Positions 1 to 64,000 are shown, numbered from the stretch's first letter. The stretch: 64,000 nt of DNA from Phycisphaerales bacterium (GCA_020352515.1 CP070678.1:4142934-4206933); one strand, 5' to 3'. Numbers and translations: made by a program. Notes: generated by a model from the sequence alone, not told the origin.

Positions 1-7
1 GTTGGTT

Positions 8-13
8 TCCTTT
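8..13 (-). promoter_or_regulatory. Ribosome binding site of a gene starting off the left edge
   Basis: Read on the minus strand, AAAGGA lies 7 bases from the window edge, so a start codon just outside the window would be at normal spacing. It is the only strong Shine-Dalgarno on this strand between the sigma-54 promoter at 318-332 and the edge. I infer that a minus-strand gene begins immediately to the left. Confidence 0.45.
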
Positions 14-305
14 CAAAAACAATTCTGGTTACCCGTTGTCATTCACGTCTTTAAGAAACCGAACCGTCGATACTACTGCCCGGCCCCAAGCTGGTTCGGT
101 CCCGCCGGCCCGGATGCTGCTCGTTGCAACCGCTCACGACAGCTCCGCCGCCTGTTGCGGCCGCCGGCGCCGCCCACCGGGCCGGCTTTCTTGACTTAAT
201 CAACAAATTCTCTAAAACTGCCGTCACTTCTTGGCTCCAACATACTGCCCTTCTTCAGGCTCGCCCGAAGACGCCCGCCATCCTTGTTGAATCGAGCAAC
301 ATCTG
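14..305 (-). other. Untranslated leader of the leftward sigma-54 transcript
   Basis: About 290 bases separate the predicted transcription start (near 306, minus strand) from the ribosome binding site at the left edge. No convincing minus-strand reading frame lies here. The stretch is GC-rich with self-complementary runs around 100-185. It does not match a riboswitch consensus that I know. A long structured leader is possible, but no function is claimed. Confidence 0.3.
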
Positions 306-317
306 TTTTTTGTAATA

Positions 318-332
318 GCAATCAGCGTGCCA
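318..332 (-). promoter_or_regulatory. Sigma-54 (-24/-12) promoter, leftward
   Basis: On the minus strand the sequence is TGGCAC-N5-TTGC, an exact match to the sigma-54 core consensus (-24 element 332-327, -12 element 321-318). It faces the left edge, away from glnK. A pair of palindromes at 423-436 and 453-466 lies 90 bases upstream, the same geometry as at the amt operon promoter (3163-3177). The gene it drives is outside the window and is probably another nitrogen-assimilation gene. Confidence 0.8.
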
Positions 333-422
333 GCGATGCACTTTAGCCTTGTCTTTGTTGTAAGTCCCATCAGCACAAGGGCTTACGCTCGGGCTTCCCG
401 TATGCCCCAATCTCCTGATAGA

Positions 423-436
423 ATACAATTTCGTAG
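423..436. promoter_or_regulatory. Upstream activator palindrome, proximal copy (left promoter)
   Basis: ATACAA-TT-TCGTAG matches the CTACAA-N2-TTGTAG palindrome at 10 of 12 arm positions. It lies exactly 30 bp from the perfect copy at 453-466, so the two sites are about three helical turns apart, and 90 bp upstream of the -24 element at 332. Confidence 0.6.
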
Positions 437-452
437 GTTATTCTAAGAGCGT

Positions 453-466
453 CTACAAAATTGTAG
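453..466. promoter_or_regulatory. Upstream activator palindrome, distal copy (left promoter)
   Basis: CTACAA-AA-TTGTAG is a perfect 6-bp inverted repeat with a 2-bp spacer. The same sequence with one mismatch recurs twice upstream of the amt operon promoter, and degenerate versions lie before the activator gene. It is the proposed binding site of the GAF-AAA+-HTH activator encoded at 3322-4848. It differs from the NifA (TGT-N10-ACA) and NtrC consensus sites. Confidence 0.7.
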
Positions 467-564
467 TCAGATGCCAGAATCCTGACAGGCCGCCGCCGTT
501 CGGCCGAACTCGGTTTCCCCCCCTTCGCCCCCGGCGGGTGTTGGCGGAAATCTGCCCGCAGCTA

Positions 565-906
565 CTACCCTATCGCATCGGACCCGCGGTCCCCCGTGCG
601 GATTCTGACACACTCAGAAAGGTCGAGGATGAATATCTTTCCATCGCCGATGTTCCCGGTTCTGGCCCCTTCGATGATCGCCTCAACTGTCTTCTCGACA
701 AAAGCCTCATTCACCGCGATCTCGATACGCACCTTCTTCAGCAGGTTGACCTCAAAATCCACCCCTCGGTAGCTTTCGTGATAGCCTTTCTGCTCCCCGC
801 AGCCGAGTGCGTTTGTAACGGACATCTTGAAGACCTCTTTCCTGTAGAGCGCCTGTTTTACATCCTGCAGTTTATGCGGCTGAACGTATGCTATTATCAG
901 TTTCAT
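565..906 (-). CDS. glnK: Nitrogen regulatory protein PII (GlnK/GlnB family)
   Basis: This is a PII signal protein, which binds ATP/ADP and 2-oxoglutarate and, in the amt-linked subfamily, plugs the ammonium channel. The protein has 113 aa, the normal length. The family T-loop is visible (QKG at 39-41, YRG at 46-48, Lys58), as is the signature [12 protein letters not shown]. Position 51, the tyrosine uridylylated in enterobacterial PII, is Phe here, so control by GlnD-type uridylylation at that site is unlikely. It is the last gene of the porin-amt-glnK unit, 29 bases after amt. GGAGA provides the ribosome binding site. The name glnK rests on linkage to amt. Confidence 0.95.
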
Positions 907-935
907 GTTTGCGTCTCCGATTGCCGAAACAATTG

Positions 936-2276
936 TCAGGTTGTCGTGAATATCTGGAACCCGGAGTAGGCCTCCATTCCGTGCTCGCCGATATCGAGGC
1001 CCTTCAGCTCCTCTTCAAGTGTCACCCGCAGTCCAATGGTCTTGCTGATGGCAAAGAACAGGATAAGTCCGAGTCCGAATGCCCAGACGAAGGCCGAGGC
1101 GGCACCCAGGGCCTGTACTGCGAGCTGCCGGGGCCCCGCCCCGTAGAACAGTCCGAATTCCATGTTGAACAGGCCGACCGACAGAGTCCCCCATGCCCCG
1201 CACACGCCGTGCACGCTGACGGCGCCGACCGGGTCGTCAATCCTTAGAACGTGGTCGATAAACAGTACGCTCAGGACGACGAGCAGGCCTCCTGCCGCGC
1301 CGATGATCAGTGCGCCGACCGGCGATACGGCGTCACAGGGGGCCGTGATGGACACGAGCCCCGCCAGGGCTCCGTTGAGCGCCATTGAGGCGTCGGGCTT
1401 TTTAACTATCACCCACGAGACACACATCGCAACTACTGCGCCTGCCGCTGCGGAGAGGTTCGTGGTGACCGCTATATAGCCTATTGAGCCGTTTCCGGTT
1501 GTCGTGCTTCCGGGGTTGAACCCGAACCACCCGAACCAGAGAATGAACACCCCGAGTGCCGCCAGAGGCAGGTTATGGCCCAGTATCGCCTTCGGTTTGC
1601 GGTCCGGGCCGTACTTGCCGACCCTCGGGCCGAGCACTATCGCCCCAGCCAGCGCCAGCCAGCCCCCGATGGAGTGCACCACCGTCGAGCCCGCAAAATC
1701 CAGGAATTTGACCTTCTCCAGCCACCCGCCGCCATCCAGCAGGCCGCCCCATGCCCACGAGCCGAATACAGGGTAGATGAAAATCGATATTACGAAGCTG
1801 TAGACCAGGTAGCCCACGAACTTTGTTCGCTCGGCCATTGCACCCGAGACTATTGTCGCAGCCGTTGCAGCGAAGACGGTCTGGAATATCAGGAACGTCC
1901 AGTTCCAGTCTTCACCGGGGCCGACCCCGCTCATCCCGAAAAGGGTCGTGCCGAACAGACCGTTGCTCTTGCCGAACATCAGTCCGAATCCCACGAGGAA
2001 AAACGCAATGCTCCCAACCGAAAAGTCCATGAGGTTCTTCATAAGTATGTTGACCGCGTTCTTGGCCCGCGTGAACCCGGCCTCCACCATCGCAAAGCCC
2101 GCCTGCATAAAGAAGACCAGAAAGGCGGCGATGCAGGTCCATACGATGTTGACGTTGAGCTGAAGCTCGTCTTTTGCTGCGGCGACGGCATCGGCCCCGG
2201 CCGTGCCCTCGTCGCCCATGACAGGTGCGGCACAAATCGTGCATGTAAACAGCAGCAGCAATACTAACCTTCTCAT
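936..2276 (-). CDS. amt: Ammonium transporter Amt
   Basis: This is an inner-membrane trimeric ammonium channel of the Amt/Mep/Rh family, 446 aa. An N-terminal signal peptide (about residues 1-21) precedes about eleven membrane segments. The two pore histidines are visible in VVHSIGG and [11 protein letters not shown], and the early [10 protein letters not shown] segment is family-typical. AAAGGA lies at good spacing before the ATG. It sits between the outer-membrane protein gene (42-base gap) and glnK, and all three are probably one transcript from the sigma-54 promoter at 3163-3177, so expression should rise under ammonium limitation. Confidence 0.97.
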
Positions 2277-2318
2277 TTCTTTATCCTTTCACGTGGCCGG
2301 CACCTTTGTCACGCCGGT

Positions 2319-3068
2319 CTAAAAGCTTCTCGAAAAACCGATGCCTCCGAAGAAGACATCGCCATCGTTGCCGGACCTGATGCTGCCGCTGACCAGTTTC
2401 ATGTACTTCAGGCTCGCGGTCACCGTCCAGCCGCCGATCTCGATGGGGAAGGACACCGAGAGTACAAGGTCGTTCAGTTTGGACCTCTTGACGCCCCAGT
2501 AGTCGGCGTTGTAGGAGCTATGGCCCCATCCGAGACTGGCGCGCAGGTCCATGCCGACCGGGATATCCGGCGTGATTTCCGCGATCTTCTCGAATGAGTG
2601 GCCAATGCCGAACGAGGCGTACGTCCCTTTGACCTCGTCGATATCGTGGTAGAAGGTAACCGATGGATCCAGCGGAACGTCGAAGGCCAGGCCCCAGTAG
2701 ATTTCGGTCGTGTCCCCGACGACACTGGGGAAATGGTAGTTGATTGCACCGACCGAGTATCCGACGCCCTCGATTCCCGGCAGGCCGCCCGAATACTCGA
2801 TGGTGTAGTTCAGCTCGGTGAATTCACCGCTGTTGCCGTTTATCCCGGTTGTCTCGAGATTCCCCCACACCGAGGCGGTAACCCCCCCGTAGCTGACGCC
2901 TATCGCCGGCTGAAAAACCGGATCGTCGTCGAGATTATGGCCTCGCCATATATACTTGCCCAAGTAATCGGCCGAAATGTCAAAGGAAAGACCCTCTTCG
3001 GCCCGCAGGCCCCCGCCAATGCACACCGCCAGGCTCATGACAACAGCCCAATACTTCACCCCATTCAT
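2319..3068 (-). CDS. Outer-membrane beta-barrel protein linked to ammonium uptake
   Basis: The protein has 249 aa with a signal peptide ending near residue 23 (LRAEEG). The mature part has alternating beta-strand character and ends in Phe (FSRSF), the usual last residue of outer-membrane barrel proteins. The start of the mature domain (ISADYLGKYIWRG) resembles the TIGR02001-type family of predicted outer-membrane proteins. AGGAG lies 9 bases before the ATG. It is the first gene after the sigma-54 promoter and is followed by amt and glnK, so I infer a role in passing ammonium or small nitrogen compounds through the outer membrane. Substrate specificity cannot be read from sequence. Confidence 0.8.
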   Translation of the reverse strand: MNGVKYWAVVMSLAVCIGGGLRAEEGLSFDISADYLGKYIWRGHNLDDDPVFQPAIGVSYGGVTASVWGNLETTGINGNSGEFTELNYTIEYSGGLPGIEGVGYSVGAINYHFPSVVGDTTEIYWGLAFDVPLDPSVTFYHDIDEVKGTYASFGIGHSFEKIAEITPDIPVGMDLRASLGWGHSSYNADYWGVKRSKLNDLVLSVSFPIEIGGWTVTASLKYMKLVSGSIRSGNDGDVFFGGIGFSRSF

Positions 3069-3162
3069 CTTGGGTTTCTCCTGAACTTGTTTTTAGTCAT
3101 CTGTTAAACTCATGTGTCTTGCTTTGGCCGGCCGGTCGGCAAGACTACACATTGCCCTCATC

Positions 3163-3177
3163 GCAACCTGTGTGCCA
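3163..3177 (-). promoter_or_regulatory. Sigma-54 (-24/-12) promoter of the porin-amt-glnK operon
   Basis: The minus strand reads TGGCAC-N5-TTGC, an exact core match (-24 element 3177-3172, -12 element 3166-3163). The predicted start is near 3151, giving a leader of about 83 bases before the ATG at 3068. Two palindromes lie upstream at 3267-3280 and 3297-3310. Confidence 0.88.
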
Positions 3178-3266
3178 GACGGCTGATTTCTGCATGGATT
3201 GACGTAAGTACTTGCTGGAAAAGGAGATATGTAACAAAGGTGATTGAGGCAGGGGCGCATTGCTTG

Positions 3267-3280
3267 CTACAAAAGTGTAG
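3267..3280. promoter_or_regulatory. Upstream activator palindrome, proximal copy (amt operon)
   Basis: CTACAA-AA-GTGTAG matches the palindrome with one mismatch in the second arm. It begins 89 bp upstream of the -24 element. The equivalent copy at the left promoter is 90 bp away. Confidence 0.75.
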
Positions 3281-3296
3281 AATAACACCTTCAGGT

Positions 3297-3310
3297 CTAC
3301 AAAATCGTAG
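3297..3310. promoter_or_regulatory. Upstream activator palindrome, distal copy (amt operon)
   Basis: CTACAA-AA-TCGTAG has one mismatch to the palindrome. It lies 30 bp from the copy at 3267-3280, the same spacing as in the pair at 423-466. It abuts the 3' end of the activator gene (3322). Confidence 0.75.
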
Positions 3311-3321
3311 GCTTCGTCGTG

Positions 3322-4848
3322 TCAGATATACTTGGGATGTATGCCGTACTTCTTGAGTTTGTAACCGAGGATGCGTTCGGTTATGCCAAGCTCGCGGGCG
3401 GCCGTTCGCTGGCGCCCGCCGCTCTTCTTCAGGGCGTCGACGATCAGCTCCCTTTCCATGTTGGCTATAACATCCGTCAACGACCGGGCGGGCGAAGCGC
3501 CGCTTTTCTTGACCATTTGAAGCGACGGCGGCAGGTGCTCCGAGCGAATTACATCGCCGTCGCACAGCAGCACGGCCCGCTCCAGGCAGTTCTCCAGCTC
3601 TCTGACATTGCCGGGCCAGTGGTATCTCGTGAGCATCTCAATCGCCGGCGTCGAGATCCGGGTGATGTCCTTGCCGTTTTCCGCCGCCAATTTCTCCAGA
3701 AAGTAATCGGCCAGAAGCATTATGTCGTCTTTGCGCTCCCGAAGCGGTGGAAGGTAAATCGGAAACACATTTATACGATAGTAGAAATCCTCGCGGAAAA
3801 GCCCTTCCTTTATCTGCTCTTCCAGGTTCTTGTGCGTCGCCACGATGATTCTGACATTTGTCTGTATAGTCTCGAAACCGCCGAGCCGCTCGAACTCCCT
3901 GAACTGGATCACACGGAGCAGCTTGACCTGCAGGTTGAGCGGGAAATCGCCAATCTCGTCGAGGAATATGGTTCCCCCGTGCGCTCTTTCGAACCTGCCG
4001 ATCTTCTTTTCCACCGCGCCGGTGAAAGCGCCTTTCTCATGCCCGAAAAGCTCGCTTTCCAGCAGCGTATCCGGAAGCGCCGTGCAGTTGACCTTCACGA
4101 AGGGTTTCTCCGCTCTGAGGCTGTTGTAGTGTATCGCATGGGCCACCATGTCTTTGCCCGTGCCGCTCTCACCCCGGATTAGCACCGTGGCGTTGCTCTC
4201 GGCAACCTGCTCGATCAGCCGGTATAGCTCACGCATCGCGTTGCTCGTGCCCACCATGTTGTGCACGTTGAACTGGGCTTGCAGCTCGCGACGCAGCCGG
4301 ACGTTCTCATCACGCAGCCGCTTGCGGTCGGACTCCACGAGCTTGTTCAGCTTCACCGCCTGGGCCACCATCGTCGAGATCACGTTCAGAAGCCGGACGT
4401 TCGCCTCGAAGTCGTCGTCGGCCTCTGCCTGCCTATCCACGCTCAGCGCCCCTATCGTCTTGCCCTCCAGCTTCACCGGCACACAGTAGAAGGCGGTCCT
4501 TCCGCCTTGCGTACGCTTTCTTGACCCCGTCTTGTGCAAGAATCGACGGTCCTTCGATATGTCCGGCACTACGATCTCTTTGCCGCTCTGGACCACCAGG
4601 CCCGTTATACCCTCGCCGACCCGGTAGCTGCCAAGGCTCTTGGATCTCTCACTTAGTCCGTGGGCCGCCTTGATCCTCAGAACTTCGCTCTCGGGATCCA
4701 GCAGCGTTATCGTCCCACGCCGAAGCTTCAGATGCGTATCCAGCAGCCTCAAGATGGATTTCAGTGTCTCTTCGAGGTCCAGCGACTCGGCAAACGCTTT
4801 CGATACGTCGCTGAGCAGCCGAACCTCTCTTTCAAGTTTTGCCTTCAT
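3322..4848 (-). CDS. Sigma-54-dependent transcriptional activator, GAF-AAA+-HTH (NifA-like)
   Basis: This 508-aa enhancer-binding protein is expected to remodel sigma-54 RNA polymerase. It has an N-terminal GAF sensor (about 20-165), a short helical linker and an AAA+ domain with Walker A GESGTGKD at 226-233. The sigma-54-contacting GAFTGA loop is at 273-278. A Fis-type HTH (about 465-508) ends in GYKLKKYGI, as in NifA-like proteins. There is no receiver domain, so control is by ligand or partner protein (PII is a plausible partner) rather than phosphorylation. GAAAGG precedes the ATG. The gene follows the amt operon promoter region on the same strand, and a weak palindrome pair (4882-4924) covers its own promoter region. 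Target genes are inferred from site positions. Confidence 0.93.
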   Translation of the reverse strand: MKAKLEREVRLLSDVSKAFAESLDLEETLKSILRLLDTHLKLRRGTITLLDPESEVLRIKAAHGLSERSKSLGSYRVGEGITGLVVQSGKEIVVPDISKDRRFLHKTGSRKRTQGGRTAFYCVPVKLEGKTIGALSVDRQAEADDDFEANVRLLNVISTMVAQAVKLNKLVESDRKRLRDENVRLRRELQAQFNVHNMVGTSNAMRELYRLIEQVAESNATVLIRGESGTGKDMVAHAIHYNSLRAEKPFVKVNCTALPDTLLESELFGHEKGAFTGAVEKKIGRFERAHGGTIFLDEIGDFPLNLQVKLLRVIQFREFERLGGFETIQTNVRIIVATHKNLEEQIKEGLFREDFYYRINVFPIYLPPLRERKDDIMLLADYFLEKLAAENGKDITRISTPAIEMLTRYHWPGNVRELENCLERAVLLCDGDVIRSEHLPPSLQMVKKSGASPARSLTDVIANMERELIVDALKKSGGRQRTAARELGITERILGYKLKKYGIHPKYI

Positions 4849-4881
4849 TATCTACCTTTCCGCAAAGAACCTGCCGCATGA

Positions 4882-4895
4882 TAACAAAATTGTAG
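4882..4895. promoter_or_regulatory. Palindrome-like site upstream of the activator gene
   Basis: TAACAA-AA-TTGTAG matches CTACAA-N2-TTGTAG at 10 of 12 arm positions. It lies 34 bases before the activator start codon, where binding would overlap a promoter, which suggests autoregulation. It lies in the divergent region shared with the gene at 5108. Confidence 0.5.
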
Positions 4896-4910
4896 ACTTT
4901 CCACAAGAAA

Positions 4911-4924
4911 ATACAATTCTGTTG
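4911..4924. promoter_or_regulatory. Second, degenerate palindrome upstream of the activator gene
   Basis: ATACAA-TT-CTGTTG matches 9 of 12 arm positions and starts 29 bp from the copy at 4882. The pairing resembles that at both sigma-54 promoters, but the match is weak. Confidence 0.35.
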
Positions 4925-5107
4925 TTATAAGCCCGATGCCAGAGGAGTATTCGTCGTTCTAATCGCCTAACTGGGCATAAGCCTCGTAGGATAGCACGTG
5001 TATTCTGTATTGTCTGGCGTGTACTGCAACGGTTTCGACCGGCTCGGTCGTCGAAGGCAGCCGCGCTTCCGCCGTTGTCCTGAATTTGGCACTGGGGTTC
5101 TTAGATC

Positions 5108-7693
5108 ATGGGCGCATGGGCAGGCACCGGGTTCGAAGGGCTGGACGAGATACTCAGCCTCCAAAAGGGCGATAACGTGGTCTGGCAGGTGGACAGCATC
5201 GACGACTATCGCATGTTTGTCCGTCCATTTGCCGAGCGTGCGGCCAGGGACGGCCGACGGGTCGTCTACATGAGATTCGCCGACCATGACCCTCTCGTGC
5301 AGGCCGGGCCCAACGTGAGGATCTGCCGCCTCGACGCCGCAACCGGCTTCGAGACCTTCTCCTCACAGGTCCACAACATAATCTCCGATGAGGGCAGGGA
5401 GGTCCTCTACGTCTTCGACTGCCTCTCCGATTTGCTCAGCGCCTGGGCCACGGATTTGATGATCGGCAACTTCTTCATGATCACCTGTCCCTATCTCTTC
5501 GAACTCGACACGGTGGCCTATTTCGCCCTGCTCAGGAACAACCACTCGTTCAAGACCATAGCCCGCATCCGCGACACGACGCAGCTTCTGCTGGACCTCT
5601 ACGATTTCGAGGGCAGCTTCTACATACATCCGCTGAAGGTCTGGAAGCGCTACTCTCCAACCATGTTCCTCCCGCATCTCAAGCAGCAAGAGCGCTTCGT
5701 CCCCATAACCAGCAGCATCGACGCCTCGCGCCTTATATCCAGAATCTGCGAAAAGGGCCTCGAGCCGACGCAGAGGGCCCTCGATTACTGGGACCGCCTT
5801 TTCCTCCGCGCCGAGCAGCTCTCCAGAGAAGACTCTGTTTCCGACGAGGAGAAAAGCACTGCCGTCGAGCAGTTGTGCGGCATAATGATAGGACGCGAGC
5901 AGAGGATTCTGTCTTTGGCCAAAGAGCATCTTTCGCTCGAGGATTTGCTCGGCATAAAGAATAGGCTCATCGGAACGGGCTTCATCGGCGGAAAGGCCGT
6001 CGGGATGCTGATAGCGAACAACATACTCGGAAAGGACAACTCCTTCGACTGGGCCGGGCGCCTGGAGCCACACGACTCCTACTATGTCGGCTCGGACGTG
6101 TTCTACACCTACCTCGTCGAGAACGGCTGGTGGAAGCTCCGCATGGAACAGAAGACCCCCGAAGGATACTTCAAGGTCGCCGCCCAATTAAAAGAGAAAA
6201 TGCTCACCGGCAGGTTTCCCGACCAGGTCCGCGATCAGTTTCAGGAGATGATCGAGTACTTCGGCCAGTCCCCCATAATCGTCCGTTCGAGCAGCCTCCT
6301 GGAAGACGCCTTCGGCAACGCCTTCGCAGGAAAGTATGAGAGCTTCTTCTGCGTCAACCAGGGCGGACCCGAAGAACGATATGCCCGCCTGGCCGATACC
6401 ATTCGCAGGGTGTACGCAAGCACGATGAACGAGGACGCACTCACCTACCGCCTCCAGAGAGGGCTCGACCAGCAGGACGAGCAGATGGCGCTCCTTATCC
6501 AGCGCGTCAGCGGCTCCTACCGCAACAGCTACTTCTTCCCCGACCTCGCCGGCGTGGGCATCTCGCACAACACCTTCGTGTGGAACCCCGAGCTGGACCC
6601 CAAGGCCGGAATGCTCAGGCTCGTCTTCGGCCTCGGAACAAGGGCCGTCAACCGCGTGGAGGATGATTATCCGCGAATCATCGCCCTCGACGCACCGCTG
6701 TTGAGGCCCCTGGCCGACATGGAGGACCTCAGGAGGTTCTCGCAGCGCCAGGTTGACCTGCTCGACACGCGCCAAAACATCCTCAAGACCGTCGGCCTCC
6801 AGAATCTGCTCGGCGAGAAGCTCGACCTCAGGCTGGATTTGATAGCCGTGCCCGATTCCGAGCTAACCCGCAGGGCCGCAAAACCCGGCCACAGGGCCCA
6901 ACAATACTGGCTCTTGACATTCGAAAAGCTGCTCGCCGATACCTCCTTTGTCAGTGACATGAGCAGGCTCTTGAGGACCCTTGAAGAGAGCTACCGGTAC
7001 CCCGTTGATATAGAGTTCACCGTCAACTTCACAAAGAGCGGCAAGCCCTTGGTCAACGTCCTCCAGTGCAGGCCCCTCCAGACCCGCGGCGTCCAGGGCA
7101 GGGTCGAGGTCCCCGAGCGCATTGCGCCTGAGAAGATATTGTTTCGGTGCAAAGGGCATTTCATGGGAGGCAATCTCCAGGAGGTTATCAAGAGGCTCAT
7201 ATACGTCGATCCGGCCGCGTATGAAGCCCTGCCGTTGACCCGCAAATACGATATCGCGCGCCTGGTGGGCGCCCTCAATAAGCAGATAACCGACAGGCAC
7301 GAGAGCCCCACGCTGCTGCTCGGCCCGGGCAGGTGGGGAACGAGCACGCCTTCGCTCGGCGTGCCCGTAAGTTTCTCTGAGATAAACAACGTCAGTGTGC
7401 TCGGCGAGCTGGCGTATGAAGGCGGCAACCTAATGCCCGAGCTGTCGTTCGGAACGCACTTCTTCCAGGACCTGATCGAGAGCGACATCTTCTACCTCGC
7501 CGTCTTCCCCGGCCGCAGTAATTCCTTCTTCAACGAGCGGTGGTTCGCACAAATGCCCAACACGCTCGCCGACCTCCTCCCGGAACGCGCCAAATACGCC
7601 GACACCGTCAAGGTGTGCGATTTCGCGACCCACGCCCCCCAGATAAAGGCCGACATCGTCTCTCAACGCCTCGTCTGCTTCATCCCCGATTGA
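5108..7693 (+). CDS. PEP/pyruvate-binding (PPDK N-terminal domain) protein
   Basis: The protein has 861 aa. Residues 1 to about 190 resemble a RecA/KaiC-like fold, but where a Walker A loop should be (GDNVVWQVDSIDD) no GKT/GKS is present. From about residue 285 the ATP-grasp nucleotide-binding domain of pyruvate phosphate dikinase/PEP synthase follows (GFIGGKAVGM, PIIVRSSSLLEDAFGNAFAG). I see no swivelling phosphohistidine domain (no T-x-HAAI motif) and no PEP/pyruvate TIM barrel, so it cannot run the complete PPDK reaction alone. It may be a phosphotransfer or regulatory relative. It is transcribed divergently from the sigma-54 activator. The ribosome binding site (GGGG) is weak, so the start is less certain than the frame. 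Confidence 0.75.
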   Translation: MGAWAGTGFEGLDEILSLQKGDNVVWQVDSIDDYRMFVRPFAERAARDGRRVVYMRFADHDPLVQAGPNVRICRLDAATGFETFSSQVHNIISDEGREVLYVFDCLSDLLSAWATDLMIGNFFMITCPYLFELDTVAYFALLRNNHSFKTIARIRDTTQLLLDLYDFEGSFYIHPLKVWKRYSPTMFLPHLKQQERFVPITSSIDASRLISRICEKGLEPTQRALDYWDRLFLRAEQLSREDSVSDEEKSTAVEQLCGIMIGREQRILSLAKEHLSLEDLLGIKNRLIGTGFIGGKAVGMLIANNILGKDNSFDWAGRLEPHDSYYVGSDVFYTYLVENGWWKLRMEQKTPEGYFKVAAQLKEKMLTGRFPDQVRDQFQEMIEYFGQSPIIVRSSSLLEDAFGNAFAGKYESFFCVNQGGPEERYARLADTIRRVYASTMNEDALTYRLQRGLDQQDEQMALLIQRVSGSYRNSYFFPDLAGVGISHNTFVWNPELDPKAGMLRLVFGLGTRAVNRVEDDYPRIIALDAPLLRPLADMEDLRRFSQRQVDLLDTRQNILKTVGLQNLLGEKLDLRLDLIAVPDSELTRRAAKPGHRAQQYWLLTFEKLLADTSFVSDMSRLLRTLEESYRYPVDIEFTVNFTKSGKPLVNVLQCRPLQTRGVQGRVEVPERIAPEKILFRCKGHFMGGNLQEVIKRLIYVDPAAYEALPLTRKYDIARLVGALNKQITDRHESPTLLLGPGRWGTSTPSLGVPVSFSEINNVSVLGELAYEGGNLMPELSFGTHFFQDLIESDIFYLAVFPGRSNSFFNERWFAQMPNTLADLLPERAKYADTVKVCDFATHAPQIKADIVSQRLVCFIPD

Positions 7694-7833
7694 CGCCTCA
7701 CCCCGCTCGTTCTCCCCCAGCATTGGACTCTCACCCCGACGCGAGAAATGCTCTATTCTTTTCACAAACCGCGCATTTGGCGCGATAGACGGCAATTCCT
7801 GCATCGCAACACCAGAATCCCCGCAATTTTTAC
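7694..7833. other. Intergenic region after the PEP/pyruvate-binding gene
   Basis: No gene is visible. A short hairpin (CGCGC/GCGCG, 7770-7784) could be a weak end signal for the upstream gene but lacks a T-run. The rest of the gap to 7996 holds the promoter and leader listed separately. Confidence 0.4.
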
Positions 7834-7862
7834 TTGGAGGATGCTCTAAAGTAGGGTACAAT
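7834..7862 (+). promoter_or_regulatory. Putative sigma-70-type promoter of the 1240-aa secreted protein gene
   Basis: TTGGAG-N17-TACAAT. The start would be near 7869, giving a leader of about 128 bases that contains the hairpin at 7940-7985. Confidence 0.45.
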
Positions 7863-7939
7863 AAGTATCACCTTCGGCGCGTGAGAACCGCTGTAAAAAT
7901 GGAGTAGCCGTGCGGGTCGTTTCGTTCGTATCTTGGACA

Positions 7940-7985
7940 GGCCGTCCTTTCGCCTTCCGGCAAGGCTTGGACTACGGCCGTTTTT
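7940..7985 (+). terminator. Terminator-like hairpin in the 5' leader (possible attenuator)
   Basis: The outer stem GGCCGTCC (7940-7947) pairs with GGAC-CGGCC (7969-7979, 2-base bulge). An inner stem GCCTT/AAGGC and a T5 run (7981-7985) complete an intrinsic-terminator shape. It sits only a few bases before the ribosome binding site GGAG (7990-7993), after the predicted promoter, so it would end transcription before the gene unless disrupted. Confidence 0.5.
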
Positions 7986-7996
7986 GAGAGGAGAAG

Positions 7997-10900
7997 ATGA
8001 TGCGAAGCGGAAACTCAACAATCCTGGTAGTTGCAGCTACCCTCGGTCTGCTGGCCGGCACGGGCAATGCTGAAATCCTCTACACCGTCAAAGACCTTGG
8101 TTCTCCCGCCGAACCAGGTGGCGTGAGCGAGGCGCTCGCGATCAGCAACAGCGGGCTGATTGTCGGTCGCACGCAACATCCCACCGAATTGAGTCGGTGG
8201 CGTGCTACACTATTCCAGCCGGCCGCCCCCAGCATCGCGCTGGACCCTCGATGGGATAGCCTGGCTTGCTCGGTCAATGATACCAGCCAAATCGTTGGAT
8301 GGGTCGGGTGGCGCGCCACCCTGTTCGCCCCGCCCGGAGAAGGCATCGATCTGGGTACGTTAGGTGGAAATCATAGTTACGCGCACGGGATCAACAACAG
8401 CGGGCAAATAGTCGGATTCTCCGCGAACAGTTCACAAACGTGGCGGGCCACATTATTCGTCCCCGGCGGCGCCAACATTGATCTGGGCACCCTTGGCGGG
8501 GATAGCAGCAGGGCATACGCGATCAACAACAAAGGGCAAATTGTCGGCTGCGCATCTCTTGCTCCTGGGGTGTCCCACGCAGCGCTGTTCAACCTGGGCG
8601 GCGAGACCATCGACCTCGGCGGTATTGACGGTGAGGCCTTGGCCATAAATGACAACGGTCAAATCGTCGGCCGTTCGAACGTGAATGGTGGCCCAGACTA
8701 CCATGCCACTCTGTTCAACTATCCTGGTGAGAATATCGACCTCGGAGTCCTGCCCGGCGGAACCAATAGTGTGGCAGAATCGATAAACAACAACGCCCAA
8801 ATTGTCGGGTGGTCCGATTTGCCTGGTGGGCACGAACATGCAGTCGTTTTCATGCCCGGCCAAGAGCCTATTGACCTCAATATCCTCATTGATCCAATTT
8901 CGCTCTGGCACCTTGACAGAGCTCATGGCATTAGCGACGAAGGCTGGATAGTCGGAAAAGGAACCCACGTAAGTTATGACTCTCGTGCTTTTCTCCTTAT
9001 ACCTGAGCGAGTCACCTTCTATGTCAATGCTCAACATGGCAACAACAGTAACACCGGCTGGTATCCGGAAACCGCGTTTGCGACTATCCAGAAAGGCATC
9101 GACACAGCCAAAGACGGGCATTTCGTAATTGTATATCCGGGTACCTACTATGAGAACATCAGTTTCAGGGGCAAGAACATCACGCTCACAAGCGCAGACC
9201 CCAACGATCCGAATATCGTGGCTGAGACCGTTATTGACGGCAACGACGCAGACTCGGTTGTCACCTTCTCCGGCGCCGAGGACAGCAACTGCGTTCTGAC
9301 AGGCTTTACGATCACCGACGGCAACGCCCCCTCCGGCGGAGGTATTTGCGGCAACGGCACGAAGGCCACCATCGAGAAAAACCTCATTATCGCCAACAGC
9401 GCACGCGGCTCAGGCCTGCCCGGCTCGCACGGGGCCGGCGGCGGACTGCTCGACTGCGACGGCTTGATACAGCTAAACATCATCAAGGACAATTCGGCCG
9501 GCTTCGGCGGAGGCCTTTCCGGATGCGACGGCGTTATCCGCCGCAACGTCATTTCCCAAAATCGATGGTACTCGGGCGGCGGTCTGTACGCCTGCAACGG
9601 AGTCGTCAAAAACAACATCCTCATCGGCAACGAAGCCATTTACGGTGGCGCCATCACCGACTGTGACGGCGTCGTCAGCGGCTGTACGATAGTCGGCAAC
9701 TTGGCCTCCACCGCAAGTGCGATCCTCGACTGTAACGGCGTAATCACAAACTGCATCATCTGGGCCAACGCCCCCGCCCACGCCTCGCAGCTTCAGGACT
9801 GCTCCACACCCGACTATTGCTGTATAGAGAATTGGGCCCAGGGTGGCGCAGGCAACATCCGCAGCGACCCCTGTTTTGTGCAGGCAGGCTTCTGGCAGGA
9901 CATGGGTTCCCACTACGACTGGGTCGATGACGACGCCGACTATCACCTCCTGCCCGATTCGCCCTGCATCGATGCTGGAGACCCCGATTACGAGCCTGAG
10001 CCGTACGAGACGGACCTTGACGGCAATCCCCGCATAGCCGGTGCAGCGATCGATATGGGCGTATGTGAATACACGACCTCCATCGAGCTTTCGCAGAACC
10101 TCTTCGAGTTCGAGGCCGTCGAGGGCCGTCCGAGCCCGCCCGTCCAGTTACTCCTTGTCCGCGACGCCGGGCGGGGGATTCTCAACTGGCAAATCACCGA
10201 AGACTGCGACTGGCTATCGGTCGAGCCCAATTCCGGCAGCTCCACAGGTGAGGATGCTATGGTCTGGCTCACGCCGGTAACAGCCGGCCTCGCGCCCGGC
10301 CACTACAACTGCACGCTCACCGTCTCGGCCCCGTTCGCAATAAATAAGCCCGTAGCGGCCAGCCTGACCGTGACTGCCGACTCCTTTCCGAATGGCCCTG
10401 GGTATGCGCAGCAATACGTGGAGTTCGTGAAGTTGGGCGCCCCGTCCTGCTGGTGCCGCCCGTATCAGTGCGACGGTGACGCCGACGTCAGGGACTCCGG
10501 CGTCCCCTTTAAGTACCGCGTATTTACCGGCGACCTGGCCAAGATCATCACCAACTGGCGAAAGACGATTGCTGACCCGACCCTTGACCCCTGCGCCGAC
10601 ATAGACCACAGGGATTCGGGCGCGCCGTTCAAGTACCACGTATTCGCCGGTGATCTGGCCAAGATCATCACCAACTGGAGAAAAAGGGACGCTGACCTGC
10701 CCGGCGACTGCCCCCGCCCGGATGTCCCTCCGCCGCCGAACATGGTCCTTATCAGTACCGGCACGTTCCTGATGGGCGATGCCTTCTGTGAAGGCGGCAG
10801 CGATGAACTTCCCGTCCATACGGTAAAAGTGGATTCTTTCTATATGGGCAAATACGAGATAACCAACGGGCAATACTGCGATTATCTGAACTCTGCCTTG

Positions 10901-11719
10901 GCCCAGGCTCTGATTACAGTTATAAACGGCATCGTCTATAAGGCCGACTCCGGCATGAGCTACCCCTACTGCGACACCTATAGCTCGGACTCTTGCAGCC
11001 AGATAGACTATTCCGGGGGCGCTTTCAGTGTCCGCTCCAAGGCCGGCCGGTCTATGGCGAACGACCCGATGGTTCAAGTAAGCTATTATGGCGCTGCTGC
11101 CTACTGTAACTGGCGGAGCCGGCAGGAGGCAAAGCAGCAGTGCTATGACCTCTCCACGTGGAATTGCGCCTTCTCGAACAAGGGCTACCGCCTGCCGACA
11201 GAGGCCCAGTGGGAATACGCCGCCAGAGGCGGACGCGCAAGCAGGCGATTCCCGTGGGGTAATTACATCTATCACACCCAGGCGAATTACTGCAGTTCAG
11301 CCCTATATTCGTATGATAAGGGCCCTACGAGGGGTAATAATCCCCTCTGGAATGATGGGATATGGCCTTATACATCGCCAGTGGGATTTTTTGATGGGAA
11401 AATGAAGTATCAGGCGGACTATAGTTGGCCTGGGAGTGCAACCACTTACCAGACCACAAATGGGGCAAATAACTATGGTCTTTACGATACGGCCGGCAAC
11501 GTCTATGAGTGGTGCAACGACTGGTATTCGGCCACGTATTACAGTTCGAGCCCGGCGAATAATCCGACAGGTCCGGCTGGTCCACTCAAGTACCGTGTTC
11601 TTCGCGGTGGCTCCTGGCTTGCCACTCCGGTGGACTCCCGTTCAGCAGCTCGCCACGCGGACATGCCTGGCGGCCGACGCAACGACTTCGGCTTTCGTAT
11701 TGTCCTGGACTTGAATTAA
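7997..11719 (+). CDS. Secreted multidomain protein: HAF repeats, beta-helix, dockerin-like modules, FGE-fold domain
   Basis: The protein has 1240 aa and a signal peptide (residues 1-25). About seven HAF-type repeats follow (residues 30-330, pattern LGxLGG...INNxGQIVG). A right-handed beta-helix/parallel repeat region comes next (about 340-680, GGGLxxCDGV repeats), then a BACON-like sandwich (about 695-790). Two tandem dockerin-like modules share GDLAKIITNWRK (about 825-900). The C-terminal FGE/SUMF1-fold domain (about 915-1240) contains RLPTEAQWEYAARGG, NVYEWCNDWY and LRGGSW. The two cysteines used by true formylglycine-generating enzymes after RGGSW are absent, so it is probably a binding domain. 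A second ATG at 8000 has better Shine-Dalgarno spacing. Export is inferred; the target is unknown. Confidence 0.85.
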   Translation: MMRSGNSTILVVAATLGLLAGTGNAEILYTVKDLGSPAEPGGVSEALAISNSGLIVGRTQHPTELSRWRATLFQPAAPSIALDPRWDSLACSVNDTSQIVGWVGWRATLFAPPGEGIDLGTLGGNHSYAHGINNSGQIVGFSANSSQTWRATLFVPGGANIDLGTLGGDSSRAYAINNKGQIVGCASLAPGVSHAALFNLGGETIDLGGIDGEALAINDNGQIVGRSNVNGGPDYHATLFNYPGENIDLGVLPGGTNSVAESINNNAQIVGWSDLPGGHEHAVVFMPGQEPIDLNILIDPISLWHLDRAHGISDEGWIVGKGTHVSYDSRAFLLIPERVTFYVNAQHGNNSNTGWYPETAFATIQKGIDTAKDGHFVIVYPGTYYENISFRGKNITLTSADPNDPNIVAETVIDGNDADSVVTFSGAEDSNCVLTGFTITDGNAPSGGGICGNGTKATIEKNLIIANSARGSGLPGSHGAGGGLLDCDGLIQLNIIKDNSAGFGGGLSGCDGVIRRNVISQNRWYSGGGLYACNGVVKNNILIGNEAIYGGAITDCDGVVSGCTIVGNLASTASAILDCNGVITNCIIWANAPAHASQLQDCSTPDYCCIENWAQGGAGNIRSDPCFVQAGFWQDMGSHYDWVDDDADYHLLPDSPCIDAGDPDYEPEPYETDLDGNPRIAGAAIDMGVCEYTTSIELSQNLFEFEAVEGRPSPPVQLLLVRDAGRGILNWQITEDCDWLSVEPNSGSSTGEDAMVWLTPVTAGLAPGHYNCTLTVSAPFAINKPVAASLTVTADSFPNGPGYAQQYVEFVKLGAPSCWCRPYQCDGDADVRDSGVPFKYRVFTGDLAKIITNWRKTIADPTLDPCADIDHRDSGAPFKYHVFAGDLAKIITNWRKRDADLPGDCPRPDVPPPPNMVLISTGTFLMGDAFCEGGSDELPVHTVKVDSFYMGKYEITNGQYCDYLNSALAQALITVINGIVYKADSGMSYPYCDTYSSDSCSQIDYSGGAFSVRSKAGRSMANDPMVQVSYYGAAAYCNWRSRQEAKQQCYDLSTWNCAFSNKGYRLPTEAQWEYAARGGRASRRFPWGNYIYHTQANYCSSALYSYDKGPTRGNNPLWNDGIWPYTSPVGFFDGKMKYQADYSWPGSATTYQTTNGANNYGLYDTAGNVYEWCNDWYSATYYSSSPANNPTGPAGPLKYRVLRGGSWLATPVDSRSAARHADMPGGRRNDFGFRIVLDLN
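9491..9570 (+). repeat. Donor copy of an 80-bp duplicated segment
   Basis: This segment inside the beta-helix region of the 1240-aa protein recurs at 11999-12078 with 78 of 80 bases identical, and in the same reading frame. Confidence 0.9.
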
Positions 11720-11776
11720 CCCTTTGCTCTTTTACACTTTGCCGACTTTATGACAATGGCCTCCCGCCGGCTCGGG
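11683..11776 (+). repeat. FGE-gene 3' end and downstream repeat, copy A
   Basis: This is about 94 bp covering the last codons of the 1240-aa protein (FGFRIVLDLN-stop) and about 57 bp downstream. It recurs at 16588-16681 with a constant offset of 4905. The 33-bp core starting at TTTTACACTTTGCC is identical in both copies. Confidence 0.9.
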
Positions 11777-11833
11777 CCGTGAGAATTCTTTTCGGCAAAC
11801 TGCCTGCGAATGGCATTCCGAATACGTGATAAG

Positions 11834-12079
11834 ATGAAAGATAAAGCGATTGTCCTATCGACCGCAGCGTTTCTGCTGATATCGGTTCCGGCATGGGCCG
11901 CCATACCGGGTGATTTCGAGCCGGATGGCAACGTGGATTTTAACGACTTCGCCGTTTTCGCCGGCGCATGGCTGACTGCGCCCGACGATCCCGGATGGAA
12001 TTCGGCCAGCTTCGGCGGAGGCCTTTCCGGATGCGACGGCGTTATCCGCCGCAACGTCATTTCCCACAATCGATGGTAA
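11834..12079 (+). pseudogene. Chimeric remnant: signal peptide and dockerin-like module fused to a copied beta-helix piece
   Basis: The frame encodes about 81 aa. A signal peptide (KDKAIVLSTAAFLLIS...) is followed by a dockerin-like calcium loop (NVDFNDFAVFAGAWL). After NSA the sequence becomes a copy of residues from the neighbouring 1240-aa protein (FGGGLSGCDGVIRRNVIS), then stops. The junction is at the DNA duplication 11999-12078. The original gene appears to have lost everything after its dockerin-like module. The frame stays open, so a short secreted peptide could still be made. A GTG/ATG further upstream (11810) is in frame, but ATG 11834 fits the signal peptide better. Confidence 0.7.
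11999..12078 (+). repeat. Acceptor copy of the 80-bp duplicated segment
   Basis: 78 of 80 bases match 9491-9570, with differences at 12008 and 12067. The copy keeps the donor's reading frame and ends one base before the stop codon of the chimeric frame. Confidence 0.9.
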
Positions 12080-12107
12080 ACGGGAAATCCCGGTTAGGCG
12101 AACTACT

Positions 12108-15100
12108 ATGCGCAAGACAACACTTTCGATCGTGGTCGCGTCCGTCCTGCTATTCGGGATGACGACCCAGGCGGCAGATGTCACTGTCCCGGGGGATACC
12201 ATCCGGGGTGTTCCGAACGACGGAGATTGGCCTTCCGGCGAAGCACCCCCGCTGGCGATTGACGATGACATCATGACGAAGTATTTGCATTTCAAAGGAG
12301 ACTTCAACCCCGATCCGGGGACAGGTGGCACCGGTTTTAGAGTTACGCCATCGGCCGGGCAGACTATTGTGACCGGACTGACTTTCACTACAGCGAACGA
12401 CTATCCGGGTCGTGATCCTGTTGCATACAAGCTCTCGGGTTCGAATATAGGAATTGCTGGGCCGTACACGTTGATTGCCGAGGGCCCTATTGTTGATTTC
12501 CGCCAGGCGACTGAGTGGCCGCGCCGGACAAAGAATAGAACTCCGATTTCGTTTGCCAATGGGACGGCGTACTATCACTACGAGCTTTTGTTCACGGCCA
12601 TTCGGAGCGTGTCAAGCGGATGGATCGATAGTATGCAGATTGCAGAAGTTGAGCTACTGGCGCAGGTGGTAAAGGCCCATGACCCAATGCCCAGCGACGG
12701 CGCCGAAAATGTGGGGCCGCACGAGAACCTGGGGACGCTGAGCTGGTCTGCAGGCGACAGCGCGGTATGGCAGTACGCGTATTTCGGGACGAACGAGAGT
12801 GCTGTGGCCAGCGCGACAACGACGTCTCCGGAGTTTGTGGGCAGGCTGAGTGCCGTGCAGACAACGATCACACCTGCCCGTGAGGCGGACACCAGCTATT
12901 ACTGGCGGATCGATCAGGAAGAAAGCGATGGCCACATAGTGAAGGGCAACGTCTGGAGCTTCACGACGGCACCGTTGAAGGCGATCGATCCGGTTCCGGC
13001 AGACGGCGCCGGGCATGTTAGTCCGGATGCCGGGCTTTCGTGGACTGGCGGCTGGGATTCGTCCGAGGGTTTCGATGTGTACTTCGGCACGAGTGAAACC
13101 GCCCTGACCAATGCGAGTCCGGAGAGCCCTCAGTGCGTAAGCAAGGGCCAAGTGGCGCCCTCGTATGATCCCGGGCCGCTGAAGAGGGACACTACGTATT
13201 ACTGGCGGATCGATGACAGGGGGACGAGCACGTACAAGGGTGATACGTGGAGATTCAGAACGGTCTGGTGGGCGCAACCCTATAGTAGTCCCGGCTACGT
13301 GCGGTGCGTGCCCGGCAACGGCGGCAGCTTGAAAACCTCCGGCCCGAGCGCGCTTACGGTCACAGTCAATACTTCCGACAAGAGGCAAACGATCCGCAAC
13401 TTCGGCGCATCCGATTGCTGGTCCGCGCAGTACGTCGGCCAGTGGCCCTCTGCCAAGCGGAACGCGATTGCCGACCTCTTGTTTGAGACGGGCCTCGACG
13501 CTGCGGGCAATCCCAAAGGTATCGGCCTGTCGCTGTGGCGCTTCAATATTGGCACCGGCAGCAACAGACAAAACGACATCCCGGACATTTGGAGAAGGAG
13601 CGACATTTTTCTGTCAGCTGATTACACCTCGTACGACTGGTCGGCTCACCCCGGACAGCGCTGGTTCCTGCAGGCGGCAAAGGCTCGCGGCGTCAAGCAG
13701 TTTCTGGCCTTTCTCGGCAGCCCGCCGATAAACATGACCAAAAACGGAAAGCCTTATTGTGACAGCAACTCCGGCAGTACAAATCTGAGGAGCGACAAAA
13801 TTGATGACTTCGCTGCCTATCTTACGGCTGTTCTCAAGCATTTCAGGGACGCCGAAGGCATAGACTTCGGCTACATCAGCCCCGTCGGCGAGCCGCACTG
13901 GGATTGGGATGGGACTGATCAGGAGGGCTGCAGGTATGACAATAGTGACATCAAGGCGCTAGTGGACGCCTTGCACAGCGAGCTGGTCAGTGAGCAAGTT
14001 GCCACGCAGATCCTGATTCCCGAGGCAGGCGACATAGGGTATTTGTACGGCCAATCCAGCACACGGGGAGATTACATTGACTCGTTCTTCGGGGACGTGA
14101 GCCCCAACTATCTCGGCGACAAGGTGGCACGGAAGGTCGCCTGCCACAGCTACTTCGCAGGTTGGCCCGAGGACGACAGGCTTGTGGGCATGCGCGAAAT
14201 TCTCCGGAATAAGCTCAATCAATACCGCGGCCTTGAGTATTGGGCGACCGAATACTGCATACTCATTCCGGAAGGTTGGTGGGTCCCGCCAAAATATTGG
14301 GGCTACGGCAACAGACGCGATCTAGGCATAGACCCTGCCCTATGGGTCGCCAGGATTATCCACCATGACCTGACGGTGGCAGAGACTTCAGCGTGGCAGT
14401 GGTGGCTTGGCATATCGCCCTATGATTATAAGGACGGCCTTGTGTACGTGGACAAGAGCACGAGCGGGGGCAACTATTACGAGTCGAAGATGTTGTGGGC
14501 GATGGGCAACTTCAGCCGGTTTGTCAGACCGGGCATGCAGCGTGTAGCGGTCGATCGCTCGGACAACGCAACTGCGCGCGATACCGTCAAGGACCTGATG
14601 ATCTCGGGCTACTACCATGCTGATAGTGGCACCGTGGTTGTCGTATTTGTAAATTGGGCACATCAAGACGAGCCGGTGGGACTGAGATTCCTCGGCGCAG
14701 ACGTGGACATGCTGATTCCATATGTCACCAAAGGCGATTCAGGCGCCAGGGACAATCTGACTGCATACAGCGTGCTTGCCCCGGATGATACTATCCGCGT
14801 TCCCGCGCGGTCCGTCGTGACGATAGTTGGAACATGCGCCGATCCACACGACCGCAACGGGGACAGGGACGTGGACTTCAGCGACTTCGCGGGCTTCTGC
14901 TCGCACTGGCTCGAGACAGACTGTGGCAGGTGCGGCGGGGCGGACCTGACCAGAGACGGCAGCGTGGGCTTTGATGATCTTGGGCGCTTCGTTACGGATT
15001 GGCTGAGACGCCCCGGTCCGGTGGCATGTTGGCACCTGGACGAGAGTTCCGGCAGCGTCGCTTACGACAGCTCGGGCAGTAAGCACGGCACGCTTTATGG

Positions 15101-15620
15101 CGAGCCTATCTGGTGGCCGGGCGGCGGGAAGATAGACGGCGCCCTTGAGCTGGACGGGATTGACGACTATATCAGCGTGCCTTTCGTGCTTGACCCTGCG
15201 GCTGCGCCGTTCAGCGTTTTTGCGTGGGCCAAGGGAGGTGGGCCGGGACAGGTCATCATATCTCAGCTGGACTGCACAATCGGCCGTATTACCTACCTCG
15301 GCAGCACGTGGCTGGGCACAGATCCGTCGGAGGGCGGACTCATCACCGGTTTAATGGAGATTCCGTTCGGTGCGCTGGAGTCGGGACATGTAATCACCGA
15401 CGGCGAGTGGCACCATGTGGGCCTTGTATATGATTGCGACGCGTCGCAGAGGCGCCTGTACGTCGATGGAGTCGAGGTCGCCGCGGACACGAGTCCGGTG
15501 GGCGGGGTCAGTTCGGGAGGATCTCTGTATATCGGCGCGGGAAGGTACCTAGGCGCAGGTGGCTTTTTCTCCGGCCTGCTGGACGACATTCGGATATACG
15601 ACCGAGCGGTGAGGCCGTAG
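12108..15620 (+). CDS. Secreted GH30-type glycoside hydrolase with dockerin-like and LamG modules
   Basis: The protein has 1170 aa: signal peptide (1-22), a discoidin-like sandwich (about 25-185), two fibronectin III-like modules (about 185-390), a GH30 catalytic barrel plus side sandwich (about 415-905), a dockerin-like module (about 910-965) and a LamG/concanavalin-like domain (about 970-1170). It resembles the endo-beta-1,6-galactanase branch of GH30. Likely catalytic residues are Glu595 in SPVGEPHWDW (acid/base) and Glu715 in YWATEYCIL (nucleophile). Clan GH-A normally has Asn before the acid/base Glu; here it is Gly. The Shine-Dalgarno is weak (TTAGGCG). The substrate is inferred only at family level. 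Confidence 0.85.
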   Translation: MRKTTLSIVVASVLLFGMTTQAADVTVPGDTIRGVPNDGDWPSGEAPPLAIDDDIMTKYLHFKGDFNPDPGTGGTGFRVTPSAGQTIVTGLTFTTANDYPGRDPVAYKLSGSNIGIAGPYTLIAEGPIVDFRQATEWPRRTKNRTPISFANGTAYYHYELLFTAIRSVSSGWIDSMQIAEVELLAQVVKAHDPMPSDGAENVGPHENLGTLSWSAGDSAVWQYAYFGTNESAVASATTTSPEFVGRLSAVQTTITPAREADTSYYWRIDQEESDGHIVKGNVWSFTTAPLKAIDPVPADGAGHVSPDAGLSWTGGWDSSEGFDVYFGTSETALTNASPESPQCVSKGQVAPSYDPGPLKRDTTYYWRIDDRGTSTYKGDTWRFRTVWWAQPYSSPGYVRCVPGNGGSLKTSGPSALTVTVNTSDKRQTIRNFGASDCWSAQYVGQWPSAKRNAIADLLFETGLDAAGNPKGIGLSLWRFNIGTGSNRQNDIPDIWRRSDIFLSADYTSYDWSAHPGQRWFLQAAKARGVKQFLAFLGSPPINMTKNGKPYCDSNSGSTNLRSDKIDDFAAYLTAVLKHFRDAEGIDFGYISPVGEPHWDWDGTDQEGCRYDNSDIKALVDALHSELVSEQVATQILIPEAGDIGYLYGQSSTRGDYIDSFFGDVSPNYLGDKVARKVACHSYFAGWPEDDRLVGMREILRNKLNQYRGLEYWATEYCILIPEGWWVPPKYWGYGNRRDLGIDPALWVARIIHHDLTVAETSAWQWWLGISPYDYKDGLVYVDKSTSGGNYYESKMLWAMGNFSRFVRPGMQRVAVDRSDNATARDTVKDLMISGYYHADSGTVVVVFVNWAHQDEPVGLRFLGADVDMLIPYVTKGDSGARDNLTAYSVLAPDDTIRVPARSVVTIVGTCADPHDRNGDRDVDFSDFAGFCSHWLETDCGRCGGADLTRDGSVGFDDLGRFVTDWLRRPGPVACWHLDESSGSVAYDSSGSKHGTLYGEPIWWPGGGKIDGALELDGIDDYISVPFVLDPAAAPFSVFAWAKGGGPGQVIISQLDCTIGRITYLGSTWLGTDPSEGGLITGLMEIPFGALESGHVITDGEWHHVGLVYDCDASQRRLYVDGVEVAADTSPVGGVSSGGSLYIGAGRYLGAGGFFSGLLDDIRIYDRAVRP

Positions 15621-15801
15621 TTTCTATACTCTTGTTATACAAAGACGCGCCGATGGGTGACCGAGAGCACGTAGGCGATCTTGGTCGAATTGAGCGTGCC
15701 GGGACGGCGAGACTCTTGAGAGCTATAGGTGCTCCGACCCTGCGCGAAGATGAATAAGTGACAAGACCGTCGTCTGAGTTTGCAGGTAGGCCTATGTCGT
15801 A

Positions 15802-16130
15802 CTAGAGATGGAGCCCGGCGGTGCCTTTCGGTCTTTTGTTGCGGCCCCGGCCCTGGTGCTCCTTGGCTTCGAGCTCGGTTTGCTGGCCCTTATCCCCCAT
15901 TTGCTCCATCCACTTGAGTAATTGCCTTCTGAGTTGGGCCTTAACCTCGGCGTATTCGGGACGGTCCGCGAGGTTGTTCCACTCGTACGGATCGTTGACG
16001 ACGTAGTAGAGCTCTTCGCCGGGCCTATGCTGGTAGCGGCGGACCTTTTCGGCTGCGTCGTTGTCATTCGCAGCCTTTGCCTGCCATGACTTGAATATGC
16101 CCGATTGGACACAGGCGTTGCGGAATGTGG
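15802..16130 (-). pseudogene. C-terminal remnant of a sulfatase
   Basis: On the minus strand about 100 codons read as the C-terminal end of an arylsulfatase/choline-sulfatase-type protein (SGIFKSWQAKAANDNDAA, then RPGEELYYVVNDPYEWNNLA, then a basic tail and stop at 15802). The catalytic N-terminal two thirds (CxPSR) is missing, and upstream of about 16130 the homology ends inside another gene's remnant. The open frame continues but does not look like sulfatase there. Confidence 0.75.
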
Positions 16131-16387
16131 GCAAGATCAGTGTCATCGGGTTCGACAGTTCCGAGAGGATGATTGCCGGCCTGAGAGAGGGCAAGCTCGA
16201 TGGCTTCGTAGTGCAGGATCCGATGAAAATTGGATATCTGGGCGTCAAGACGCTGGTGAGGCATCTGCGCGGTGAGGAGGTGGAGCGGCGGATAGACACC
16301 GACTCGATACTGGTGACCGGTGAGAATATCGATGAGCCGGAGATTCAGAGCCTGCTGAATCCGGACCTGGACAGGTGGCTCAAATAG
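16115..16387 (+). pseudogene. C-terminal remnant of a periplasmic sugar-binding protein (RbsB type)
   Basis: On the plus strand about 90 codons read as the end of a type I periplasmic binding protein (KISVIGFDSSERMIAGLREG, then FVVQDPMKIGYLGVKTLV). There is no N-terminal lobe, signal peptide or associated permease/ATPase gene. It meets the oppositely oriented sulfatase remnant near 16115-16135, which marks a recombination junction. Confidence 0.75.
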
Positions 16388-16418
16388 CTCGTCAGGCTGT
16401 GGGTATCGCCCGGGAGTC

Positions 16419-16437
16419 GTCCGAAATTGAATCGGAC
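16419..16437. other. Hairpin after the sugar-binding-protein remnant
   Basis: GTCCGA (16419-16424) and TCGGAC (16432-16437) form a 6-bp stem with a 7-base loop, 31 bases after the remnant's stop. No T-run follows. It may be a relic of the original gene's terminator. Confidence 0.3.
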
Positions 16438-16587
16438 ATAATCATCCCGCCTGCTTGGATGAACGGCGAGCATTTCTGTGGGCCTGTACACGACTCTGGT
16501 GCCCGAGCCGCTGAATCACCCGTTTCTGGTTCTAATCCTTCTTAACCCTGAGTGTGACCTTCAACCTCCTTCATCTCGGGCAGTTTC

Positions 16588-16681
16588 CGACTGCGGCTTC
16601 CGTGTTGTCCTGGATTTGAACTGACCCTTCGATCTTTTACACTTTGCCGACTTTATGACAATGGCCTCCCGCCAATTCGGG
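16588..16681 (+). repeat. FGE-gene 3' end and downstream repeat, copy B
   Basis: Matches 11683-11776. It includes the relic codons at 16589-16624 and the conserved downstream segment. Confidence 0.9.
16589..16624 (+). pseudogene. Relic 3' end of a second FGE-fold protein gene
   Basis: Twelve codons read DCGFRVVLDLN-stop, matching the end of the 1240-aa protein (DFGFRIVLDLN-stop) with mostly synonymous or conservative changes, and the shared downstream sequence follows. Nothing upstream resembles the rest of an FGE-fold domain, so the body of the gene has been lost. Confidence 0.75.
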
Positions 16682-16727
16682 CGGAGCCTCGTCCCCGGCT
16701 GTCCCCACGGGCGTAAATCCCAAGCTG

Positions 16728-16824
16728 CCGCATTAAATCATTGCACGCCCTTGAACTTCAAGCCGGCCTTCCGGTATAATCAAACCGCTCGGAGTGTAGG
16801 CGCAGCGTCTATGACCCCAAATCG
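16728..16824 (+). repeat. Duplicated upstream region, copy B
   Basis: Aligns without gaps to 17826-17922 at about 70 percent identity. Shared landmarks are CCGCATTAAATC, a promoter in the same place and CTATGAC-CCAAAT. Each copy lies before a coding sequence. Confidence 0.7.
16751..16780 (+). promoter_or_regulatory. Sigma-70-type promoter of the secreted dockerin-like protein gene
   Basis: TTGAAC-N18-TATAAT, with the start expected near 16787 and a leader of about 65 bases. The homologous promoter at 17849-17878 has the same spacing. Confidence 0.6.
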
Positions 16825-16851
16825 TAAACCTCAGTTGAAAGGAGTATGAAG

Positions 16852-17667
16852 ATGAGAAGGAGAAGGGTGTTGTTGGTTGCCGGAGGGATATTCGTCATGA
16901 ATCTGAGTGCGGTCTTCGGTTCGGTCCCAAGGTTCGACAACTTCGACGGCGATTCGCTGTCACCGATGTGGAAGGTGTTTCTGGACGATCCCCGGAACAT
17001 TCTGATTGAGCAGACACACAGCCGTCTCGAAGTCACCTCCACCGACCTGTCGGACGAAGTGGATGCCCTTGTCGTTTCGAACGCGTGGAGCATCTGCACC
17101 AGCGATGATTTCAAGATCAAAGCAGACCTCTATCACAGCGCCGTCACGAACAACTGGAGCGAGGTTTACTTTGGCGTCGGATACAGAGACGACCCTCTGC
17201 ACTACAACGAAAACTATATCGAAATCGCCCTGGGCTGTGACTTCCACGAGCCCGGTTACTGGTATGAGCGGGGCGCCGGCGACGTCGAGCTGGATACCGA
17301 TTGGATACCCCGTTATTCCAGCGACGCCACTCTGTACATATCGTACGATGCAAGCCTGGATAAACTATATCTCAGCTCCACCGGTTACGGCCCTCAGAAT
17401 GCCTGGAAGACCGTTACAGGCGTGATCAAGGGCGACTGGAACAGGGCAACGGTGAAGATAGGCCTCGGAGGCTATTCCGAAGGAGTCCCTCTCGCTTCAG
17501 GCCAGGCCCGGCTCGACAATTTTGTAATTGATGAAGCCACCCTCTGCGAAGTATTCCTGCCTGCCGACGTCAATGAGGACTGCAAAGTCGACCTCGCAGA
17601 CTTCGCCATGATCGCCGAAAGCTGGCTCGCCTGCAATCTCGACCCCCAGTCAGCATGTCCGCAATAG
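16852..17667 (+). CDS. Secreted protein with beta-sandwich domain and C-terminal dockerin-like module
   Basis: The protein has 271 aa from ATG 16852. Another ATG lies two codons earlier, but GGAG (16841-16844) is correctly spaced only for 16852. A signal peptide (to about residue 23) is followed by a jelly-roll/concanavalin-like domain (FDNFDGDSLSPMWKVF, the opening typical of carbohydrate-binding or lyase-like sandwiches). The C-terminal module ADVNEDCKVDLADFAMIAES is dockerin-like. No catalytic motif was recognised, so a carbohydrate-binding role is only plausible. It has its own promoter at 16751-16780. Confidence 0.75.
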   Translation: MRRRRVLLVAGGIFVMNLSAVFGSVPRFDNFDGDSLSPMWKVFLDDPRNILIEQTHSRLEVTSTDLSDEVDALVVSNAWSICTSDDFKIKADLYHSAVTNNWSEVYFGVGYRDDPLHYNENYIEIALGCDFHEPGYWYERGAGDVELDTDWIPRYSSDATLYISYDASLDKLYLSSTGYGPQNAWKTVTGVIKGDWNRATVKIGLGGYSEGVPLASGQARLDNFVIDEATLCEVFLPADVNEDCKVDLADFAMIAESWLACNLDPQSACPQ

Positions 17668-17685
17668 CGCTGCCGGGCACACCGT

Positions 17686-17718
17686 TATACTTCTAACCCG
17701 CCCGGTATACTTCTAACC
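17686..17718 (+). repeat. Two 13-bp direct repeats at 20-bp period
   Basis: TATACTTCTAACC occurs at 17686-17698 and again at 17706-17718, just after the dockerin-like protein's stop codon. No function is evident. Confidence 0.6.
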
Positions 17719-17825
17719 TGGCCGGTCCCGCAGCCAACAGCCGCGCCCTCCGTGATGCGCCTGATCTACACGCTCGACCGCAGCCTTATCCCCGGCCGCC
17801 GCCGTTGGTGGCCAGGCCCAATATA

Positions 17826-17922
17826 CCGCATTAAATCTCTGCACACGCTTGAAATTCGAGGCGCTGTGCCGGTATACTGAGAGTGTTTGGAGTCTATGTG
17901 CATTATCTATGACGCCAAATGG
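17826..17922 (+). repeat. Duplicated upstream region, copy C
   Basis: Homologous to 16728-16824. In copy B the region leads into a ribosome binding site and a normal ORF. In copy C the equivalent spot (17970-17985, GGGAG then ATG) is followed directly by a TAG stop, so the original gene start appears lost and the unrelated gene at 18014 follows. Confidence 0.65.
17849..17878 (+). promoter_or_regulatory. Sigma-70-type promoter upstream of the Imm32-like gene
   Basis: TTGAAA-N18-TATACT, in the same position within the duplicated region as the promoter at 16751-16780. The start is expected near 17885, about 130 bases before the next CDS. Confidence 0.5.
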
Positions 17923-18013
17923 GAAATCCCGGCTTACATAGACAATGCGACTCCAACAGAAAAAGGGAGTTTGACAAATGTAGGAAGCAGAATACCGGAG
18001 TGGCCCCGTTTCC

Positions 18014-18781
18014 ATGGACTATTTGAAGATTATTCAGGACCTGATCGGGCAATTCGATCTCAGTCTGGAGACCCAGCGCCGCCTCGCTTATGCGCGGTGC
18101 GAAGAATACGCAGATGAGCATTTGGCCGCAAGTGAGAATTGGAATCGGTTCCTGGAAAGAGCGGCAAAGATTCTGAGAGTACCGCCGACGCGCAAAGACG
18201 TTGCGAGGGAAGCAGTTGCACAAGTCGGAGATGAGAAGCTGCACTTGGCCTACTCTCCCGAAGCAGGGCCCACTCTGGTGGGAAACGCTTCGGGCTTGAT
18301 CTATCTGTCGAAAGTGTTACACAACATAGCGAGTTCGCGCAGCAGCGGCGAGCATTCGCACTTTTACTACGGCCAATGGCCCCTTGTTGGCACATCATTC
18401 CCTCTGACGGTATCCTTGGAGAATGAGAAGTGGTTTGTCGAGCACAGCGGGAATAACGATCCGGACTCAGAAGACGATTCGCAGCAGGTGCCGGAGCGAG
18501 ATGTCCCTGAAGAGCATGTGATCGCATTTCAGATATGCGGTCCGGCGCCGCCGAATTTGCTGGTGACACCATATAAGGTGTATCGAATACTGTCGGTGGC
18601 CGAATACAACGAGCAGAATGAGTGGATCAAGGGCATAAGGGAATCAACACATCGGGTTCGCATGTTTTCATTTCTGGATGACGCCGGAAAGCAGCGAACC
18701 CTCGGCCTGGATCTGGATGACCAGCAGGTTGTCTTCCTTCGAAAAGAGCATTTAGAGCAGTTTGACGCCGGATCAGGATGA
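18014..18781 (+). CDS. Uncharacterised protein with a possible Imm32-like segment
   Basis: The protein has 255 aa with no signal peptide or membrane segment, so it is cytoplasmic. Residues about 75-135 (LVGNASGLIYLSKVLHNIAS followed by HSHFYYGQ) recall the Imm32 immunity-protein family. The N-terminal part is helical and the C-terminal part (about 170-255) is unrecognised. No toxin gene is adjacent. It is an intracellular protein among secreted ones and follows the duplicated promoter region. The ribosome binding site is poor (nearest GGAG is 15 bases upstream), so the start is uncertain. The Imm32 resemblance is my recollection of the pattern and needs a profile search. Confidence 0.55.
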   Translation: MDYLKIIQDLIGQFDLSLETQRRLAYARCEEYADEHLAASENWNRFLERAAKILRVPPTRKDVAREAVAQVGDEKLHLAYSPEAGPTLVGNASGLIYLSKVLHNIASSRSSGEHSHFYYGQWPLVGTSFPLTVSLENEKWFVEHSGNNDPDSEDDSQQVPERDVPEEHVIAFQICGPAPPNLLVTPYKVYRILSVAEYNEQNEWIKGIRESTHRVRMFSFLDDAGKQRTLGLDLDDQQVVFLRKEHLEQFDAGSG

Positions 18782-18831
18782 GTGCGACTAAATCGCACTT
18801 AGCACGCTTCATCAGAGGTCTTTCCCCTGCC

Positions 18832-20091
18832 TCACTGCGCGGTTCGCACGAGCTTTCCTCCGCCGGGCGGCAGATTCAGCTCGACCGCGGCCTTCTTCGG
18901 GGCGGTCCATTTTGCGGTTGCGGCGTCGAAGACTTCAAGCTCGCCCGGCCCCGCCAGCGATGCTCTCACATCCGCCGTGTAGTCCAGGTTCACCACGACT
19001 ACATGGCTCGGCTTTTCTTTCGCCCCGAGGCAGCCAAGCAGAAAGCCTCGCGCCCCGCCGGATGACCCCGCCGGGTCGAGCCGGAAGGACGCACCCGCCG
19101 GTAGCGGCTCGCAGCCCGGCTCTCGCATCGAGGTGTGATACACCCCCAGCGAGCGCAGCGGCTGCAGCTCGGCCGCAATCGCCGCAAACTCCCGGTTGTA
19201 CGACTTGACCGCGTGGTACAAAGGCCCGGGCGTCCCGTCCAGACCCACAAGGCTGCCGTGGTGGTTCCCGCAGGCATAGACATAATAGCTGATGCCCTGC
19301 GCGCCGTACGCCACGGTGGTATATACCAGGTAGCGCAGCTCGTTCGCATTCGGCACCCGCATCGCCTCCGGCGCCCACGTGCAGGCCTGCACGATATTCA
19401 AAAACGGCACGCCCGCCTCCTGCGCCGCACGCCGGATCATCGCCAGGTTCAGGAAATACTGGTTGCTGTCGCCGTTGATCCTGAACTGGTAGTGGTCGTA
19501 GCTGATTAGCGCCGGCCTCACCTGCTCGACATACAAACGCAGATGCTCCCCGTAGGCCGTCACCACGTCCCCTTTGGTCCCGAGCTGCTTGTTGCTCGCA
19601 TACGTCGGGAACAGGTTGATATAGGCCAAGTGCGCCGGGTCCCGTTGCCGCAGATACGCCACCAGCCTGCCCAGAGCCGGGAACTGCGACGCATTCGGCT
19701 CGTCAATCAGGTGATACGAGTAGAGCGCGGGGCGCCTGCTGACGCGGTCTATAAGCGCGTCAAGCCGCTTGCGCCGCTCGGGATCGTCCAGTGACTCCGG
19801 CCGCAGCAAACCGCTGGTGAGCTGCCCGCGCAGACCGTGACGATGCGCCACATCCAGCTCCTCTTCGCTGCGACACCACACTAAGTTAAAGCCGCCCTCG
19901 ACCATCTGCCGCGCAACGCCGTCCGTGAGCACCGGCCCGCACCAATACGTCACGATGGGCGTACCCACCCGCCAGGCGCCGGCGCTGTTGGGCTCGCCTT
20001 GTCCCGCTCTCGTCGCTGAGACCACCGCCGGAACAACAAAGAGAATGAACAAAAGCTTTGTCACCGTCACATGCCGCATTAGGATTCCCAT
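18832..20091 (-). CDS. Secreted TIM-barrel glycoside hydrolase-like protein
   Basis: The protein has 419 aa with a signal peptide (about 1-30). A TIM-barrel region (about 45-330) contains YHLIDEPNASQFP, where Glu in DEP sits at the position of an acid/base in GH42/GH5-like barrels, and ISYDHYQFRINGD. A C-terminal beta domain (about 335-419) has the look of the small sandwich that closes many glycosidases. It is a lone minus-strand gene between plus-strand neighbours. The family could not be fixed from sequence, and a catalytic role is likely but unproved. Confidence 0.65.
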   Translation of the reverse strand: MGILMRHVTVTKLLFILFVVPAVVSATRAGQGEPNSAGAWRVGTPIVTYWCGPVLTDGVARQMVEGGFNLVWCRSEEELDVAHRHGLRGQLTSGLLRPESLDDPERRKRLDALIDRVSRRPALYSYHLIDEPNASQFPALGRLVAYLRQRDPAHLAYINLFPTYASNKQLGTKGDVVTAYGEHLRLYVEQVRPALISYDHYQFRINGDSNQYFLNLAMIRRAAQEAGVPFLNIVQACTWAPEAMRVPNANELRYLVYTTVAYGAQGISYYVYACGNHHGSLVGLDGTPGPLYHAVKSYNREFAAIAAELQPLRSLGVYHTSMREPGCEPLPAGASFRLDPAGSSGGARGFLLGCLGAKEKPSHVVVVNLDYTADVRASLAGPGELEVFDAATAKWTAPKKAAVELNLPPGGGKLVRTAQ

Positions 20092-20357
20092 CGCTTTGAA
20101 CTCCCAGATAAAGCAGCCGCAGCCGCCGTCCCACAGTCTCCACCCGAGCCCGACTTATGATTCACAATCAAACAATCATCCATCATGCTACCCGCCGGTC
20201 CTATTAAGCACAAGAGCATTGGACCGCCTGCGCGAAAAATCAACATTCGCCCCCGCCGCCTACTCCAACCGACCCAAAGAATTACTGGACCCGCCCCGAA
20301 TACGTGGTATCATAATCTATTCCTGTACCGAGAATATCGTTTAGGAGGATTTGAGAA
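20092..20357. promoter_or_regulatory. Divergent intergenic region with putative rightward promoter
   Basis: Separates the minus-strand glycosidase-like gene from the plus-strand gene at 20358. TGGACC-N16-TATCAT at 20286-20313 may drive the latter, and AGGAGG (20343-20348) is its ribosome binding site. Nothing else was recognised. Confidence 0.35.
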
Positions 20358-21824
20358 ATGTCTGAAAGACTCGTTTCACGAGGCCCTCGGCCATCTTGCG
20401 TTGTTCTGATTGTCACCGTCATCCTCGCCGCTCTCGCCGCAACTTACCCGACCTCCGCCGCGAAGAATCCTGAAGCCCCCGCCGCCACCCTGGCAGAACC
20501 CAAGCCGCCGTTAGAATCGCCCGCCGGACTGGCCTCTCTCTACCCCGGCGACGAAGGCATCGAGCGCGACCCTCGCGTGCTTTTCGTCGAAGACTTTGAA
20601 ACCGGCACACCCGGGCAGATCGGCGCCCGATGGGGCCAGATATCCCGCATAGAAAACGTGACCCTCAGCGACGACATCCACGCCCGCTCCCCCGGCTACA
20701 AGTCGATCCACTACAAGGACAACGCCCACCTCTACACTCACACCAAAGGCGTCGACACGATGTACGTCCGCTTCTACGTCAAGTTCCACGAAAAGACCGG
20801 CTACATCCACCACTTCGTCCACGTCGTCGCCGACCGAACACCCACCCCCTGGCCCAAGGGCGGCGCCGGCGAAACCCCGCCCGGTGACGCCAAGTTCTCC
20901 ACCGGCATCGAGCCTACCGGCCGCTGGGGCAAATTCCCCCCGCCCGGCGTCTGGAACTTCTACACATACTGGCACGAGATGAAAACAAAGTGGGGCTCCG
21001 TCTTCAACGGCAAACAGGAGCCAATCGTGCCCGGCCGCTGGTACTGCGTCGAGGCAATGCTAAAGGCAAATTCCGCCCCCGAAAAGGCCGACGGCGAGCA
21101 GGCGTTTTGGGTCGACGGCGAGCTCTACGGCCGCTTCACAGGATTTCGCTGGCGGACAACCGACAAGCTCAAGATTAACAGCTTCTGGCTGCTCTACTAC
21201 AACACCGACCAGCCCGCCCGCCACAACAAAGACCCGCACCCCGAGACCCGCGTGATGGAGGTCTGGTTCGACGACATCGTGATCGCCACCGAGTACATCG
21301 GCCCGATCCGGGGAAAGCCTAAGAACGGCAAGAAGAAGGCCACACCGTCGAGAAGCGCGCTTCTTACGCCCGGCCTGCTAATCGCCGCTCCGGGTGACCT
21401 CGCCTTCTCACAGGACTTCGAAAACAACGCCGATGGTTTCAGGGACGGCGTGCTCCGCCCCAACGCCATCAACGGCTCGCAGGCTTACGAATTCGGCCCG
21501 AAAGGCTGCTCGATATGGAACGCCTATTCGGTCCCCGTCAAGGACTCCACCACCATCCGCTTCAAGCTAAAGGCCCTCACCGACGTCGACGACCTCCAGG
21601 TTTTGATCTGGTCCAAGGAGCGCAACGATAACTGCCGCTACAAGATCGGCCCGCTCGCCAAGGGCCGGACCAGAGACGTCGAGTTCCGCGCGATAGAGGC
21701 TCGCGTCGGATGGGGCATGAAAGGCCCGAGCCTCGAAGGCTGCGTCCTCGATAACTTCAAGCTCATCTTCTCCGCCCCCGATGACGCCCGCCTCCTCCTC
21801 GACGACTTCCAAATCCTACGCTAA
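20358..21824 (+). CDS. Secreted two-domain beta-sandwich (polysaccharide-lyase-like) protein
   Basis: The protein has 488 aa with a signal anchor/peptide (about 12-35). The first domain (about 70-320) begins FVEDFETGTPGQIGARWG and contains HHFVHVVADR, YTYWHEMKTKWG and WYCVEAMLKANS, the style of jelly-roll alginate/glucuronan-lyase-like sandwiches (PL14/PL20 fold). A linker rich in Lys and Gly follows, then a second sandwich (about 345-488, LAFSQDFENNADGFRDG) like a carbohydrate-binding module. AGGAGG precedes the ATG. Lyase activity is an inference from fold-level similarity; no catalytic set was confirmed. Confidence 0.65.
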   Translation: MSERLVSRGPRPSCVVLIVTVILAALAATYPTSAAKNPEAPAATLAEPKPPLESPAGLASLYPGDEGIERDPRVLFVEDFETGTPGQIGARWGQISRIENVTLSDDIHARSPGYKSIHYKDNAHLYTHTKGVDTMYVRFYVKFHEKTGYIHHFVHVVADRTPTPWPKGGAGETPPGDAKFSTGIEPTGRWGKFPPPGVWNFYTYWHEMKTKWGSVFNGKQEPIVPGRWYCVEAMLKANSAPEKADGEQAFWVDGELYGRFTGFRWRTTDKLKINSFWLLYYNTDQPARHNKDPHPETRVMEVWFDDIVIATEYIGPIRGKPKNGKKKATPSRSALLTPGLLIAAPGDLAFSQDFENNADGFRDGVLRPNAINGSQAYEFGPKGCSIWNAYSVPVKDSTTIRFKLKALTDVDDLQVLIWSKERNDNCRYKIGPLAKGRTRDVEFRAIEARVGWGMKGPSLEGCVLDNFKLIFSAPDDARLLLDDFQILR

Positions 21825-21881
21825 CTTCGAACAAACCGACACGCCCGGAGAAACTGTGGGAGGCGCCCTGCCCCCCCACTT

Positions 21882-23315
21882 TCATTCCACCCCGAACTCG
21901 TAATCACTCTGGGTGTATTTGCCTACCGTGAACGGCACCCCGTCACCGTTATCCGCAACCGAGTAGAAATGACGAAAGTCCAGCTCGATCTCGTAGGGAT
22001 TGACTGCCAGGCCCAGATTGGGCCAGGTCGTCGCACTCGTCGGAAACGATTCTTCCTGGGGCCAGCCGCCCTCCCCTTCGTGCTGAAGCATAACGTCAAT
22101 GCTCGTGGCGGCCTCATCTTTGCAGGGCAGCCACGTAATGCTCACCGGGGACGGCACGTTGACATCGTGCGGCGGGTACGTGACCACCGGCTTCTGCGTA
22201 ACCTTTGGAATCGGCTCAACGCTGCCGGGCTTGCCAAACCATACGCTCGTCGTGTCCTGCCCGCCGTTCTTATAGTGAGCCGTGATTCTGAACAGCCCGT
22301 CGTAGTTCTTGAGAGACCAGATAGACGACTCCTCATACCGCCAAACGTGCCGGCCGCCCTCCACGTAGTGCTCCGTGCAAACGGACCCCGCGCACGCCCG
22401 CGGAATATCCGGAATCGAGTAAGACGTCAAATCCGGCAAAAGCAAATCAACCGATTTCAGCCTATCGTCTGCATAAACCTCCAGTATGAACTCGTTCTTC
22501 ACTTCCCCCGGCTCATCCGGGTGCCCGTAGTCTATGCCCTCCATAATCGATATCCCGCTGACATGACTCGATATCTCATTCACATGCCCGGACCCGCCTC
22601 CGCAGTCGTTCGACTCCAGCCAGTGGGCCGCCAGGATAGCCAGGTCCAGAAAATTTACTATGCAGTCCCGGTTTATATCCCCTTCCGGATACGGACAGCC
22701 GTAGTCTCCGCACACCCGGTCCGGCGATATTGAAAGCAGCTCCTTGACAATCGAAGAGCCGCCTCCCGTATACTCGACGAATTTTATAAAGCCCAGCCCC
22801 TTGACGAATGATGCCGTCATAAACGGCTCCTCTTCCCCAACCTCCTGCAGCTCGTACGTATACGCTTCGTAAGGGCCGCCGTAAGGCACGGTCAGCGCCT
22901 CCCGCGAAACCAGAGTCCTCAGAATATCCTCGCCCAGGATACCCGCTCCCACAGGCCCCGCCACCATGATCAGCCTTTCCTTATCCTCGCTCCATTCAAG
23001 AATCGCGTAGTCGGTCGAGCGCACGAGTGTCGTCACCTCCTGCGGATTCTGCGGATTGTAGTCCGTGACACGTAAAGTGTAATATGTATTCCCGCCGCGC
23101 TCGGCGGTGCCAAGCACCTCCCGCGTCTCGACCCATTCTGTCCCCGCAGAGTTCCGGCAGTGGTAGGCCCACGTTCGTCCTGTCTCTAAAGGCCAGACCA
23201 GAAGGCCCTCAGACTCACTCGCCCCCGCGTGTGCGCAGAAGGCAGCGGCTACGCCCAAAACCAAGCCAACGATACGTTGTATTCCTCCAGGCCCGCCTAA
23301 TCTTTTCATCTCCAC
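21882..23315 (-). CDS. Secreted protein with internal dockerin-like module
   Basis: The protein has 477 aa with a signal peptide (about 1-30). An N-terminal domain (about 35-205; GRTWAYHCRNSAG, YTLRVTDYNPQ) resembles beta domains found in planctomycete surface proteins. A dockerin-like module follows (about 210-235, GDINRDCIVNFLDLAILAAH). The C-terminal half (about 245-477) is beta-rich and unrecognised. The dockerin-like module is internal here, whereas it is C-terminal in most neighbours. Function unknown. Confidence 0.65.
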   Translation of the reverse strand: MEMKRLGGPGGIQRIVGLVLGVAAAFCAHAGASESEGLLVWPLETGRTWAYHCRNSAGTEWVETREVLGTAERGGNTYYTLRVTDYNPQNPQEVTTLVRSTDYAILEWSEDKERLIMVAGPVGAGILGEDILRTLVSREALTVPYGGPYEAYTYELQEVGEEEPFMTASFVKGLGFIKFVEYTGGGSSIVKELLSISPDRVCGDYGCPYPEGDINRDCIVNFLDLAILAAHWLESNDCGGGSGHVNEISSHVSGISIMEGIDYGHPDEPGEVKNEFILEVYADDRLKSVDLLLPDLTSYSIPDIPRACAGSVCTEHYVEGGRHVWRYEESSIWSLKNYDGLFRITAHYKNGGQDTTSVWFGKPGSVEPIPKVTQKPVVTYPPHDVNVPSPVSITWLPCKDEAATSIDVMLQHEGEGGWPQEESFPTSATTWPNLGLAVNPYEIELDFRHFYSVADNGDGVPFTVGKYTQSDYEFGVE

Positions 23316-23623
23316 ACCTCACTCGTTCCAAACAGACCATCCCCCATCGCTCATCGCCGCCTAAGATATACCGTATGTCCTCACAGACACTTCTCCTCCC
23401 CCCAGCCACACACTATTCTACTCCAATGGAATACCCCGTTGCAATACCCCTGCCGCCCATTTCATGGGCGGTATAGCCCGCCCCTGCGCTCGCCGCGCCG
23501 AGGAACGACTCCGGGGGTACCCCAATAATGGGTAAACTCTCCGCAACTACACAAAAAACGGCAAGGTCCTTTTGCCTTTCAGCACCTGCCCCGAATACGC
23601 CCCAGGCGCCGGGCACGGGCGCC
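23316..23623. other. Intergenic region with a strong hairpin downstream of tatC
   Basis: No gene is visible. CCGCCCAT (23453-23460) and ATGGGCGG (23464-23471) form an 8-bp stem with a 3-base loop. A second GGGG/CCCC stem lies near 23515. Neither has a T-run. They may mark the 3' end of the tat transcript. Confidence 0.4.
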
Positions 23624-24400
23624 TTACTCGCTCGTCTTCGCCTTCTTCTTGCGCGCCGACATGTAGCTCAGCACTATCCCAAGCTCGAACAGCGCGTACA
23701 GCGGCACCGCCAGGGTTATCTGCGAGATTACGTCCGGCGGTGTCGCCACAGCCGCCACTACGAACGCCCCCAGAAAAACGTATTTGCGCGACCTGCGAAG
23801 CGCCGCGATCGAAACAAGACCCGTCCGGGTCAGTATGAAAATGGCTATAGGGGTTTGAAAGCCGATGCCGAAAACCAGCATAAGCATCGTCATAAAAGAT
23901 ACGTATTTCTGCAGCGTCCAACTGGTCTTAACGCCGATCAAATCACCGAACGTCAGAAAGAAACGTAGCGATATCGGCGCAACCACGAAAAGGAAAAACA
24001 GCGCGCCTGCCACAAAAAGCGACACCGAAAACGGGACCGTAACTCGCACATACCGCCTCTCATTCGGGTACAGGCCCGCCGCCACGAACATCCACAACTG
24101 GTAAAAAACCCACGGAGAAGACAGAATCAATCCCGCAATCAGTGATATTTTCATATACGCTATGAACGAATCGGCCACGCCTATAACGATTAGCTTCTCC
24201 GGGGTCAGGCTCGTATACGGGTACTCTATGAACTTGATTATCTTCGTGCCGAAGCACAGGCTTATGATGGTCCCGATGACAAGACCGATGATCGCCAGGA
24301 TCAGCCGCGCGCGCAGCTCCTCCAGGTGGTCGCCCAGACTCATCGTCGTGTCAATGGGGTCCAATTTCTTCTTGCGCTTCTTCTTCTTGGTCTCGCCCAT
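23624..24400 (-). CDS. tatC: Twin-arginine translocase subunit TatC
   Basis: This is the inner-membrane receptor core of the Tat pathway for folded proteins, 258 aa with six predicted membrane segments. Visible family features are the N-terminal cytoplasmic motif HLEELRARL, SPWVFYQLWMFVAAGLYPNERR and the fourth-segment motif FGIGFQTP, where many TatC have FExP (Gln replaces Glu). The N-terminus carries an unusual Lys-rich run (TKKKKRKKKL). It lies 48 bases after tatA on the same strand. Nearby Tat substrates include the amidohydrolase and both aldo/keto reductases. Confidence 0.95.
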   Translation of the reverse strand: MGETKKKKRKKKLDPIDTTMSLGDHLEELRARLILAIIGLVIGTIISLCFGTKIIKFIEYPYTSLTPEKLIVIGVADSFIAYMKISLIAGLILSSPWVFYQLWMFVAAGLYPNERRYVRVTVPFSVSLFVAGALFFLFVVAPISLRFFLTFGDLIGVKTSWTLQKYVSFMTMLMLVFGIGFQTPIAIFILTRTGLVSIAALRRSRKYVFLGAFVVAAVATPPDVISQITLAVPLYALFELGIVLSYMSARKKKAKTSE

Positions 24401-24448
24401 TTCAATCGGCAGGCTCGAGCCTGTGAGGATTCTTCACGAACGAAAGGC

Positions 24449-24721
24449 TCACTTGGTGTCGGCTTCGTTCAGGCCCGCTGCTTCCTTGGCCTCGCTCGCG
24501 ACTTCGTCCTTGATCTGCCTGACATCGCCTGCCAGATCATCCGTGCTTTCCTTCGCTTCGTTAATACCCTTCTTGAACTCGGTCAGGCTCTTGCCGACAC
24601 TGCGGGCAATCTCGGGCAGCCGCTTGCCGAATATCAGCAGCGCGACGACCAGAATTACCATCCATTCCCATCCACCGGGTATTCCGCCCCAGGCAACTAT
24701 GTATTGCATAAGCTCAGTCAT
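24449..24721 (-). CDS. tatA: Twin-arginine translocase subunit TatA/TatB family
   Basis: This is a 90-aa single-span pore-forming component of the Tat translocase. The transmembrane helix (about 12-28, WMVILVVALLIFGKRLP) has the family FGxxxLP hinge, followed by the amphipathic helix (EIARSVGKSLTEFKKGI) and an acidic tail. The start at 24721 (MTELMQY) has GGAG at 8 bases. The longer frame from 24751 lacks a ribosome binding site. No separate tatB is seen here. It is placed between the nitrilase gene and tatC. Confidence 0.93.
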   Translation of the reverse strand: MTELMQYIVAWGGIPGGWEWMVILVVALLIFGKRLPEIARSVGKSLTEFKKGINEAKESTDDLAGDVRQIKDEVASEAKEAAGLNEADTK

Positions 24722-24847
24722 TTCGAGTCTCCTTATTAACAGCACCGCCATTTTAACGCCGCCGGAGGCCCCCTGTCAACAGCCAACGACGAACAAAAAT
24801 AAGATTTGAGCCGCTAAATATCCCCTTGTTCACCCCCTGCGCTCGCT

Positions 24848-25597
24848 TCAGTTTACCCCCACAACCCGGATATCCCGCTCACGATCTCTGCATCTTTCTA
24901 TTATCCCGCCGCTTTTATCGGCGGCCGCGCTCTGGCCCCCGTAAACGCGCCCTTTCCAGGGCCCGTTCGTTATTTGCCCCACCAAATTTGTCCCAATCAC
25001 CGCAGCGCCCGTTTTTACAGCCGTATTTGTAATGACCCGCTGCAGCTCTTTCCCGTGGCCCGGCCAGTCTTGCTCCGGTGCGGCGTACCCGTACGGAACC
25101 AGCACAATATCCGGCCCCAAGCGGGCCATCCGCGCCAGAATTGCCTCCTCATGCGTATCAGCACAGATCAAGAGGCCGATTTTCCCGAATTTGGTCTCAA
25201 CCGCCTTGACCTGTCTTCCCGGCCGGTACGGCGGCGCCATCAGCTCCGCCAATATGTTTATCTTCCGGTGCTTGAGCAGTATGCGGCCTTCATCGTCCAT
25301 CAGAACCGCCGAATCATACAGAACCATGCCCTGCTTATCGGCCAGGCCAGCACAAACAAAAACTCCGTACTTTCTTGCCAGCCCGCCAAGACGATCCGAA
25401 TCGGCGCCCGGAATCCGGTATGCCCTTCTGTATGCCTCCGGATTCACCCAGCCCAGCACGGCCATCTCCGGCAGGCATACTATATCGGCCCCCGCGCTCC
25501 CGGCCTGCTCGACAGCATTCTCTATCCGCACGAAGTTGCCCTCGCGGTCGCCGTCCAGCACCAGTATCTGACAGATTCCCACTCGCACTTCAGTCAT
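24848..25597 (-). CDS. Carbon-nitrogen hydrolase (nitrilase superfamily)
   Basis: The protein has 249 aa. The catalytic Glu-Lys-Cys set is visible: Glu in CLPEMAVLG, Lys in HRKINIL and Cys in LLICADTHE. The family hydrolyses amides, nitriles or carbamoyl compounds; the substrate cannot be read. ATG 25597 is preferred. A TTG frame reaching 25633 would overlap the upstream amidohydrolase gene. It lies 23 bases after that gene, so the two are probably cotranscribed and may act on related amide substrates. No signal peptide, so it is cytoplasmic. Confidence 0.88.
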   Translation of the reverse strand: MTEVRVGICQILVLDGDREGNFVRIENAVEQAGSAGADIVCLPEMAVLGWVNPEAYRRAYRIPGADSDRLGGLARKYGVFVCAGLADKQGMVLYDSAVLMDDEGRILLKHRKINILAELMAPPYRPGRQVKAVETKFGKIGLLICADTHEEAILARMARLGPDIVLVPYGYAAPEQDWPGHGKELQRVITNTAVKTGAAVIGTNLVGQITNGPWKGRVYGGQSAAADKSGGIIERCRDRERDIRVVGVN

Positions 25598-25620
25598 CTC
25601 TGCAAAGCAGCCCCATCCGA

Positions 25621-27090
25621 TTACTTGCCCCAACTTACGTTTTCCAGAACTTTGCTCTTGCGCTCGAGATTGAAAATCCTGCGGGCGTTCTCGTGCATTA
25701 TCAAATCCGCCGCATCCATTGCATCCTCAACGCCAAGCCACCCCTCCTCGACCAATTCCGACAGCGCCAGCGCTATTCCGCGCCTGGCCACGGTTGCGTG
25801 GCCCAGAACCGGCTCGACGGGAATATAATCGCCTCCGAATGTCAGAATCTTGTTTGCCGGGGCGGTGACCAGGTATTTTTTCAGGAAGTCCTTCGCAGCT
25901 ATCGGGTTGATAATCCACGACCAGCACATGTCCACGTACGCGTTTGCATAATGCTTTGCAACGGCGAGCATCTGCTCGTAATACGGATAGCAGATATGCA
26001 TGAATACGAATCTTGTCTCCGGCGCGGCGCGGCACAGGTCTGTTGCTGAGCCGGCGTTCTTGATGAGCCGGGCCAGAGGCATGTTGTTCTGGCCGGCGTA
26101 GTATCCCGTGTGCAACTTGACAGGCAGCTTGTGCTCGGTCGACTTTTGGACCGCATACCAGAAGAGGTGGTCCTCGAGCATTTTCTTCTCGCGCGGCGTC
26201 AGCCGGTCTTTGGCGAGCCTCTTCTTGAAGATGGGCTCTGCTTTCTCGACCGGGACCCGCTCGTAATCGATGTCCCGGCTGTAGGCGTTCTGAGATTTAA
26301 CGGCCACGGCATACTTGCCGTATTTGGCGAACCACCAGTCTATCACCCGATGCCAGTCGGACAGGCCGGCGACTTTGATCCCGGTCGGCTTGTCGATCCG
26401 ACCGATGCCGGGCCCGGCAAACATCGCCACAATGCTCAAATCCTGCATCAACAATGTCGGCATGTCGGACTCGCCGAACGGGCTGCTCAAACAGTTGACC
26501 TGGCAAGATTGGATGTTCGCCATCTCGCACAGAATCCGCCTGTAGAAGCCGGGCCGGCGCACTTTCTCATATTGTGATTGCACCCTGGCGACGGTCCGGC
26601 CCGAAAGCTCGGTGACGCCGTAAAGCTCCCTCATCGCGATGGCAACGGCCTGGCCGTATCCCGTGTTCTTGACGGCCGGCCAATAAGGCGCCAGCAGCGC
26701 CCACTTGCCGGCAGGGTCGGTGCCGGGGGAAAAGAACTTCTCGTACGAACCCTGCGGCATCCCCGCAACAATCATATCGGAGTTGAGATAGTGGCTCAAC
26801 AGCAGGCTCCAATCGTCACTTCTTACCCTCGGATGAGATGTGCCTGCAAGACGTTCTCTCTCTTCGATGAGATGCTCGTGCGTATCGACAAACGGCGTTC
26901 GGAAGACCTTCTCGAATATGGCCCTTCGTGCATTTCTTCGGCCCCCGGGCGTCTTCGGGCCCGAGCGAGTCTGCTCTTGCCCTGCTGCCGCGCCCGAGCC
27001 GAGGATCGCCGAAGCGCCTATTGCGCCCATCCCCTGCAGCGTTAGTCTTCTTGAAATACGTTCCTGTGCCTTCAAATCACCTGTGCCCAT
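25621..27090 (-). CDS. Tat-exported metal-dependent amidohydrolase (Amidohydrolase_2/uronate-isomerase-like)
   Basis: The protein has 489 aa from ATG 27090, which GGAG precedes by 8 bases. A longer frame to 27246 lacks a signal. A twin-arginine signal (ISRRLTLQGMGAIGA) leads to the barrel. Metal-site motifs are VDTHEHL (HxH), KLHTGYY, FVFMHICYPY and TFGGDYIP, an order typical of Amidohydrolase_2 and uronate isomerase-type enzymes. Export is inferred from the Tat signal, and tatA/tatC lie two genes downstream. The substrate is unknown. Confidence 0.82.
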   Translation of the reverse strand: MGTGDLKAQERISRRLTLQGMGAIGASAILGSGAAAGQEQTRSGPKTPGGRRNARRAIFEKVFRTPFVDTHEHLIEERERLAGTSHPRVRSDDWSLLLSHYLNSDMIVAGMPQGSYEKFFSPGTDPAGKWALLAPYWPAVKNTGYGQAVAIAMRELYGVTELSGRTVARVQSQYEKVRRPGFYRRILCEMANIQSCQVNCLSSPFGESDMPTLLMQDLSIVAMFAGPGIGRIDKPTGIKVAGLSDWHRVIDWWFAKYGKYAVAVKSQNAYSRDIDYERVPVEKAEPIFKKRLAKDRLTPREKKMLEDHLFWYAVQKSTEHKLPVKLHTGYYAGQNNMPLARLIKNAGSATDLCRAAPETRFVFMHICYPYYEQMLAVAKHYANAYVDMCWSWIINPIAAKDFLKKYLVTAPANKILTFGGDYIPVEPVLGHATVARRGIALALSELVEEGWLGVEDAMDAADLIMHENARRIFNLERKSKVLENVSWGK

Positions 27091-27272
27091 CGAATCGCTC
27101 CTAAAACCGCAAATTTCGTTTTGACCAGCGGCATTACTGCAGGGGTAGCGCCTTTCGAAACCGGCTTTGTCCCTCCTTGACCTTGCCGGTTCCACCATTG
27201 ACAATGACATACCAAAGACTATAATCGCCCTGAGCTTCAGGGTCAAGCAAATGGGTCTTGTTGGAGTTGGCG

Positions 27273-28307
27273 ATGGCTTCCGTCCCCGGCCGAAATAAAC
27301 GTCTCGAATCCCTTGTAAGCATCGTCTTGCTGGTTATGCTCCTGATTGTCGGCCTGGGTGTCGTTATGAGGCAATCCGATGTGGACATGACCCGGTTCGG
27401 GATCGGCCTTGATGTCAGCGGGCCGCCCGCAGAGCCGGAAGAGCCGGCTTCACCCGCGGTGCTTGATCTCGACTCCTTTGCCCCGGACGGATTCAAGACT
27501 GTCTCAGCCGCGCGGACCTACGGACCCGAGAATCTATACGAGAAAATCAACGGCAAGGCGCCGCTCTATACCGACTCGGGATTTGTGAGCCTGTCCACTC
27601 AGCGGTTTGTCAGCACAGCGGATGAGAATCTCTGGATAGAGCTTTTCATCTACGACATGGCGGCGCTTAGAAACGCCTTCAGCGTCTACAGCCTGCAAAA
27701 GCGCCTTGACTCTCAAGCACTGTCGGCCTTGCAGTATGCCTACAGCACGAGCAGCGGCGTTTACCTGGTGTGCGGCGGATACTACGTCGAGCTGATCGGC
27801 TCGGCCGAATCGCCCGGGCTGCTCGGGGCAATGAAGCCGATTGTGGACAGGCTCAAGATGACTTTGCCCGACGAGGAGGCGGGCCGAATAGCCGAGCTGG
27901 AGTTCTTTCCCCCGGAGAACCGCGTCGCCGGCAGCGAGAAACTATACCTTGCGAATGCCTTCGGATTCGAGGGCCTTGAAAACACCTTCGTTTGCCGGTA
28001 CGAGACGGGAGGGCAGGAGGTCACGGCGTTTCTCGGCAAGGGCGCCGACCCGCAAGCCTCGCTGGCCGTTGCAAAGGGCTACTGCGACTTTCTGATCGAA
28101 AACGATGCAACGCCTGCTGAGGCCGCCGGCGAGACGATCAGGGCCGCTTCCGGGCGAGTGTTCGATTTTTACGGAACGACCGAGATTGTCTTTGCGGTGG
28201 GGCCTTTCTTCGGCGGAATCCACGAGGCCGAAGACAAAAGAACCGCCGAACAACTCGCGGAAACACTAATCATCAGACTAACCGAAGCGGCAAAAGAATC
28301 GAAATGA
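27273..28307 (+). CDS. DUF6599-type membrane-anchored protein
   Basis: The protein has 344 aa. GGAG precedes ATG 27273; a TTG 15 bases earlier is also in frame. One N-terminal membrane segment (about 13-33) is followed by an extracytoplasmic region. Landmarks ENLYEKINGKAPLYTDSGFV and IELFIYDMAALRNAFSVYS match DUF6599 as I know it. It is the first gene of a five-gene run and overlaps the next by 4 bases (ATGA), which implies translational coupling. Function unknown; it probably works with the DUF362 protein and polyferredoxin at the membrane. Confidence 0.75.
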   Translation: MASVPGRNKRLESLVSIVLLVMLLIVGLGVVMRQSDVDMTRFGIGLDVSGPPAEPEEPASPAVLDLDSFAPDGFKTVSAARTYGPENLYEKINGKAPLYTDSGFVSLSTQRFVSTADENLWIELFIYDMAALRNAFSVYSLQKRLDSQALSALQYAYSTSSGVYLVCGGYYVELIGSAESPGLLGAMKPIVDRLKMTLPDEEAGRIAELEFFPPENRVAGSEKLYLANAFGFEGLENTFVCRYETGGQEVTAFLGKGADPQASLAVAKGYCDFLIENDATPAEAAGETIRAASGRVFDFYGTTEIVFAVGPFFGGIHEAEDKRTAEQLAETLIIRLTEAAKESK

Positions 28308-29299
28308 CCGAACAGACCGGAAACAGGCTCGAGCGACGGGAATTGCTTCTTCGCTCCGTCAAGGCGGGCGTCTCGATTGCCGCCGCAGGGCTGGTTTCGG
28401 CCGCCCTTTATGATTCGGACGGACCGGGCAGCGGCCTGGATGCCGAATCGCTCGTGACGTTCAAGGATTGGGCTGTGACGCCCGAGCCCGGCCGGACGAT
28501 GAGCATCGTAAGAGGGCCAGATCGCAGGGCGACTGTCACAAAGGCCATAGATCTGCTCGGCGGCATCAGGAGGTTTGTCAAACAGGGGCAGACGGTTGCA
28601 ATAAAGCCGAACGTTGCATTCGCCTCGCCCGCGATGCTCGGCGCGACCGCCAACCCCGAGCTTGTCGCCGAGGTCGTGAAGCTCTGCCGTGACGCGGGCG
28701 CAAAGCGGGTGATTGTCACCGATAACCCGATCAACGAGGCCGCGAGCTGTTTCATGCTTACGGGCATCCGCGGGGCGGCCGAGCTTGCCGGCGCAAAGGT
28801 CGTTTTGCCGAGGCAAAGCCACTTCAGGAGTACCAGCCTCGAAGGCGGAAGGCTTATAAGGAGCTGGCCCGTTTACTTCGAGCCCTTCGCGCGGGCCGAC
28901 GCTCTGATCGGCATAGCTCCGGTCAAGCACCACCAGAGAAGCGGCGCCTCGATGACGATGAAGAACTGGTACGGACTGCTGGGCGGCCCGCGAAACGTCT
29001 TCCACCAGGACATAAACACGATTATCGCCGAGCTTTCGATGATGGTAAAGCCGAGCCTGGTGATACTCGACGGCACGGAGGTTATGATGACCAACGGGCC
29101 GACGGGCGGCTCGCGCGCGGACTTGAGGCGCGCCGATACCATGATTGCAAGCTGTGACATGGTGGCCGCCGATTCTTTCGGCTGTACGCTGCTGGGGCTA
29201 AAGCCCGCGGATTTGCCCTATCTGGCGGCTGCCGCGCGGGCCGGTGTGGGAACAACGGATTACCAATCCCTCAAACCCGCATCGGCGGTTTTGAGCTGA
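28304..29299 (+). CDS. DUF362 domain protein with Tat-like N-terminus
   Basis: The protein has 331 aa. The N-terminus LERRELLLRSVKAGVSIAAAG looks like a twin-arginine signal with an imperfect motif. The DUF362 domain (about 85-320) shows VAIKPNVAFASP, VIVTDNPINEAASCF, GIAPVKHHQRSGASMTMKN and VILDGTEVMMTNGPTGG. DUF362 proteins are often fused or linked to ferredoxin modules. No Fe-S cysteines are seen here, so the adjacent polyferredoxin may supply them. Start and stop are tightly packed with both neighbours. Confidence 0.83.
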   Translation: MTEQTGNRLERRELLLRSVKAGVSIAAAGLVSAALYDSDGPGSGLDAESLVTFKDWAVTPEPGRTMSIVRGPDRRATVTKAIDLLGGIRRFVKQGQTVAIKPNVAFASPAMLGATANPELVAEVVKLCRDAGAKRVIVTDNPINEAASCFMLTGIRGAAELAGAKVVLPRQSHFRSTSLEGGRLIRSWPVYFEPFARADALIGIAPVKHHQRSGASMTMKNWYGLLGGPRNVFHQDINTIIAELSMMVKPSLVILDGTEVMMTNGPTGGSRADLRRADTMIASCDMVAADSFGCTLLGLKPADLPYLAAAARAGVGTTDYQSLKPASAVLS

Positions 29300-29309
29300 G
29301 AGCGTAACC

Positions 29310-31049
29310 ATGAAGATTGTTCAGGCAAGACAAATAAGTCAGGTTTTCTTCTTCGCGATGTTTGTCTGGTTTTCCATAGTCAGCAGTTTGGGCGAGAAGC
29401 TATGGCAGATTCGCGGCTGGCCGGTCAAGTGGTTTCTGCATCTCGACCCCCTTGCGGCAATCGGAACAGTGCTCAGCACGCACACGCTCTATCGGCCGCT
29501 CCTGTGGGCCCTGGTGACAATTGTCCTGACGATAGTCTTCGGGCGGTTCTTCTGCGGCTGGGCATGTCCCTTCGGCTCGGTGCACCATTTTGTGGGATAC
29601 CTCGGCAGGCATGACAAATCCGCCGCCCGGAAGATACAGCTCAACGCATACAGAAAAGCCCAGGCCCTCAAGTACATCATCCTGGCAGTGTTGCTGGGCA
29701 TGGCCGCTTTTCCCTCTGTTGCCGCCACGCTGCAGGTCGGCCTGCTCGACCCGATTCCGCTGGTGACCCGCAGCTTCGATTTGCTGCTCGTGCCTCTGCT
29801 CGACCGCTCGGCCGGCATAGCATCTGCAACGGAGCGATTCTACGAGGGGGCGTGGCTGGTCCTTGCGGTGTTTGGCACGGCTGTTCTTCTCAACCTCTTG
29901 ATCCCACGTTTCTACTGCCGCTTCATCTGTCCCCTCGGCGCGTTGTTCGCCATTCTCGGCCGCTTTGCATTCTGGAGAATCGGCAAAAGGAGCGGCGACT
30001 GCATCAACTGCCGGGCCTGCGAACGTTCGTGCGAAGGCGGCTGCGAGCCGGCCGGCAGGATACGGATGAGCGAGTGCGTGCTTTGCTTCAATTGTCTCGA
30101 CGACTGCGGCCACGAGGTAATCGGCTACCAGAGACGAAAGTCGGCGACCGGCGAAGTGACAGGCCCGGATGTCTCCCGCAGGGGCTTTGTGCTTTCGCTG
30201 GCCGGGGGCGTCTTTGCCGCCCCTTCGCTCAGGCTCGCCAGCAGGCTCGGCGGCAACCGGGGCCACACTATAATTCGGCCGCCCGGCGCGCTCGGCGAGG
30301 GCGAGTTTCTAAAGCGGTGCGTAAAGTGCGGCAAGTGCATGCGCATCTGTCCGACGAACGTCATTCAACCGGGCGGCATAGAGGGAGGCCTCGAGAACAT
30401 CTGGACACCCGTGCTCAACAATCGCATCGGTTCGAGCGGCTGCCAGTTGAACTGTACGGCGTGCGGCCAGGTGTGCCCCACATCCGCCGTAAGGCCGATC
30501 ACGCTCGATGAGAAGCTCGGCCGAGGCGCATTTGCCGACGACGGCCCAATCAGAATCGGCACGGCCTTCCTGGACAAAAACAGGTGCCTGCCCTGGGCCA
30601 TGGACAAGCCCTGCATAGTGTGCGAGGAAAACTGCCCGGTAAGCCCCAAGGCCATTTACACGCAGGAGTTGTTCAATATGGTCAGGGGCGGCGTTGTGAC
30701 AGTAAAAGAGCTGGCCGGGGACAGTATTGTCGTCGAGCAGAATCTCCCGCCGGGCAAATTCGCCGGAGGCGACTACTATCTTGCCGCCGCCGAGCACAGA
30801 AGCAAAATCATCGACAACACCGGCAGCTCAGTGGAAATCGTGACCGGCGGAAACCTGCGGGCCAATCTTGTCCCCGGTGCTATAATAGCGATTCAGGTCC
30901 GGTTGCAGCGGCCTTTCGTGGACATCGAGAAGTGCATCGGCTGCGGTGTCTGCGAACACGAATGCCCGGTTGGCGGCAAGAAGGCAATAAGGGTCTCGGC
31001 CGTCGGCGAAACCAGGAGCCCGGATAGAAGACTGTTGCTCGAACGCTAA
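29310..31049 (+). CDS. Membrane-bound polyferredoxin (NapH/NosR/CcoG-like)
   Basis: The protein has 579 aa. Membrane segments in the first 220 residues include the two NapH/NosR-type motifs FFCGWACPFG and FYCRFICPLG. Six further Cys clusters follow: CINCRACERSC, CVLCFNCLDDC, CVKCGKCMRIC, CQLNCTACGQVC, CIVCEENC and CIGCGVCEHEC. A hydrophobic RRGFVLSLAGG stretch (about 290-310) in the middle looks like an embedded Tat-type or second anchor segment, suggesting a fusion of a membrane ferredoxin with an exported ferredoxin. It should carry electrons from the membrane to the outside. Likely partners are the two downstream [4Fe-4S] aldo/keto reductase-like proteins. Confidence 0.88.
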   Translation: MKIVQARQISQVFFFAMFVWFSIVSSLGEKLWQIRGWPVKWFLHLDPLAAIGTVLSTHTLYRPLLWALVTIVLTIVFGRFFCGWACPFGSVHHFVGYLGRHDKSAARKIQLNAYRKAQALKYIILAVLLGMAAFPSVAATLQVGLLDPIPLVTRSFDLLLVPLLDRSAGIASATERFYEGAWLVLAVFGTAVLLNLLIPRFYCRFICPLGALFAILGRFAFWRIGKRSGDCINCRACERSCEGGCEPAGRIRMSECVLCFNCLDDCGHEVIGYQRRKSATGEVTGPDVSRRGFVLSLAGGVFAAPSLRLASRLGGNRGHTIIRPPGALGEGEFLKRCVKCGKCMRICPTNVIQPGGIEGGLENIWTPVLNNRIGSSGCQLNCTACGQVCPTSAVRPITLDEKLGRGAFADDGPIRIGTAFLDKNRCLPWAMDKPCIVCEENCPVSPKAIYTQELFNMVRGGVVTVKELAGDSIVVEQNLPPGKFAGGDYYLAAAEHRSKIIDNTGSSVEIVTGGNLRANLVPGAIIAIQVRLQRPFVDIEKCIGCGVCEHECPVGGKKAIRVSAVGETRSPDRRLLLER

Positions 31050-31070
31050 CAACTTTCGGAGTCCGAAACG

Positions 31071-32348
31071 ATGGAACAGACACTCAGCAGAAGAGACAGG
31101 AGGAGCTTTCTAAGAACTGTGGGCGCCGTCGGCTTGGGCTCTGCCCTACTACCAGCCCGGGTTTTTGGAGTCGCAAAAGAGGACGCCGCGAGCGAGTCGA
31201 AAAAACCGGAGAGGCCGGCAGACTCCGGGAAGCCGAAAATGCCCTTGCGGAAGCTGGGCAAGACGGGCGTGAAGGTCCCGGTCTTGTCCCTTGGGACAAT
31301 GTTCAACCTTCTCGACAACCAGATCATATTGCGCAGGAGCATGGACCTGGGCGTGACGTACTGGGATACCTCAAACGTCTATGCCGGTGGAAACAGCGAG
31401 CTGGGTATCGGCAAGTACCTCACCGACAATCCAAAGGCGCGCAAAGACCTGTTTATCGTGACCAAGGCGCTGAATGCAAAGGACGGCGAGGCGATGGAGA
31501 AGTGTCTCCAGCTCTCGCTGGCGAGGATGAAGACCACGTACATCGACCTGCACTTTTTCCACGACCTTCGTGACCCCGCTGACCTGAGCGACGATATTCG
31601 CATGTGGGCCCAGGGCGCCAAGAAGCGAAAGCTGATTCGTTTCTTCGGCTTTAGCACGCACAAGAACATGGCCCTCTGCCTTCGCGCGGCGGCAAAGCTG
31701 GACTGGATCGACGCGATAATGACGGTATACAATTTCCGGCTTATGCAGGATGCCGAGATGCAGGCCGGCGTCGATGCCTGTCACAAGGCCAAAATCGGCC
31801 TTGTTGCGATGAAGACACAGGGCATCGGGCCGGTAGCCAAATGGGCCGGCCATACGCCAAAGATCGAGACCGACGCCGACAGGAAGCTCGTCGATCACTT
31901 CCTCAAGCGGGGTTTGACGGAGGGTCAGGCCAAGATAAAGGTGGTCCTCGATGACAAGAGATTTGCCTCGGTCTGCGTGGGCATGGAGAACGTGGGCTTT
32001 CTCCGTTCGAACGTAGATGCGGTCACCGATAAACCGAAACTGACACGCCGGGACGTGGACGCGCTGAGGCGATATGCCGAGCACACGCGCACCGGTTACT
32101 GCGGCGGATGCGGCCATATCTGTGAGTCGGCGCTGCCCGAGGCGCCCTGCGTCAGTGACATTATGCGGTCGCTTATGTACTGCAACGGCTACGGCCGCCG
32201 TGACCTGGGGGCCGAGTTGTTCGCCTCTGTTCCCGCGTGCGTCAGAAGCAGACTGCTTGAAATCGACTACTCGCTTTCCGAGGCCCGGTGTCCCAACCGA
32301 CTGCCGATACAGCGGCTTGTGGCCGAGGCGGTCCGCGAGTTTGCGTAG
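31071..32348 (+). CDS. Tat-exported aldo/keto reductase with C-terminal Fe-S motif (1)
   Basis: The protein has 425 aa. The twin-arginine signal RRDRRSFLRTVGAVGLG is followed by a low-complexity linker, then the AKR barrel (about 55-350). The catalytic tetrad can be placed: Asp and Tyr in WDTSNVYAGGNSE, Lys in IVTKALN and His in DLHFFHD. The C-terminal YCGGCGHICESALPEAPC supplies four cysteines for a [4Fe-4S] cluster. The protein fits an exported AKR fed by an Fe-S electron source rather than by soluble NADPH. It lies 21 bases after the polyferredoxin, with a paralogue directly downstream. Confidence 0.87.
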   Translation: MEQTLSRRDRRSFLRTVGAVGLGSALLPARVFGVAKEDAASESKKPERPADSGKPKMPLRKLGKTGVKVPVLSLGTMFNLLDNQIILRRSMDLGVTYWDTSNVYAGGNSELGIGKYLTDNPKARKDLFIVTKALNAKDGEAMEKCLQLSLARMKTTYIDLHFFHDLRDPADLSDDIRMWAQGAKKRKLIRFFGFSTHKNMALCLRAAAKLDWIDAIMTVYNFRLMQDAEMQAGVDACHKAKIGLVAMKTQGIGPVAKWAGHTPKIETDADRKLVDHFLKRGLTEGQAKIKVVLDDKRFASVCVGMENVGFLRSNVDAVTDKPKLTRRDVDALRRYAEHTRTGYCGGCGHICESALPEAPCVSDIMRSLMYCNGYGRRDLGAELFASVPACVRSRLLEIDYSLSEARCPNRLPIQRLVAEAVREFA

Positions 32349-32388
32349 TACCCGTATCCATGAGACCCCGACTTTTTTGGAGCTTGCC

Positions 32389-33651
32389 ATGACCAGAGAA
32401 AAACCGAACCAGATCGATAGAAGAGATTTCATCCGGAGCCTCGGCGCCGCCGGCCTCGGCTCGGCGCTGGGAGGTCTCAGCGCATCTTTTGCGGCCTCCG
32501 GAGCCGGCGCCGCCAAAACCGATCCCAATACCGCGCAGCAGCCTGCGAAGCCGAAGGTCCCCCAGGTCCTGCGCCGAAAGCTCGGCAGGACGGGCGTAAA
32601 AATCCCCGCCCTTTCCTTCGGAACTTTCCGGGTGGATGTCGCCAACCAGATACTTTTGAGGAAGACCCTGCAGCACGGCGTCGACCTCTGGGACACCGCC
32701 TATAATTACTCCGGCGGAAACAGCGAGCTGGGAATCGGCAAGTTCCTCTCGAGAAACCAGAAGGTTCGCGGCAGACTCTTCCTTGCAACCAAGGCTTCGG
32801 GGGCCCGGAGCGTCGCGGATGTGGAGAAACGCCTGCGGACCTCTCTCGAGAGAATGAAAACCGACTATGTTGACCTGTACTTTGGCTTGCATCAGTGTTC
32901 GAACCCGGCTCTGCTGACAGAGGAGCTTGCAGCCTGGGCTCGAAGCGCCAAGAAGAGCAAGCTCATACGGTTCTTCGGCATCAGCACGCACCAGAACAGC
33001 GCTCAGGTCCTTGCCGCGGCCGCCAGGCTCAACTGGATTGACGCCATAATGACGCCCTTCAATTTCCGTCTCATGCAGGATGCGAAACTGCAGGCCGCCG
33101 TCGATGCCTGTCACAAGGCCAAAATAGGTCTTCTCGCGATTAAGGTCCAGGGAATGGGCCAGAGGATCAGCAGCGAGGCCGACAGAAAGCTCATCGAGCA
33201 CTTTCTCAAGCGGGACCTTACCGAGGGCCAGGCCAAGATCAAGCTCGTCCTCGAAGACGAAAGGTTCGCCAGCGCCTGCGTGGGCATGAAGAACCTGAAG
33301 GTGTTTAACGAGAACCTCGAGATTGCGCTGGATAAGAGCAAGCTGCCGGAACCCGACAAGGTCGCGCTGATGGAGCACGCCGAGGCGACCTGCAGCGGCT
33401 ACTGCGCCGGGTGTGCGAACATCTGTGCGTCGGCCGCGCCCGAAGCGCCCTGTATCGGTGACGTCATGCGTTATCTAATGTACTACAACGGCTACGGTGA
33501 GCGTGCCGAAGCGCGCCGCCTCTTCGCGCAAATACCTGCCGGCATAAGAAAAAGGTTGGCGGGCGTTGACTATTCTGCCGCCGAGGCCCGCTGTCCGCAG
33601 CGCATGCCCATAGGCGATCTCATGGGCGAGGCCATCGCCAAACTGGCCTGA
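32389..33651 (+). CDS. Tat-exported aldo/keto reductase with C-terminal Fe-S motif (2)
   Basis: The protein has 420 aa from ATG 32389, which GGAG precedes. It has a twin-arginine signal (DRRDFIRSLGAAGLGSALGG) and a linker, then an AKR barrel paralogous to the preceding gene over its whole length. Tetrad positions are WDTAYNYSGGNSE (Asp, Tyr), LATKASG (Lys) and DLYFGLHQ (His). The His lies six residues after Asp here instead of five, so the loop has one extra residue. The Fe-S motif YCAGCANIC plus a fourth Cys is conserved. The tandem paralogues suggest paired subunits or two substrates. Confidence 0.87.
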   Translation: MTREKPNQIDRRDFIRSLGAAGLGSALGGLSASFAASGAGAAKTDPNTAQQPAKPKVPQVLRRKLGRTGVKIPALSFGTFRVDVANQILLRKTLQHGVDLWDTAYNYSGGNSELGIGKFLSRNQKVRGRLFLATKASGARSVADVEKRLRTSLERMKTDYVDLYFGLHQCSNPALLTEELAAWARSAKKSKLIRFFGISTHQNSAQVLAAAARLNWIDAIMTPFNFRLMQDAKLQAAVDACHKAKIGLLAIKVQGMGQRISSEADRKLIEHFLKRDLTEGQAKIKLVLEDERFASACVGMKNLKVFNENLEIALDKSKLPEPDKVALMEHAEATCSGYCAGCANICASAAPEAPCIGDVMRYLMYYNGYGERAEARRLFAQIPAGIRKRLAGVDYSAAEARCPQRMPIGDLMGEAIAKLA

Positions 33652-33805
33652 CAGACCCCGGCAGAGCCGCCCGGTACTCAACCGGCGAAGGGACGCTCTG
33701 GGCGCGCCGTTGGTCTGGCTGTGAAGGCGCCGCAGCCCCAGGTGAGCTGCCTCGTCGGCAAGCACTGCCGAAACGGCCCAAAAAAATCCGCCATAGCTGT
33801 ACTCA

Positions 33806-33830
33806 TAAGTGCTTTATTATCAAGCACTTA
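33806..33830. other. Perfect 9-bp inverted repeat after the redox cluster
   Basis: TAAGTGCTT (33806-33814) and AAGCACTTA (33822-33830) have a 7-base loop. No T-run follows. It is either a processing or end signal of the cluster mRNA or a protein-binding palindrome. Confidence 0.5.
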
Positions 33831-33852
33831 CGTACGCAGGGGGTGTTTTTCC

Positions 33853-33881
33853 TTGATTCGGAGACCCGTTTCGGTTATCAT
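33853..33881 (+). promoter_or_regulatory. Putative promoter in the 600-base gap
   Basis: TTGATT-N17-TATCAT. The predicted start is near 33888 and faces the strong terminator at 34060-34086 with no ORF between, so the product could be a small RNA. Confidence 0.35.
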
Positions 33882-33887
33882 AAACAC

Positions 33888-34086
33888 GTAATGGAACGGT
33901 GAATGATTGATGGTTCTGGTTTCAGAGACGGGCGATGACGAGATTCTACTATCAAACTTGGCTTCCTTTCATAATTAACAAAAGGCGTATTCTTATTCTC
34001 ACAATTGCAAGCTATATAGCCTTGTGTTAAGCAGTACCGCACTTTTTGCTTCCCTTTTGCCGCCCTTGTACGGGGCGGTTTTTTTT
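33888..34086 (+). ncRNA. Candidate small RNA between a promoter and a terminator
   Basis: About 200 bases lie between the putative promoter at 33853-33881 and a strong intrinsic terminator. No reading frame longer than about 15 codons with a ribosome binding site was found. The stretch is AT-richer than its neighbours (33930-34030). It does not match SRP, RNase P or tmRNA signatures. It is a candidate only. Confidence 0.25.
34060..34086 (+). terminator. Intrinsic terminator
   Basis: CCGCCC (34060-34065) and GGGCGG (34073-34078) have a 7-base loop and are followed by eight T. It is a textbook terminator on the plus strand, 409 bases after the last redox-cluster gene. Confidence 0.85.
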
Positions 34087-34178
34087 GCGCCGTTTTGACA
34101 CTGCAGCGCTCATACCGGGCCACGATTGCACGGTCTCATCCAACAAAAACAATGACTTTTCTACTCTCGCGGGGCGTA

Positions 34179-34184
34179 TATAAT
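34179..34184 (+). promoter_or_regulatory. -10 element TATAAT upstream of the two-helix membrane protein gene
   Basis: A perfect -10 hexamer lies about 70 bases before ATG 34258. The -35 region is unclear (TGACTT is 20 bases away). Confidence 0.4.
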
Positions 34185-34257
34185 AGTGTAGGCCCTTTTT
34201 AGCCGGTTTCGCCGAAAAGCAGGCCGGCACTCATGCGGCTGAAAGGATGTGACCAAA

Positions 34258-34746
34258 ATGGCGAAGAAGATATCCCCGGCAGTGCGGGCCGCAGCAGAGG
34301 CGCACCTCGCCTCGTTGGGTTCGTCCCGCGAGAGTCTGACCGACCGGCAGTGGCAGGTGGTGGCCAGGCACGCCAGGCAGCGGCGTTTTTCCACGTTGGC
34401 GCTTGTGCTGTGCGTCGCCTTTGCGGCGGCGCATTTGTGGGCGGCTCACCGCGCCTGGGTCTATTACCCCAAGCTGCTGGCGGAGCTTGCATCAGCAATC
34501 CCGGCAGGCGTCCAACAAGCCGCTGACAGTAATCCGGCCGAACCGCCGCCCGAATTGCTGCGGCGTTTTGCACAAATCTCGCTTGTCTTTGCCCTGCGCA
34601 TCGTCTCCTACCTGGCAGTCGGATTTGGCTTTCTCGCGGTCCCCCTGCTCTCGGCCCTATCCAGTCGTCGAACCGGCAGAATGATCTCCGCCTTTCTTTC
34701 GCCCGGGCAGCCTGCAGAGACAGCCGCTCTGGACAATCCCGCGTAG
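34258..34746 (+). CDS. Small membrane protein, two predicted helices
   Basis: The protein has 162 aa from ATG 34258. AAAGGAT at 34242-34248 is well spaced for it, and the GTG at 34249 is too close. A basic N-terminal cytoplasmic part (about 1-45) is followed by membrane helices near 45-62 (LALVLCVAFAAAHLWAA) and 105-135 (SLVFALRIVSYLAVGFGFLA). No family was recognised. The next gene starts 24 bases later with its own likely promoter. Confidence 0.6.
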   Translation: MAKKISPAVRAAAEAHLASLGSSRESLTDRQWQVVARHARQRRFSTLALVLCVAFAAAHLWAAHRAWVYYPKLLAELASAIPAGVQQAADSNPAEPPPELLRRFAQISLVFALRIVSYLAVGFGFLAVPLLSALSSRRTGRMISAFLSPGQPAETAALDNPA

Positions 34747-34758
34747 CCGGTGTATGAT
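34730..34758 (+). promoter_or_regulatory. Promoter of the gene at 34770 (leaderless type)
   Basis: TGGACA-N17-TATGAT with TG directly before the -10. The expected start (about 34765) is within about 5 bases of ATG 34770, leaving no room for a ribosome binding site. Confidence 0.5.
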
Positions 34759-34769
34759 AACCTCAACCT

Positions 34770-35327
34770 ATGCCCGTTACGCCGTATCATTTTGGACCCA
34801 GCGGCTTTGTCGCCCTTACATTCAGAAAGTGGATCGACCCGCCCGTTTTCGTACTGGCCAACATTGTCGTTGATGTTGAGGTGCTGATCATAGCGGCATT
34901 CGACCTCGGCTGGCCGGTTCACCGTTACGCACATACCCTGCTGCTCGGTGCGCTGGTAGGCCTGCTCTGGGGAGTTGCGGCCTGGCCCCTGCGGCATCTG
35001 TTCGGCCCTCTCATGCGTGCGCTGCGAATCCCGTACCATACCACCCGCCGGAAGATGGCCCTCTCCGCCGTGCTCGGCGTCTGGCTCCACGTCCTTGTTG
35101 ACGCCCCGTATCACATGGATGTCCGTATCTTCTGGCCCAACAGGATGTCACTGTGGTGGAAGGTCCAGCACCGCCTGGGGCACAAACAAATTGAGTGGGC
35201 GTGCCTGCTGTTTTTCGCAGCCGCCCTCATACCGTACGCTTTTGCCGTCGTCTCCTTCTATAAGCAGAAGAAACGCCGTGCTGGGCCTGAGCCGTTGCAG
35301 GAGGATGCTCTCGAGACCGCCGGCTGA
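34770..35327 (+). CDS. Membrane-bound metal-dependent hydrolase-like protein
   Basis: The protein has 185 aa with about four membrane segments. Conserved polar residues typical of YdjM/zinc-phospholipase-like membrane hydrolases are visible: His in TPYHFGP, Asp/Glu in VVDVEV, HRYAHT and HVLVDAPYHMD. Such patterns could bind metal at the membrane surface; the reaction is unknown. There is no Shine-Dalgarno, and a promoter ends only a few bases before the ATG, so a leaderless mRNA is likely. It has a Lys-rich C-terminal tail. Confidence 0.65.
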   Translation: MPVTPYHFGPSGFVALTFRKWIDPPVFVLANIVVDVEVLIIAAFDLGWPVHRYAHTLLLGALVGLLWGVAAWPLRHLFGPLMRALRIPYHTTRRKMALSAVLGVWLHVLVDAPYHMDVRIFWPNRMSLWWKVQHRLGHKQIEWACLLFFAAALIPYAFAVVSFYKQKKRRAGPEPLQEDALETAG

Positions 35328-35468
35328 GGGTACGCTCACGGGTTTCCCTGCGAAGCCCATACTGTAAAAGAGGGTGGCGGACACCTTGGCAAAGGTGTAA
35401 CATCGTCGAAAGTGGCTTACGGTTGCGGTCCTCCCGGGCGGGCGGGCCGCTCTTTGGAGAGCGTTAAG

Positions 35469-36875
35469 ATGTCAGGAATACTGTTCACGCGCAGCGCGTC
35501 TGCCGCGTTTGTTACGTGTCTATTCATCGCGGTCTCTTTCTGCCCGGCCGATGGTCCGACGGCACAAAGCACCTTCCGCATAACCTTGCCAGGGCACCGT
35601 TTCGCGGACGAGCTGCTGCCGCAGTCGCCCTTTGGCGTCAACACGGCCTTCGGGCCCGGGACGGCGAACCTTGAAGCCATACTCGAGAGAATGCAACGGG
35701 CCGGCATCAAGTGGGGACGCCAGGACTTCACCTGGCGCCGCGTCGAAAAGGAGAAGGGCAGGTATGATTTCGGAGGCTACGACCGCCTCGTCGAGACCTG
35801 CCGCAAATACGGCCTGACCCTGTTCGGCAACCTCGCCTACGGCCCGTCATTCCACGATCCGCGAACCCCCGAAGGCGTCGCCGCCTACTGTGCGTTCGCA
35901 GCCGCCGCCGTGAAACACTTCGCCGGCCGCGTCACGTACTGGCAGATATGGAACGAGCCGAACGGCGGCTTCTGGAAGGGCACGCCCGAGCAGTACGCCC
36001 GGCTGCTCGCCGCGGCCGGAAAGGCTATCCACCAGGCCGACCCTGGCGCAAAAGTCCTCGGCCTCAACATGGCCTTTTGTGACGTCATCTGGGCGGAGAA
36101 GATCCTCCGACTCGTCCCATACGACTGCTTCGACATCGCCTGCTTCCATCCCTACCGTGTCCCGTCGGCGCCCGAAGAGCGCCTCGACTGGTGGGAGCTC
36201 GACCAGTACGTCAAAAGCTGGCACCGCGGCGACCTCGATCCCAACTACCCGCTCGTCCACATGAGCTTTCTTGAGCAGACGGCGGAGCTAATTAAGGTGA
36301 TGGAGAAATTCGGCGAGCCAAAACCCATCTGGATAACCGAAATCTGCTGGAACACGCAGATTCACCCCTACGGCGTGCCTGAAATCCGCCAGGCCGACCT
36401 GGCCGTTCGATTCTATGTCCTGGCCATTGCCTCGCCCAACATCGAGAAGGCCTTCTGGTGGACCCTTCGCGACACCGGAACCCGCCAGTTCGACCAGGCC
36501 GACATGGTCGGGCTGATTCGCAACGACCTCTCGCCGAAATACGCCTATTACTCATACGCCTTCATGAGCCGAATGCTCGAAGGAAAAAGATGGCTCCGCA
36601 ACGACTCCTTCGGCCCTGATCTCTTCGCCGTCGTCTTCACCGACGAGGCCGGCGGGCAGGACACCATCGTCGCCTGGACCACCGAACCATACGGTTACAT
36701 CCGCGTGAACAACCACCAGGGCCTCACCATATACGACATCTACGGCGCCCGCCGGTTTGTCCCCTTCCACGAGGTTCGCACCAAAAGTCTGCCCATTCCC
36801 CTCGGGCCAAGCCCGATTTACATAACCGGCCCCAAGGGCCTGAAGGCCCGCGTCCGTCCCAACCCCGGATGGTAG
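35469..36875 (+). CDS. Secreted clan GH-A glycoside hydrolase (GH39/GH5-like)
   Basis: The protein has 468 aa from ATG 35469 (GGAG upstream; the in-frame GTG/ATG at 35412 lacks a ribosome binding site). A signal peptide (about 1-30) is followed by a TIM barrel. Asn162-Glu163 in QIWNEPNGG is the acid/base motif and Glu291 in WITEICWNT fits the nucleophile. The N-terminal part (FGVNTAFGPGT, GIKWGRQDFTWRRVE) is typical of GH39-like barrels. A C-terminal beta domain follows. The substrate could be a xyloside or related glycoside; this is family-level inference. Confidence 0.8.
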   Translation: MSGILFTRSASAAFVTCLFIAVSFCPADGPTAQSTFRITLPGHRFADELLPQSPFGVNTAFGPGTANLEAILERMQRAGIKWGRQDFTWRRVEKEKGRYDFGGYDRLVETCRKYGLTLFGNLAYGPSFHDPRTPEGVAAYCAFAAAAVKHFAGRVTYWQIWNEPNGGFWKGTPEQYARLLAAAGKAIHQADPGAKVLGLNMAFCDVIWAEKILRLVPYDCFDIACFHPYRVPSAPEERLDWWELDQYVKSWHRGDLDPNYPLVHMSFLEQTAELIKVMEKFGEPKPIWITEICWNTQIHPYGVPEIRQADLAVRFYVLAIASPNIEKAFWWTLRDTGTRQFDQADMVGLIRNDLSPKYAYYSYAFMSRMLEGKRWLRNDSFGPDLFAVVFTDEAGGQDTIVAWTTEPYGYIRVNNHQGLTIYDIYGARRFVPFHEVRTKSLPIPLGPSPIYITGPKGLKARVRPNPGW

Positions 36876-36908
36876 CTGCAATCCCAGCCCAGCCCGCCGC
36901 CGGGGGTC

Positions 36909-38705
36909 TCAGTCAGCGCCCCAATCCTCGCATAGAAGCGCAAAATCAAGAAAGTCGACTCTTGTGTTGCCATCGAGGTCCGCACAGCCCTCGCCGGAGC
37001 ATCCCCCCACGTCCAGCCACTGCTCGGCGAAAATATCCACGTCCTCCCAATTCAGGTCACAGTCTCCGCTTAAATCACCTGCAGCCGGATCAGGGCAATC
37101 ATCCACAAGAACAATATGACAGACCGACAGCGCCGGCAGCGTGTACGAAAAGGAGTTGCCCACAATCGGCCCGACGGGTGCTATCTCCCTTATGCTCGAT
37201 CCGCTCCCGTCAAACGCCCACACCCGGCCGGCATCGAAGCTCCGCTTGCTCGTAATGGTGAATGAGCCTTCGATGGGAGATTCGAAATTCTTATTGATGA
37301 CGATAACGTGCAGCTCCCAGTCCGTTTGCTCAAAGACCGATGCGTAAACCGAGCTGGTTTGCTTGTCCGACATCTGCGAATAAACCCTCGTGTCGCCAAA
37401 CGTCGAGTTTGCCCCGTCGTAATTCCTGTAAATTCGGTATGCCGCCGAGACGTAGTCATAATCTCCGCCGAGATGCCAGTACGTCGAGAGATACATGCCG
37501 TACTCGCCGAAGATTCCAAGCACGTCCGCCATCGCGATACCGCCGGAGATGTGATCGGGCGCCCCGTAGCTGTACTCCGTGATCGATAGCTTCGTGCCCG
37601 GATAATACGATTCGATGGAATTCAGTATGTTCGGCAGAAGCGGCAGGTAATCGCTGAACCACGTGGCGATCCAACTATCCTCGGTATAATCCGGGTCCCA
37701 GAGTGTCCGCGGCGCCTGCATCCGCGCCTCGGCATTTGCCCTGGAATAGGCCGACTGTGATTCGGTGATTCTCCTGCCGTCGCCTCGGGCCTCTGGATAC
37801 CAGTGCAAATCGAGCACGTCGAGCAGGCGCCGGCCGCGTCGCCCCGTGGATGCCCGCATCTGATCCAGGTAATAGTCGATGAACCAGTCGTAGTTGTCCT
37901 TGACGTCGGCCCAGTCAGGCGCATCCTGAAGGCTCAGGTACGCGTTGAATCCGTAAAGCACGGGGCCCAGTATCTGCGCGTTTGGGTCGACGTCCTTGAC
38001 CGCCTCCGACAATGCTACACTCCTTGTGATAAGCTCCTCGCAGCGCAGCTTTTCGGGGTGAATCCGGGGATGGGTCGAGGCCCAGAGGGCGGGCTCGTTA
38101 TCCAGCGAATAACACTTTGCGCCCGTCGGGCTCGACGCGCCGCCGTAACGGCTTACAAGATAGTTGACGCACTCGTCCATATACACGTACGCGTCATCCG
38201 TATCCGGGGCCCCGGGCGGATTGCAGAAGGGGGCGCCCTTGGCATAAACGACCTGTTTCCATCGGTCCGACGGCGCGGTATCCGCTTCGTCCACCGTGCC
38301 GTCGTCATCGGCGGCGACAAAGCCGGCCATCTGGAGAGTCACGACCGAAAGCTGCCCGGCCGCGAGTGCCGAATCATGGAAGCGCGTCTGCATGATTCCC
38401 GGAACGAGCTGCTGCGAGCCGGGCAGACTTTGCACGAGGTAACGGTCGCTGTGGTGATACCAGTCGCTGCCCGCGTTCGAGTAGTTGTTCTCCCAGTTGT
38501 ACCCGGTCAGCCGGTTCCCGCCGCTTCTTCTGGCCGCCAGGTTCTCATCCCCGGAAAGACCCGGGTTCGAGCCGTAAATGTACGGGCTGATAGGCGCCCT
38601 CTGGGCCTCTGTCTCTATCGTGTAAACGACGCTGATCCCGCCGGCGGCGATTCCCGCCACCAACTCTGAACTCAGCAAAATCCCCATTGCCGTCAGGCGC
38701 TTCAC
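36909..38705 (-). CDS. Secreted GH44 endoglucanase/xyloglucanase-type enzyme with dockerin-like module
   Basis: The protein has 598 aa from GTG 38705 (GAGGAG 6 bases upstream; an upstream ATG at 38798 would bury the signal peptide). The GH44 signature is very clear: YIYGSNPGLSGDE, RRSGGNRLTGYNWENNYSNA and SDWYHHSDRY. Catalytic residues are Glu204 in SLDNEPALW (acid/base) and Glu377 in LSITEYSYG (nucleophile). A beta-sandwich (about 455-535) and a two-loop dockerin-like module (GDLSGDCDLNWEDVDIFAEQ and DLDGNTRVDFLDFALL, about 540-595) end the protein. GH44 enzymes cut beta-1,4-glucans such as cellulose derivatives and xyloglucan. Confidence 0.92.
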   Translation of the reverse strand: MKRLTAMGILLSSELVAGIAAGGISVVYTIETEAQRAPISPYIYGSNPGLSGDENLAARRSGGNRLTGYNWENNYSNAGSDWYHHSDRYLVQSLPGSQQLVPGIMQTRFHDSALAAGQLSVVTLQMAGFVAADDDGTVDEADTAPSDRWKQVVYAKGAPFCNPPGAPDTDDAYVYMDECVNYLVSRYGGASSPTGAKCYSLDNEPALWASTHPRIHPEKLRCEELITRSVALSEAVKDVDPNAQILGPVLYGFNAYLSLQDAPDWADVKDNYDWFIDYYLDQMRASTGRRGRRLLDVLDLHWYPEARGDGRRITESQSAYSRANAEARMQAPRTLWDPDYTEDSWIATWFSDYLPLLPNILNSIESYYPGTKLSITEYSYGAPDHISGGIAMADVLGIFGEYGMYLSTYWHLGGDYDYVSAAYRIYRNYDGANSTFGDTRVYSQMSDKQTSSVYASVFEQTDWELHVIVINKNFESPIEGSFTITSKRSFDAGRVWAFDGSGSSIREIAPVGPIVGNSFSYTLPALSVCHIVLVDDCPDPAAGDLSGDCDLNWEDVDIFAEQWLDVGGCSGEGCADLDGNTRVDFLDFALLCEDWGAD

Positions 38706-38947
38706 TGCACACTCCTCAGTCTTCGGCTCTGCGTCGGCGGCCCGAAGCCGACCCGTCGTCAGGGCTCTTCCGGCCGGAACGGTCGCCACACATATCATTA
38801 TAACATATCCGGCGGCCCCATGAAAACAACGGCTCGCATCCCCGGCGCTCAGGACGCACGGTACCGGCTCCGCGGGCAGAAGTTCAGCTCCCGGCGATGC
38901 ACCTATGCGAGCCTGTTAGAAGTCCCGGCGGATTATTGCATCTGTGC

Positions 38948-38976
38948 TTGCCTGTTTGCCGATTATCAAATATAAT
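38948..38976 (+). promoter_or_regulatory. Sigma-70-type promoter of tyrS
   Basis: TTGCCT-N17-TATAAT, giving a leader of about 31 bases before ATG 39014. Confidence 0.6.
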
Positions 38977-39013
38977 CCCGGCTTTCGAACGTCACGTGAT
39001 TCAGAGAGCTATT

Positions 39014-40225
39014 ATGCCAGAGAATATAGTAAAGCAGATTCAACAGTTAAAACGCGGCACCGTGGAGGTCTTTACAGAGGCCGAGCTGGCGCAGAAGCTC
39101 ACCGAAGCGGCAAAGACCGGGCGACAACTGCGAATCAAGCTCGGCCTCGACCCGACCAGCCCCGATATCCACCTCGGCCATACGGTAGTGCTCAGAAAGA
39201 TGCGGCAGTTCCAGGACCTCGGCCACAAGGCCGTCCTGATCATCGGCGACTACACGGCCCGCATCGGCGACCCGTCCGGGCAGAACACCGGCCGGCCGAT
39301 GCTCTCGGGCGAGCAGATCGAAAAGAACGCAAAAACCTACTTCGAGCAGGCGGGAAAAATCCTCGACACGTCGGCCGAAAAGCTCGAAGTGCGCCACAAC
39401 TCCGAATGGCTCAGCGGCCTGCAGCTCGCCGATATAATCAAGTTGGCCGCAAACATGACCGTCGCGCGAATGCTCGAACGCGATACCTTCGACCTCCGCT
39501 ACAAAAACGGCGACCCCATCGGCGTCCACGAATTCCTCTATCCCCTGATGCAGGGCTACGATTCGGTAATGATAAAGAGCGACGTCGAGTTGGGCGGCAC
39601 CGACCAGACCTTCAACAACCTCGTCGGACGCGACCTCCAGAGAAACGACGGCCAGCCGCCACAGATCGTAATTACCATGCCGATCCTTGTCGGCCTCGAC
39701 GGCAGGGAAAAAATGAGCAAGTCAAAGGGCAACTATATCGGCGTCACCGATGAGCCCAAAGATATGTTCGGCAAGGTAATGAGCATCTCCGACGAGCTGA
39801 TGGAGAACTACTTCACGCTGCTGACCGACCTGCCCACAGAGAGAATCGCCGAGCTGACCGACCCGGCCGGGACCCACCCCAAAGAGGCGAAGGTCCTGCT
39901 CGGCAAGACCATCGTCGCTCAGTTCCACGGCCCCGATGCCGCCGATGCCGCCGCCGCCCATTTCGAGCAGGTCTTCGCGCAAAAACAGCTCCCCGACGAG
40001 ATGCCTGAAGTTCTGGTACCCACAGAGGCTATCACAGCGGCGAAGCTGCTTGTGCTTTGCAAGCTTGTCGCTACCGGCGGCGAGGCAAAGAGAATTATTA
40101 AGCAGGGCGGCGCTGTCATTAACAACAGGAAGCTTTCCGACCCCAACGAACAAATCATGCCTGCCGACGGCATGGTCCTTCGCGTGGGAAAACGAAAATT
40201 CGCAAGGCTCCGCGTCGATGCCTGA
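39014..40225 (+). CDS. tyrS: Tyrosyl-tRNA synthetase
   Basis: This 403-aa cytoplasmic class I synthetase charges tRNA-Tyr. The HIGH-type motif is HLGH in PDIHLGHTVVL, and the KMSKS motif is exact in DGREKMSKSKGN. The C-terminal S4-like RNA-binding part (KRIIKQGGAVINNRKL, about 345-403) is present. The start at 39014 follows the promoter at 38948-38976; the longer frame to 38897 would run through that promoter. It is a housekeeping gene between a GH44 gene and an antiporter gene. Confidence 0.96.
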   Translation: MPENIVKQIQQLKRGTVEVFTEAELAQKLTEAAKTGRQLRIKLGLDPTSPDIHLGHTVVLRKMRQFQDLGHKAVLIIGDYTARIGDPSGQNTGRPMLSGEQIEKNAKTYFEQAGKILDTSAEKLEVRHNSEWLSGLQLADIIKLAANMTVARMLERDTFDLRYKNGDPIGVHEFLYPLMQGYDSVMIKSDVELGGTDQTFNNLVGRDLQRNDGQPPQIVITMPILVGLDGREKMSKSKGNYIGVTDEPKDMFGKVMSISDELMENYFTLLTDLPTERIAELTDPAGTHPKEAKVLLGKTIVAQFHGPDAADAAAAHFEQVFAQKQLPDEMPEVLVPTEAITAAKLLVLCKLVATGGEAKRIIKQGGAVINNRKLSDPNEQIMPADGMVLRVGKRKFARLRVDA

Positions 40226-40340
40226 TCGCCGCGCCGCAAGAGCGAAATTCGCGGGCATCAGACATGCGTGATTCCGAGCAGGTGAAGGACTTTGGTTCGC
40301 GGCAGAGGTCATCGCCCGCTGAGGTGCGTGCCCCGCGGAA

Positions 40341-41507
40341 TCAGTCCCTGCGCATCCGCGGGTTTGTAGAGATCGGCGTTGGGTATTTGAGCACGACAAT
40401 GTATGTCGATATTAGAAACGTCAGAATCACCACCAATTGAATCAGGTACGATGTCGGCCTGGCGATTCTGCCCGCACCTGCCGCCGCATACGCCACCAAA
40501 AGGCCGAACTCGCTGGCCTGCCCCAGCCGCAAGCCCAGTTCTCTTGCCACCTCCGTCTGCTCCTTCGCTGCCCGGAACGCCAGGGCAAACACGACGGGCT
40601 TAACGGCGATAAGCACAATTGCCATCACAACGCCGGCGAGGGCTATCGATTGCGTCACCAGAAGGTCGAACTTCGCCCCTATCGAAAAGAAGAAGAGTAT
40701 CAGAAAGAACTCTCGTAGCGGCTTGAGCTTCTCGGCAATGCCTATCGCGATTGGGAACGAGGCCAGCGATGTGCCTGCAATGAAAGCCCCGGCCTCGTAT
40801 GAAATCCCCAGCTTCTTCCCAACTGCCGCCACAAGCAGACACCATCCGAGCGACACGAGAAAAATGTAGTCCTGGATAACGTCGAATCTGCCGAACAACG
40901 GCAGCAGGCAGAACTTTACCAAAATCCCGGCTCCCGCGCCGAGCAGAACCGTCTTTAAGACCAGAAGAGCGGTCCCTGCGTATATGTTTCCCTTGCCGCC
41001 GCCCGTAATCACCAAAATCAGCACTATAGCGATGATATCCTGCAGGAGCAGCACGCTGGTCATCAGCTCCCCGATCCGCTTATGGTGCAGGGCGGTAGTG
41101 GGTGTGAGCTTGATGCTCACGACCGTGCTCGAGAACATCAGCGCCGCCCCCGCTATGATACCGTCTACCACGGGCAGCCGGAATGCAATTGCGATCAGGG
41201 CCGTGGGCACGGCGAAAGCAACGCTCGTGGAAACGGTGATTAGGGACGTCTTCCTGAGCAGGCCCAGCAGCCTGTTCGGATGGAGGTTCAGCCCCAGCAG
41301 AAAAAGAAGTAGGATTATGCCCACGTGCGATATGCTCTGGATGTGTGACGGGTCCTTTATCAGCTTTGCCCCCCAGGGCCCGATCATCATGCCGAGGGCT
41401 ATGTACGCAAGGATTATCGGCTGTTTGAGATACAAAAACAGCGTCGATACCAGTGACGCCCCCACAAATATCAACGCCAGCTCATATACAATGTGCTCCA
41501 GTCCCAT
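40341..41507 (-). CDS. Cation/proton antiporter (CPA2, KefB/NapA type)
   Basis: This 388-aa inner-membrane antiporter has about twelve membrane segments. CPA2 landmarks include the repeated GLxLxP region (LLLFLLGLNLHPNRLL), ALMFSSTVVSIKL and SVLLLQDIIAIVLI (the Asp of the core helix), followed by FFFSIGAKFDL. There is no C-terminal RCK/TrkA domain. ATG 41507 is preferred over TTG 41531. A frameshifted copy of the last 60 codons lies at 43867-44047. It is probably Na+ or K+ coupled; the ion is not readable. Confidence 0.9.
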   Translation of the reverse strand: MGLEHIVYELALIFVGASLVSTLFLYLKQPIILAYIALGMMIGPWGAKLIKDPSHIQSISHVGIILLLFLLGLNLHPNRLLGLLRKTSLITVSTSVAFAVPTALIAIAFRLPVVDGIIAGAALMFSSTVVSIKLTPTTALHHKRIGELMTSVLLLQDIIAIVLILVITGGGKGNIYAGTALLVLKTVLLGAGAGILVKFCLLPLFGRFDVIQDYIFLVSLGWCLLVAAVGKKLGISYEAGAFIAGTSLASFPIAIGIAEKLKPLREFFLILFFFSIGAKFDLLVTQSIALAGVVMAIVLIAVKPVVFALAFRAAKEQTEVARELGLRLGQASEFGLLVAYAAAGAGRIARPTSYLIQLVVILTFLISTYIVVLKYPTPISTNPRMRRD

Positions 41508-41666
41508 CGCACCATCCGGCCAAGCGCTCAAGCAAGTCCTTCAGCAGCACCACACCGCCGCAAGTCACACAAAGCAGCCATCCGAATCACACCACGGTTC
41601 TCTACGCCATCGCTGTTGATATGGTTCGTGACACGTCTGAGGCGCTCGATGGCGGCCACTTCACCG

Positions 41667-41954
41667 CTACTCCGGAATCCATATCTTCTTGGCCCATACG
41701 ACCTCCGCCGAGCCGGGCAGCATCAACTCCGTCTGGCTCTTCGTAAGGAACACGAGCCCCTTGTAGCTTGTCAGGTACCGATGGTGCTTCGTCAGCAGTC
41801 CTCCCATCGCACAGACCACCAGGGGCCGGTCGCTCCTTCTGAGTATCTGCTCGAATTCCTGTGGCTCAACCCGCACTATTGCCCCTGAAGCCTTTATCGC
41901 CTGCGCAATAGCCGCAGCCGCTGCCGCTCCACCTGTCACCGCCCCGTTGGTCAT
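41667..41954 (-). CDS. Uncharacterised 95-aa protein
   Basis: Small cytoplasmic protein with an Ala-rich helical start (GGAAAAAAIAQAIKASG) and a predicted alpha/beta C-terminal part (RPLVVCAMGGLLTKHHRYLT, then GLVFLTKSQTELMLPG). GAAAGGG before the ATG supports translation. A possible promoter (TTGATA-N19-TATATT, 41996-42026 on the minus strand) lies just upstream. No family was recognised. It stands alone between the antiporter gene and a long gap. Confidence 0.6.
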   Translation of the reverse strand: MTNGAVTGGAAAAAAIAQAIKASGAIVRVEPQEFEQILRRSDRPLVVCAMGGLLTKHHRYLTSYKGLVFLTKSQTELMLPGSAEVVWAKKIWIPE

Positions 41955-42375
41955 GGTAATGCCCTTTCAGACAAATCTTTTGTGCCAATCATATAAATAT
42001 ACGCATCAGCCGCCACTCTTTATCAACCCGCCTTCGTCGCCAACTGCGAAAATGCGGCAATCTACGACCCTACCTCACGGTAGGGCAGAACTGAGTATTG
42101 ATACGGCTAAGAGGGCCGCAGCCGCCCTCTTGCGGGACTCACGAGAGCGTAAAGACCATGACTCGTACCCGGCAGCCGGTGCCGCCCTTGGTGGCGAAGC
42201 GCCCTGCCGCCGCAGGTCGTAATTACCCTGCCGTTTCCGCGCGGCCTCTGCCGTAGGATCGTGCATGCGCGAAGACGAATGTTGGCAAAAGCCAAGCCGG
42301 CCGCAGGCTGAGCTGTCCGTCGCTCAGCCGTCTTTCTTGTCTCTGAACAGAGCTGCCGCCAATGCTTCGCTATGT
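41955..42375. other. Intergenic region with several hairpins
   Basis: No gene is visible in 421 bases. It holds three perfect or near-perfect stems: CCCTACC/GGTAGGG (42068-42085, 4-base loop), AAGAGGG/CCCTCTT (42109-42131) and GGCTGAGC/GCTCAGCC (42306-42329). None has a clean T-run. The region may hold a structured RNA or the end signals of the nuclease-family gene to its right, and it includes the possible promoter of the 95-aa gene. Confidence 0.4.
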
Positions 42376-43647
42376 CTAGTTCAGTTCCTTGTGTATTCGA
42401 TTGAGATACTGGTTGCTGAAATCGATCTTCAGCTCGACCCAAAGCGGGCAGTGGTCGGACATCTGCCAGGTCCGCCACTTGTTACAGTAGTATGCCTTCT
42501 TTTCCGATCTACTGCGCAACTGGCCCGCCTTCTTCGTTCCCTTCTCATGGTAATCACGCAGATCCGTATTCGCAATCGAGTCATGGTAAATCGGGTAGTC
42601 GTCATCCCGGTAAACCGAGTCGAAGAACCTGAAGACGCCGCTGTTCTTCTTGCTCGGCCCCATCTGCAATTCGCCCCTCTTGACCATGAACGCGATCTGG
42701 TCGTAATACATGCTTTCGCTGACGTTGCTCTTGTACAGCTTCTCGGGAAGTGTAAAGCGGTTTTTCTTCAGCGCCTTCATGGTCTCGTCCTCTGGCCCGA
42801 CTATGTTGAAGTCCCCCAGGAGGATGAAGTTCTCGCCGGTCTTCTCCCTCTTGCGAACCTCCTTGGCCCGGTCGGCCAGGAACTTCGAGATAGCCGCAAT
42901 CTCCTTGACGCGTCTGTCGTACTTGGCGCCCGAACCGGCCCCATAGTAAAGGTGCACGGTACACAGGTTGAACTTGAACCACCCGGCCTGAAACGCCACT
43001 AAGAACGGCGTTCGCGCAAACTGGCGATATCTCGCCACCTTCTGCCCCTCGGGCAGATGAACCACGTGCGCGCCTTCGGGTAGTACCAGCTTCTGCCCCT
43101 TCTTCACAGCCGCCGTTGACCCATCGGGCAGCTTCAGCTCTGTCTTTCCCGTAAACTCGATGCTGTGCGATTCAGGAAGCTTGATGTCAACCTCTTCGCC
43201 CCCGATGGTCTGGCTCAGCGGTAGAACGATTTCGCCCGCTATATTGCGAAAGAGGATTTTTCTTCGGTCATAGACGAAGGTCAGCCGCTCCTCGTTGCCC
43301 CCGGGCCCTTCGGTTACATCGGTCGCTATATACTCCCAGTTGGGCCCGAGAATACTCATCACTCGTTTGAGCGGCCCCAGATCTGTCGTAACCTCCTGAA
43401 CGGCTACAAGGTCGAACGACGCAATGATCTCTGCGATGTAGTAGAACGCCTCATCCAGGCGGGGCCCGTGGCCGAATTTGTTGGAGTCGAAGTCTCGAAT
43501 GTTCCATGTCGCCAATAGAAGCGTGTCACGCAGCGTCCTCGCTGGAATGTCCTTCTTGAGCTGCTTGCGCAATGCCAGCAGACGCTCGATCGCGCGGCCT
43601 GCAAAAAGACGGTTTTCCTGCTTTCTTAGGTTCTTGTAGAATGGCAT
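42376..43647 (-). CDS. Endonuclease/exonuclease/phosphatase (EEP) family protein
   Basis: The protein has 423 aa. EEP-fold active-site motifs appear in order: ATWNIRDF (Asn), VAVQEV (Glu), LCTVHLYYG, LLGDFNIVG (Asp-Asn) and MSDHCPLW (Asp-His). About 90 extra residues with a beta-rich repeat (LPDGSTAAVKKGQKLVLPEG) sit between the second and third motifs, an unusual insertion. AAGGAG precedes the ATG. No signal peptide. It could act on nucleic acids or phosphoesters; the substrate is unknown. Confidence 0.82.
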   Translation of the reverse strand: MPFYKNLRKQENRLFAGRAIERLLALRKQLKKDIPARTLRDTLLLATWNIRDFDSNKFGHGPRLDEAFYYIAEIIASFDLVAVQEVTTDLGPLKRVMSILGPNWEYIATDVTEGPGGNEERLTFVYDRRKILFRNIAGEIVLPLSQTIGGEEVDIKLPESHSIEFTGKTELKLPDGSTAAVKKGQKLVLPEGAHVVHLPEGQKVARYRQFARTPFLVAFQAGWFKFNLCTVHLYYGAGSGAKYDRRVKEIAAISKFLADRAKEVRKREKTGENFILLGDFNIVGPEDETMKALKKNRFTLPEKLYKSNVSESMYYDQIAFMVKRGELQMGPSKKNSGVFRFFDSVYRDDDYPIYHDSIANTDLRDYHEKGTKKAGQLRSRSEKKAYYCNKWRTWQMSDHCPLWVELKIDFSNQYLNRIHKELN

Positions 43648-43866
43648 AAGGCTCTCCTTTCCGCCGCATCATCGGCCTCGAAGACTGTTGTTCGAATCGT
43701 CTACCGTGTCTTGCCCCTGTTGCTTTGACACATTGTGTGTCTTGGTTGCCGGCCTGACAAGAGGAAAGCGGGCTCTGCTCGACAATTTTCTTCCGGGCGC
43801 ACAGTGCGACCTGCCGGCCGAACCAGGCAGGATAATCCTTCGAAACAGGTCTTCGACCCTTTTAGC
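43648..43866. other. Intergenic region upstream of the EEP gene
   Basis: Apart from the EEP ribosome binding site (AAGGAG near 43655) and the antiporter remnant next to it, nothing was recognised. Confidence 0.4.
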
Positions 43867-44047
43867 TCAGTCGCTGGCGATTTCTTGATTCGTCGAAATC
43901 GCCGTCGGATATGCCAAAACGAGCGTGTATGTCGCTACTTCGAGCGCCAATCTCGTCGGTAATTGAATCAGATGCGACGTTTCCCAGGCAATCCCCCCCG
44001 GCGCCCTTGGCCGCAGCGGGCGCCAGAAACACATACTCGCCCTGCAC
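43867..44047 (-). pseudogene. Frameshifted C-terminal remnant of a cation/proton antiporter
   Basis: Minus-strand sequence matches the last ~60 codons of the antiporter at 40341-41507. One frame reads GEYVFLAPAAAKGAGG (compare SEFGLLVAYAAAGAGR), then after a run of G/C at about 43990-43998 another frame reads SHLIQLPTRLALEVATYTLV and LAYPTAISTN (compare SYLIQLVVILTFLISTYIVV and LKYPTPISTN). The rest of the gene is absent. It is a degraded paralogue fragment in the gap between two other genes. Confidence 0.7.
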
Positions 44048-44095
44048 AGATCGCAGGGCGGCTTCACAACCGGAAGCGCAGCTATCCCGGACGTG

Positions 44096-45688
44096 TCAGC
44101 GCCTGTCAAGTTGGCCGAGCCGCGATTTCAATTCCTCGGCCACCCTGCGTATTTCGTTCGCGCCGGCTGGCGGCTTGGTCAGCCCTGCCGTTTCACTTAC
44201 CTCGGCCTGGGCCTGCAGACCCTCTATCGCCCGCGTTACCCGCTCTCTCAGCCCGGGGACCTGATGCCCCTCGGCCAGCACCTTGTAGCCGAAGAAGGCC
44301 TCGGCATGCAGCTTCCACACCGTCGCCACCCGACGCCGTAGCTCCAGCCTCCAGTAGAGGTCTGCATAATGTTCGCTTGTCAGATGCTTGCGAGCCCGGG
44401 CCAAGTGGAGCAGCGACTCATCGGCCATCGCAATGGCCCCGTCCTTTTCGGCCAGAATAGTCTCCAGCAGCACCGGATCCGGATGATTCAGCCGATTCTC
44501 CATTTCCCGATACCTCGGCTCCTCCGGTTTCCACTTGGCAATTGTGCGCGACGACAAATGTCCGTTCGCATAACCATAGGAAGGCAGGGCCGAGTGGTTC
44601 GTAATCCAGAACTCGAGTACAAAGTAGCTCTTGTTGACAATCTCGAACGACGGCCGCAGAGCCTTTTCCAGGAAAGGCGCCGCCTCCGGCCCGTACCTTG
44701 TCGCAAGCCAGTCGCGCCATATCTGCTTTGACGTCACCTTAGCATCACGCGTAAGGCGGCACAGCGCATAAAGGTTGATTTCGTTGGGCGTATAGATGGC
44801 GTCGTAGCCGCCGTGGTCCACGCGCGCGTTATACCCGACGACGCCCGGCCGGGAAAGGTCGTAACGCCACCGATACTCGAAATACTCCGGGCACGTGTAC
44901 GGGATGCGCCCCTTGCCCGTGAATTCCGACGAGCAGTCGAACTCCACGATCAGCTTCCGGTCCGGGAATTTACCTATCATCGGATTGTGCGGGTAATACG
45001 GCTGCCAGTCGTGCGGAACGCATTTCGATTGCAGCATCACGTGCGGGTCAACTTTCTCCATGCCCTCGGCGAACCACTGAAGCTCCTTCGGCTCGTATAG
45101 AAACGAGCGCACCACAAAATCCTTCTTGAGCCTCCGGCAGACGTTGTCGATCGTGTTGATCATCCGGGCAAACCTGTCCGGCATCGACAGCCTCGACCTG
45201 ACGCTGTCTCCTCGAAATATCTTGTACTTTGTCTCGTGGAAGGTCAGCACGATCCCGTTGAATTCCGGAAAATCACGAAACAGCCATTCGTACTTGTCCT
45301 GCAGCCAGTTCCAGAACATCGGCCGATCCAGTTGCACCGCGTTGTCGGAAATATACTCTTTCGGAACGTCGCTCTCCAGCTCGTGCACCCAAATCCAAAC
45401 CCGCAGGCCGAATCCGTGCGCCTCCTTTGCCAGTTGCCTTAGTTGCTCGGCTCGCTTCGAATCCCTGTAAAGCTGCGAGACCTCCTTGATCATCTCGTGC
45501 GAGAAGATAACCGTATTGATGTCGTACTCCCTGGCTTTTTTCAACGCCCCCGATACGTACGGCCCGTCCGGCGTGTGAAACTGCCAGCACCGAACCGAAG
45601 CCAAACGCTGCCCCGCCTCCGACACAGCCCCAAGCCAGCCAAAAACGAGAGTGACGACCAAGAGCGCGCTCACTGTCAAAATCCTCAC
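44096..45688 (-). CDS. Exported GH67-like (alpha-glucuronidase-related) protein
   Basis: The protein has 530 aa from GTG 45688, preceded by GGAGG at 6 bases; an ATG frame at 45838 would place 50 odd residues before the signal. A signal peptide (VRILTVSALLVVTLVFGWLG) leads to a TIM-barrel region. The segment YDAIYTPNEINLYALCRLTRD followed by IWRDWLATRYG is the part most like GH67/GH115-type glucuronidases. HETKYKIFRGD and DRKLIVEFDCSSEF may hold substrate residues. The C-terminal part is helical. The exact family is not fixed. Confidence 0.65.
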   Translation of the reverse strand: MRILTVSALLVVTLVFGWLGAVSEAGQRLASVRCWQFHTPDGPYVSGALKKAREYDINTVIFSHEMIKEVSQLYRDSKRAEQLRQLAKEAHGFGLRVWIWVHELESDVPKEYISDNAVQLDRPMFWNWLQDKYEWLFRDFPEFNGIVLTFHETKYKIFRGDSVRSRLSMPDRFARMINTIDNVCRRLKKDFVVRSFLYEPKELQWFAEGMEKVDPHVMLQSKCVPHDWQPYYPHNPMIGKFPDRKLIVEFDCSSEFTGKGRIPYTCPEYFEYRWRYDLSRPGVVGYNARVDHGGYDAIYTPNEINLYALCRLTRDAKVTSKQIWRDWLATRYGPEAAPFLEKALRPSFEIVNKSYFVLEFWITNHSALPSYGYANGHLSSRTIAKWKPEEPRYREMENRLNHPDPVLLETILAEKDGAIAMADESLLHLARARKHLTSEHYADLYWRLELRRRVATVWKLHAEAFFGYKVLAEGHQVPGLRERVTRAIEGLQAQAEVSETAGLTKPPAGANEIRRVAEELKSRLGQLDRR

Positions 45689-45898
45689 AATCAACCTCCA
45701 AACTCGTCCTGCCTGCCTGGGCGGCTCGTTAATTGTCGCTTTCAACCTGTCTGGCACGCCGAGCCTTGTGCCGGTGCCGGGCGCATATCTGCATCGAAAC
45801 TTGTCATTTTCCACAATCCTAAACCAATAGCAGGACATGTCAACACCCGGCTGTTTTTGAAGGTCAAAAAATCCGTGCAGTCTGCGGGAAGCGTGTGT

Positions 45899-45904
45899 AT
45901 AATG
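45899..45904 (+). promoter_or_regulatory. -10 element immediately before a start codon (leaderless candidate)
   Basis: TATAAT lies 7 bases before ATG 45912, so transcription would start at or within a base or two of the ATG. The -35 region is not obvious. Confidence 0.4.
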
Positions 45905-45911
45905 TGTCGTT

Positions 45912-46493
45912 ATGGAACTGCCGGAACTTCAGAAACCAGATAAATATGTCGGCCTGTATGTTTTTGACTTCGGCGACCACGCCGGGGTGGGCTTTACGGC
46001 CGAGGAAGTGGCCGAACTGCTGGAAAGCGAACGGTTTGCCCACGGCAAGGTCTACAAGATTCACCGCGCGTACCCGGACGGCAGGCTCGAGCTAAAGGGC
46101 GCCCCCGCCGAGACGTTCCAGCTCGAAGCGGGCATGTTCTTCTACTCACAGGACCTCGAAGCAGCCCGCGGCGACTTCAAACGGCTCACCGACCTGGCCG
46201 TTTCCAGCGCCCCGCCTTGCCGGGCCAAGGTTCACCTGGCCAAGTACAACAATGACAAGTTCGCCGTGGCCCTTATCTACCCCGCCGAGTACGACCACGA
46301 GGTAAGCTCCTGGCTGCTCGATGCCGATTACCGAACCGCCGGTGCAGCCGAGGGCGGCACGGGCGCTGTACAGCGATACTACGACGGTAGCGCCGAGATG
46401 CTCGACAGCCGGCAACTGTTCGGCAGGTCCGAGCTGCAAAGCCGCACCGGCGCCGAGCTTCTGGCCTCTTTGAAGCTGGCCGTTCAGAGATAG
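45912..46493 (+). CDS. Uncharacterised cytoplasmic protein, 193 aa
   Basis: Alpha/beta protein without signal or membrane segment (YVGLYVFDFGDHAGVGFTAE; later KVHLAKYNNDKFAVALIYPA). No family was recognised. There is no Shine-Dalgarno, and the -10 hexamer ends 7 bases before the ATG, so the mRNA is probably leaderless. It is followed by a small membrane-protein gene and the ribonucleotide reductase gene on the same strand. Confidence 0.7.
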   Translation: MELPELQKPDKYVGLYVFDFGDHAGVGFTAEEVAELLESERFAHGKVYKIHRAYPDGRLELKGAPAETFQLEAGMFFYSQDLEAARGDFKRLTDLAVSSAPPCRAKVHLAKYNNDKFAVALIYPAEYDHEVSSWLLDADYRTAGAAEGGTGAVQRYYDGSAEMLDSRQLFGRSELQSRTGAELLASLKLAVQR

Positions 46494-46553
46494 CAGGTCG
46501 TCGTTGGCGGAAACAGCAGGAGCCCGTATCGCGAGAGGGGACAAGACAGAACA

Positions 46554-46754
46554 ATGCGCATTCGCAAAAGAATGAACTCGCTATTTGGCTTTCTTGCCGG
46601 CTGGCTGCTGTCACTGTTCGGCAGGTCGCCGGCCAAACCGACCGACGACGACCTTGCCCGGGCCGATTTCAAGGCCAACACCCAGCGGCTGGGACTCCGC
46701 TTCACCGAGAGGATTCGCGATGTCTTTCGCTTCAAATGGATAAGGAAATATTAG
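46554..46754 (+). CDS. Small basic membrane-associated protein, 66 aa
   Basis: A short hydrophobic stretch (LFGFLAGWLLSLFG, about 10-23) is followed by a polar, basic tail ending FRFKWIRKY. The upstream GGGGACA is a weak ribosome binding site. It lies 27 bases before nrdJ on the same strand and may be part of that transcript. Expression is unproved. Confidence 0.4.
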   Translation: MRIRKRMNSLFGFLAGWLLSLFGRSPAKPTDDDLARADFKANTQRLGLRFTERIRDVFRFKWIRKY

Positions 46755-46781
46755 CTTTACACGTACCCTTCCGGACTCTGT

Positions 46782-48626
46782 ATGGCCAATCCCAGGATAA
46801 TTGAGCCGCCCGGCGAGCCGCCCGCACTTACCGACAATGCTCTGGCCGTTCTTGAGGGCCGATACCTTATCAGGGACGAGCACGGCCAACCCATCGAGAC
46901 CCCCGCCCAGCTTTTCAGCCGCGTCGCCTTGCTCGTGGCCGAAGCGGAAGCCGATTACGGGGCCGAGCCCGCCCGCATAAAGCAATGGCACAGGGATTTC
47001 TACGACCTGATGGCATCGCTCAGGTTCCTGCCCAATTCCCCGGCGCTGATGAACGCCCGCCGGGCGGGGATGCTCAGCGCCTGTTTCGTCCTGCCGATAG
47101 AGGACAGCATCGAAGGCATATTTGAGGCCATCAAGCAGACCGCCCTGATCCAGAAGGCGGGCGGCGGCACCGGCTTTTCCTTCGATAGGCTCCGGCCGAC
47201 AGGCGACCGCGTGGCCTCCAGCGGCGGCACAACCTCAGGACCAATCAGCTTCTGGCGGGTCTTCTCAGAGACCACCAACGCGATACAGCAGGGCGCCTTC
47301 CGCCGCGGCGCCAATATGGGAATGATGAGTGTCACTCACCCCGACATCCTCAAATTCCTGCACGCCAAGCAAAACCTGGCCGCCTTCACCAACTTCAACA
47401 TCTCCGTCAAAATAACCGACGAATGGATGGCTCTGGCCCTCAGATCGTCCAAAAAGCTGCACATCGTCGCCAACCCCCGCACACAGCAGACTTACCTGCT
47501 GCCGCGACAAATCGACGTTGAGAGCTACTCCATAGACGACCTGCACCCGCTGACCGCGGACGACAAGAGCCTATCCGGAAAAACACACCGGTTCTACACG
47601 GTCGGTGACATCTGGAAGATGATAGTATTCTGCGCGCACAAGACCGGGGAGCCCGGCCTTGCCTTCATCGACCGAATCAACCGCGACAATCCGACCCCAA
47701 CGCTCGGTGCCATAGAGGCCACAAACCCCTGCGGCGAGCAGCCCCTGCTGCCGTACGAGTCATGTACGCTCGGCAGCATCAACCTCGCCAAATTCGTCGT
47801 AGCCGACGGCGGGCCGGACCTGGACTGGCCGGCCCTGGCCGAGACGGTGAGGCTCGCCGTGCGATTTCTGGACAACATCGTGGACGTCTGCGACTACCCC
47901 GTCAAGAACACCGCAGGCCTCGCCCGCGCCAACCGCAAGATCGGCCTCGGCCTCATGGGCTTTGCCGACTGCCTGTTCCTGCTCGGCGTCCCGTACGATT
48001 CGAAGCGCGGCCTCGAGCTTGGCTCGCGCATCATGGAATTCGTCAACGACACTGCACACAAGGCCGGCGGCGAGCTGGCCGAAGAGCGAGCGCCGTTTCC
48101 TAATTGGGAAAAAAGCGTCTGGAAGACCCGCTTTAACAGAAAAATGCGCAACGCCGCCGTTACCTGCATCGCGCCGACCGGCACTATAAGCATGATTGCC
48201 GACTGCTCCTGCGGAATCGAGCCGGCCTACTCGCTCGTTTTCAAAAGACATGTCCTCGACGACGCCGAATTGCTCCAGATCGACCCGGTTTTCAAACAGA
48301 CGGCCCAAAGACACGGCTTCTACACAAAGAGGCTCGAAAGCCGAATCGCAAGAGCGGGCAGCATCCAAAACATGGCGGGTATCCCCGCCGGGATACGCAG
48401 GATATTCCGCTGCGCATACGATATCGCCCCCGAATGGCATGTACGAATGCAGGCCGCCTTCCAGCAGCACTGCGATGCCGCCGTTTCGAAGACCGTGAAT
48501 CTCCCGCGCAACGCGACCCTCGCCACCGTCGAGAATGCTTACAGACTTGCCTACAGGCTCGGATGCAAAGGCATAACCATCTACCGCAGAGGCACTCGCC
48601 CCCACGAGCCAATGACGCTCTACTGA
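46782..48626 (+). CDS. nrdJ: Adenosylcobalamin-dependent (class II) ribonucleotide reductase, short form
   Basis: This 614-aa enzyme reduces ribonucleotides using a B12-derived radical. Visible are the N-terminal LPNSPALMNA, the first catalytic Cys in LSACFVLP, AGGGTGFSF, the radical Cys and Glu in NPCGEQ, the second Cys in YESCTLGS and the phosphate-binding APTGTIS. The protein stops right after ITIYRRGTRP. Longer class II enzymes continue with a zinc/cysteine tail whose CxxC pair re-reduces the active site. No such tail is seen in frame or in other frames downstream, so re-reduction must use another route. No nrdA/nrdB is in the window. Confidence 0.92.
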   Translation: MANPRIIEPPGEPPALTDNALAVLEGRYLIRDEHGQPIETPAQLFSRVALLVAEAEADYGAEPARIKQWHRDFYDLMASLRFLPNSPALMNARRAGMLSACFVLPIEDSIEGIFEAIKQTALIQKAGGGTGFSFDRLRPTGDRVASSGGTTSGPISFWRVFSETTNAIQQGAFRRGANMGMMSVTHPDILKFLHAKQNLAAFTNFNISVKITDEWMALALRSSKKLHIVANPRTQQTYLLPRQIDVESYSIDDLHPLTADDKSLSGKTHRFYTVGDIWKMIVFCAHKTGEPGLAFIDRINRDNPTPTLGAIEATNPCGEQPLLPYESCTLGSINLAKFVVADGGPDLDWPALAETVRLAVRFLDNIVDVCDYPVKNTAGLARANRKIGLGLMGFADCLFLLGVPYDSKRGLELGSRIMEFVNDTAHKAGGELAEERAPFPNWEKSVWKTRFNRKMRNAAVTCIAPTGTISMIADCSCGIEPAYSLVFKRHVLDDAELLQIDPVFKQTAQRHGFYTKRLESRIARAGSIQNMAGIPAGIRRIFRCAYDIAPEWHVRMQAAFQQHCDAAVSKTVNLPRNATLATVENAYRLAYRLGCKGITIYRRGTRPHEPMTLY

Positions 48627-48721
48627 AACGCAGGCGTCGGCAAAACAACGCCGGACTACCGGCCCCGACAATGCCCTTGAAGAGTACCCCGCGAATCTCC
48701 CCAAAGGGAACGCCGGGCACG

Positions 48722-50713
48722 CTATGACGACGTCTTCTTGGGTTTCGCCGGGGCCTTTTTCGGCCGAGCTTTGGGTTTCGGGCGCGCCATCACCGCAACC
48801 TTCAGCTCTTTGGCGGGAACGAGGTGCCGGTAGAAGAATGCCTGCATCCTGTCTTCGGCCGGCACCGCCGCCCGGACTACCTGCCGTTCATGGATCTCCG
48901 CCCGGCCTTCCAATTGGAGGCTCAGCGGTTGCTTGCGCGGCATCGACGGAACCTTCAGAAACATTTGAACCTGGTCCTTGCCGGCCGGCACCCGGGCGTT
49001 CCGCAAGCTGAATCCATTTGGTGGGTTCTTCAAGGATAAATCGATCTGGCCGGTGAATCCGTCCTTTCGTATTGCGTGCACGGTGACCGGGACAGTCGCA
49101 CCTGCCCAGGCGTTAATGCTCGACGGCGCTACGCGCAGCTCGAAATCGGGTCGCGGCTCGCTGATGCGCAGGCGGTATACGTACGCCCGCCCGCCCTTTT
49201 GCTGGGCATCGCCCAGGTGAATGTAGTACTTGCCGTCGCCGGGCAGAGTCACGCTCAGCAGGGAATCTGCGTGGTGCGTGGTCAAGCCGGCGCCCTTGTC
49301 TGCGTGGTCGTCGTTGAAAGCCAGTTGCCGCCCCGCGCCGTCGGTCAGCCGCAGCACGGAATCCAGCGGCGAATCAAGCCTGCGCGCATCGACCTCCGCG
49401 ACCACCTCGTCGCCGGCGCGGCCTTCAAAGGTAAACACATCCCGGTCGCCCGGTCGGCCGATGCGCCCGTTGATGATGACCGGCAGAGTCACCGGCTGCA
49501 CGCCATCCAGGCGGTTCGGCTCCTTTTCCGCAAATTCCGGCAGCGTATCAACAGCAAAAGGAACACGGTTGGAGACCAGATTCCCCTTGCGGACCCAAAC
49601 CGGCAAAATCCCCGGGCCCTTGGCGGTCGTGTCCAGCTTTAACTCTTTTGTCGGTAGATTCCAGCCCTCGACGGTGACAGTTGTAAACGCCCCGGCCCGA
49701 CCGCCCAGAGGGAAAATGCTCGTCACAAACGGCAGCTCGCCAACAGATATACGGTACACAAAATCCTCGCGTCCCCTGTAGATCGCGTCCTTGATCTCAA
49801 GGACGTATTCGCCGTCCCTCGCGACCTCGTAGAACAGCACCGGATCAGGATGGAAACGGTAGTCGTCGGAATAGGCCAGCTCGACTCCATTGGCGTCGTA
49901 AAGCGCCAGCGTGGCCTGAAACCATCCGGGAACAGCATCGGCCAGGTACGGGATCAATTCCCTCGCGCCGGCCGCCATGACGAGCCTCTGGCCCCTGCTA
50001 AACTTGAGCCGGAAGCGGTCAACATCGCCGGGCATGATCCGGCCGTTGTTAACCAGTGGCAATGGTGACAGCACGTCCGAATCAGCGGTTTTGCCGTTCG
50101 GCTCCTTCTCGCTGTGCTCGCGCACTTGACCCACGTGAAAAGTCACCGGATTCGACAGGCCCAGGGCGCTCTTGAGCCTCAACTCCCGCTCGCCCGGCTC
50201 TGCGTCAGGGGCCAGCACGAAACGCAGCCTGATGTCTTCCGCAAGCTGAGGGTTGTTGCGATTGCGGTTCTTGGGATTGGCGAGCTTCTTCCTGATTTCG
50301 GCAATTTCCGTCCGAGCCGCCGCCACGTCCGTCTTGGACGCCGGCTTTCCGGCCGTTTTGGCCCCGCCGCCTGCCCCGCCCCTGCCTTTGGCCGGCTTGG
50401 CCCCCGGCACGATCTTCTGCAGCTCCTTGAGCCTGTCTCTCAGCAGGTTTATCTCCTTGCCGGTCAGCGGCTTGACATGTTCGATCAGAGTCGCCCGGAC
50501 CCCTCTGCCCGAAACGACCACATCGGTCACGCCGTCCAGATACCGCCCCGCGACCGCCGCCTCGAACGTCGCCCCCTGCTGTCCGCCCGCCGGATACACA
50601 TAGCCGATACCGGGGCTGCGCCTCGCCCGGCCCGCCGCCCCACCAAACGCCCCGGCGCCGGTCGTCAACAAAATCGCCGCAAATAGACTAATCTGCCATC
50701 GGAATGTCTTCAT
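48722..50713 (-). CDS. Secreted PPC-domain protein of the DUF1501/DUF1549 cassette
   Basis: The protein has 663 aa with a signal peptide (about 1-24). An N-terminal Ig-like region (SPGIGYVYPAGGQQGATFEA) is interrupted by a charged, helix-rich insert (about 85-150, with Lys/Arg runs). At least two bacterial pre-peptidase C-terminal (PPC) domains follow (about 195-310 and 390-510; DVDRFRLKFSRGQRL and DRDVFTFEGRAGDEV). The tail KPKPKARPKKAPAKPKKTSS is strongly basic. GGAGG precedes the ATG. It is the third gene of the operon, 15 bases after DUF1501. Such proteins are common in planctomycetes, with role unknown. Confidence 0.85.
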   Translation of the reverse strand: MKTFRWQISLFAAILLTTGAGAFGGAAGRARRSPGIGYVYPAGGQQGATFEAAVAGRYLDGVTDVVVSGRGVRATLIEHVKPLTGKEINLLRDRLKELQKIVPGAKPAKGRGGAGGGAKTAGKPASKTDVAAARTEIAEIRKKLANPKNRNRNNPQLAEDIRLRFVLAPDAEPGERELRLKSALGLSNPVTFHVGQVREHSEKEPNGKTADSDVLSPLPLVNNGRIMPGDVDRFRLKFSRGQRLVMAAGARELIPYLADAVPGWFQATLALYDANGVELAYSDDYRFHPDPVLFYEVARDGEYVLEIKDAIYRGREDFVYRISVGELPFVTSIFPLGGRAGAFTTVTVEGWNLPTKELKLDTTAKGPGILPVWVRKGNLVSNRVPFAVDTLPEFAEKEPNRLDGVQPVTLPVIINGRIGRPGDRDVFTFEGRAGDEVVAEVDARRLDSPLDSVLRLTDGAGRQLAFNDDHADKGAGLTTHHADSLLSVTLPGDGKYYIHLGDAQQKGGRAYVYRLRISEPRPDFELRVAPSSINAWAGATVPVTVHAIRKDGFTGQIDLSLKNPPNGFSLRNARVPAGKDQVQMFLKVPSMPRKQPLSLQLEGRAEIHERQVVRAAVPAEDRMQAFFYRHLVPAKELKVAVMARPKPKARPKKAPAKPKKTSS

Positions 50714-50728
50714 CGAATCCTCCGTCGT

Positions 50729-52114
50729 CTACATGATTTCTTTCAAGCGTCCTCCGCTGCGCACGCCGTCGTCCGCCGAGGGTGTGGCCCGGACGGTAAG
50801 GCCCTGCGGATGCGGCAGCTTCGCGTCGGGATCGATCCCCAGAAGCTCGTAGAAGCTCCCGATCAAATCGACCGGATAAACGGGCCTGTCCTTTACCTCC
50901 TCTCCCTTCTCATCCGAGGCGCCAACCACGCGGCCCCCTTTGAACCCGCCGCCGGCGACGACGACCGAGAAGACCTTGCCGTAATGACCCCGACCGCCGT
51001 TCCACGGCGGCTCCCACTGCACCTTCGGCGTCGCGCCGAATTCCCCGCTCCACCAGATGATGGTGCTCTCCAGCAGGCCGCGATCAGACAAATCCTGCAG
51101 CAACGTTGCCATTCCTTTGTCCATTTCCGGCAGCTTGCGACGCATGGCCGGGAAGTGATCCTTGTGCGTATCCCAGCCCCTGGAGTTGATGGTGACATAA
51201 GGAACGCCGCGCTCCACCAGCCGCCGTGCCACCAGGCAGGACTGGCCAAACGTGTTAAGCCCGTACTGATCCCTCAGCTCCTTTTTCTCCCCGGAAAGAT
51301 CGAAGACTTTGCCCGCATCCCCGAGAATCAGATCATAGGCCTGTTTCTCGCACTGATCCAGGGCCGCAAGTTGGGGATCGCCCTTCATAACCCGCCCTAA
51401 CGTGTTCAGCTTGCCGAGAAAGTCACGCCGGCTCTTCTGCCTTTTTTCCGTGATGCCCTGGGCGACGACGCCCTCCACCGCGAACGGGGTCCTGGCCGGG
51501 TCGCCGCCCGTGGCAAAAGGTTTGTACCGCGAGCCCAAAAAGCCCGCCTCGGAAAAACGCCCCTGGGGAGTGGTCAGCACGATGTAAGGTGGAATCAACC
51601 CAGTGTATCCGGCATCGTAGCCCTTGAAAAGTGAAACCACCGCGCCGACGCACGGATAGACCTGCCCGTCACCAGGTTTGCGCCCCGTCTGAACTATATA
51701 GGAGGCGGTTTCGTGGCTGTTAATCCCGTGCGTCATGCTCCGGATGATGGAGTATTTGTCCGCCTGCTTGGCCAGCAGCGGAAGCAGCTCGCCGACCATG
51801 ATACCGTCCACGTTGGTTGGAATCGCCTTGGCCAGAGGGCCGCAATAGTCGTTGCCGGCCTCGGGTTTTGGATCAAAAGTGTCCAAGTGTGGAGGACCGC
51901 CCCACAGCCAAATCTGTATGACCGCCTTGGCCCTGGCCCGTCGAGCCGCCGGGGCGGGAGAATCCAGACGGCCGGCCAGGAGCAATCCTGCAGCGCCGAA
52001 AACGCCGTTGCGCAGGATTTGACGCCGGCTCAGGGACGCTCGCCCGGTAAATGGAACCCGGCCTGCTTCATTTGCACTCGACAATCTGGTGTCTCGATAT
52101 AATTCCATGCTCAT
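50729..52114 (-). CDS. DUF1501 protein (Tat-exported, sulfatase-fold related)
   Basis: The protein has 461 aa from ATG 52114 (AGAAGG upstream). A twin-arginine signal (SLSRRQILRNGVFGAAG) is followed by the DUF1501 domain, with IQIWLWGGPPHLDTFDPKPE, SIIRSMTHGINSHETASY and TIIWWSGEFGATPK. DUF1501 belongs to the alkaline-phosphatase/sulfatase fold, but its activity is not established. It sits between the DUF1549/DUF1553 gene (38-base gap) and the PPC gene, the standard planctomycete order. Confidence 0.93.
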   Translation of the reverse strand: MSMELYRDTRLSSANEAGRVPFTGRASLSRRQILRNGVFGAAGLLLAGRLDSPAPAARRARAKAVIQIWLWGGPPHLDTFDPKPEAGNDYCGPLAKAIPTNVDGIMVGELLPLLAKQADKYSIIRSMTHGINSHETASYIVQTGRKPGDGQVYPCVGAVVSLFKGYDAGYTGLIPPYIVLTTPQGRFSEAGFLGSRYKPFATGGDPARTPFAVEGVVAQGITEKRQKSRRDFLGKLNTLGRVMKGDPQLAALDQCEKQAYDLILGDAGKVFDLSGEKKELRDQYGLNTFGQSCLVARRLVERGVPYVTINSRGWDTHKDHFPAMRRKLPEMDKGMATLLQDLSDRGLLESTIIWWSGEFGATPKVQWEPPWNGGRGHYGKVFSVVVAGGGFKGGRVVGASDEKGEEVKDRPVYPVDLIGSFYELLGIDPDAKLPHPQGLTVRATPSADDGVRSGGRLKEIM

Positions 52115-52152
52115 TTTCACACCTTCTCTTCTGTACAGATTCAGTCGAACGA

Positions 52153-53739
52153 TCAATGCCGGTAAAGAAACTCCGGACTGTTTATCAGGGCCCAGGCCAA
52201 ATCAACAGTGGCTTCCCTGCCTTTGACAGAGCCCGACGAAGAATAGGTCTGCACAATCTTCAATTCCTCGTCAGTCGGGAAGCGCGAAAGGATCGCCAGA
52301 TAGAGCCTTGTTGCGACCTGTCGCGGGTTCCCCTTGGATTGCATAAGAAATCGAAGCTTGCGGCTCTGTTCGATTTTGCGCCGGATGTGGGTCGAATTCA
52401 GCAAGTGCAGCCGTTGCGCCGCGCTCGGTCGATTGCTGCGCTCCGATTCCAGGCCCGTGTCGCGAGGTGGGCGACCGAACATCTCCAGGAAAGAGCTTGT
52501 GATGCTGCCGTCCGCCAGCGCAATTGAGCGGTTCTCCTCCGGGACGAAGGTGAACGGCTCAGGAACGGCGCTGGAGTACTTCTCCGTCGTCCCGGTGATC
52601 TGGCACAACGCGTCGATCAGCACCTCGGCCTCAAGCCGGCGCAGCGGATAGTGCGAGAAATTGGCCGCGCCCTCGGCCTTGTCGGTCTTGGGGATGCAGG
52701 AAAGCTGGTAGGTATCGGAGTACAGAATCAGCCGGTAGATGTGCTTCAGATCGTATTTGTGGCTGATTAGCTGTTTCTCAAGATAGGCCAGAAGCTTGGG
52801 ATTCACGGCGGGATTGTCCGGCCGGATGTCGTCCGGCTCGTGAATTATGCCGCGGCCAAGCAGCCAAGACCATACGCGGTTGACTATGTTGCGCGCAAAC
52901 CATGGGTTCTTCGAGTCGATAAGCCAATCGGCAAAAACTCTTCGAGGATCCCTATCCGCCGACAGCGTCACCGGCGAGCCATCCGGAAATACCGCCCTGA
53001 GCCCGCCGCTGCTGTTCGGCCCAAAGGCCGCAATGTTCGGATCGAAGGTGACAATCTCCTCCTTCCATTCCACCGTGCCCTTGTAAGCGACCTGAGAGAA
53101 AAACGCCGCCATGCCCGACAGCCGGTCCTTATCCCATTTGTCCGCCCGCACCCCCATAAACGTAAGCGCAACAGCCTGGGCAATAGCCTGTGGCTCCTTG
53201 CTTTGGATTGCTCTGTAAAAGTTGACCTGCGGCACGCGAAAGTTACTGCCGCTCGATGTGAGCAGCTCCCACACAAACCGGTCATAGGCCACATTATCCC
53301 GGATACTGGCCCTGATCCAGCGGTGATATGCCTGAACCGCATTGGGCCATAGGTTTATAGGGAATTCCGCCTTGACCCGCAGCAGGTCGCTCCACTTCAT
53401 GGCCCAGTAGTCCGCAAACTCCTCCCGCTCCAGCAGCCGGTCGATAAGCGCGCTGCGCTTGCCCGGGGACTTGTCCAGGATGAACGTTCTTGCCTCCTGC
53501 GCCGTGGGCAGCGTGCCGATCACGTCCAGAAACACGCGACGCACAAACACGGCGTCCGAGCATATATTGGCCGGCTCGATGCCCAACTGCTTCAGCCTGC
53601 CGAAAACCAGCCTGTCGATTTGGCTGCGTGGTTTCAAGCCGCCACGGCTCTCGAAAGGGCTGACCACCGCGTTGGACATGGTAACAGCACCGGGGCCGAA
53701 CATCAGAAAAGCCGCAACGGTCAAACAGCGTATGTTCAT
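52153..53739 (-). CDS. DUF1549/DUF1553 protein
   Basis: The protein has 528 aa from ATG 53739 (GGAG six bases upstream; the ATG at 53742 is also possible). It has a signal peptide (about 1-25). DUF1549 (about 35-230) has LKQLGIEPANICSDAVFVRR and LLEREEFADYWAMKWSDLLR. DUF1553 (about 265-505) has ADWLIDSKNPWFARNIVNRV and LGRGIIHEPDDIRPDNPA. No heme-binding CxxCH motif is present, so this is the short form without the planctomycete cytochrome domain. First gene of the three-gene operon. Confidence 0.93.
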   Translation of the reverse strand: MNIRCLTVAAFLMFGPGAVTMSNAVVSPFESRGGLKPRSQIDRLVFGRLKQLGIEPANICSDAVFVRRVFLDVIGTLPTAQEARTFILDKSPGKRSALIDRLLEREEFADYWAMKWSDLLRVKAEFPINLWPNAVQAYHRWIRASIRDNVAYDRFVWELLTSSGSNFRVPQVNFYRAIQSKEPQAIAQAVALTFMGVRADKWDKDRLSGMAAFFSQVAYKGTVEWKEEIVTFDPNIAAFGPNSSGGLRAVFPDGSPVTLSADRDPRRVFADWLIDSKNPWFARNIVNRVWSWLLGRGIIHEPDDIRPDNPAVNPKLLAYLEKQLISHKYDLKHIYRLILYSDTYQLSCIPKTDKAEGAANFSHYPLRRLEAEVLIDALCQITGTTEKYSSAVPEPFTFVPEENRSIALADGSITSSFLEMFGRPPRDTGLESERSNRPSAAQRLHLLNSTHIRRKIEQSRKLRFLMQSKGNPRQVATRLYLAILSRFPTDEELKIVQTYSSSGSVKGREATVDLAWALINSPEFLYRH

Positions 53740-54184
53740 CATCTTCTCCAACCTTCAGTATGCGTCGGTACACACCGGCCGGACCGCCTTTGTACAGGAC
53801 GCTCCACAGAATCTCCGGATTGCACCAAAACCGGATTCAATGTTGCCGTCACTCACAGTGCTCCTGCACTTATGGACTCTAAGATACCATAATCCCGTGC
53901 CTGATTTCAATAGTACAGCTTTAGAACCGGGCCCCTTGGCGGGCAAAAACCCGCCCTTTCACAGCCCGATTAAGGGATACGGCGGGCCCCGCACAGCCAA
54001 TCCTCGACTGAAAAACCACCCAGCCCGAATATTGGGTCTCGCCGCTCACAAGAAAAGGCCGAACCCGGCCGAATTGCCCGCGTAGAAATGCTTAGAAGGA
54101 CAATAAATACCATTTGCAGCTAAAGTAGCTATCCGGCTGTAGCCGATAACGGAAACGCTAAAAGAACGATTTTTCTCCCCTCCG
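53740..54184. other. Intergenic region between the DUF1549 gene and secA
   Basis: About 445 bases without a supported gene. A hairpin (GGCGGG/CCCGCC, 53938-53955) with a short T-run lies in the middle. The stretch 54080-54170 is AT-rich and contains self-complementary parts (CCGGCTGTAGCCG). No RNA family was recognised. Confidence 0.4.
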
Positions 54185-54226
54185 GAAAACATCGGGTGGC
54201 GCCACGTTACTCGATGTTTTCTTTTT
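54185..54226 (+). terminator. Intrinsic terminator-like hairpin beside the secA 3' end
   Basis: GAAAACATCG (54185-54194) and CGATGTTTTC (54212-54221) form a 10-bp stem. The loop contains the palindrome GTGGCGCCAC, and TTTTT (54222-54226) follows on the plus strand. On the minus strand the same stem lies 19 bases after the secA stop, but only the T-run within the stem follows. It may serve secA, or a plus-strand transcript from the gap to its left. Confidence 0.6.
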
Positions 54227-54244
54227 GCCCCAAAAACCTACGCC

Positions 54245-57200
54245 CTATAAGTTCTTCCCGCAGCATTTCTTGTACTTTTTACCGCTGCCGCAGGGGCATG
54301 GGTCGTTCCGCCCAACCTTCGGATGCTCCAGCCTTATCTGCTTTACCACCTGCTCGCCCTGCGGGGCCTGCGCCGCCGCCCGCTGTCGCTCGGCCATGGC
54401 AAACTGCCCCACCTCGTCGTGGCTGGTCCGGCTGACATTCCAAACCGTCCGGGCCCTGGCCCCCGGATCCAGCCGGACCCTGAATATAATATCCGTAACA
54501 CGGTCCTCGATGCTCTCGAGCATGTCGTTGAACATCCGAAAACCTTCCCGCTTGTACTCGGTCTTCGGGTCCTTCTCTGCAAATGAACGCGTCCAGATGC
54601 TGTCTTTCAAGTGGTCCATCGCGTACAGATGGTCCTTCCACGTGCTGTCGTAAACCTGCAGAAGAACGTACCTCTCCAGATCGCTCAGCTCCGAGCGGAG
54701 AAACTCACGCGCCGCCGCAAGTATACGCTCTTTACGCTGGTCCCGGTCTGCAAGCTCTTCCTCTGTAAAAGACGCCCCGAACCTCTCCCTGGCCCAATCG
54801 ACCGCCTGACGCGGCTCGACATGATGCACCTTGTCGCCTATCTCCCGCTCCAATTGCCCGTCGTTATACGCCCTGCTCAGCTCCAGCAATTGATCGTGCA
54901 GAACCCGAGGCTTTACGTTCTGAATTCGCTCGACCGAGAGCCCGGCGTTGTACTTCCTGTTCGCCCAGTCGACAAGAGCCTCGTACGCGTAAACGTTCGG
55001 GCCTTCCGGCCCATAGACCATGTTCATCGCAAACTCGACCGGGTACTCGATCTCCCTTTGTTTGTACTTGGCCGCCGTCTGCTCGACAACAAGGGCCCGA
55101 ACCTGTGAGGCGTTGAGACTCTTCAACTGCTCGACTTCCAGTTTAATGTCGAACTTGGCTTTCGCCCATTCCACAAAAGTGCGGACCGCAAAGCCCGCCC
55201 GCAGAAATCCAACCAGCTCGGTGCAATCCCTTTTATCGACCTGCTCGGCCGCCGCCGAGATCAACTGCTCCTGCAGCTCTTCAGGAGACTGGCTCCTTAT
55301 CTTGGCCGTGCTCAGGTTCACCCTGAATGCGCTCATCGCCCATTTGGAAAGCCCGGCGGCATCCCACGTCTTCGGGTCGTCGTAATCCTCGAGATACTCG
55401 CCCATCGACAGGGATATATCGTTCGCAACGCTCTCCTTAGCCTGCCTCTTTATCATCTGCTCGATCTCTTCGGCCTTCATATCAGAGACGTCCGAGAGCT
55501 TAAGATCGACGCCGAAGTTCGTCCGTGCCCATTCCGTCACGCACTTGACCGCATAGTCCTCGCCCAGAATCGTCTCGCAGCTCTTCCTCGCCGCCGACTC
55601 GATCATCTCGTGTATTATTTTCCGGAGCCCTTTGCCGGCAAGGATTTGACGCCTGCGCGTGTAGAAAATCTTCCGCTGGTAGTCCATCACCTCGTCGTAC
55701 TCGAGCAGGCTCTTGCGAATCTCGAAGTTGCGCTCCTCCACCTTCTTCTGCGCCTTCTCAATCCCCTTGCTTATCCTCCGGTGATAAATCGGCTGCCCCT
55801 CCTCCCAGCCAATCCACGACAGCGCCTTGACCGTCCATTCCGGGGAGAATATCCGCATCAGGTCATCGTCGAAGCTCAGGAAGAACTGGCTCGACCCGGC
55901 ATCGCCCTGTCTGCCCGAGCGCCCGCGGAGCTGATTGTCGATTCGCCTGGCCTCGTGCCGCTCGGTGCCCAGTATGTGCAGCCCCCCGATCTTCGGCACG
56001 CCCTCGCCCAGCTTGATGTCCGTGCCGCGCCCCGCCATGTTCGTTGCGATTGTCACGTTCCCCCGCATGTGGCCGTCACGCCCCTTATGCTGCTGCCCGG
56101 CCTTAAGGACTATCTGCGCCTCCCGCGCGTGCTGTTTGGCGTTCAGCACCTCGTGGTCCAGCCCGAATCTTCGCTTGAGTGCCTCCGAGAGTGCCTCGCT
56201 CTTTTCAATGCTAATGGTCCCTATGAGCACCGGCCGGCCGGCGAGGCTTATCTCGTTGATTTCCTCGACTATGGCGTTGAACTTCTCCTTCACGCTCTTG
56301 TAAATTACGTCCTCCCGGTCGTCCCTGATGCACGGCTCATTGGTGGGTATTACAATCACCTCGAGCTTGTATATCTTCATGAACTCCTCGGACTCGGTCG
56401 CCGCCGTCCCGGTCATGCCGGCTATCTGGTCGTAGAGCTTGAAGAAATTCTGAAGCGTGATCGTCGCAAGGGTCTGCGTCTCCTCCTTTACCGTCACTGC
56501 TTCCTTGGCCTCGACCGCCTGGTGAAGACCGTCCGACCACTGACGACCGTGCATCAGCCGCCCCGTGAACTCGTCCACGATAATCACCTTGCCGTCCATC
56601 ACCACATAGTCTTTTTCCCTCTCGAATGTCACGTGCGCCCGCAGGCTCTGCTCCAGAAGGTGAGGCCACTCCATGTTCGAGCCGGTGAAAAACGACCCTA
56701 TCCCCGCTATCTCCTGCGCTGCGCCAACCCCCTCGTGAGTGAGGTGAACCTGTTTCTTGTCGATCTCCACCTCGTAGTACTGGGTAATCCGCTCAAGCCT
56801 CAACTGCGCGTCGTCGTGCTCGGCCTGACTTTTCTCAATCGCGGACTGCGCCTTTTCGATGCGCTCGGAATCCTTGGCCTTCTTTGCCTCCGAAAGCTCG
56901 CCCTGCGCGTTGGCGACGGCGCGCTCCGCCGCGTCGATCCGTTTCTTTGTCCGGTCGTACTCGCTTTGAAGACTGATCAGCTTCCTCGAAACCTGGTCGG
57001 CCTTCCTGTACCTGGTCACGTCGTCGAATGCAGGACCCGATATGATAAGAGGCGTCCGCGCCTCGTCCACAAGAATCGAGTCCACCTCGTCGATTATCGC
57101 GTACTCGAGAGGACCCTGAACCATCTGCTCGAGCGATACCTTCATGTTGTCTCGCAGATAGTCGAACCCGAACTCGTTATTTGTGCCGTACGTGATGTCG

Positions 57201-57739
57201 CGCCCGTACTGGTCTCTGCGCTCGTCGCCCGTGGTGTCCATGTCGGCCTGAATCGCCCCGACGGTCAGACCCAGCGCCTCGTAAACCGGCCCCATCCATT
57301 CGGCGTCACGCTTGGCAAGGTAGTCGTTCACGGTGACAATGTGAACCTTCCTGCCGGTCAGATGCACCAGGTACGCCGCTAACGTCGCGACAAGAGTCTT
57401 GCCCTCCCCGGTGGCCATTTCGGCAATCTTCCCCTCGTACAGAACGTTGCCCCCGACAAGCTGCACGTCGAAATGTCGCATCTCCACGTTCCGCCTGGCC
57501 GCCTCTCGAACCACGGCGAATGCCTCCGGCAGAACATCCTCCGGCCTGGTCCCGCCGTCTATAGCAGCCTTGAACTCCGCCGTCTTGGCCTTGAGGTCGC
57601 CACCATTCTCGACGAACTGTCGCACCTCTTGCTCGAACCCGCCCGCCTGCTCGGCGATCACCGAGTAAACCTTGATCAGCCGCTCATTGCGCGACCCGAA
57701 GACTTTTATGAGGGCCTTGCTTATCCTGCCGAATGGCAT
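54245..57739 (-). CDS. secA: Preprotein translocase ATPase SecA, long form with tandem repeats
   Basis: This 1164-aa Sec pathway motor compares with about 900 aa in E. coli. Walker A ATGEGKT is near residue 110, the DEVD box (IIDEVDSILVDEARTPLIIS) near 225, and the helicase half has TNMAGRGTDIKLG. A coiled-coil insertion lies at about 255-330 (RKLISLQSEYDRTKKRIDAA...). The helical wing region is expanded: five W-A-x3-F/Y units start near 733, 796, 853, 918 and 977 (for example EWARTNFGVDL, EWAKAKFDIKL, DWANRKYNAGL). The C-terminal SEC-C zinc motif NDPCPCGSGKKYKKCCG is present. efp lies 52 bases upstream on the same strand. Confidence 0.97.
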   Translation of the reverse strand: MPFGRISKALIKVFGSRNERLIKVYSVIAEQAGGFEQEVRQFVENGGDLKAKTAEFKAAIDGGTRPEDVLPEAFAVVREAARRNVEMRHFDVQLVGGNVLYEGKIAEMATGEGKTLVATLAAYLVHLTGRKVHIVTVNDYLAKRDAEWMGPVYEALGLTVGAIQADMDTTGDERRDQYGRDITYGTNNEFGFDYLRDNMKVSLEQMVQGPLEYAIIDEVDSILVDEARTPLIISGPAFDDVTRYRKADQVSRKLISLQSEYDRTKKRIDAAERAVANAQGELSEAKKAKDSERIEKAQSAIEKSQAEHDDAQLRLERITQYYEVEIDKKQVHLTHEGVGAAQEIAGIGSFFTGSNMEWPHLLEQSLRAHVTFEREKDYVVMDGKVIIVDEFTGRLMHGRQWSDGLHQAVEAKEAVTVKEETQTLATITLQNFFKLYDQIAGMTGTAATESEEFMKIYKLEVIVIPTNEPCIRDDREDVIYKSVKEKFNAIVEEINEISLAGRPVLIGTISIEKSEALSEALKRRFGLDHEVLNAKQHAREAQIVLKAGQQHKGRDGHMRGNVTIATNMAGRGTDIKLGEGVPKIGGLHILGTERHEARRIDNQLRGRSGRQGDAGSSQFFLSFDDDLMRIFSPEWTVKALSWIGWEEGQPIYHRRISKGIEKAQKKVEERNFEIRKSLLEYDEVMDYQRKIFYTRRRQILAGKGLRKIIHEMIESAARKSCETILGEDYAVKCVTEWARTNFGVDLKLSDVSDMKAEEIEQMIKRQAKESVANDISLSMGEYLEDYDDPKTWDAAGLSKWAMSAFRVNLSTAKIRSQSPEELQEQLISAAAEQVDKRDCTELVGFLRAGFAVRTFVEWAKAKFDIKLEVEQLKSLNASQVRALVVEQTAAKYKQREIEYPVEFAMNMVYGPEGPNVYAYEALVDWANRKYNAGLSVERIQNVKPRVLHDQLLELSRAYNDGQLEREIGDKVHHVEPRQAVDWARERFGASFTEEELADRDQRKERILAAAREFLRSELSDLERYVLLQVYDSTWKDHLYAMDHLKDSIWTRSFAEKDPKTEYKREGFRMFNDMLESIEDRVTDIIFRVRLDPGARARTVWNVSRTSHDEVGQFAMAERQRAAAQAPQGEQVVKQIRLEHPKVGRNDPCPCGSGKKYKKCCGKNL

Positions 57740-57791
57740 ATCTTATTTTCCTTATCTCGACGTCCGCCCCTGCTGAAACTCAATCCGCGCT

Positions 57792-58355
57792 TCAGGAATC
57801 CTTGACCCTCGTCAGATACTCGCCCGTTCGCGTATCCACACGGATTAGCTCGCCCACCTTGATAAAAGGAGGCACCTGAACGACAAGGCCCGTCTCAAGC
57901 GTGGCCGGCTTGTTCTGGTTTGTGGCCGTGGCCCCCTTGATTTCCGGCGGCGTGTCCGTCACCTCCAGGTCCACCGTGTTCGGAAGCGATACAAGAACCG
58001 GCTTGCCTTCGTACATGCTCACCTGAAGCTGCGTGTTGGGCTTGAGGTATTTCTGCCCGCCCCCGAATGCGTCGTCGTCGAGGCTGATCTGGTCATAGGT
58101 CGTCGTATCCATCAGGACGTGCTCGCTCCCGGCCGAGTACAGGTACTCATACGTGCGCTTGTCCAGGTACGCCTCTTCAACCGTCTCCTCCGAGCGCAGA
58201 CGCACGTTCTGGATCGTGCCGTCCGCCAGACTCTTGAGCTTGGTCTGATACACCGCCCCCCCCTTGCCCAGCTTGACGTGCTGATAATCAACAATTGCAT
58301 AAAGCTTGCCGTCGATCTTGACGGTCTGACCTTTTCGCATCTCGGATGCTCTCAT
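57792..58355 (-). CDS. efp: Translation elongation factor P
   Basis: The protein has 187 aa, the normal length, from ATG 58355 with GGAG six bases upstream; a much longer frame upstream is spurious. Three-domain EF-P with VKLGKGGAVYQTKLK, where the Lys of the GKGGA loop is the residue modified in many bacteria, and EVTDTPPEIKGATATNQNKP near the end of the second domain. It relieves ribosome stalling at proline runs. Located between rnr and secA on the same strand. Confidence 0.96.
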   Translation of the reverse strand: MRASEMRKGQTVKIDGKLYAIVDYQHVKLGKGGAVYQTKLKSLADGTIQNVRLRSEETVEEAYLDKRTYEYLYSAGSEHVLMDTTTYDQISLDDDAFGGGQKYLKPNTQLQVSMYEGKPVLVSLPNTVDLEVTDTPPEIKGATATNQNKPATLETGLVVQVPPFIKVGELIRVDTRTGEYLTRVKDS

Positions 58356-58510
58356 ATTCTGCTCCAAAACACTCTTATTTCTGCCTTCAGCCGCGCGACG
58401 CGATTCGCCGATTACTGTTTGCCGCCGCTTTACCCAGGCAAGTATTGCAGAAGTGCCTGAGAATGTCAACCAAATCAATGAGGCCCCGGCCGTGTCGCCC
58501 GCCGCGGCGT

Positions 58511-60724
58511 CTATCTTCTGCCCCTCGAACGTTTGACCGTCCGGCCTCTGCGGCCCGCCCGACTCTTTCGAGGCGCCCGCGGGCCCGCTCCCGAAGCATC
58601 GGTAAGCGGCTCGGTCGGAGACAGGTTCAACTGCCGACCCGGCACGTTCACCGAGACAATATTCACCCTGATTTTCTGCCCCATTTTCACCAAGCAGCCC
58701 GAGCGCCTCCCCTCGATGCACTGGCTCTTGGCGTTGTACTTCCATGCATCGTCACCGAGGTCCGCTAAGCGGATCAGACCCTCGATCCCGAACTTCCTGC
58801 ACTGCGCGAATACCCCGAACGCCGTCAGGCCCGTCACCACGCACTCGAGCTGCTCGCCCACCCTGGAGCTGAGCATCTGCAGAACCAGCACCGTCGTCAG
58901 CTCCTTCTCCGCGTCTTCGGCTCGCTGCTCTGTGAACGTGATGTGCCTGCCGATCTCCGCCAGATCGAGTTGAGCGGTGATGTCGCCTGCCGAGTCGATG
59001 TCGTTTCTCAGGTAGTATTCCAGCGCGCGATGAACCAGCAGGTCGGCGTACCTTCGTATCGGGCTGGTAAAGTGACAATAGTGGGTCGAGGCCAGCGCGA
59101 AATGACCCGTGTGAGCCGGCGAGTACTGCGCCTTCTCGAAGCTCCGCAGCACCGCAAGGTTAACCGCCAGCGAGCAATCCGTCCCCACCACCGCCGCCAG
59201 CAGGTCCTGTATCGCCACCCGGTCCGGCGTCCGAGGCAGACTGAAACCGAAAGCCCTGACAATCTTCGCCAGGTTCTGAAGACTCAGCGCATTGGGCTCC
59301 GGGTGAATCCTCCGCAAAAAGGGCACGTCCAGCCTGTCCAGCAGGGCCGCCACCGCCTCGTTCGCCTCCACCATGAACATCTCGATCATGGTGTGCGGAT
59401 AGCTGTCGTCGGCCGGGGACGCGTCCACCACCCGCCCCGCCTTGTCGAATATCAGCTCTGTCTCCGGCATCTCAAGATGGAGCATGCCGTTTTTGATTCG
59501 CCTCTCCTCGATAATCCGGCTCAACGCCTCCATATCCTTGAGCAGCCGCACGACCTCGGGCTTGATTCCTTTCGTCCGCCCCCTCAACGCCTTGTCCGCC
59601 TGCTGGTACGTCAGCCGCTGCGCCGACCGGATGATGCTGTTGGCGAATCGCCGCGATAGAACCTTGCCCTGCGCGTCGTAAGTGATGTAGGCGCTCTTGG
59701 CGAATCGTTTCTGGTCCGGTTGGAGGCTGCATATCCCGTTGCTCAGTATCTCCGGAAGCATCGGTATCGTTTTCTTCGGCAGGTACACGCTGTTGCCGCG
59801 GTCTCGCGCCTCTGCGTCCAGCGGAGAATCCTGTGTTACGAACTCGCTCACATCCGCGATATGCACACCGAGCACGACGTTGCCCTTCGCGTTCTTTTCC
59901 AGGCTTATCGCATCGTCGAAATCCTTCGCGTCCGGCGGGTCGATTGTTATCACGACTTTGTCCGTAATATCTTCCCGCGCCGTCGCGCCCTCCGGTTTGA
60001 ACCCGCCCGCCGCCTTCCTCGCCTGATTCACACACTCCCCGTCGAACTCCTCCGGCAGGTGATACCGGCGCACCGTTGACATTATCTCCGTATAGTAGAG
60101 CCCCGCCTTGCCCAGAACCTCCAGGATAACCCCCCGGGCAAGGTATTTGTCCGTCGGATACGTCAGTATCTCCACTACAACCTTGTCCTTCTCGTTGGCC
60201 CCCTTGGCCGTGACGTCATCCACGCTTATGGGCTCGATAAAGCTCGTCCCGTCCGGCTGAATCAGCCAGCCCTCCTCGTGCCGCACCAGCGTCCCCACGA
60301 ACCGGTTCTGCGCCCGTTCCAGAATCTCGATTATCTCGCCCGAGTATTGCATCTGCCCGGACCGCATCCCCCTCTTCTTGACTTTTGCCAGAACCACGTC
60401 GCCCGTCATCGCCTCGGCGGTGTCCCGCGGCGCGATGAACAAATCCCCGTGAGCGTTCGCCTCACGCGGGATCACAAAGCCAAACCCCCGCGGATTCGCC
60501 CTGAACGTCCCCACTATCTGACCGGCCATCGCCGGAAGGCTGATCGAGTTACGAGCACCCACAACAACGTGACCGGCCCGCCGAAGCTCCTCGAACGCCT
60601 CCTTGAACAGCGCGTAATCCTCCGGGCCCACCCCTATCGCCTTGGCCAGTTGCGACAGCTTAATCGGCTCGTAGTCCGCATGCTTGAGAAGCTTGATTAT
60701 TCTCTCTTTGAGTATGTCTGCCAT
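58511..60724 (-). CDS. rnr: Ribonuclease R
   Basis: This 737-aa 3'-5' exoribonuclease starts at ATG 60724 (MADILKERI). Order: N-terminal helix-turn-helix (about 1-70), cold-shock domains (about 75-235), the RNB catalytic domain (about 255-580) with the metal-binding motif IDPPDAKDFDDAISL, HIADVSEFV and the HFTSPIRRYADLLVH segment, then a C-terminal S1 domain and a basic tail (PRKSRAGRRGRTVKRSRGRR). The ribosome binding site is weak. It is upstream of efp and secA on the same strand with a 155-base gap to efp. Confidence 0.96.
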   Translation of the reverse strand: MADILKERIIKLLKHADYEPIKLSQLAKAIGVGPEDYALFKEAFEELRRAGHVVVGARNSISLPAMAGQIVGTFRANPRGFGFVIPREANAHGDLFIAPRDTAEAMTGDVVLAKVKKRGMRSGQMQYSGEIIEILERAQNRFVGTLVRHEEGWLIQPDGTSFIEPISVDDVTAKGANEKDKVVVEILTYPTDKYLARGVILEVLGKAGLYYTEIMSTVRRYHLPEEFDGECVNQARKAAGGFKPEGATAREDITDKVVITIDPPDAKDFDDAISLEKNAKGNVVLGVHIADVSEFVTQDSPLDAEARDRGNSVYLPKKTIPMLPEILSNGICSLQPDQKRFAKSAYITYDAQGKVLSRRFANSIIRSAQRLTYQQADKALRGRTKGIKPEVVRLLKDMEALSRIIEERRIKNGMLHLEMPETELIFDKAGRVVDASPADDSYPHTMIEMFMVEANEAVAALLDRLDVPFLRRIHPEPNALSLQNLAKIVRAFGFSLPRTPDRVAIQDLLAAVVGTDCSLAVNLAVLRSFEKAQYSPAHTGHFALASTHYCHFTSPIRRYADLLVHRALEYYLRNDIDSAGDITAQLDLAEIGRHITFTEQRAEDAEKELTTVLVLQMLSSRVGEQLECVVTGLTAFGVFAQCRKFGIEGLIRLADLGDDAWKYNAKSQCIEGRRSGCLVKMGQKIRVNIVSVNVPGRQLNLSPTEPLTDASGAGPRAPRKSRAGRRGRTVKRSRGRR

Positions 60725-61089
60725 ATACGTGCTTATTCTATCTGCGCCCTCGCGCCGCCGCAAGCGCCGACTTTAGCCTGCCGCCTGCGGCGAGAATGGC
60801 AACCGTACTGTAAGCTGCACGCCCGGATAGCAAGTCGGCGCCGACGCTGACACAGCGGATAATGCCGAACGCGCCTGCGCGAAGATGACTGATGGCAAAA
60901 GGTCTCCAGGACCAACTGGACTAAAGAATAACGTTGCAAGCTGATTCTGCTTTTCGGTGTGCTAACCGTCAAGAACCGGCCTCATTAGCCGGCCCGAGCA
61001 ATCAGCCTGTTCCTACGCGCCCTTTGGCAATTTGCATCGGCCGCAACAATCGCAGCTCACACCCTGCCTGCCATCCGTACTTCTCGGCG
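60725..61089. other. Intergenic region between rnr and the lipoprotein glycosidase
   Basis: No gene was found in 365 bases. A small stem (CCGGC/GCCGG, 60976-60992) is the only clear structure, and there is no T-run. The promoter of rnr should lie here but no strong match was seen. Confidence 0.4.
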
Positions 61090-63135
61090 CTAACGCTGCC
61101 GCAGTTGTGCCACGACCTTCAGCTCGTGTGGCCCCATCGACAGCAGTGCGTCCCGCTCGACGGGCCGCCGCGCGAGCGTCTCCGGATCGAGCAGCCGCCG
61201 CCGCGCGCCCTTTGCCGCCGTCTCAAGCCTGAAGCTCGCGGCCTCCTGCCCCTCGTTAAACAGGATATAGTAGTCCGTCCCGCCCTTGACAACGTGCCTG
61301 ACCCGCACCCCGCGAGCAGCAGGCGTCAGCCTGACGTCATCCGTCACCAGCTTCCTGAGTCTCAAGACCCCCTCCGCCTCATCCCGCAGGTCAGCCCAGC
61401 GAATCACACGCCCGGCCCTTTCGAGCTTCTCAACCGCCGCCTTCGCCTTCTCCGGCGGCTCGACTTCCACAATCAGCGCCTTGTAGTGCATCCCCGCAAT
61501 CCGAATCCCGTCAGCCCCGACCTCTGCATCCTCCCAAAGATGCCTCGCCTCTAAGTAGTTGAAGTCGATCTGGTTCTCGAAGCACACCTTAGCCGCCCGC
61601 CACGGCAGACTGTCGTTGAGCCCCAGTATCGCCGCCTCGCACACGTGCCTGCTGTCGGTATTGAGCCAGCACAGCCTGCGGCACGCATCGGCAAACGGCT
61701 TGTACTGCCCCCACCACGTGTTGTTCGGCCCGACGTCGGGCGGCCGCTCGTCGATTCGCGGCCCGCGAACCGAATAATAGAACGCATGGGGAATCAGCAA
61801 ATTGCAACCCCGCACAACCAGCCACCCCGTCAGCCATTTCATCTCCTCGAACGTGAAATTGTGCCCGTACGCCCCGCAATACTCGTTAACATTCCGCCGC
61901 CGCCCCAAGTGAATCATCGCCGACGACGCGCACTTGCCCTGCGTCGACTGCCCCCCCTCCAGCGCGCTCGCCTTGCCCGGCTCGATATACCGCCACACGA
62001 TGTCCTGCCCCGGCATCTGAAAATACCGCAACTGCCCGATGTCGCCCGGCCCCGCCGGATGTCCCGTCAGCGCAACCCCGTGCCGCTCGCACCACCGCGA
62101 TATCGGCTGATAAAAAGTCTCCTCCAATCTCGCCCGCAGCGCACGATTATAATCAGCCCGGCGCCTTGCCGCATCCGGCTCATCGCCATACCACAGCGCC
62201 GGCAGGTGCTCCGTGAAGTCATACCCGAGAAACGAATTGACCTGCTCGAGTATCCCCGTCGTCCCGGCCGCCGCCCCACGCTCGGCGCCCCTTGCCAGCA
62301 TAGACGGCTCGTCCGTAAATATCGCACGCACCGTCTTGCCGAAGTGCCCGCCGAATTCATCGTAATACCGCTGGTAAACCAGCCGGATAAAGCACTCGAC
62401 CGCCTCCGGATTCAAAATATCCGCGCCCGGCGGCGCATTCTCACGAACCTCCTTGTGGTCCGCCCGCCGGGGCGGATCATCCTCCAGAAAATGCAGCCCC
62501 CGTATCACCGACCGCCCCTCGCTCGCCGCCCGGTCAACAACCGCTATCCGGTGCCCGTTCTTCTTCCGCCGCACCTCCGCAACCAGGTTCTGCCCCTCCC
62601 GAAGCTCAACCTTTCCGTCACTGTCGATCCGTATCCCGCGCACCTCCGTGCCCGGCCTCGCCTCGTCAAGGTCCACCGCAAAAAACGCCCGCGTCCGGTA
62701 CGCCGAATTCTCCGCCACCACCTGCCCGCTCGACGACCCGCTCGGATACATCCCCTCGTCATACAGTATCACCCACATCCCCCGCCTGGCCGCCTCCTCA
62801 ATGGAGAACCGCATGTACCGGATCATCGCATCGCTCAGCCATCCGATGCTCCTGGGCAGCCCCGCCCGCGCATGGATCACGAACGCATACACCCCGTGAG
62901 CGCGAAAGTCCGCCATCTGCCGCGCAATCTCTTCTTCCGTGAGCGCATCGTTCCAGAACCAGAACGGCGCCTGCGAAAACTCGCCAGGGGGCTCCGCCCA
63001 CTCACGCGGCAGCTTGATTTGCCCGTCTTTCTCTCCCGAAGGCCCACCCGCCAAAACGCAACCAGGTGCCAAAAGCCCAACCCCACTACCCCCCACAACC
63101 TTCAAAAACGCACGCCTGTCAATAATGTTTCCCAC
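61090..63135 (-). CDS. Lipoprotein-type glycoside hydrolase (GH106-like barrel)
   Basis: The protein has 681 aa from GTG 63135 (GGAG seven bases upstream; ATG 63156 lies before that ribosome binding site). A twin-arginine plus lipobox signal (DRRAFLKVVGGSGVGLLAPGC) predicts a Tat lipoprotein. The barrel begins with APFWFWNDALTEEEIARQMA, as in large glycosidases related to GH106 rhamnosidases. Glu in AIFTDEPSML is the best catalytic candidate. A beta domain closes the protein (about 580-681). It lies 17 bases after the HEAT-repeat gene, so it is probably an operon. Substrate unknown. Confidence 0.78.
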   Translation of the reverse strand: MGNIIDRRAFLKVVGGSGVGLLAPGCVLAGGPSGEKDGQIKLPREWAEPPGEFSQAPFWFWNDALTEEEIARQMADFRAHGVYAFVIHARAGLPRSIGWLSDAMIRYMRFSIEEAARRGMWVILYDEGMYPSGSSSGQVVAENSAYRTRAFFAVDLDEARPGTEVRGIRIDSDGKVELREGQNLVAEVRRKKNGHRIAVVDRAASEGRSVIRGLHFLEDDPPRRADHKEVRENAPPGADILNPEAVECFIRLVYQRYYDEFGGHFGKTVRAIFTDEPSMLARGAERGAAAGTTGILEQVNSFLGYDFTEHLPALWYGDEPDAARRRADYNRALRARLEETFYQPISRWCERHGVALTGHPAGPGDIGQLRYFQMPGQDIVWRYIEPGKASALEGGQSTQGKCASSAMIHLGRRRNVNEYCGAYGHNFTFEEMKWLTGWLVVRGCNLLIPHAFYYSVRGPRIDERPPDVGPNNTWWGQYKPFADACRRLCWLNTDSRHVCEAAILGLNDSLPWRAAKVCFENQIDFNYLEARHLWEDAEVGADGIRIAGMHYKALIVEVEPPEKAKAAVEKLERAGRVIRWADLRDEAEGVLRLRKLVTDDVRLTPAARGVRVRHVVKGGTDYYILFNEGQEAASFRLETAAKGARRRLLDPETLARRPVERDALLSMGPHELKVVAQLRQR

Positions 63136-63152
63136 CGTCTTTCTCCTTCTTA

Positions 63153-64000
63153 TCATTGTGCTTGTATCTTGGGCCGCGCGAAATCCTCCGGTCGAAAAGG
63201 CCGCCCCGGGTGTCTTTTATGTGCGGCCCGCATAATGGTAACGACCCTATCGGCCACGTCCTTGTCCCGCCCGCCCATAAGCTCCACGAGGGCCTTAACA
63301 ATCTCGCCCCTGCCTGCTGCCGCCTCCTTCCTCGACGGATCGCTCAGGAACTGCTCAATTGCCGCCACGTCTTCTCTATAAAGTCCTCCCATCAGCCGGC
63401 GAATTACCTCCCATCGTTGGGGATTGCCCGCGTCTTTCGCCGCCGCTATCACCGGCGCGCAGCTGCCCTGCGCCCCTCGAGTCCTCACCACGGCCGCCGG
63501 TTGAGCCATGGGCGCATATCGGAGGGCTCGCATCGTGATCTGCCTTATCTTCAGGTCCTGCCCTATGAGCAGCTTCCCAAGCGTCTCGACGCCCTCGTCA
63601 GTTCGATTCCTCGCCAGTGCAAGAATCGCCTCCCCTCGCGCCTCCCCGTTTGGGTCCTCGGCAAGCTCGATTAGCCGCGGCGTATGCGAATCATCCGGGT
63701 GCTCCACGGCCGCCAGCGCAGCCGCCTTGACGAATCTCGACGTCTCGCTTGCCAGCGACCCGGCGATCAATTCCTTCCATTGCTCCTCGCCGCACCCGAA
63801 TCGCTCCAGCGCGCGACAGACAACCCCCGTCAGCCCTCGCTCCTGCGCCGCCCTCAGAGCAATCTCCTGCGTCTGCGGCTCTATCGGCAGATACCCCTCG
63901 AACGCATCGCAAAGCATGCCCGAATCGCCACCCGTATAATTGCCTATTATCTCGCCGTATCCACTGCCCATCCTGGGAACAAGACGCCTGTCGCTTCTGC
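63153..64000 (-). CDS. HEAT-repeat protein, 5' end outside the window
   Basis: This is the C-terminal 282 codons of a minus-strand gene; the frame is open to the window edge, so the start is not visible. It shows helical HEAT/armadillo-like repeats of about 35 residues (for example FVKAAALAAVEHPDDSHTPR and GEARGEAILALARNRTDEGV). Such repeats mediate protein contacts and are common in planctomycete membrane-bound dehydrogenase or signalling proteins. Stop at 63153, 17 bases before the glycosidase start. Confidence 0.75.
   Translation of the reverse strand, partial: RSDRRLVPRMGSGYGEIIGNYTGGDSGMLCDAFEGYLPIEPQTQEIALRAAQERGLTGVVCRALERFGCGEEQWKELIAGSLASETSRFVKAAALAAVEHPDDSHTPRLIELAEDPNGEARGEAILALARNRTDEGVETLGKLLIGQDLKIRQITMRALRYAPMAQPAAVVRTRGAQGSCAPVIAAAKDAGNPQRWEVIRRLMGGLYREDVAAIEQFLSDPSRKEAAAGRGEIVKALVELMGGRDKDVADRVVTIMRAAHKRHPGRPFRPEDFARPKIQAQ

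Follow-up and report, generated by a model that had tools for sequence, protein, structure and literature searches.

What a membrane polyferredoxin, a DUF6599 protein, a DUF362 protein and two aldo/keto reductases (AKRs) with Tat signals could do together is the question raised by a locus in a Phycisphaerales bacterium, whose genome comprises 5.84 Mb on a single contig. Five open reading frames, all on the + strand, occupy positions 27273-33651 of the window, i.e., of the whole 64,000-nt stretch of DNA that was analysed. The features considered are as follows:

23624..24400, - strand: tatC, a neighbour gene (Pfam TatC, E 1e-66)
27198..27225, + strand: promoter-like site TTGACA-N16-TATAAT, sigma-70-like, 12/12 match, upstream of the operon
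27273..28307, + strand: DUF6599 protein (Pfam PF20244, E 4.5e-41)
28304..29299, + strand: DUF362 protein with the Tat motif RRELL and a LarA-like fold, the latter likely from its model (Pfam PF04015, E 6.9e-42)
29310..31049, + strand: membrane polyferredoxin with NapH-like and NapG-like parts (Pfam Fer4_5 plus several Fer4 models)
31071..32348, + strand: AKR1, with Tat signal (Pfam Aldo_ket_red PF00248, E 1.3e-20)
32389..33651, + strand: AKR2, with Tat signal (Pfam Aldo_ket_red PF00248, E 3e-19)
34059..34086, + strand: strong terminator-like hairpin with T run, a likely transcript end, downstream of AKR2

The genes are separated, in order, by a 4-base overlap and by gaps of 10, 21 and 40 bases, which confirms the tight packing described in the first-pass annotation. 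For DUF6599, translation could also begin at an in-frame TTG (27258), although the ATG at 27273 is the likelier start. Nine promoter-like sites were found, compared with 2.1 expected in shuffles; only that at 27198-27225, ending 48 bases upstream of the first start, is a perfect match. Given this site before DUF6599 and the strong terminator-like site after AKR2, the five genes are likely to form one transcript. A tatC-like gene, identified through its similarity to the TatC of the window, was also detected near the cluster in 10 related loci.

Whether these genes belong together was addressed by looking for their order in other genomes. A DUF6599 scan covered 294 genomes of the same phylum, 68 of which matched, and in the neighbourhoods of these matches DUF362 and the polyferredoxin adjoin DUF6599 in many families. 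A genome-wide scan with the DUF362 alignment gave 563 relatives, of which the best 80 were kept; these 80 loci are the best matches to one DUF362 profile, so that the fractions derived from them describe closer relatives. They come from Planctomycetota, Desulfobacterota, Verrucomicrobia, Sumerlaeota, a Spirochaete, a Myxococcota genome, and others. Among these closer relatives, DUF6599 lies upstream of DUF362 in 75 of the 78 loci with enough sequence, the polyferredoxin lies downstream of it in 59 of 63 such loci, and an AKR follows in 46 of the 53 with room downstream. Where there is room on both sides, the four gene kinds keep their order and strand in 44/52 loci from several phyla, and it is this recurrence across phyla that makes the gene cluster more than chance. 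Pairwise evolutionary distances are correlated among the four proteins (r 0.61-0.76), as expected if the four genes move or descend together, and DUF362 is the best conserved of them (mean pairwise distance 0.378 vs 0.496 for AKR). In the same phylum, a strong Fe-S Tat-AKR occurs in 11 genomes and adjoins DUF362 in 10 of them (hypergeometric 1.7e-8, a value that ignores phylogeny). An orphan AKR in genome G132 lies so close to the contig start that its genomic context is not readable.

No further operon member emerged from neighbour clustering, in which no gene recurred beside the cluster across phyla; the recurrent neighbours were tatC in Phycisphaerae-type loci, kinases and housekeeping genes, none of them cross-phylum. 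A large group of genomes carries a polyferredoxin-DUF6599 fusion and DUF362 without an AKR of the window type, and in some of these genomes (e.g., G199) DUF362 is located elsewhere in the chromosome than polyferredoxin-DUF6599. Because these genomes keep the fusion and DUF362, the AKR is not the sole possible end point. Many carriers of the cluster belong to sulfate-reducer lineages. Desulfosarcina alkanivorans is a cultured carrier.

With regard to the polyferredoxin, NCBIfam assigns the N half to NapH/MauN and the C half to MauM/NapG, both below the curated cut-offs. Hydropathy peaks near residues 9, 60, 123, and 180 correspond to four spans in the N half, and this NapH-like part, matched twice by Fer4_5, has two CxxxCP motifs (C82-x3-C86P and C203-x3-C207P) as well as two predicted cytoplasmic [4Fe-4S] motifs. 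The linker between the membrane part and the outer ferredoxin half contains a Tat motif, SRRGF, at residue 290 of the polypeptide, and a twin-arginine motif occurs in this linker in 78 of 89 relatives. The NapG-like C half contains four [4Fe-4S] motifs (Cys sets 337-347, 378-389, 426-442, and 542-552). Pfam, NCBIfam and the motifs agree with the earlier description of a NapH-type membrane ferredoxin fused to an exported multi-cluster ferredoxin. By analogy with NapGH, this protein is probably coupled to the quinone pool.

DUF6599 has one N-terminal membrane anchor (a hydropathy segment spanning residues 19-37 when numbering begins at the TTG), and the rest of the protein, for which the AF2 model has a pLDDT of 88.7, is predicted to lie outside the membrane. 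In several families, DUF6599 is fused to the C end of the polyferredoxin in a single protein of ~820 aa, which would place it at the outer end of the wire. It was also found beside a Tat-AKR with no DUF362 or polyferredoxin nearby (L061, L063, and L068). Since DUF6599 is anchored and either fused to the polyferredoxin or adjoining Tat-AKRs, it is most simply read as a component for docking or substrate binding. Foldseek returned weak matches to TP0453, RseB and the PknH sensor domain, the full-length matches having TM values of 0.12-0.28 by query and large rmsd; a function of DUF6599 derived from Foldseek was set aside because the matches are weak.

AKR2 is a paralogue of AKR1 with about 54% identity. 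The catalytic tetrad of AKR1 (D99, Y104, K132, and H164) is kept in every sequence covering these positions, 69-70 of 70 sequences have its predicted [4Fe-4S] ligands (C344, C347, C351, and C407, the last in a CysPro), and a Tat motif was found in 74/79. The more distant AKR relatives L061, L063, and L068 have a full two-cluster ferredoxin pattern, of which the window type keeps one cluster's ligands. The NADPH site was examined through the nicotinamide-contact positions of ordinary AKRs, which follow AKR1C9 numbering and were mapped through a PDB match. N167 is replaced by T, Q190 by M, Y216 by M and S217 by K, and R276 is lost; S166 and N280 are kept. At the level of sequence, these changes suggest that the window AKRs do not usually work with free NADPH. 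However, most of the changes are shared by other Tat-type AKRs that this genome encodes and that lack the cysteines (L004, L005, and L007), and they are thus no proof of an Fe-S-fed AKR.

For the DUF362 protein, a LarA fold appears likely from the AF2 model (pLDDT 88.7). In a Foldseek search of this model against the PDB, LarA-type entries accounted for 11 of the 12 matches at E<0.001, the twelfth being 4nar, an unnamed Thermotoga protein; the structural match to LarA is partial, with TM by query of 0.33-0.47. The Tat motif is present in 95/96 relatives, and K208, H210, K220, N221 and H234 are invariant in 97/97 sequences. Profile comparison pairs H210 and K220 with His174 and Lys184 of LarA at low probability (24% and 6.5%), and the H210-x9-K220 spacing equals that of His174-x9-Lys184, while H234 is matched to LarA His200 by spacing only. 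In the weak alignment, N141 takes the position of LarA His108, so that the second catalytic histidine is not found there, and no equivalent of LarA Arg75 was seen. Only the DUF362 model matched this protein in Pfam, with no match to the Lar_N domain, and a PDB sequence search with DUF362 gave nothing useful. It was reported that DUF362 and DUF2088 belong to one Pfam clan, CL0471 (PMC11770544); in the literature, DUF362 has served as an outgroup to LarA and has been described as able to nest an Fe-S motif. LarA enzymes, which use a nickel-pincer cofactor, carry out hydride chemistry by taking a hydride from 2-hydroxy acids, and another hydride reaction has been suggested for LarA relatives without a catalytic residue (PMC7583248). 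In addition, the structure of a LarA subfamily with one histidine changed to Asn has been solved (PMC12611868).

The Lar genes of the carriers bear on the cofactor. LarB and LarE are present in the genome of the window and LarC is absent from it; LarC is also absent from G295, G302 and G189, and LarB from G296. LarE was found in 21/21 carriers, LarB above cut-off in 22/24 and 7/9, and LarC in 19/21 and 7/9, and most other carriers have all three genes. Since LarC is common in the phylum (229/294) and missing in some carriers, this co-occurrence does not decide NPN dependence. At least 10 genomes of family f48 have LarC and no Lar_N protein, and DUF362 as the client of LarC would fit there. A bolder idea, which we regard as a long shot, is that the exported LarA-fold DUF362, with the nickel-pincer or a LarC-independent related cofactor, is a true oxidoreductase and not a racemase, which would swap hydride equivalents with the quinone pool via the polyferredoxin, and that the Fe-S AKR shares its substrate. 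If true, a pincer cofactor would for the first time be seen in net redox chemistry, in a periplasmic respiratory enzyme of a new kind.

Taken as a unit, the polyferredoxin, DUF6599, DUF362 and AKR may constitute a self-contained quinone-linked extracytoplasmic oxidoreductase, a reading that has about an even chance of being correct. It is built on features demonstrated in the sequence, namely the gene unit, the domains, the Tat and cluster motifs and the conserved residues; from these we infer quinone coupling, complex formation and an electron path. The NapH-like half of the polyferredoxin would reside in the membrane and exchange electrons with the quinone pool, while the NapG-like half would be exported by Tat from within the same polypeptide, so that its four [4Fe-4S] clusters would lie at the outer side of the membrane. 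DUF6599 would be anchored outside as a docking or substrate-binding partner. DUF362, with its putative LarA fold, and the AKR would fold and load their cofactors in the cytoplasm before Tat export, and electrons would then connect the outer polyferredoxin to DUF362 and to the AKR, which would have its own [4Fe-4S] cluster. The substrate of these enzymes might be a small carbonyl or a compound resembling a 2-hydroxy acid, which they would reduce outside the membrane or, in the reverse direction, oxidise. Both substrate and direction are guesses: a 2-hydroxy acid or a carbonyl is proposed because LarA and AKR chemistry both point there, and reduction would be favoured by analogy with NapGH.

The first-pass annotation had proposed that electrons pass from the quinone pool or a membrane donor through Fe-S clusters to AKR domains outside, perhaps to reduce sugars or keto compounds released by secreted glycosidases. 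The analysis supports a co-conserved unit, Tat-type AKRs and DUF362, the NapGH architecture and changed nicotinamide-contact positions in the AKRs, and delivery of electrons to the AKR is a possibility. The proposal also withstands the refutation that the annotation set for itself, namely AKRs with a full NADPH site located in the cytoplasm, or a lack of co-conservation. The Tat motifs of DUF362 and of the polyferredoxin, the promoter-like and terminator-like sites and the nearby tatC come in addition to that annotation. The glycan substrate was dropped as unsupported, since across phyla the cluster has no recurrent carbohydrate gene beside it and the cluster is also present in sulfate reducers.

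The same anatomy could work in the opposite direction, the AKR and/or DUF362 oxidising a 2-hydroxy acid or alcohol outside and the polyferredoxin passing the electrons to the quinone pool. Periplasmic oxidation is common in sulfate reducers, from whose lineages many carriers come. LarA-fold enzymes remove hydride from 2-hydroxy acids (PMC7583248). However, the characterised NapGH relatives run from quinol to the periplasm (PMC5449189), and no substrate gene recurs near the cluster; such a dehydrogenase is possible, if unlikely. It is also unlikely, and slightly more so, that DUF6599, DUF362 and the polyferredoxin form a core with its own job, such as a respiratory or detoxifying reduction of one compound at DUF362, to which some lineages have added the AKR as an accessory. 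The genomes with the fusion and DUF362 and without a window-type AKR would be explained in this manner, as would the conservation of DUF362, the highest of the four, but the AKR is retained in most loci with room for it, and DUF6599 pairs with Tat-AKRs even where DUF362 and the polyferredoxin are not nearby.

Two other explanations fare worse. A role in sensing or maintenance of the cell envelope (folding, lipoproteins or thiol repair), with DUF6599 as the sensor, draws on the Foldseek matches mentioned above, whose low TM values and large rmsd speak against it, as does the absence of thioredoxin-like or signalling partners among genes recurring across phyla; this role is very improbable. The majority of AKRs with known structures are soluble enzymes using NAD(P)H, several PDB matches of the window AKRs are named as such, and fold and tetrad are intact, from which it could be argued that these AKRs use NAD(P)H in the ordinary way and that the operon is a loose collection of redox genes behind one promoter. 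The conserved Tat motif, the nearly invariant cluster ligands, the T, M, M, and K at the nicotinamide-contact positions and the gene order conserved across phyla all argue against this view, which is barely plausible.

For the quinone-linked oxidoreductase of four parts, the electron-input part, i.e., the NapGH-type polyferredoxin, is already known, and the assembly and the end enzymes are new. Among the open-licence literature searched, no paper was found on DUF6599 or on an AKR joined with a polyferredoxin, nothing found on DUF362 described the four-part unit, and broader queries returned nothing relevant. The genes for this redox unit have stayed together in sulfate reducers, Planctomycetota, Verrucomicrobia and further groups, and DUF362 relatives occur in hundreds of places in the genome collection. 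Two of the parts are domains of unknown function and the other two are without an assigned partner; DUF362 now gains a fold-based chemical hypothesis, DUF6599 a physical partner, and the exported NapGH-type polyferredoxin candidate end enzymes.

Several known systems resemble individual parts. In comparison with LarA, the DUF362 protein is shorter, Tat-exported and without Lar_N, and has Asn at the His108 position. The closest known AKRs, the COG1453-like aldo/keto reductases with a C-terminal ferredoxin motif, share with the window AKRs the barrel with its catalytic tetrad and the C-terminal cysteines, whereas the window AKRs are exported, have changed nicotinamide-contact positions and keep one cluster (the first three Cys and a distant CysPro). 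The glucose-fructose oxidoreductase of Zymomonas is exported by Tat and works outside the membrane, with a Gfo/Idh/MocA fold and bound NADP. As a Tat-exported oxidoreductase it would resemble the system proposed here, but it differs in its bound NADP, its other fold and its lack of an Fe-S cluster.

The dual Sec-Tat polyferredoxin (PFD) family is a NapH-NapG fusion that needs both Sec and Tat; for one member, reporter fusions have demonstrated Tat-dependence (Tooke et al. 2017, PMC5449189). This family and the window polyferredoxin have in common four membrane spans, cytoplasmic clusters, a twin-arginine motif before the fifth span and four outer [4Fe-4S] motifs; the passages of that paper on protein insertion mention neither a function nor a DUF362 or AKR partner (PMC5449189). 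No Nap catalytic gene is found among the recurrent neighbours of the cluster. The NapGH quinol dehydrogenase has the same two halves and the same presumed quinone link as the window polyferredoxin, but it consists of two proteins and feeds nitrate reductase, whereas the window version is one polypeptide.

The operon and a divergently transcribed gene for a Tat-signal amidohydrolase share an upstream region, and two glycoside hydrolase genes also lie in the window:

12108-15620, + strand, family 30 glycoside hydrolase that also carries a lectin-like domain
25621-27246, - strand, Tat-signal amidohydrolase (Amidohydro_2, E 5.7e-16)
36909-38798, - strand, glycoside hydrolase family 44 protein

The family 30 and family 44 proteins are ordinary polysaccharide-degrading neighbours.

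Exported AKRs form a small family in the genome itself. Three further loci (L004, L005, and L007) encode Tat-signal AKR-like proteins that lack the Fe-S cysteines and share most of the altered nicotinamide-contact positions. At the related loci L066, L067, and L072, a Tat-AKR lacking the Fe-S cysteines adjoins DUF6599-DUF362-polyferredoxin in divergent orientation, as if one AKR type had been swapped for another. In L126, a divergent second DUF362-polyferredoxin-AKR set (12757-16767) directly follows the first cluster.

With regard to the nickel-pincer cofactor, LarB was found in G000 (the genome studied here), G295, and G302, and LarE also in G000. These genomes carry precursor genes for the cofactor, but LarC, the known nickel-insertion gene, was not detectable in any of the three. 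Genomes of family f48 (G199, G234, G082, and others), in which no Lar_N (LarA domain) protein was found, contain LarB, LarC, and LarE.
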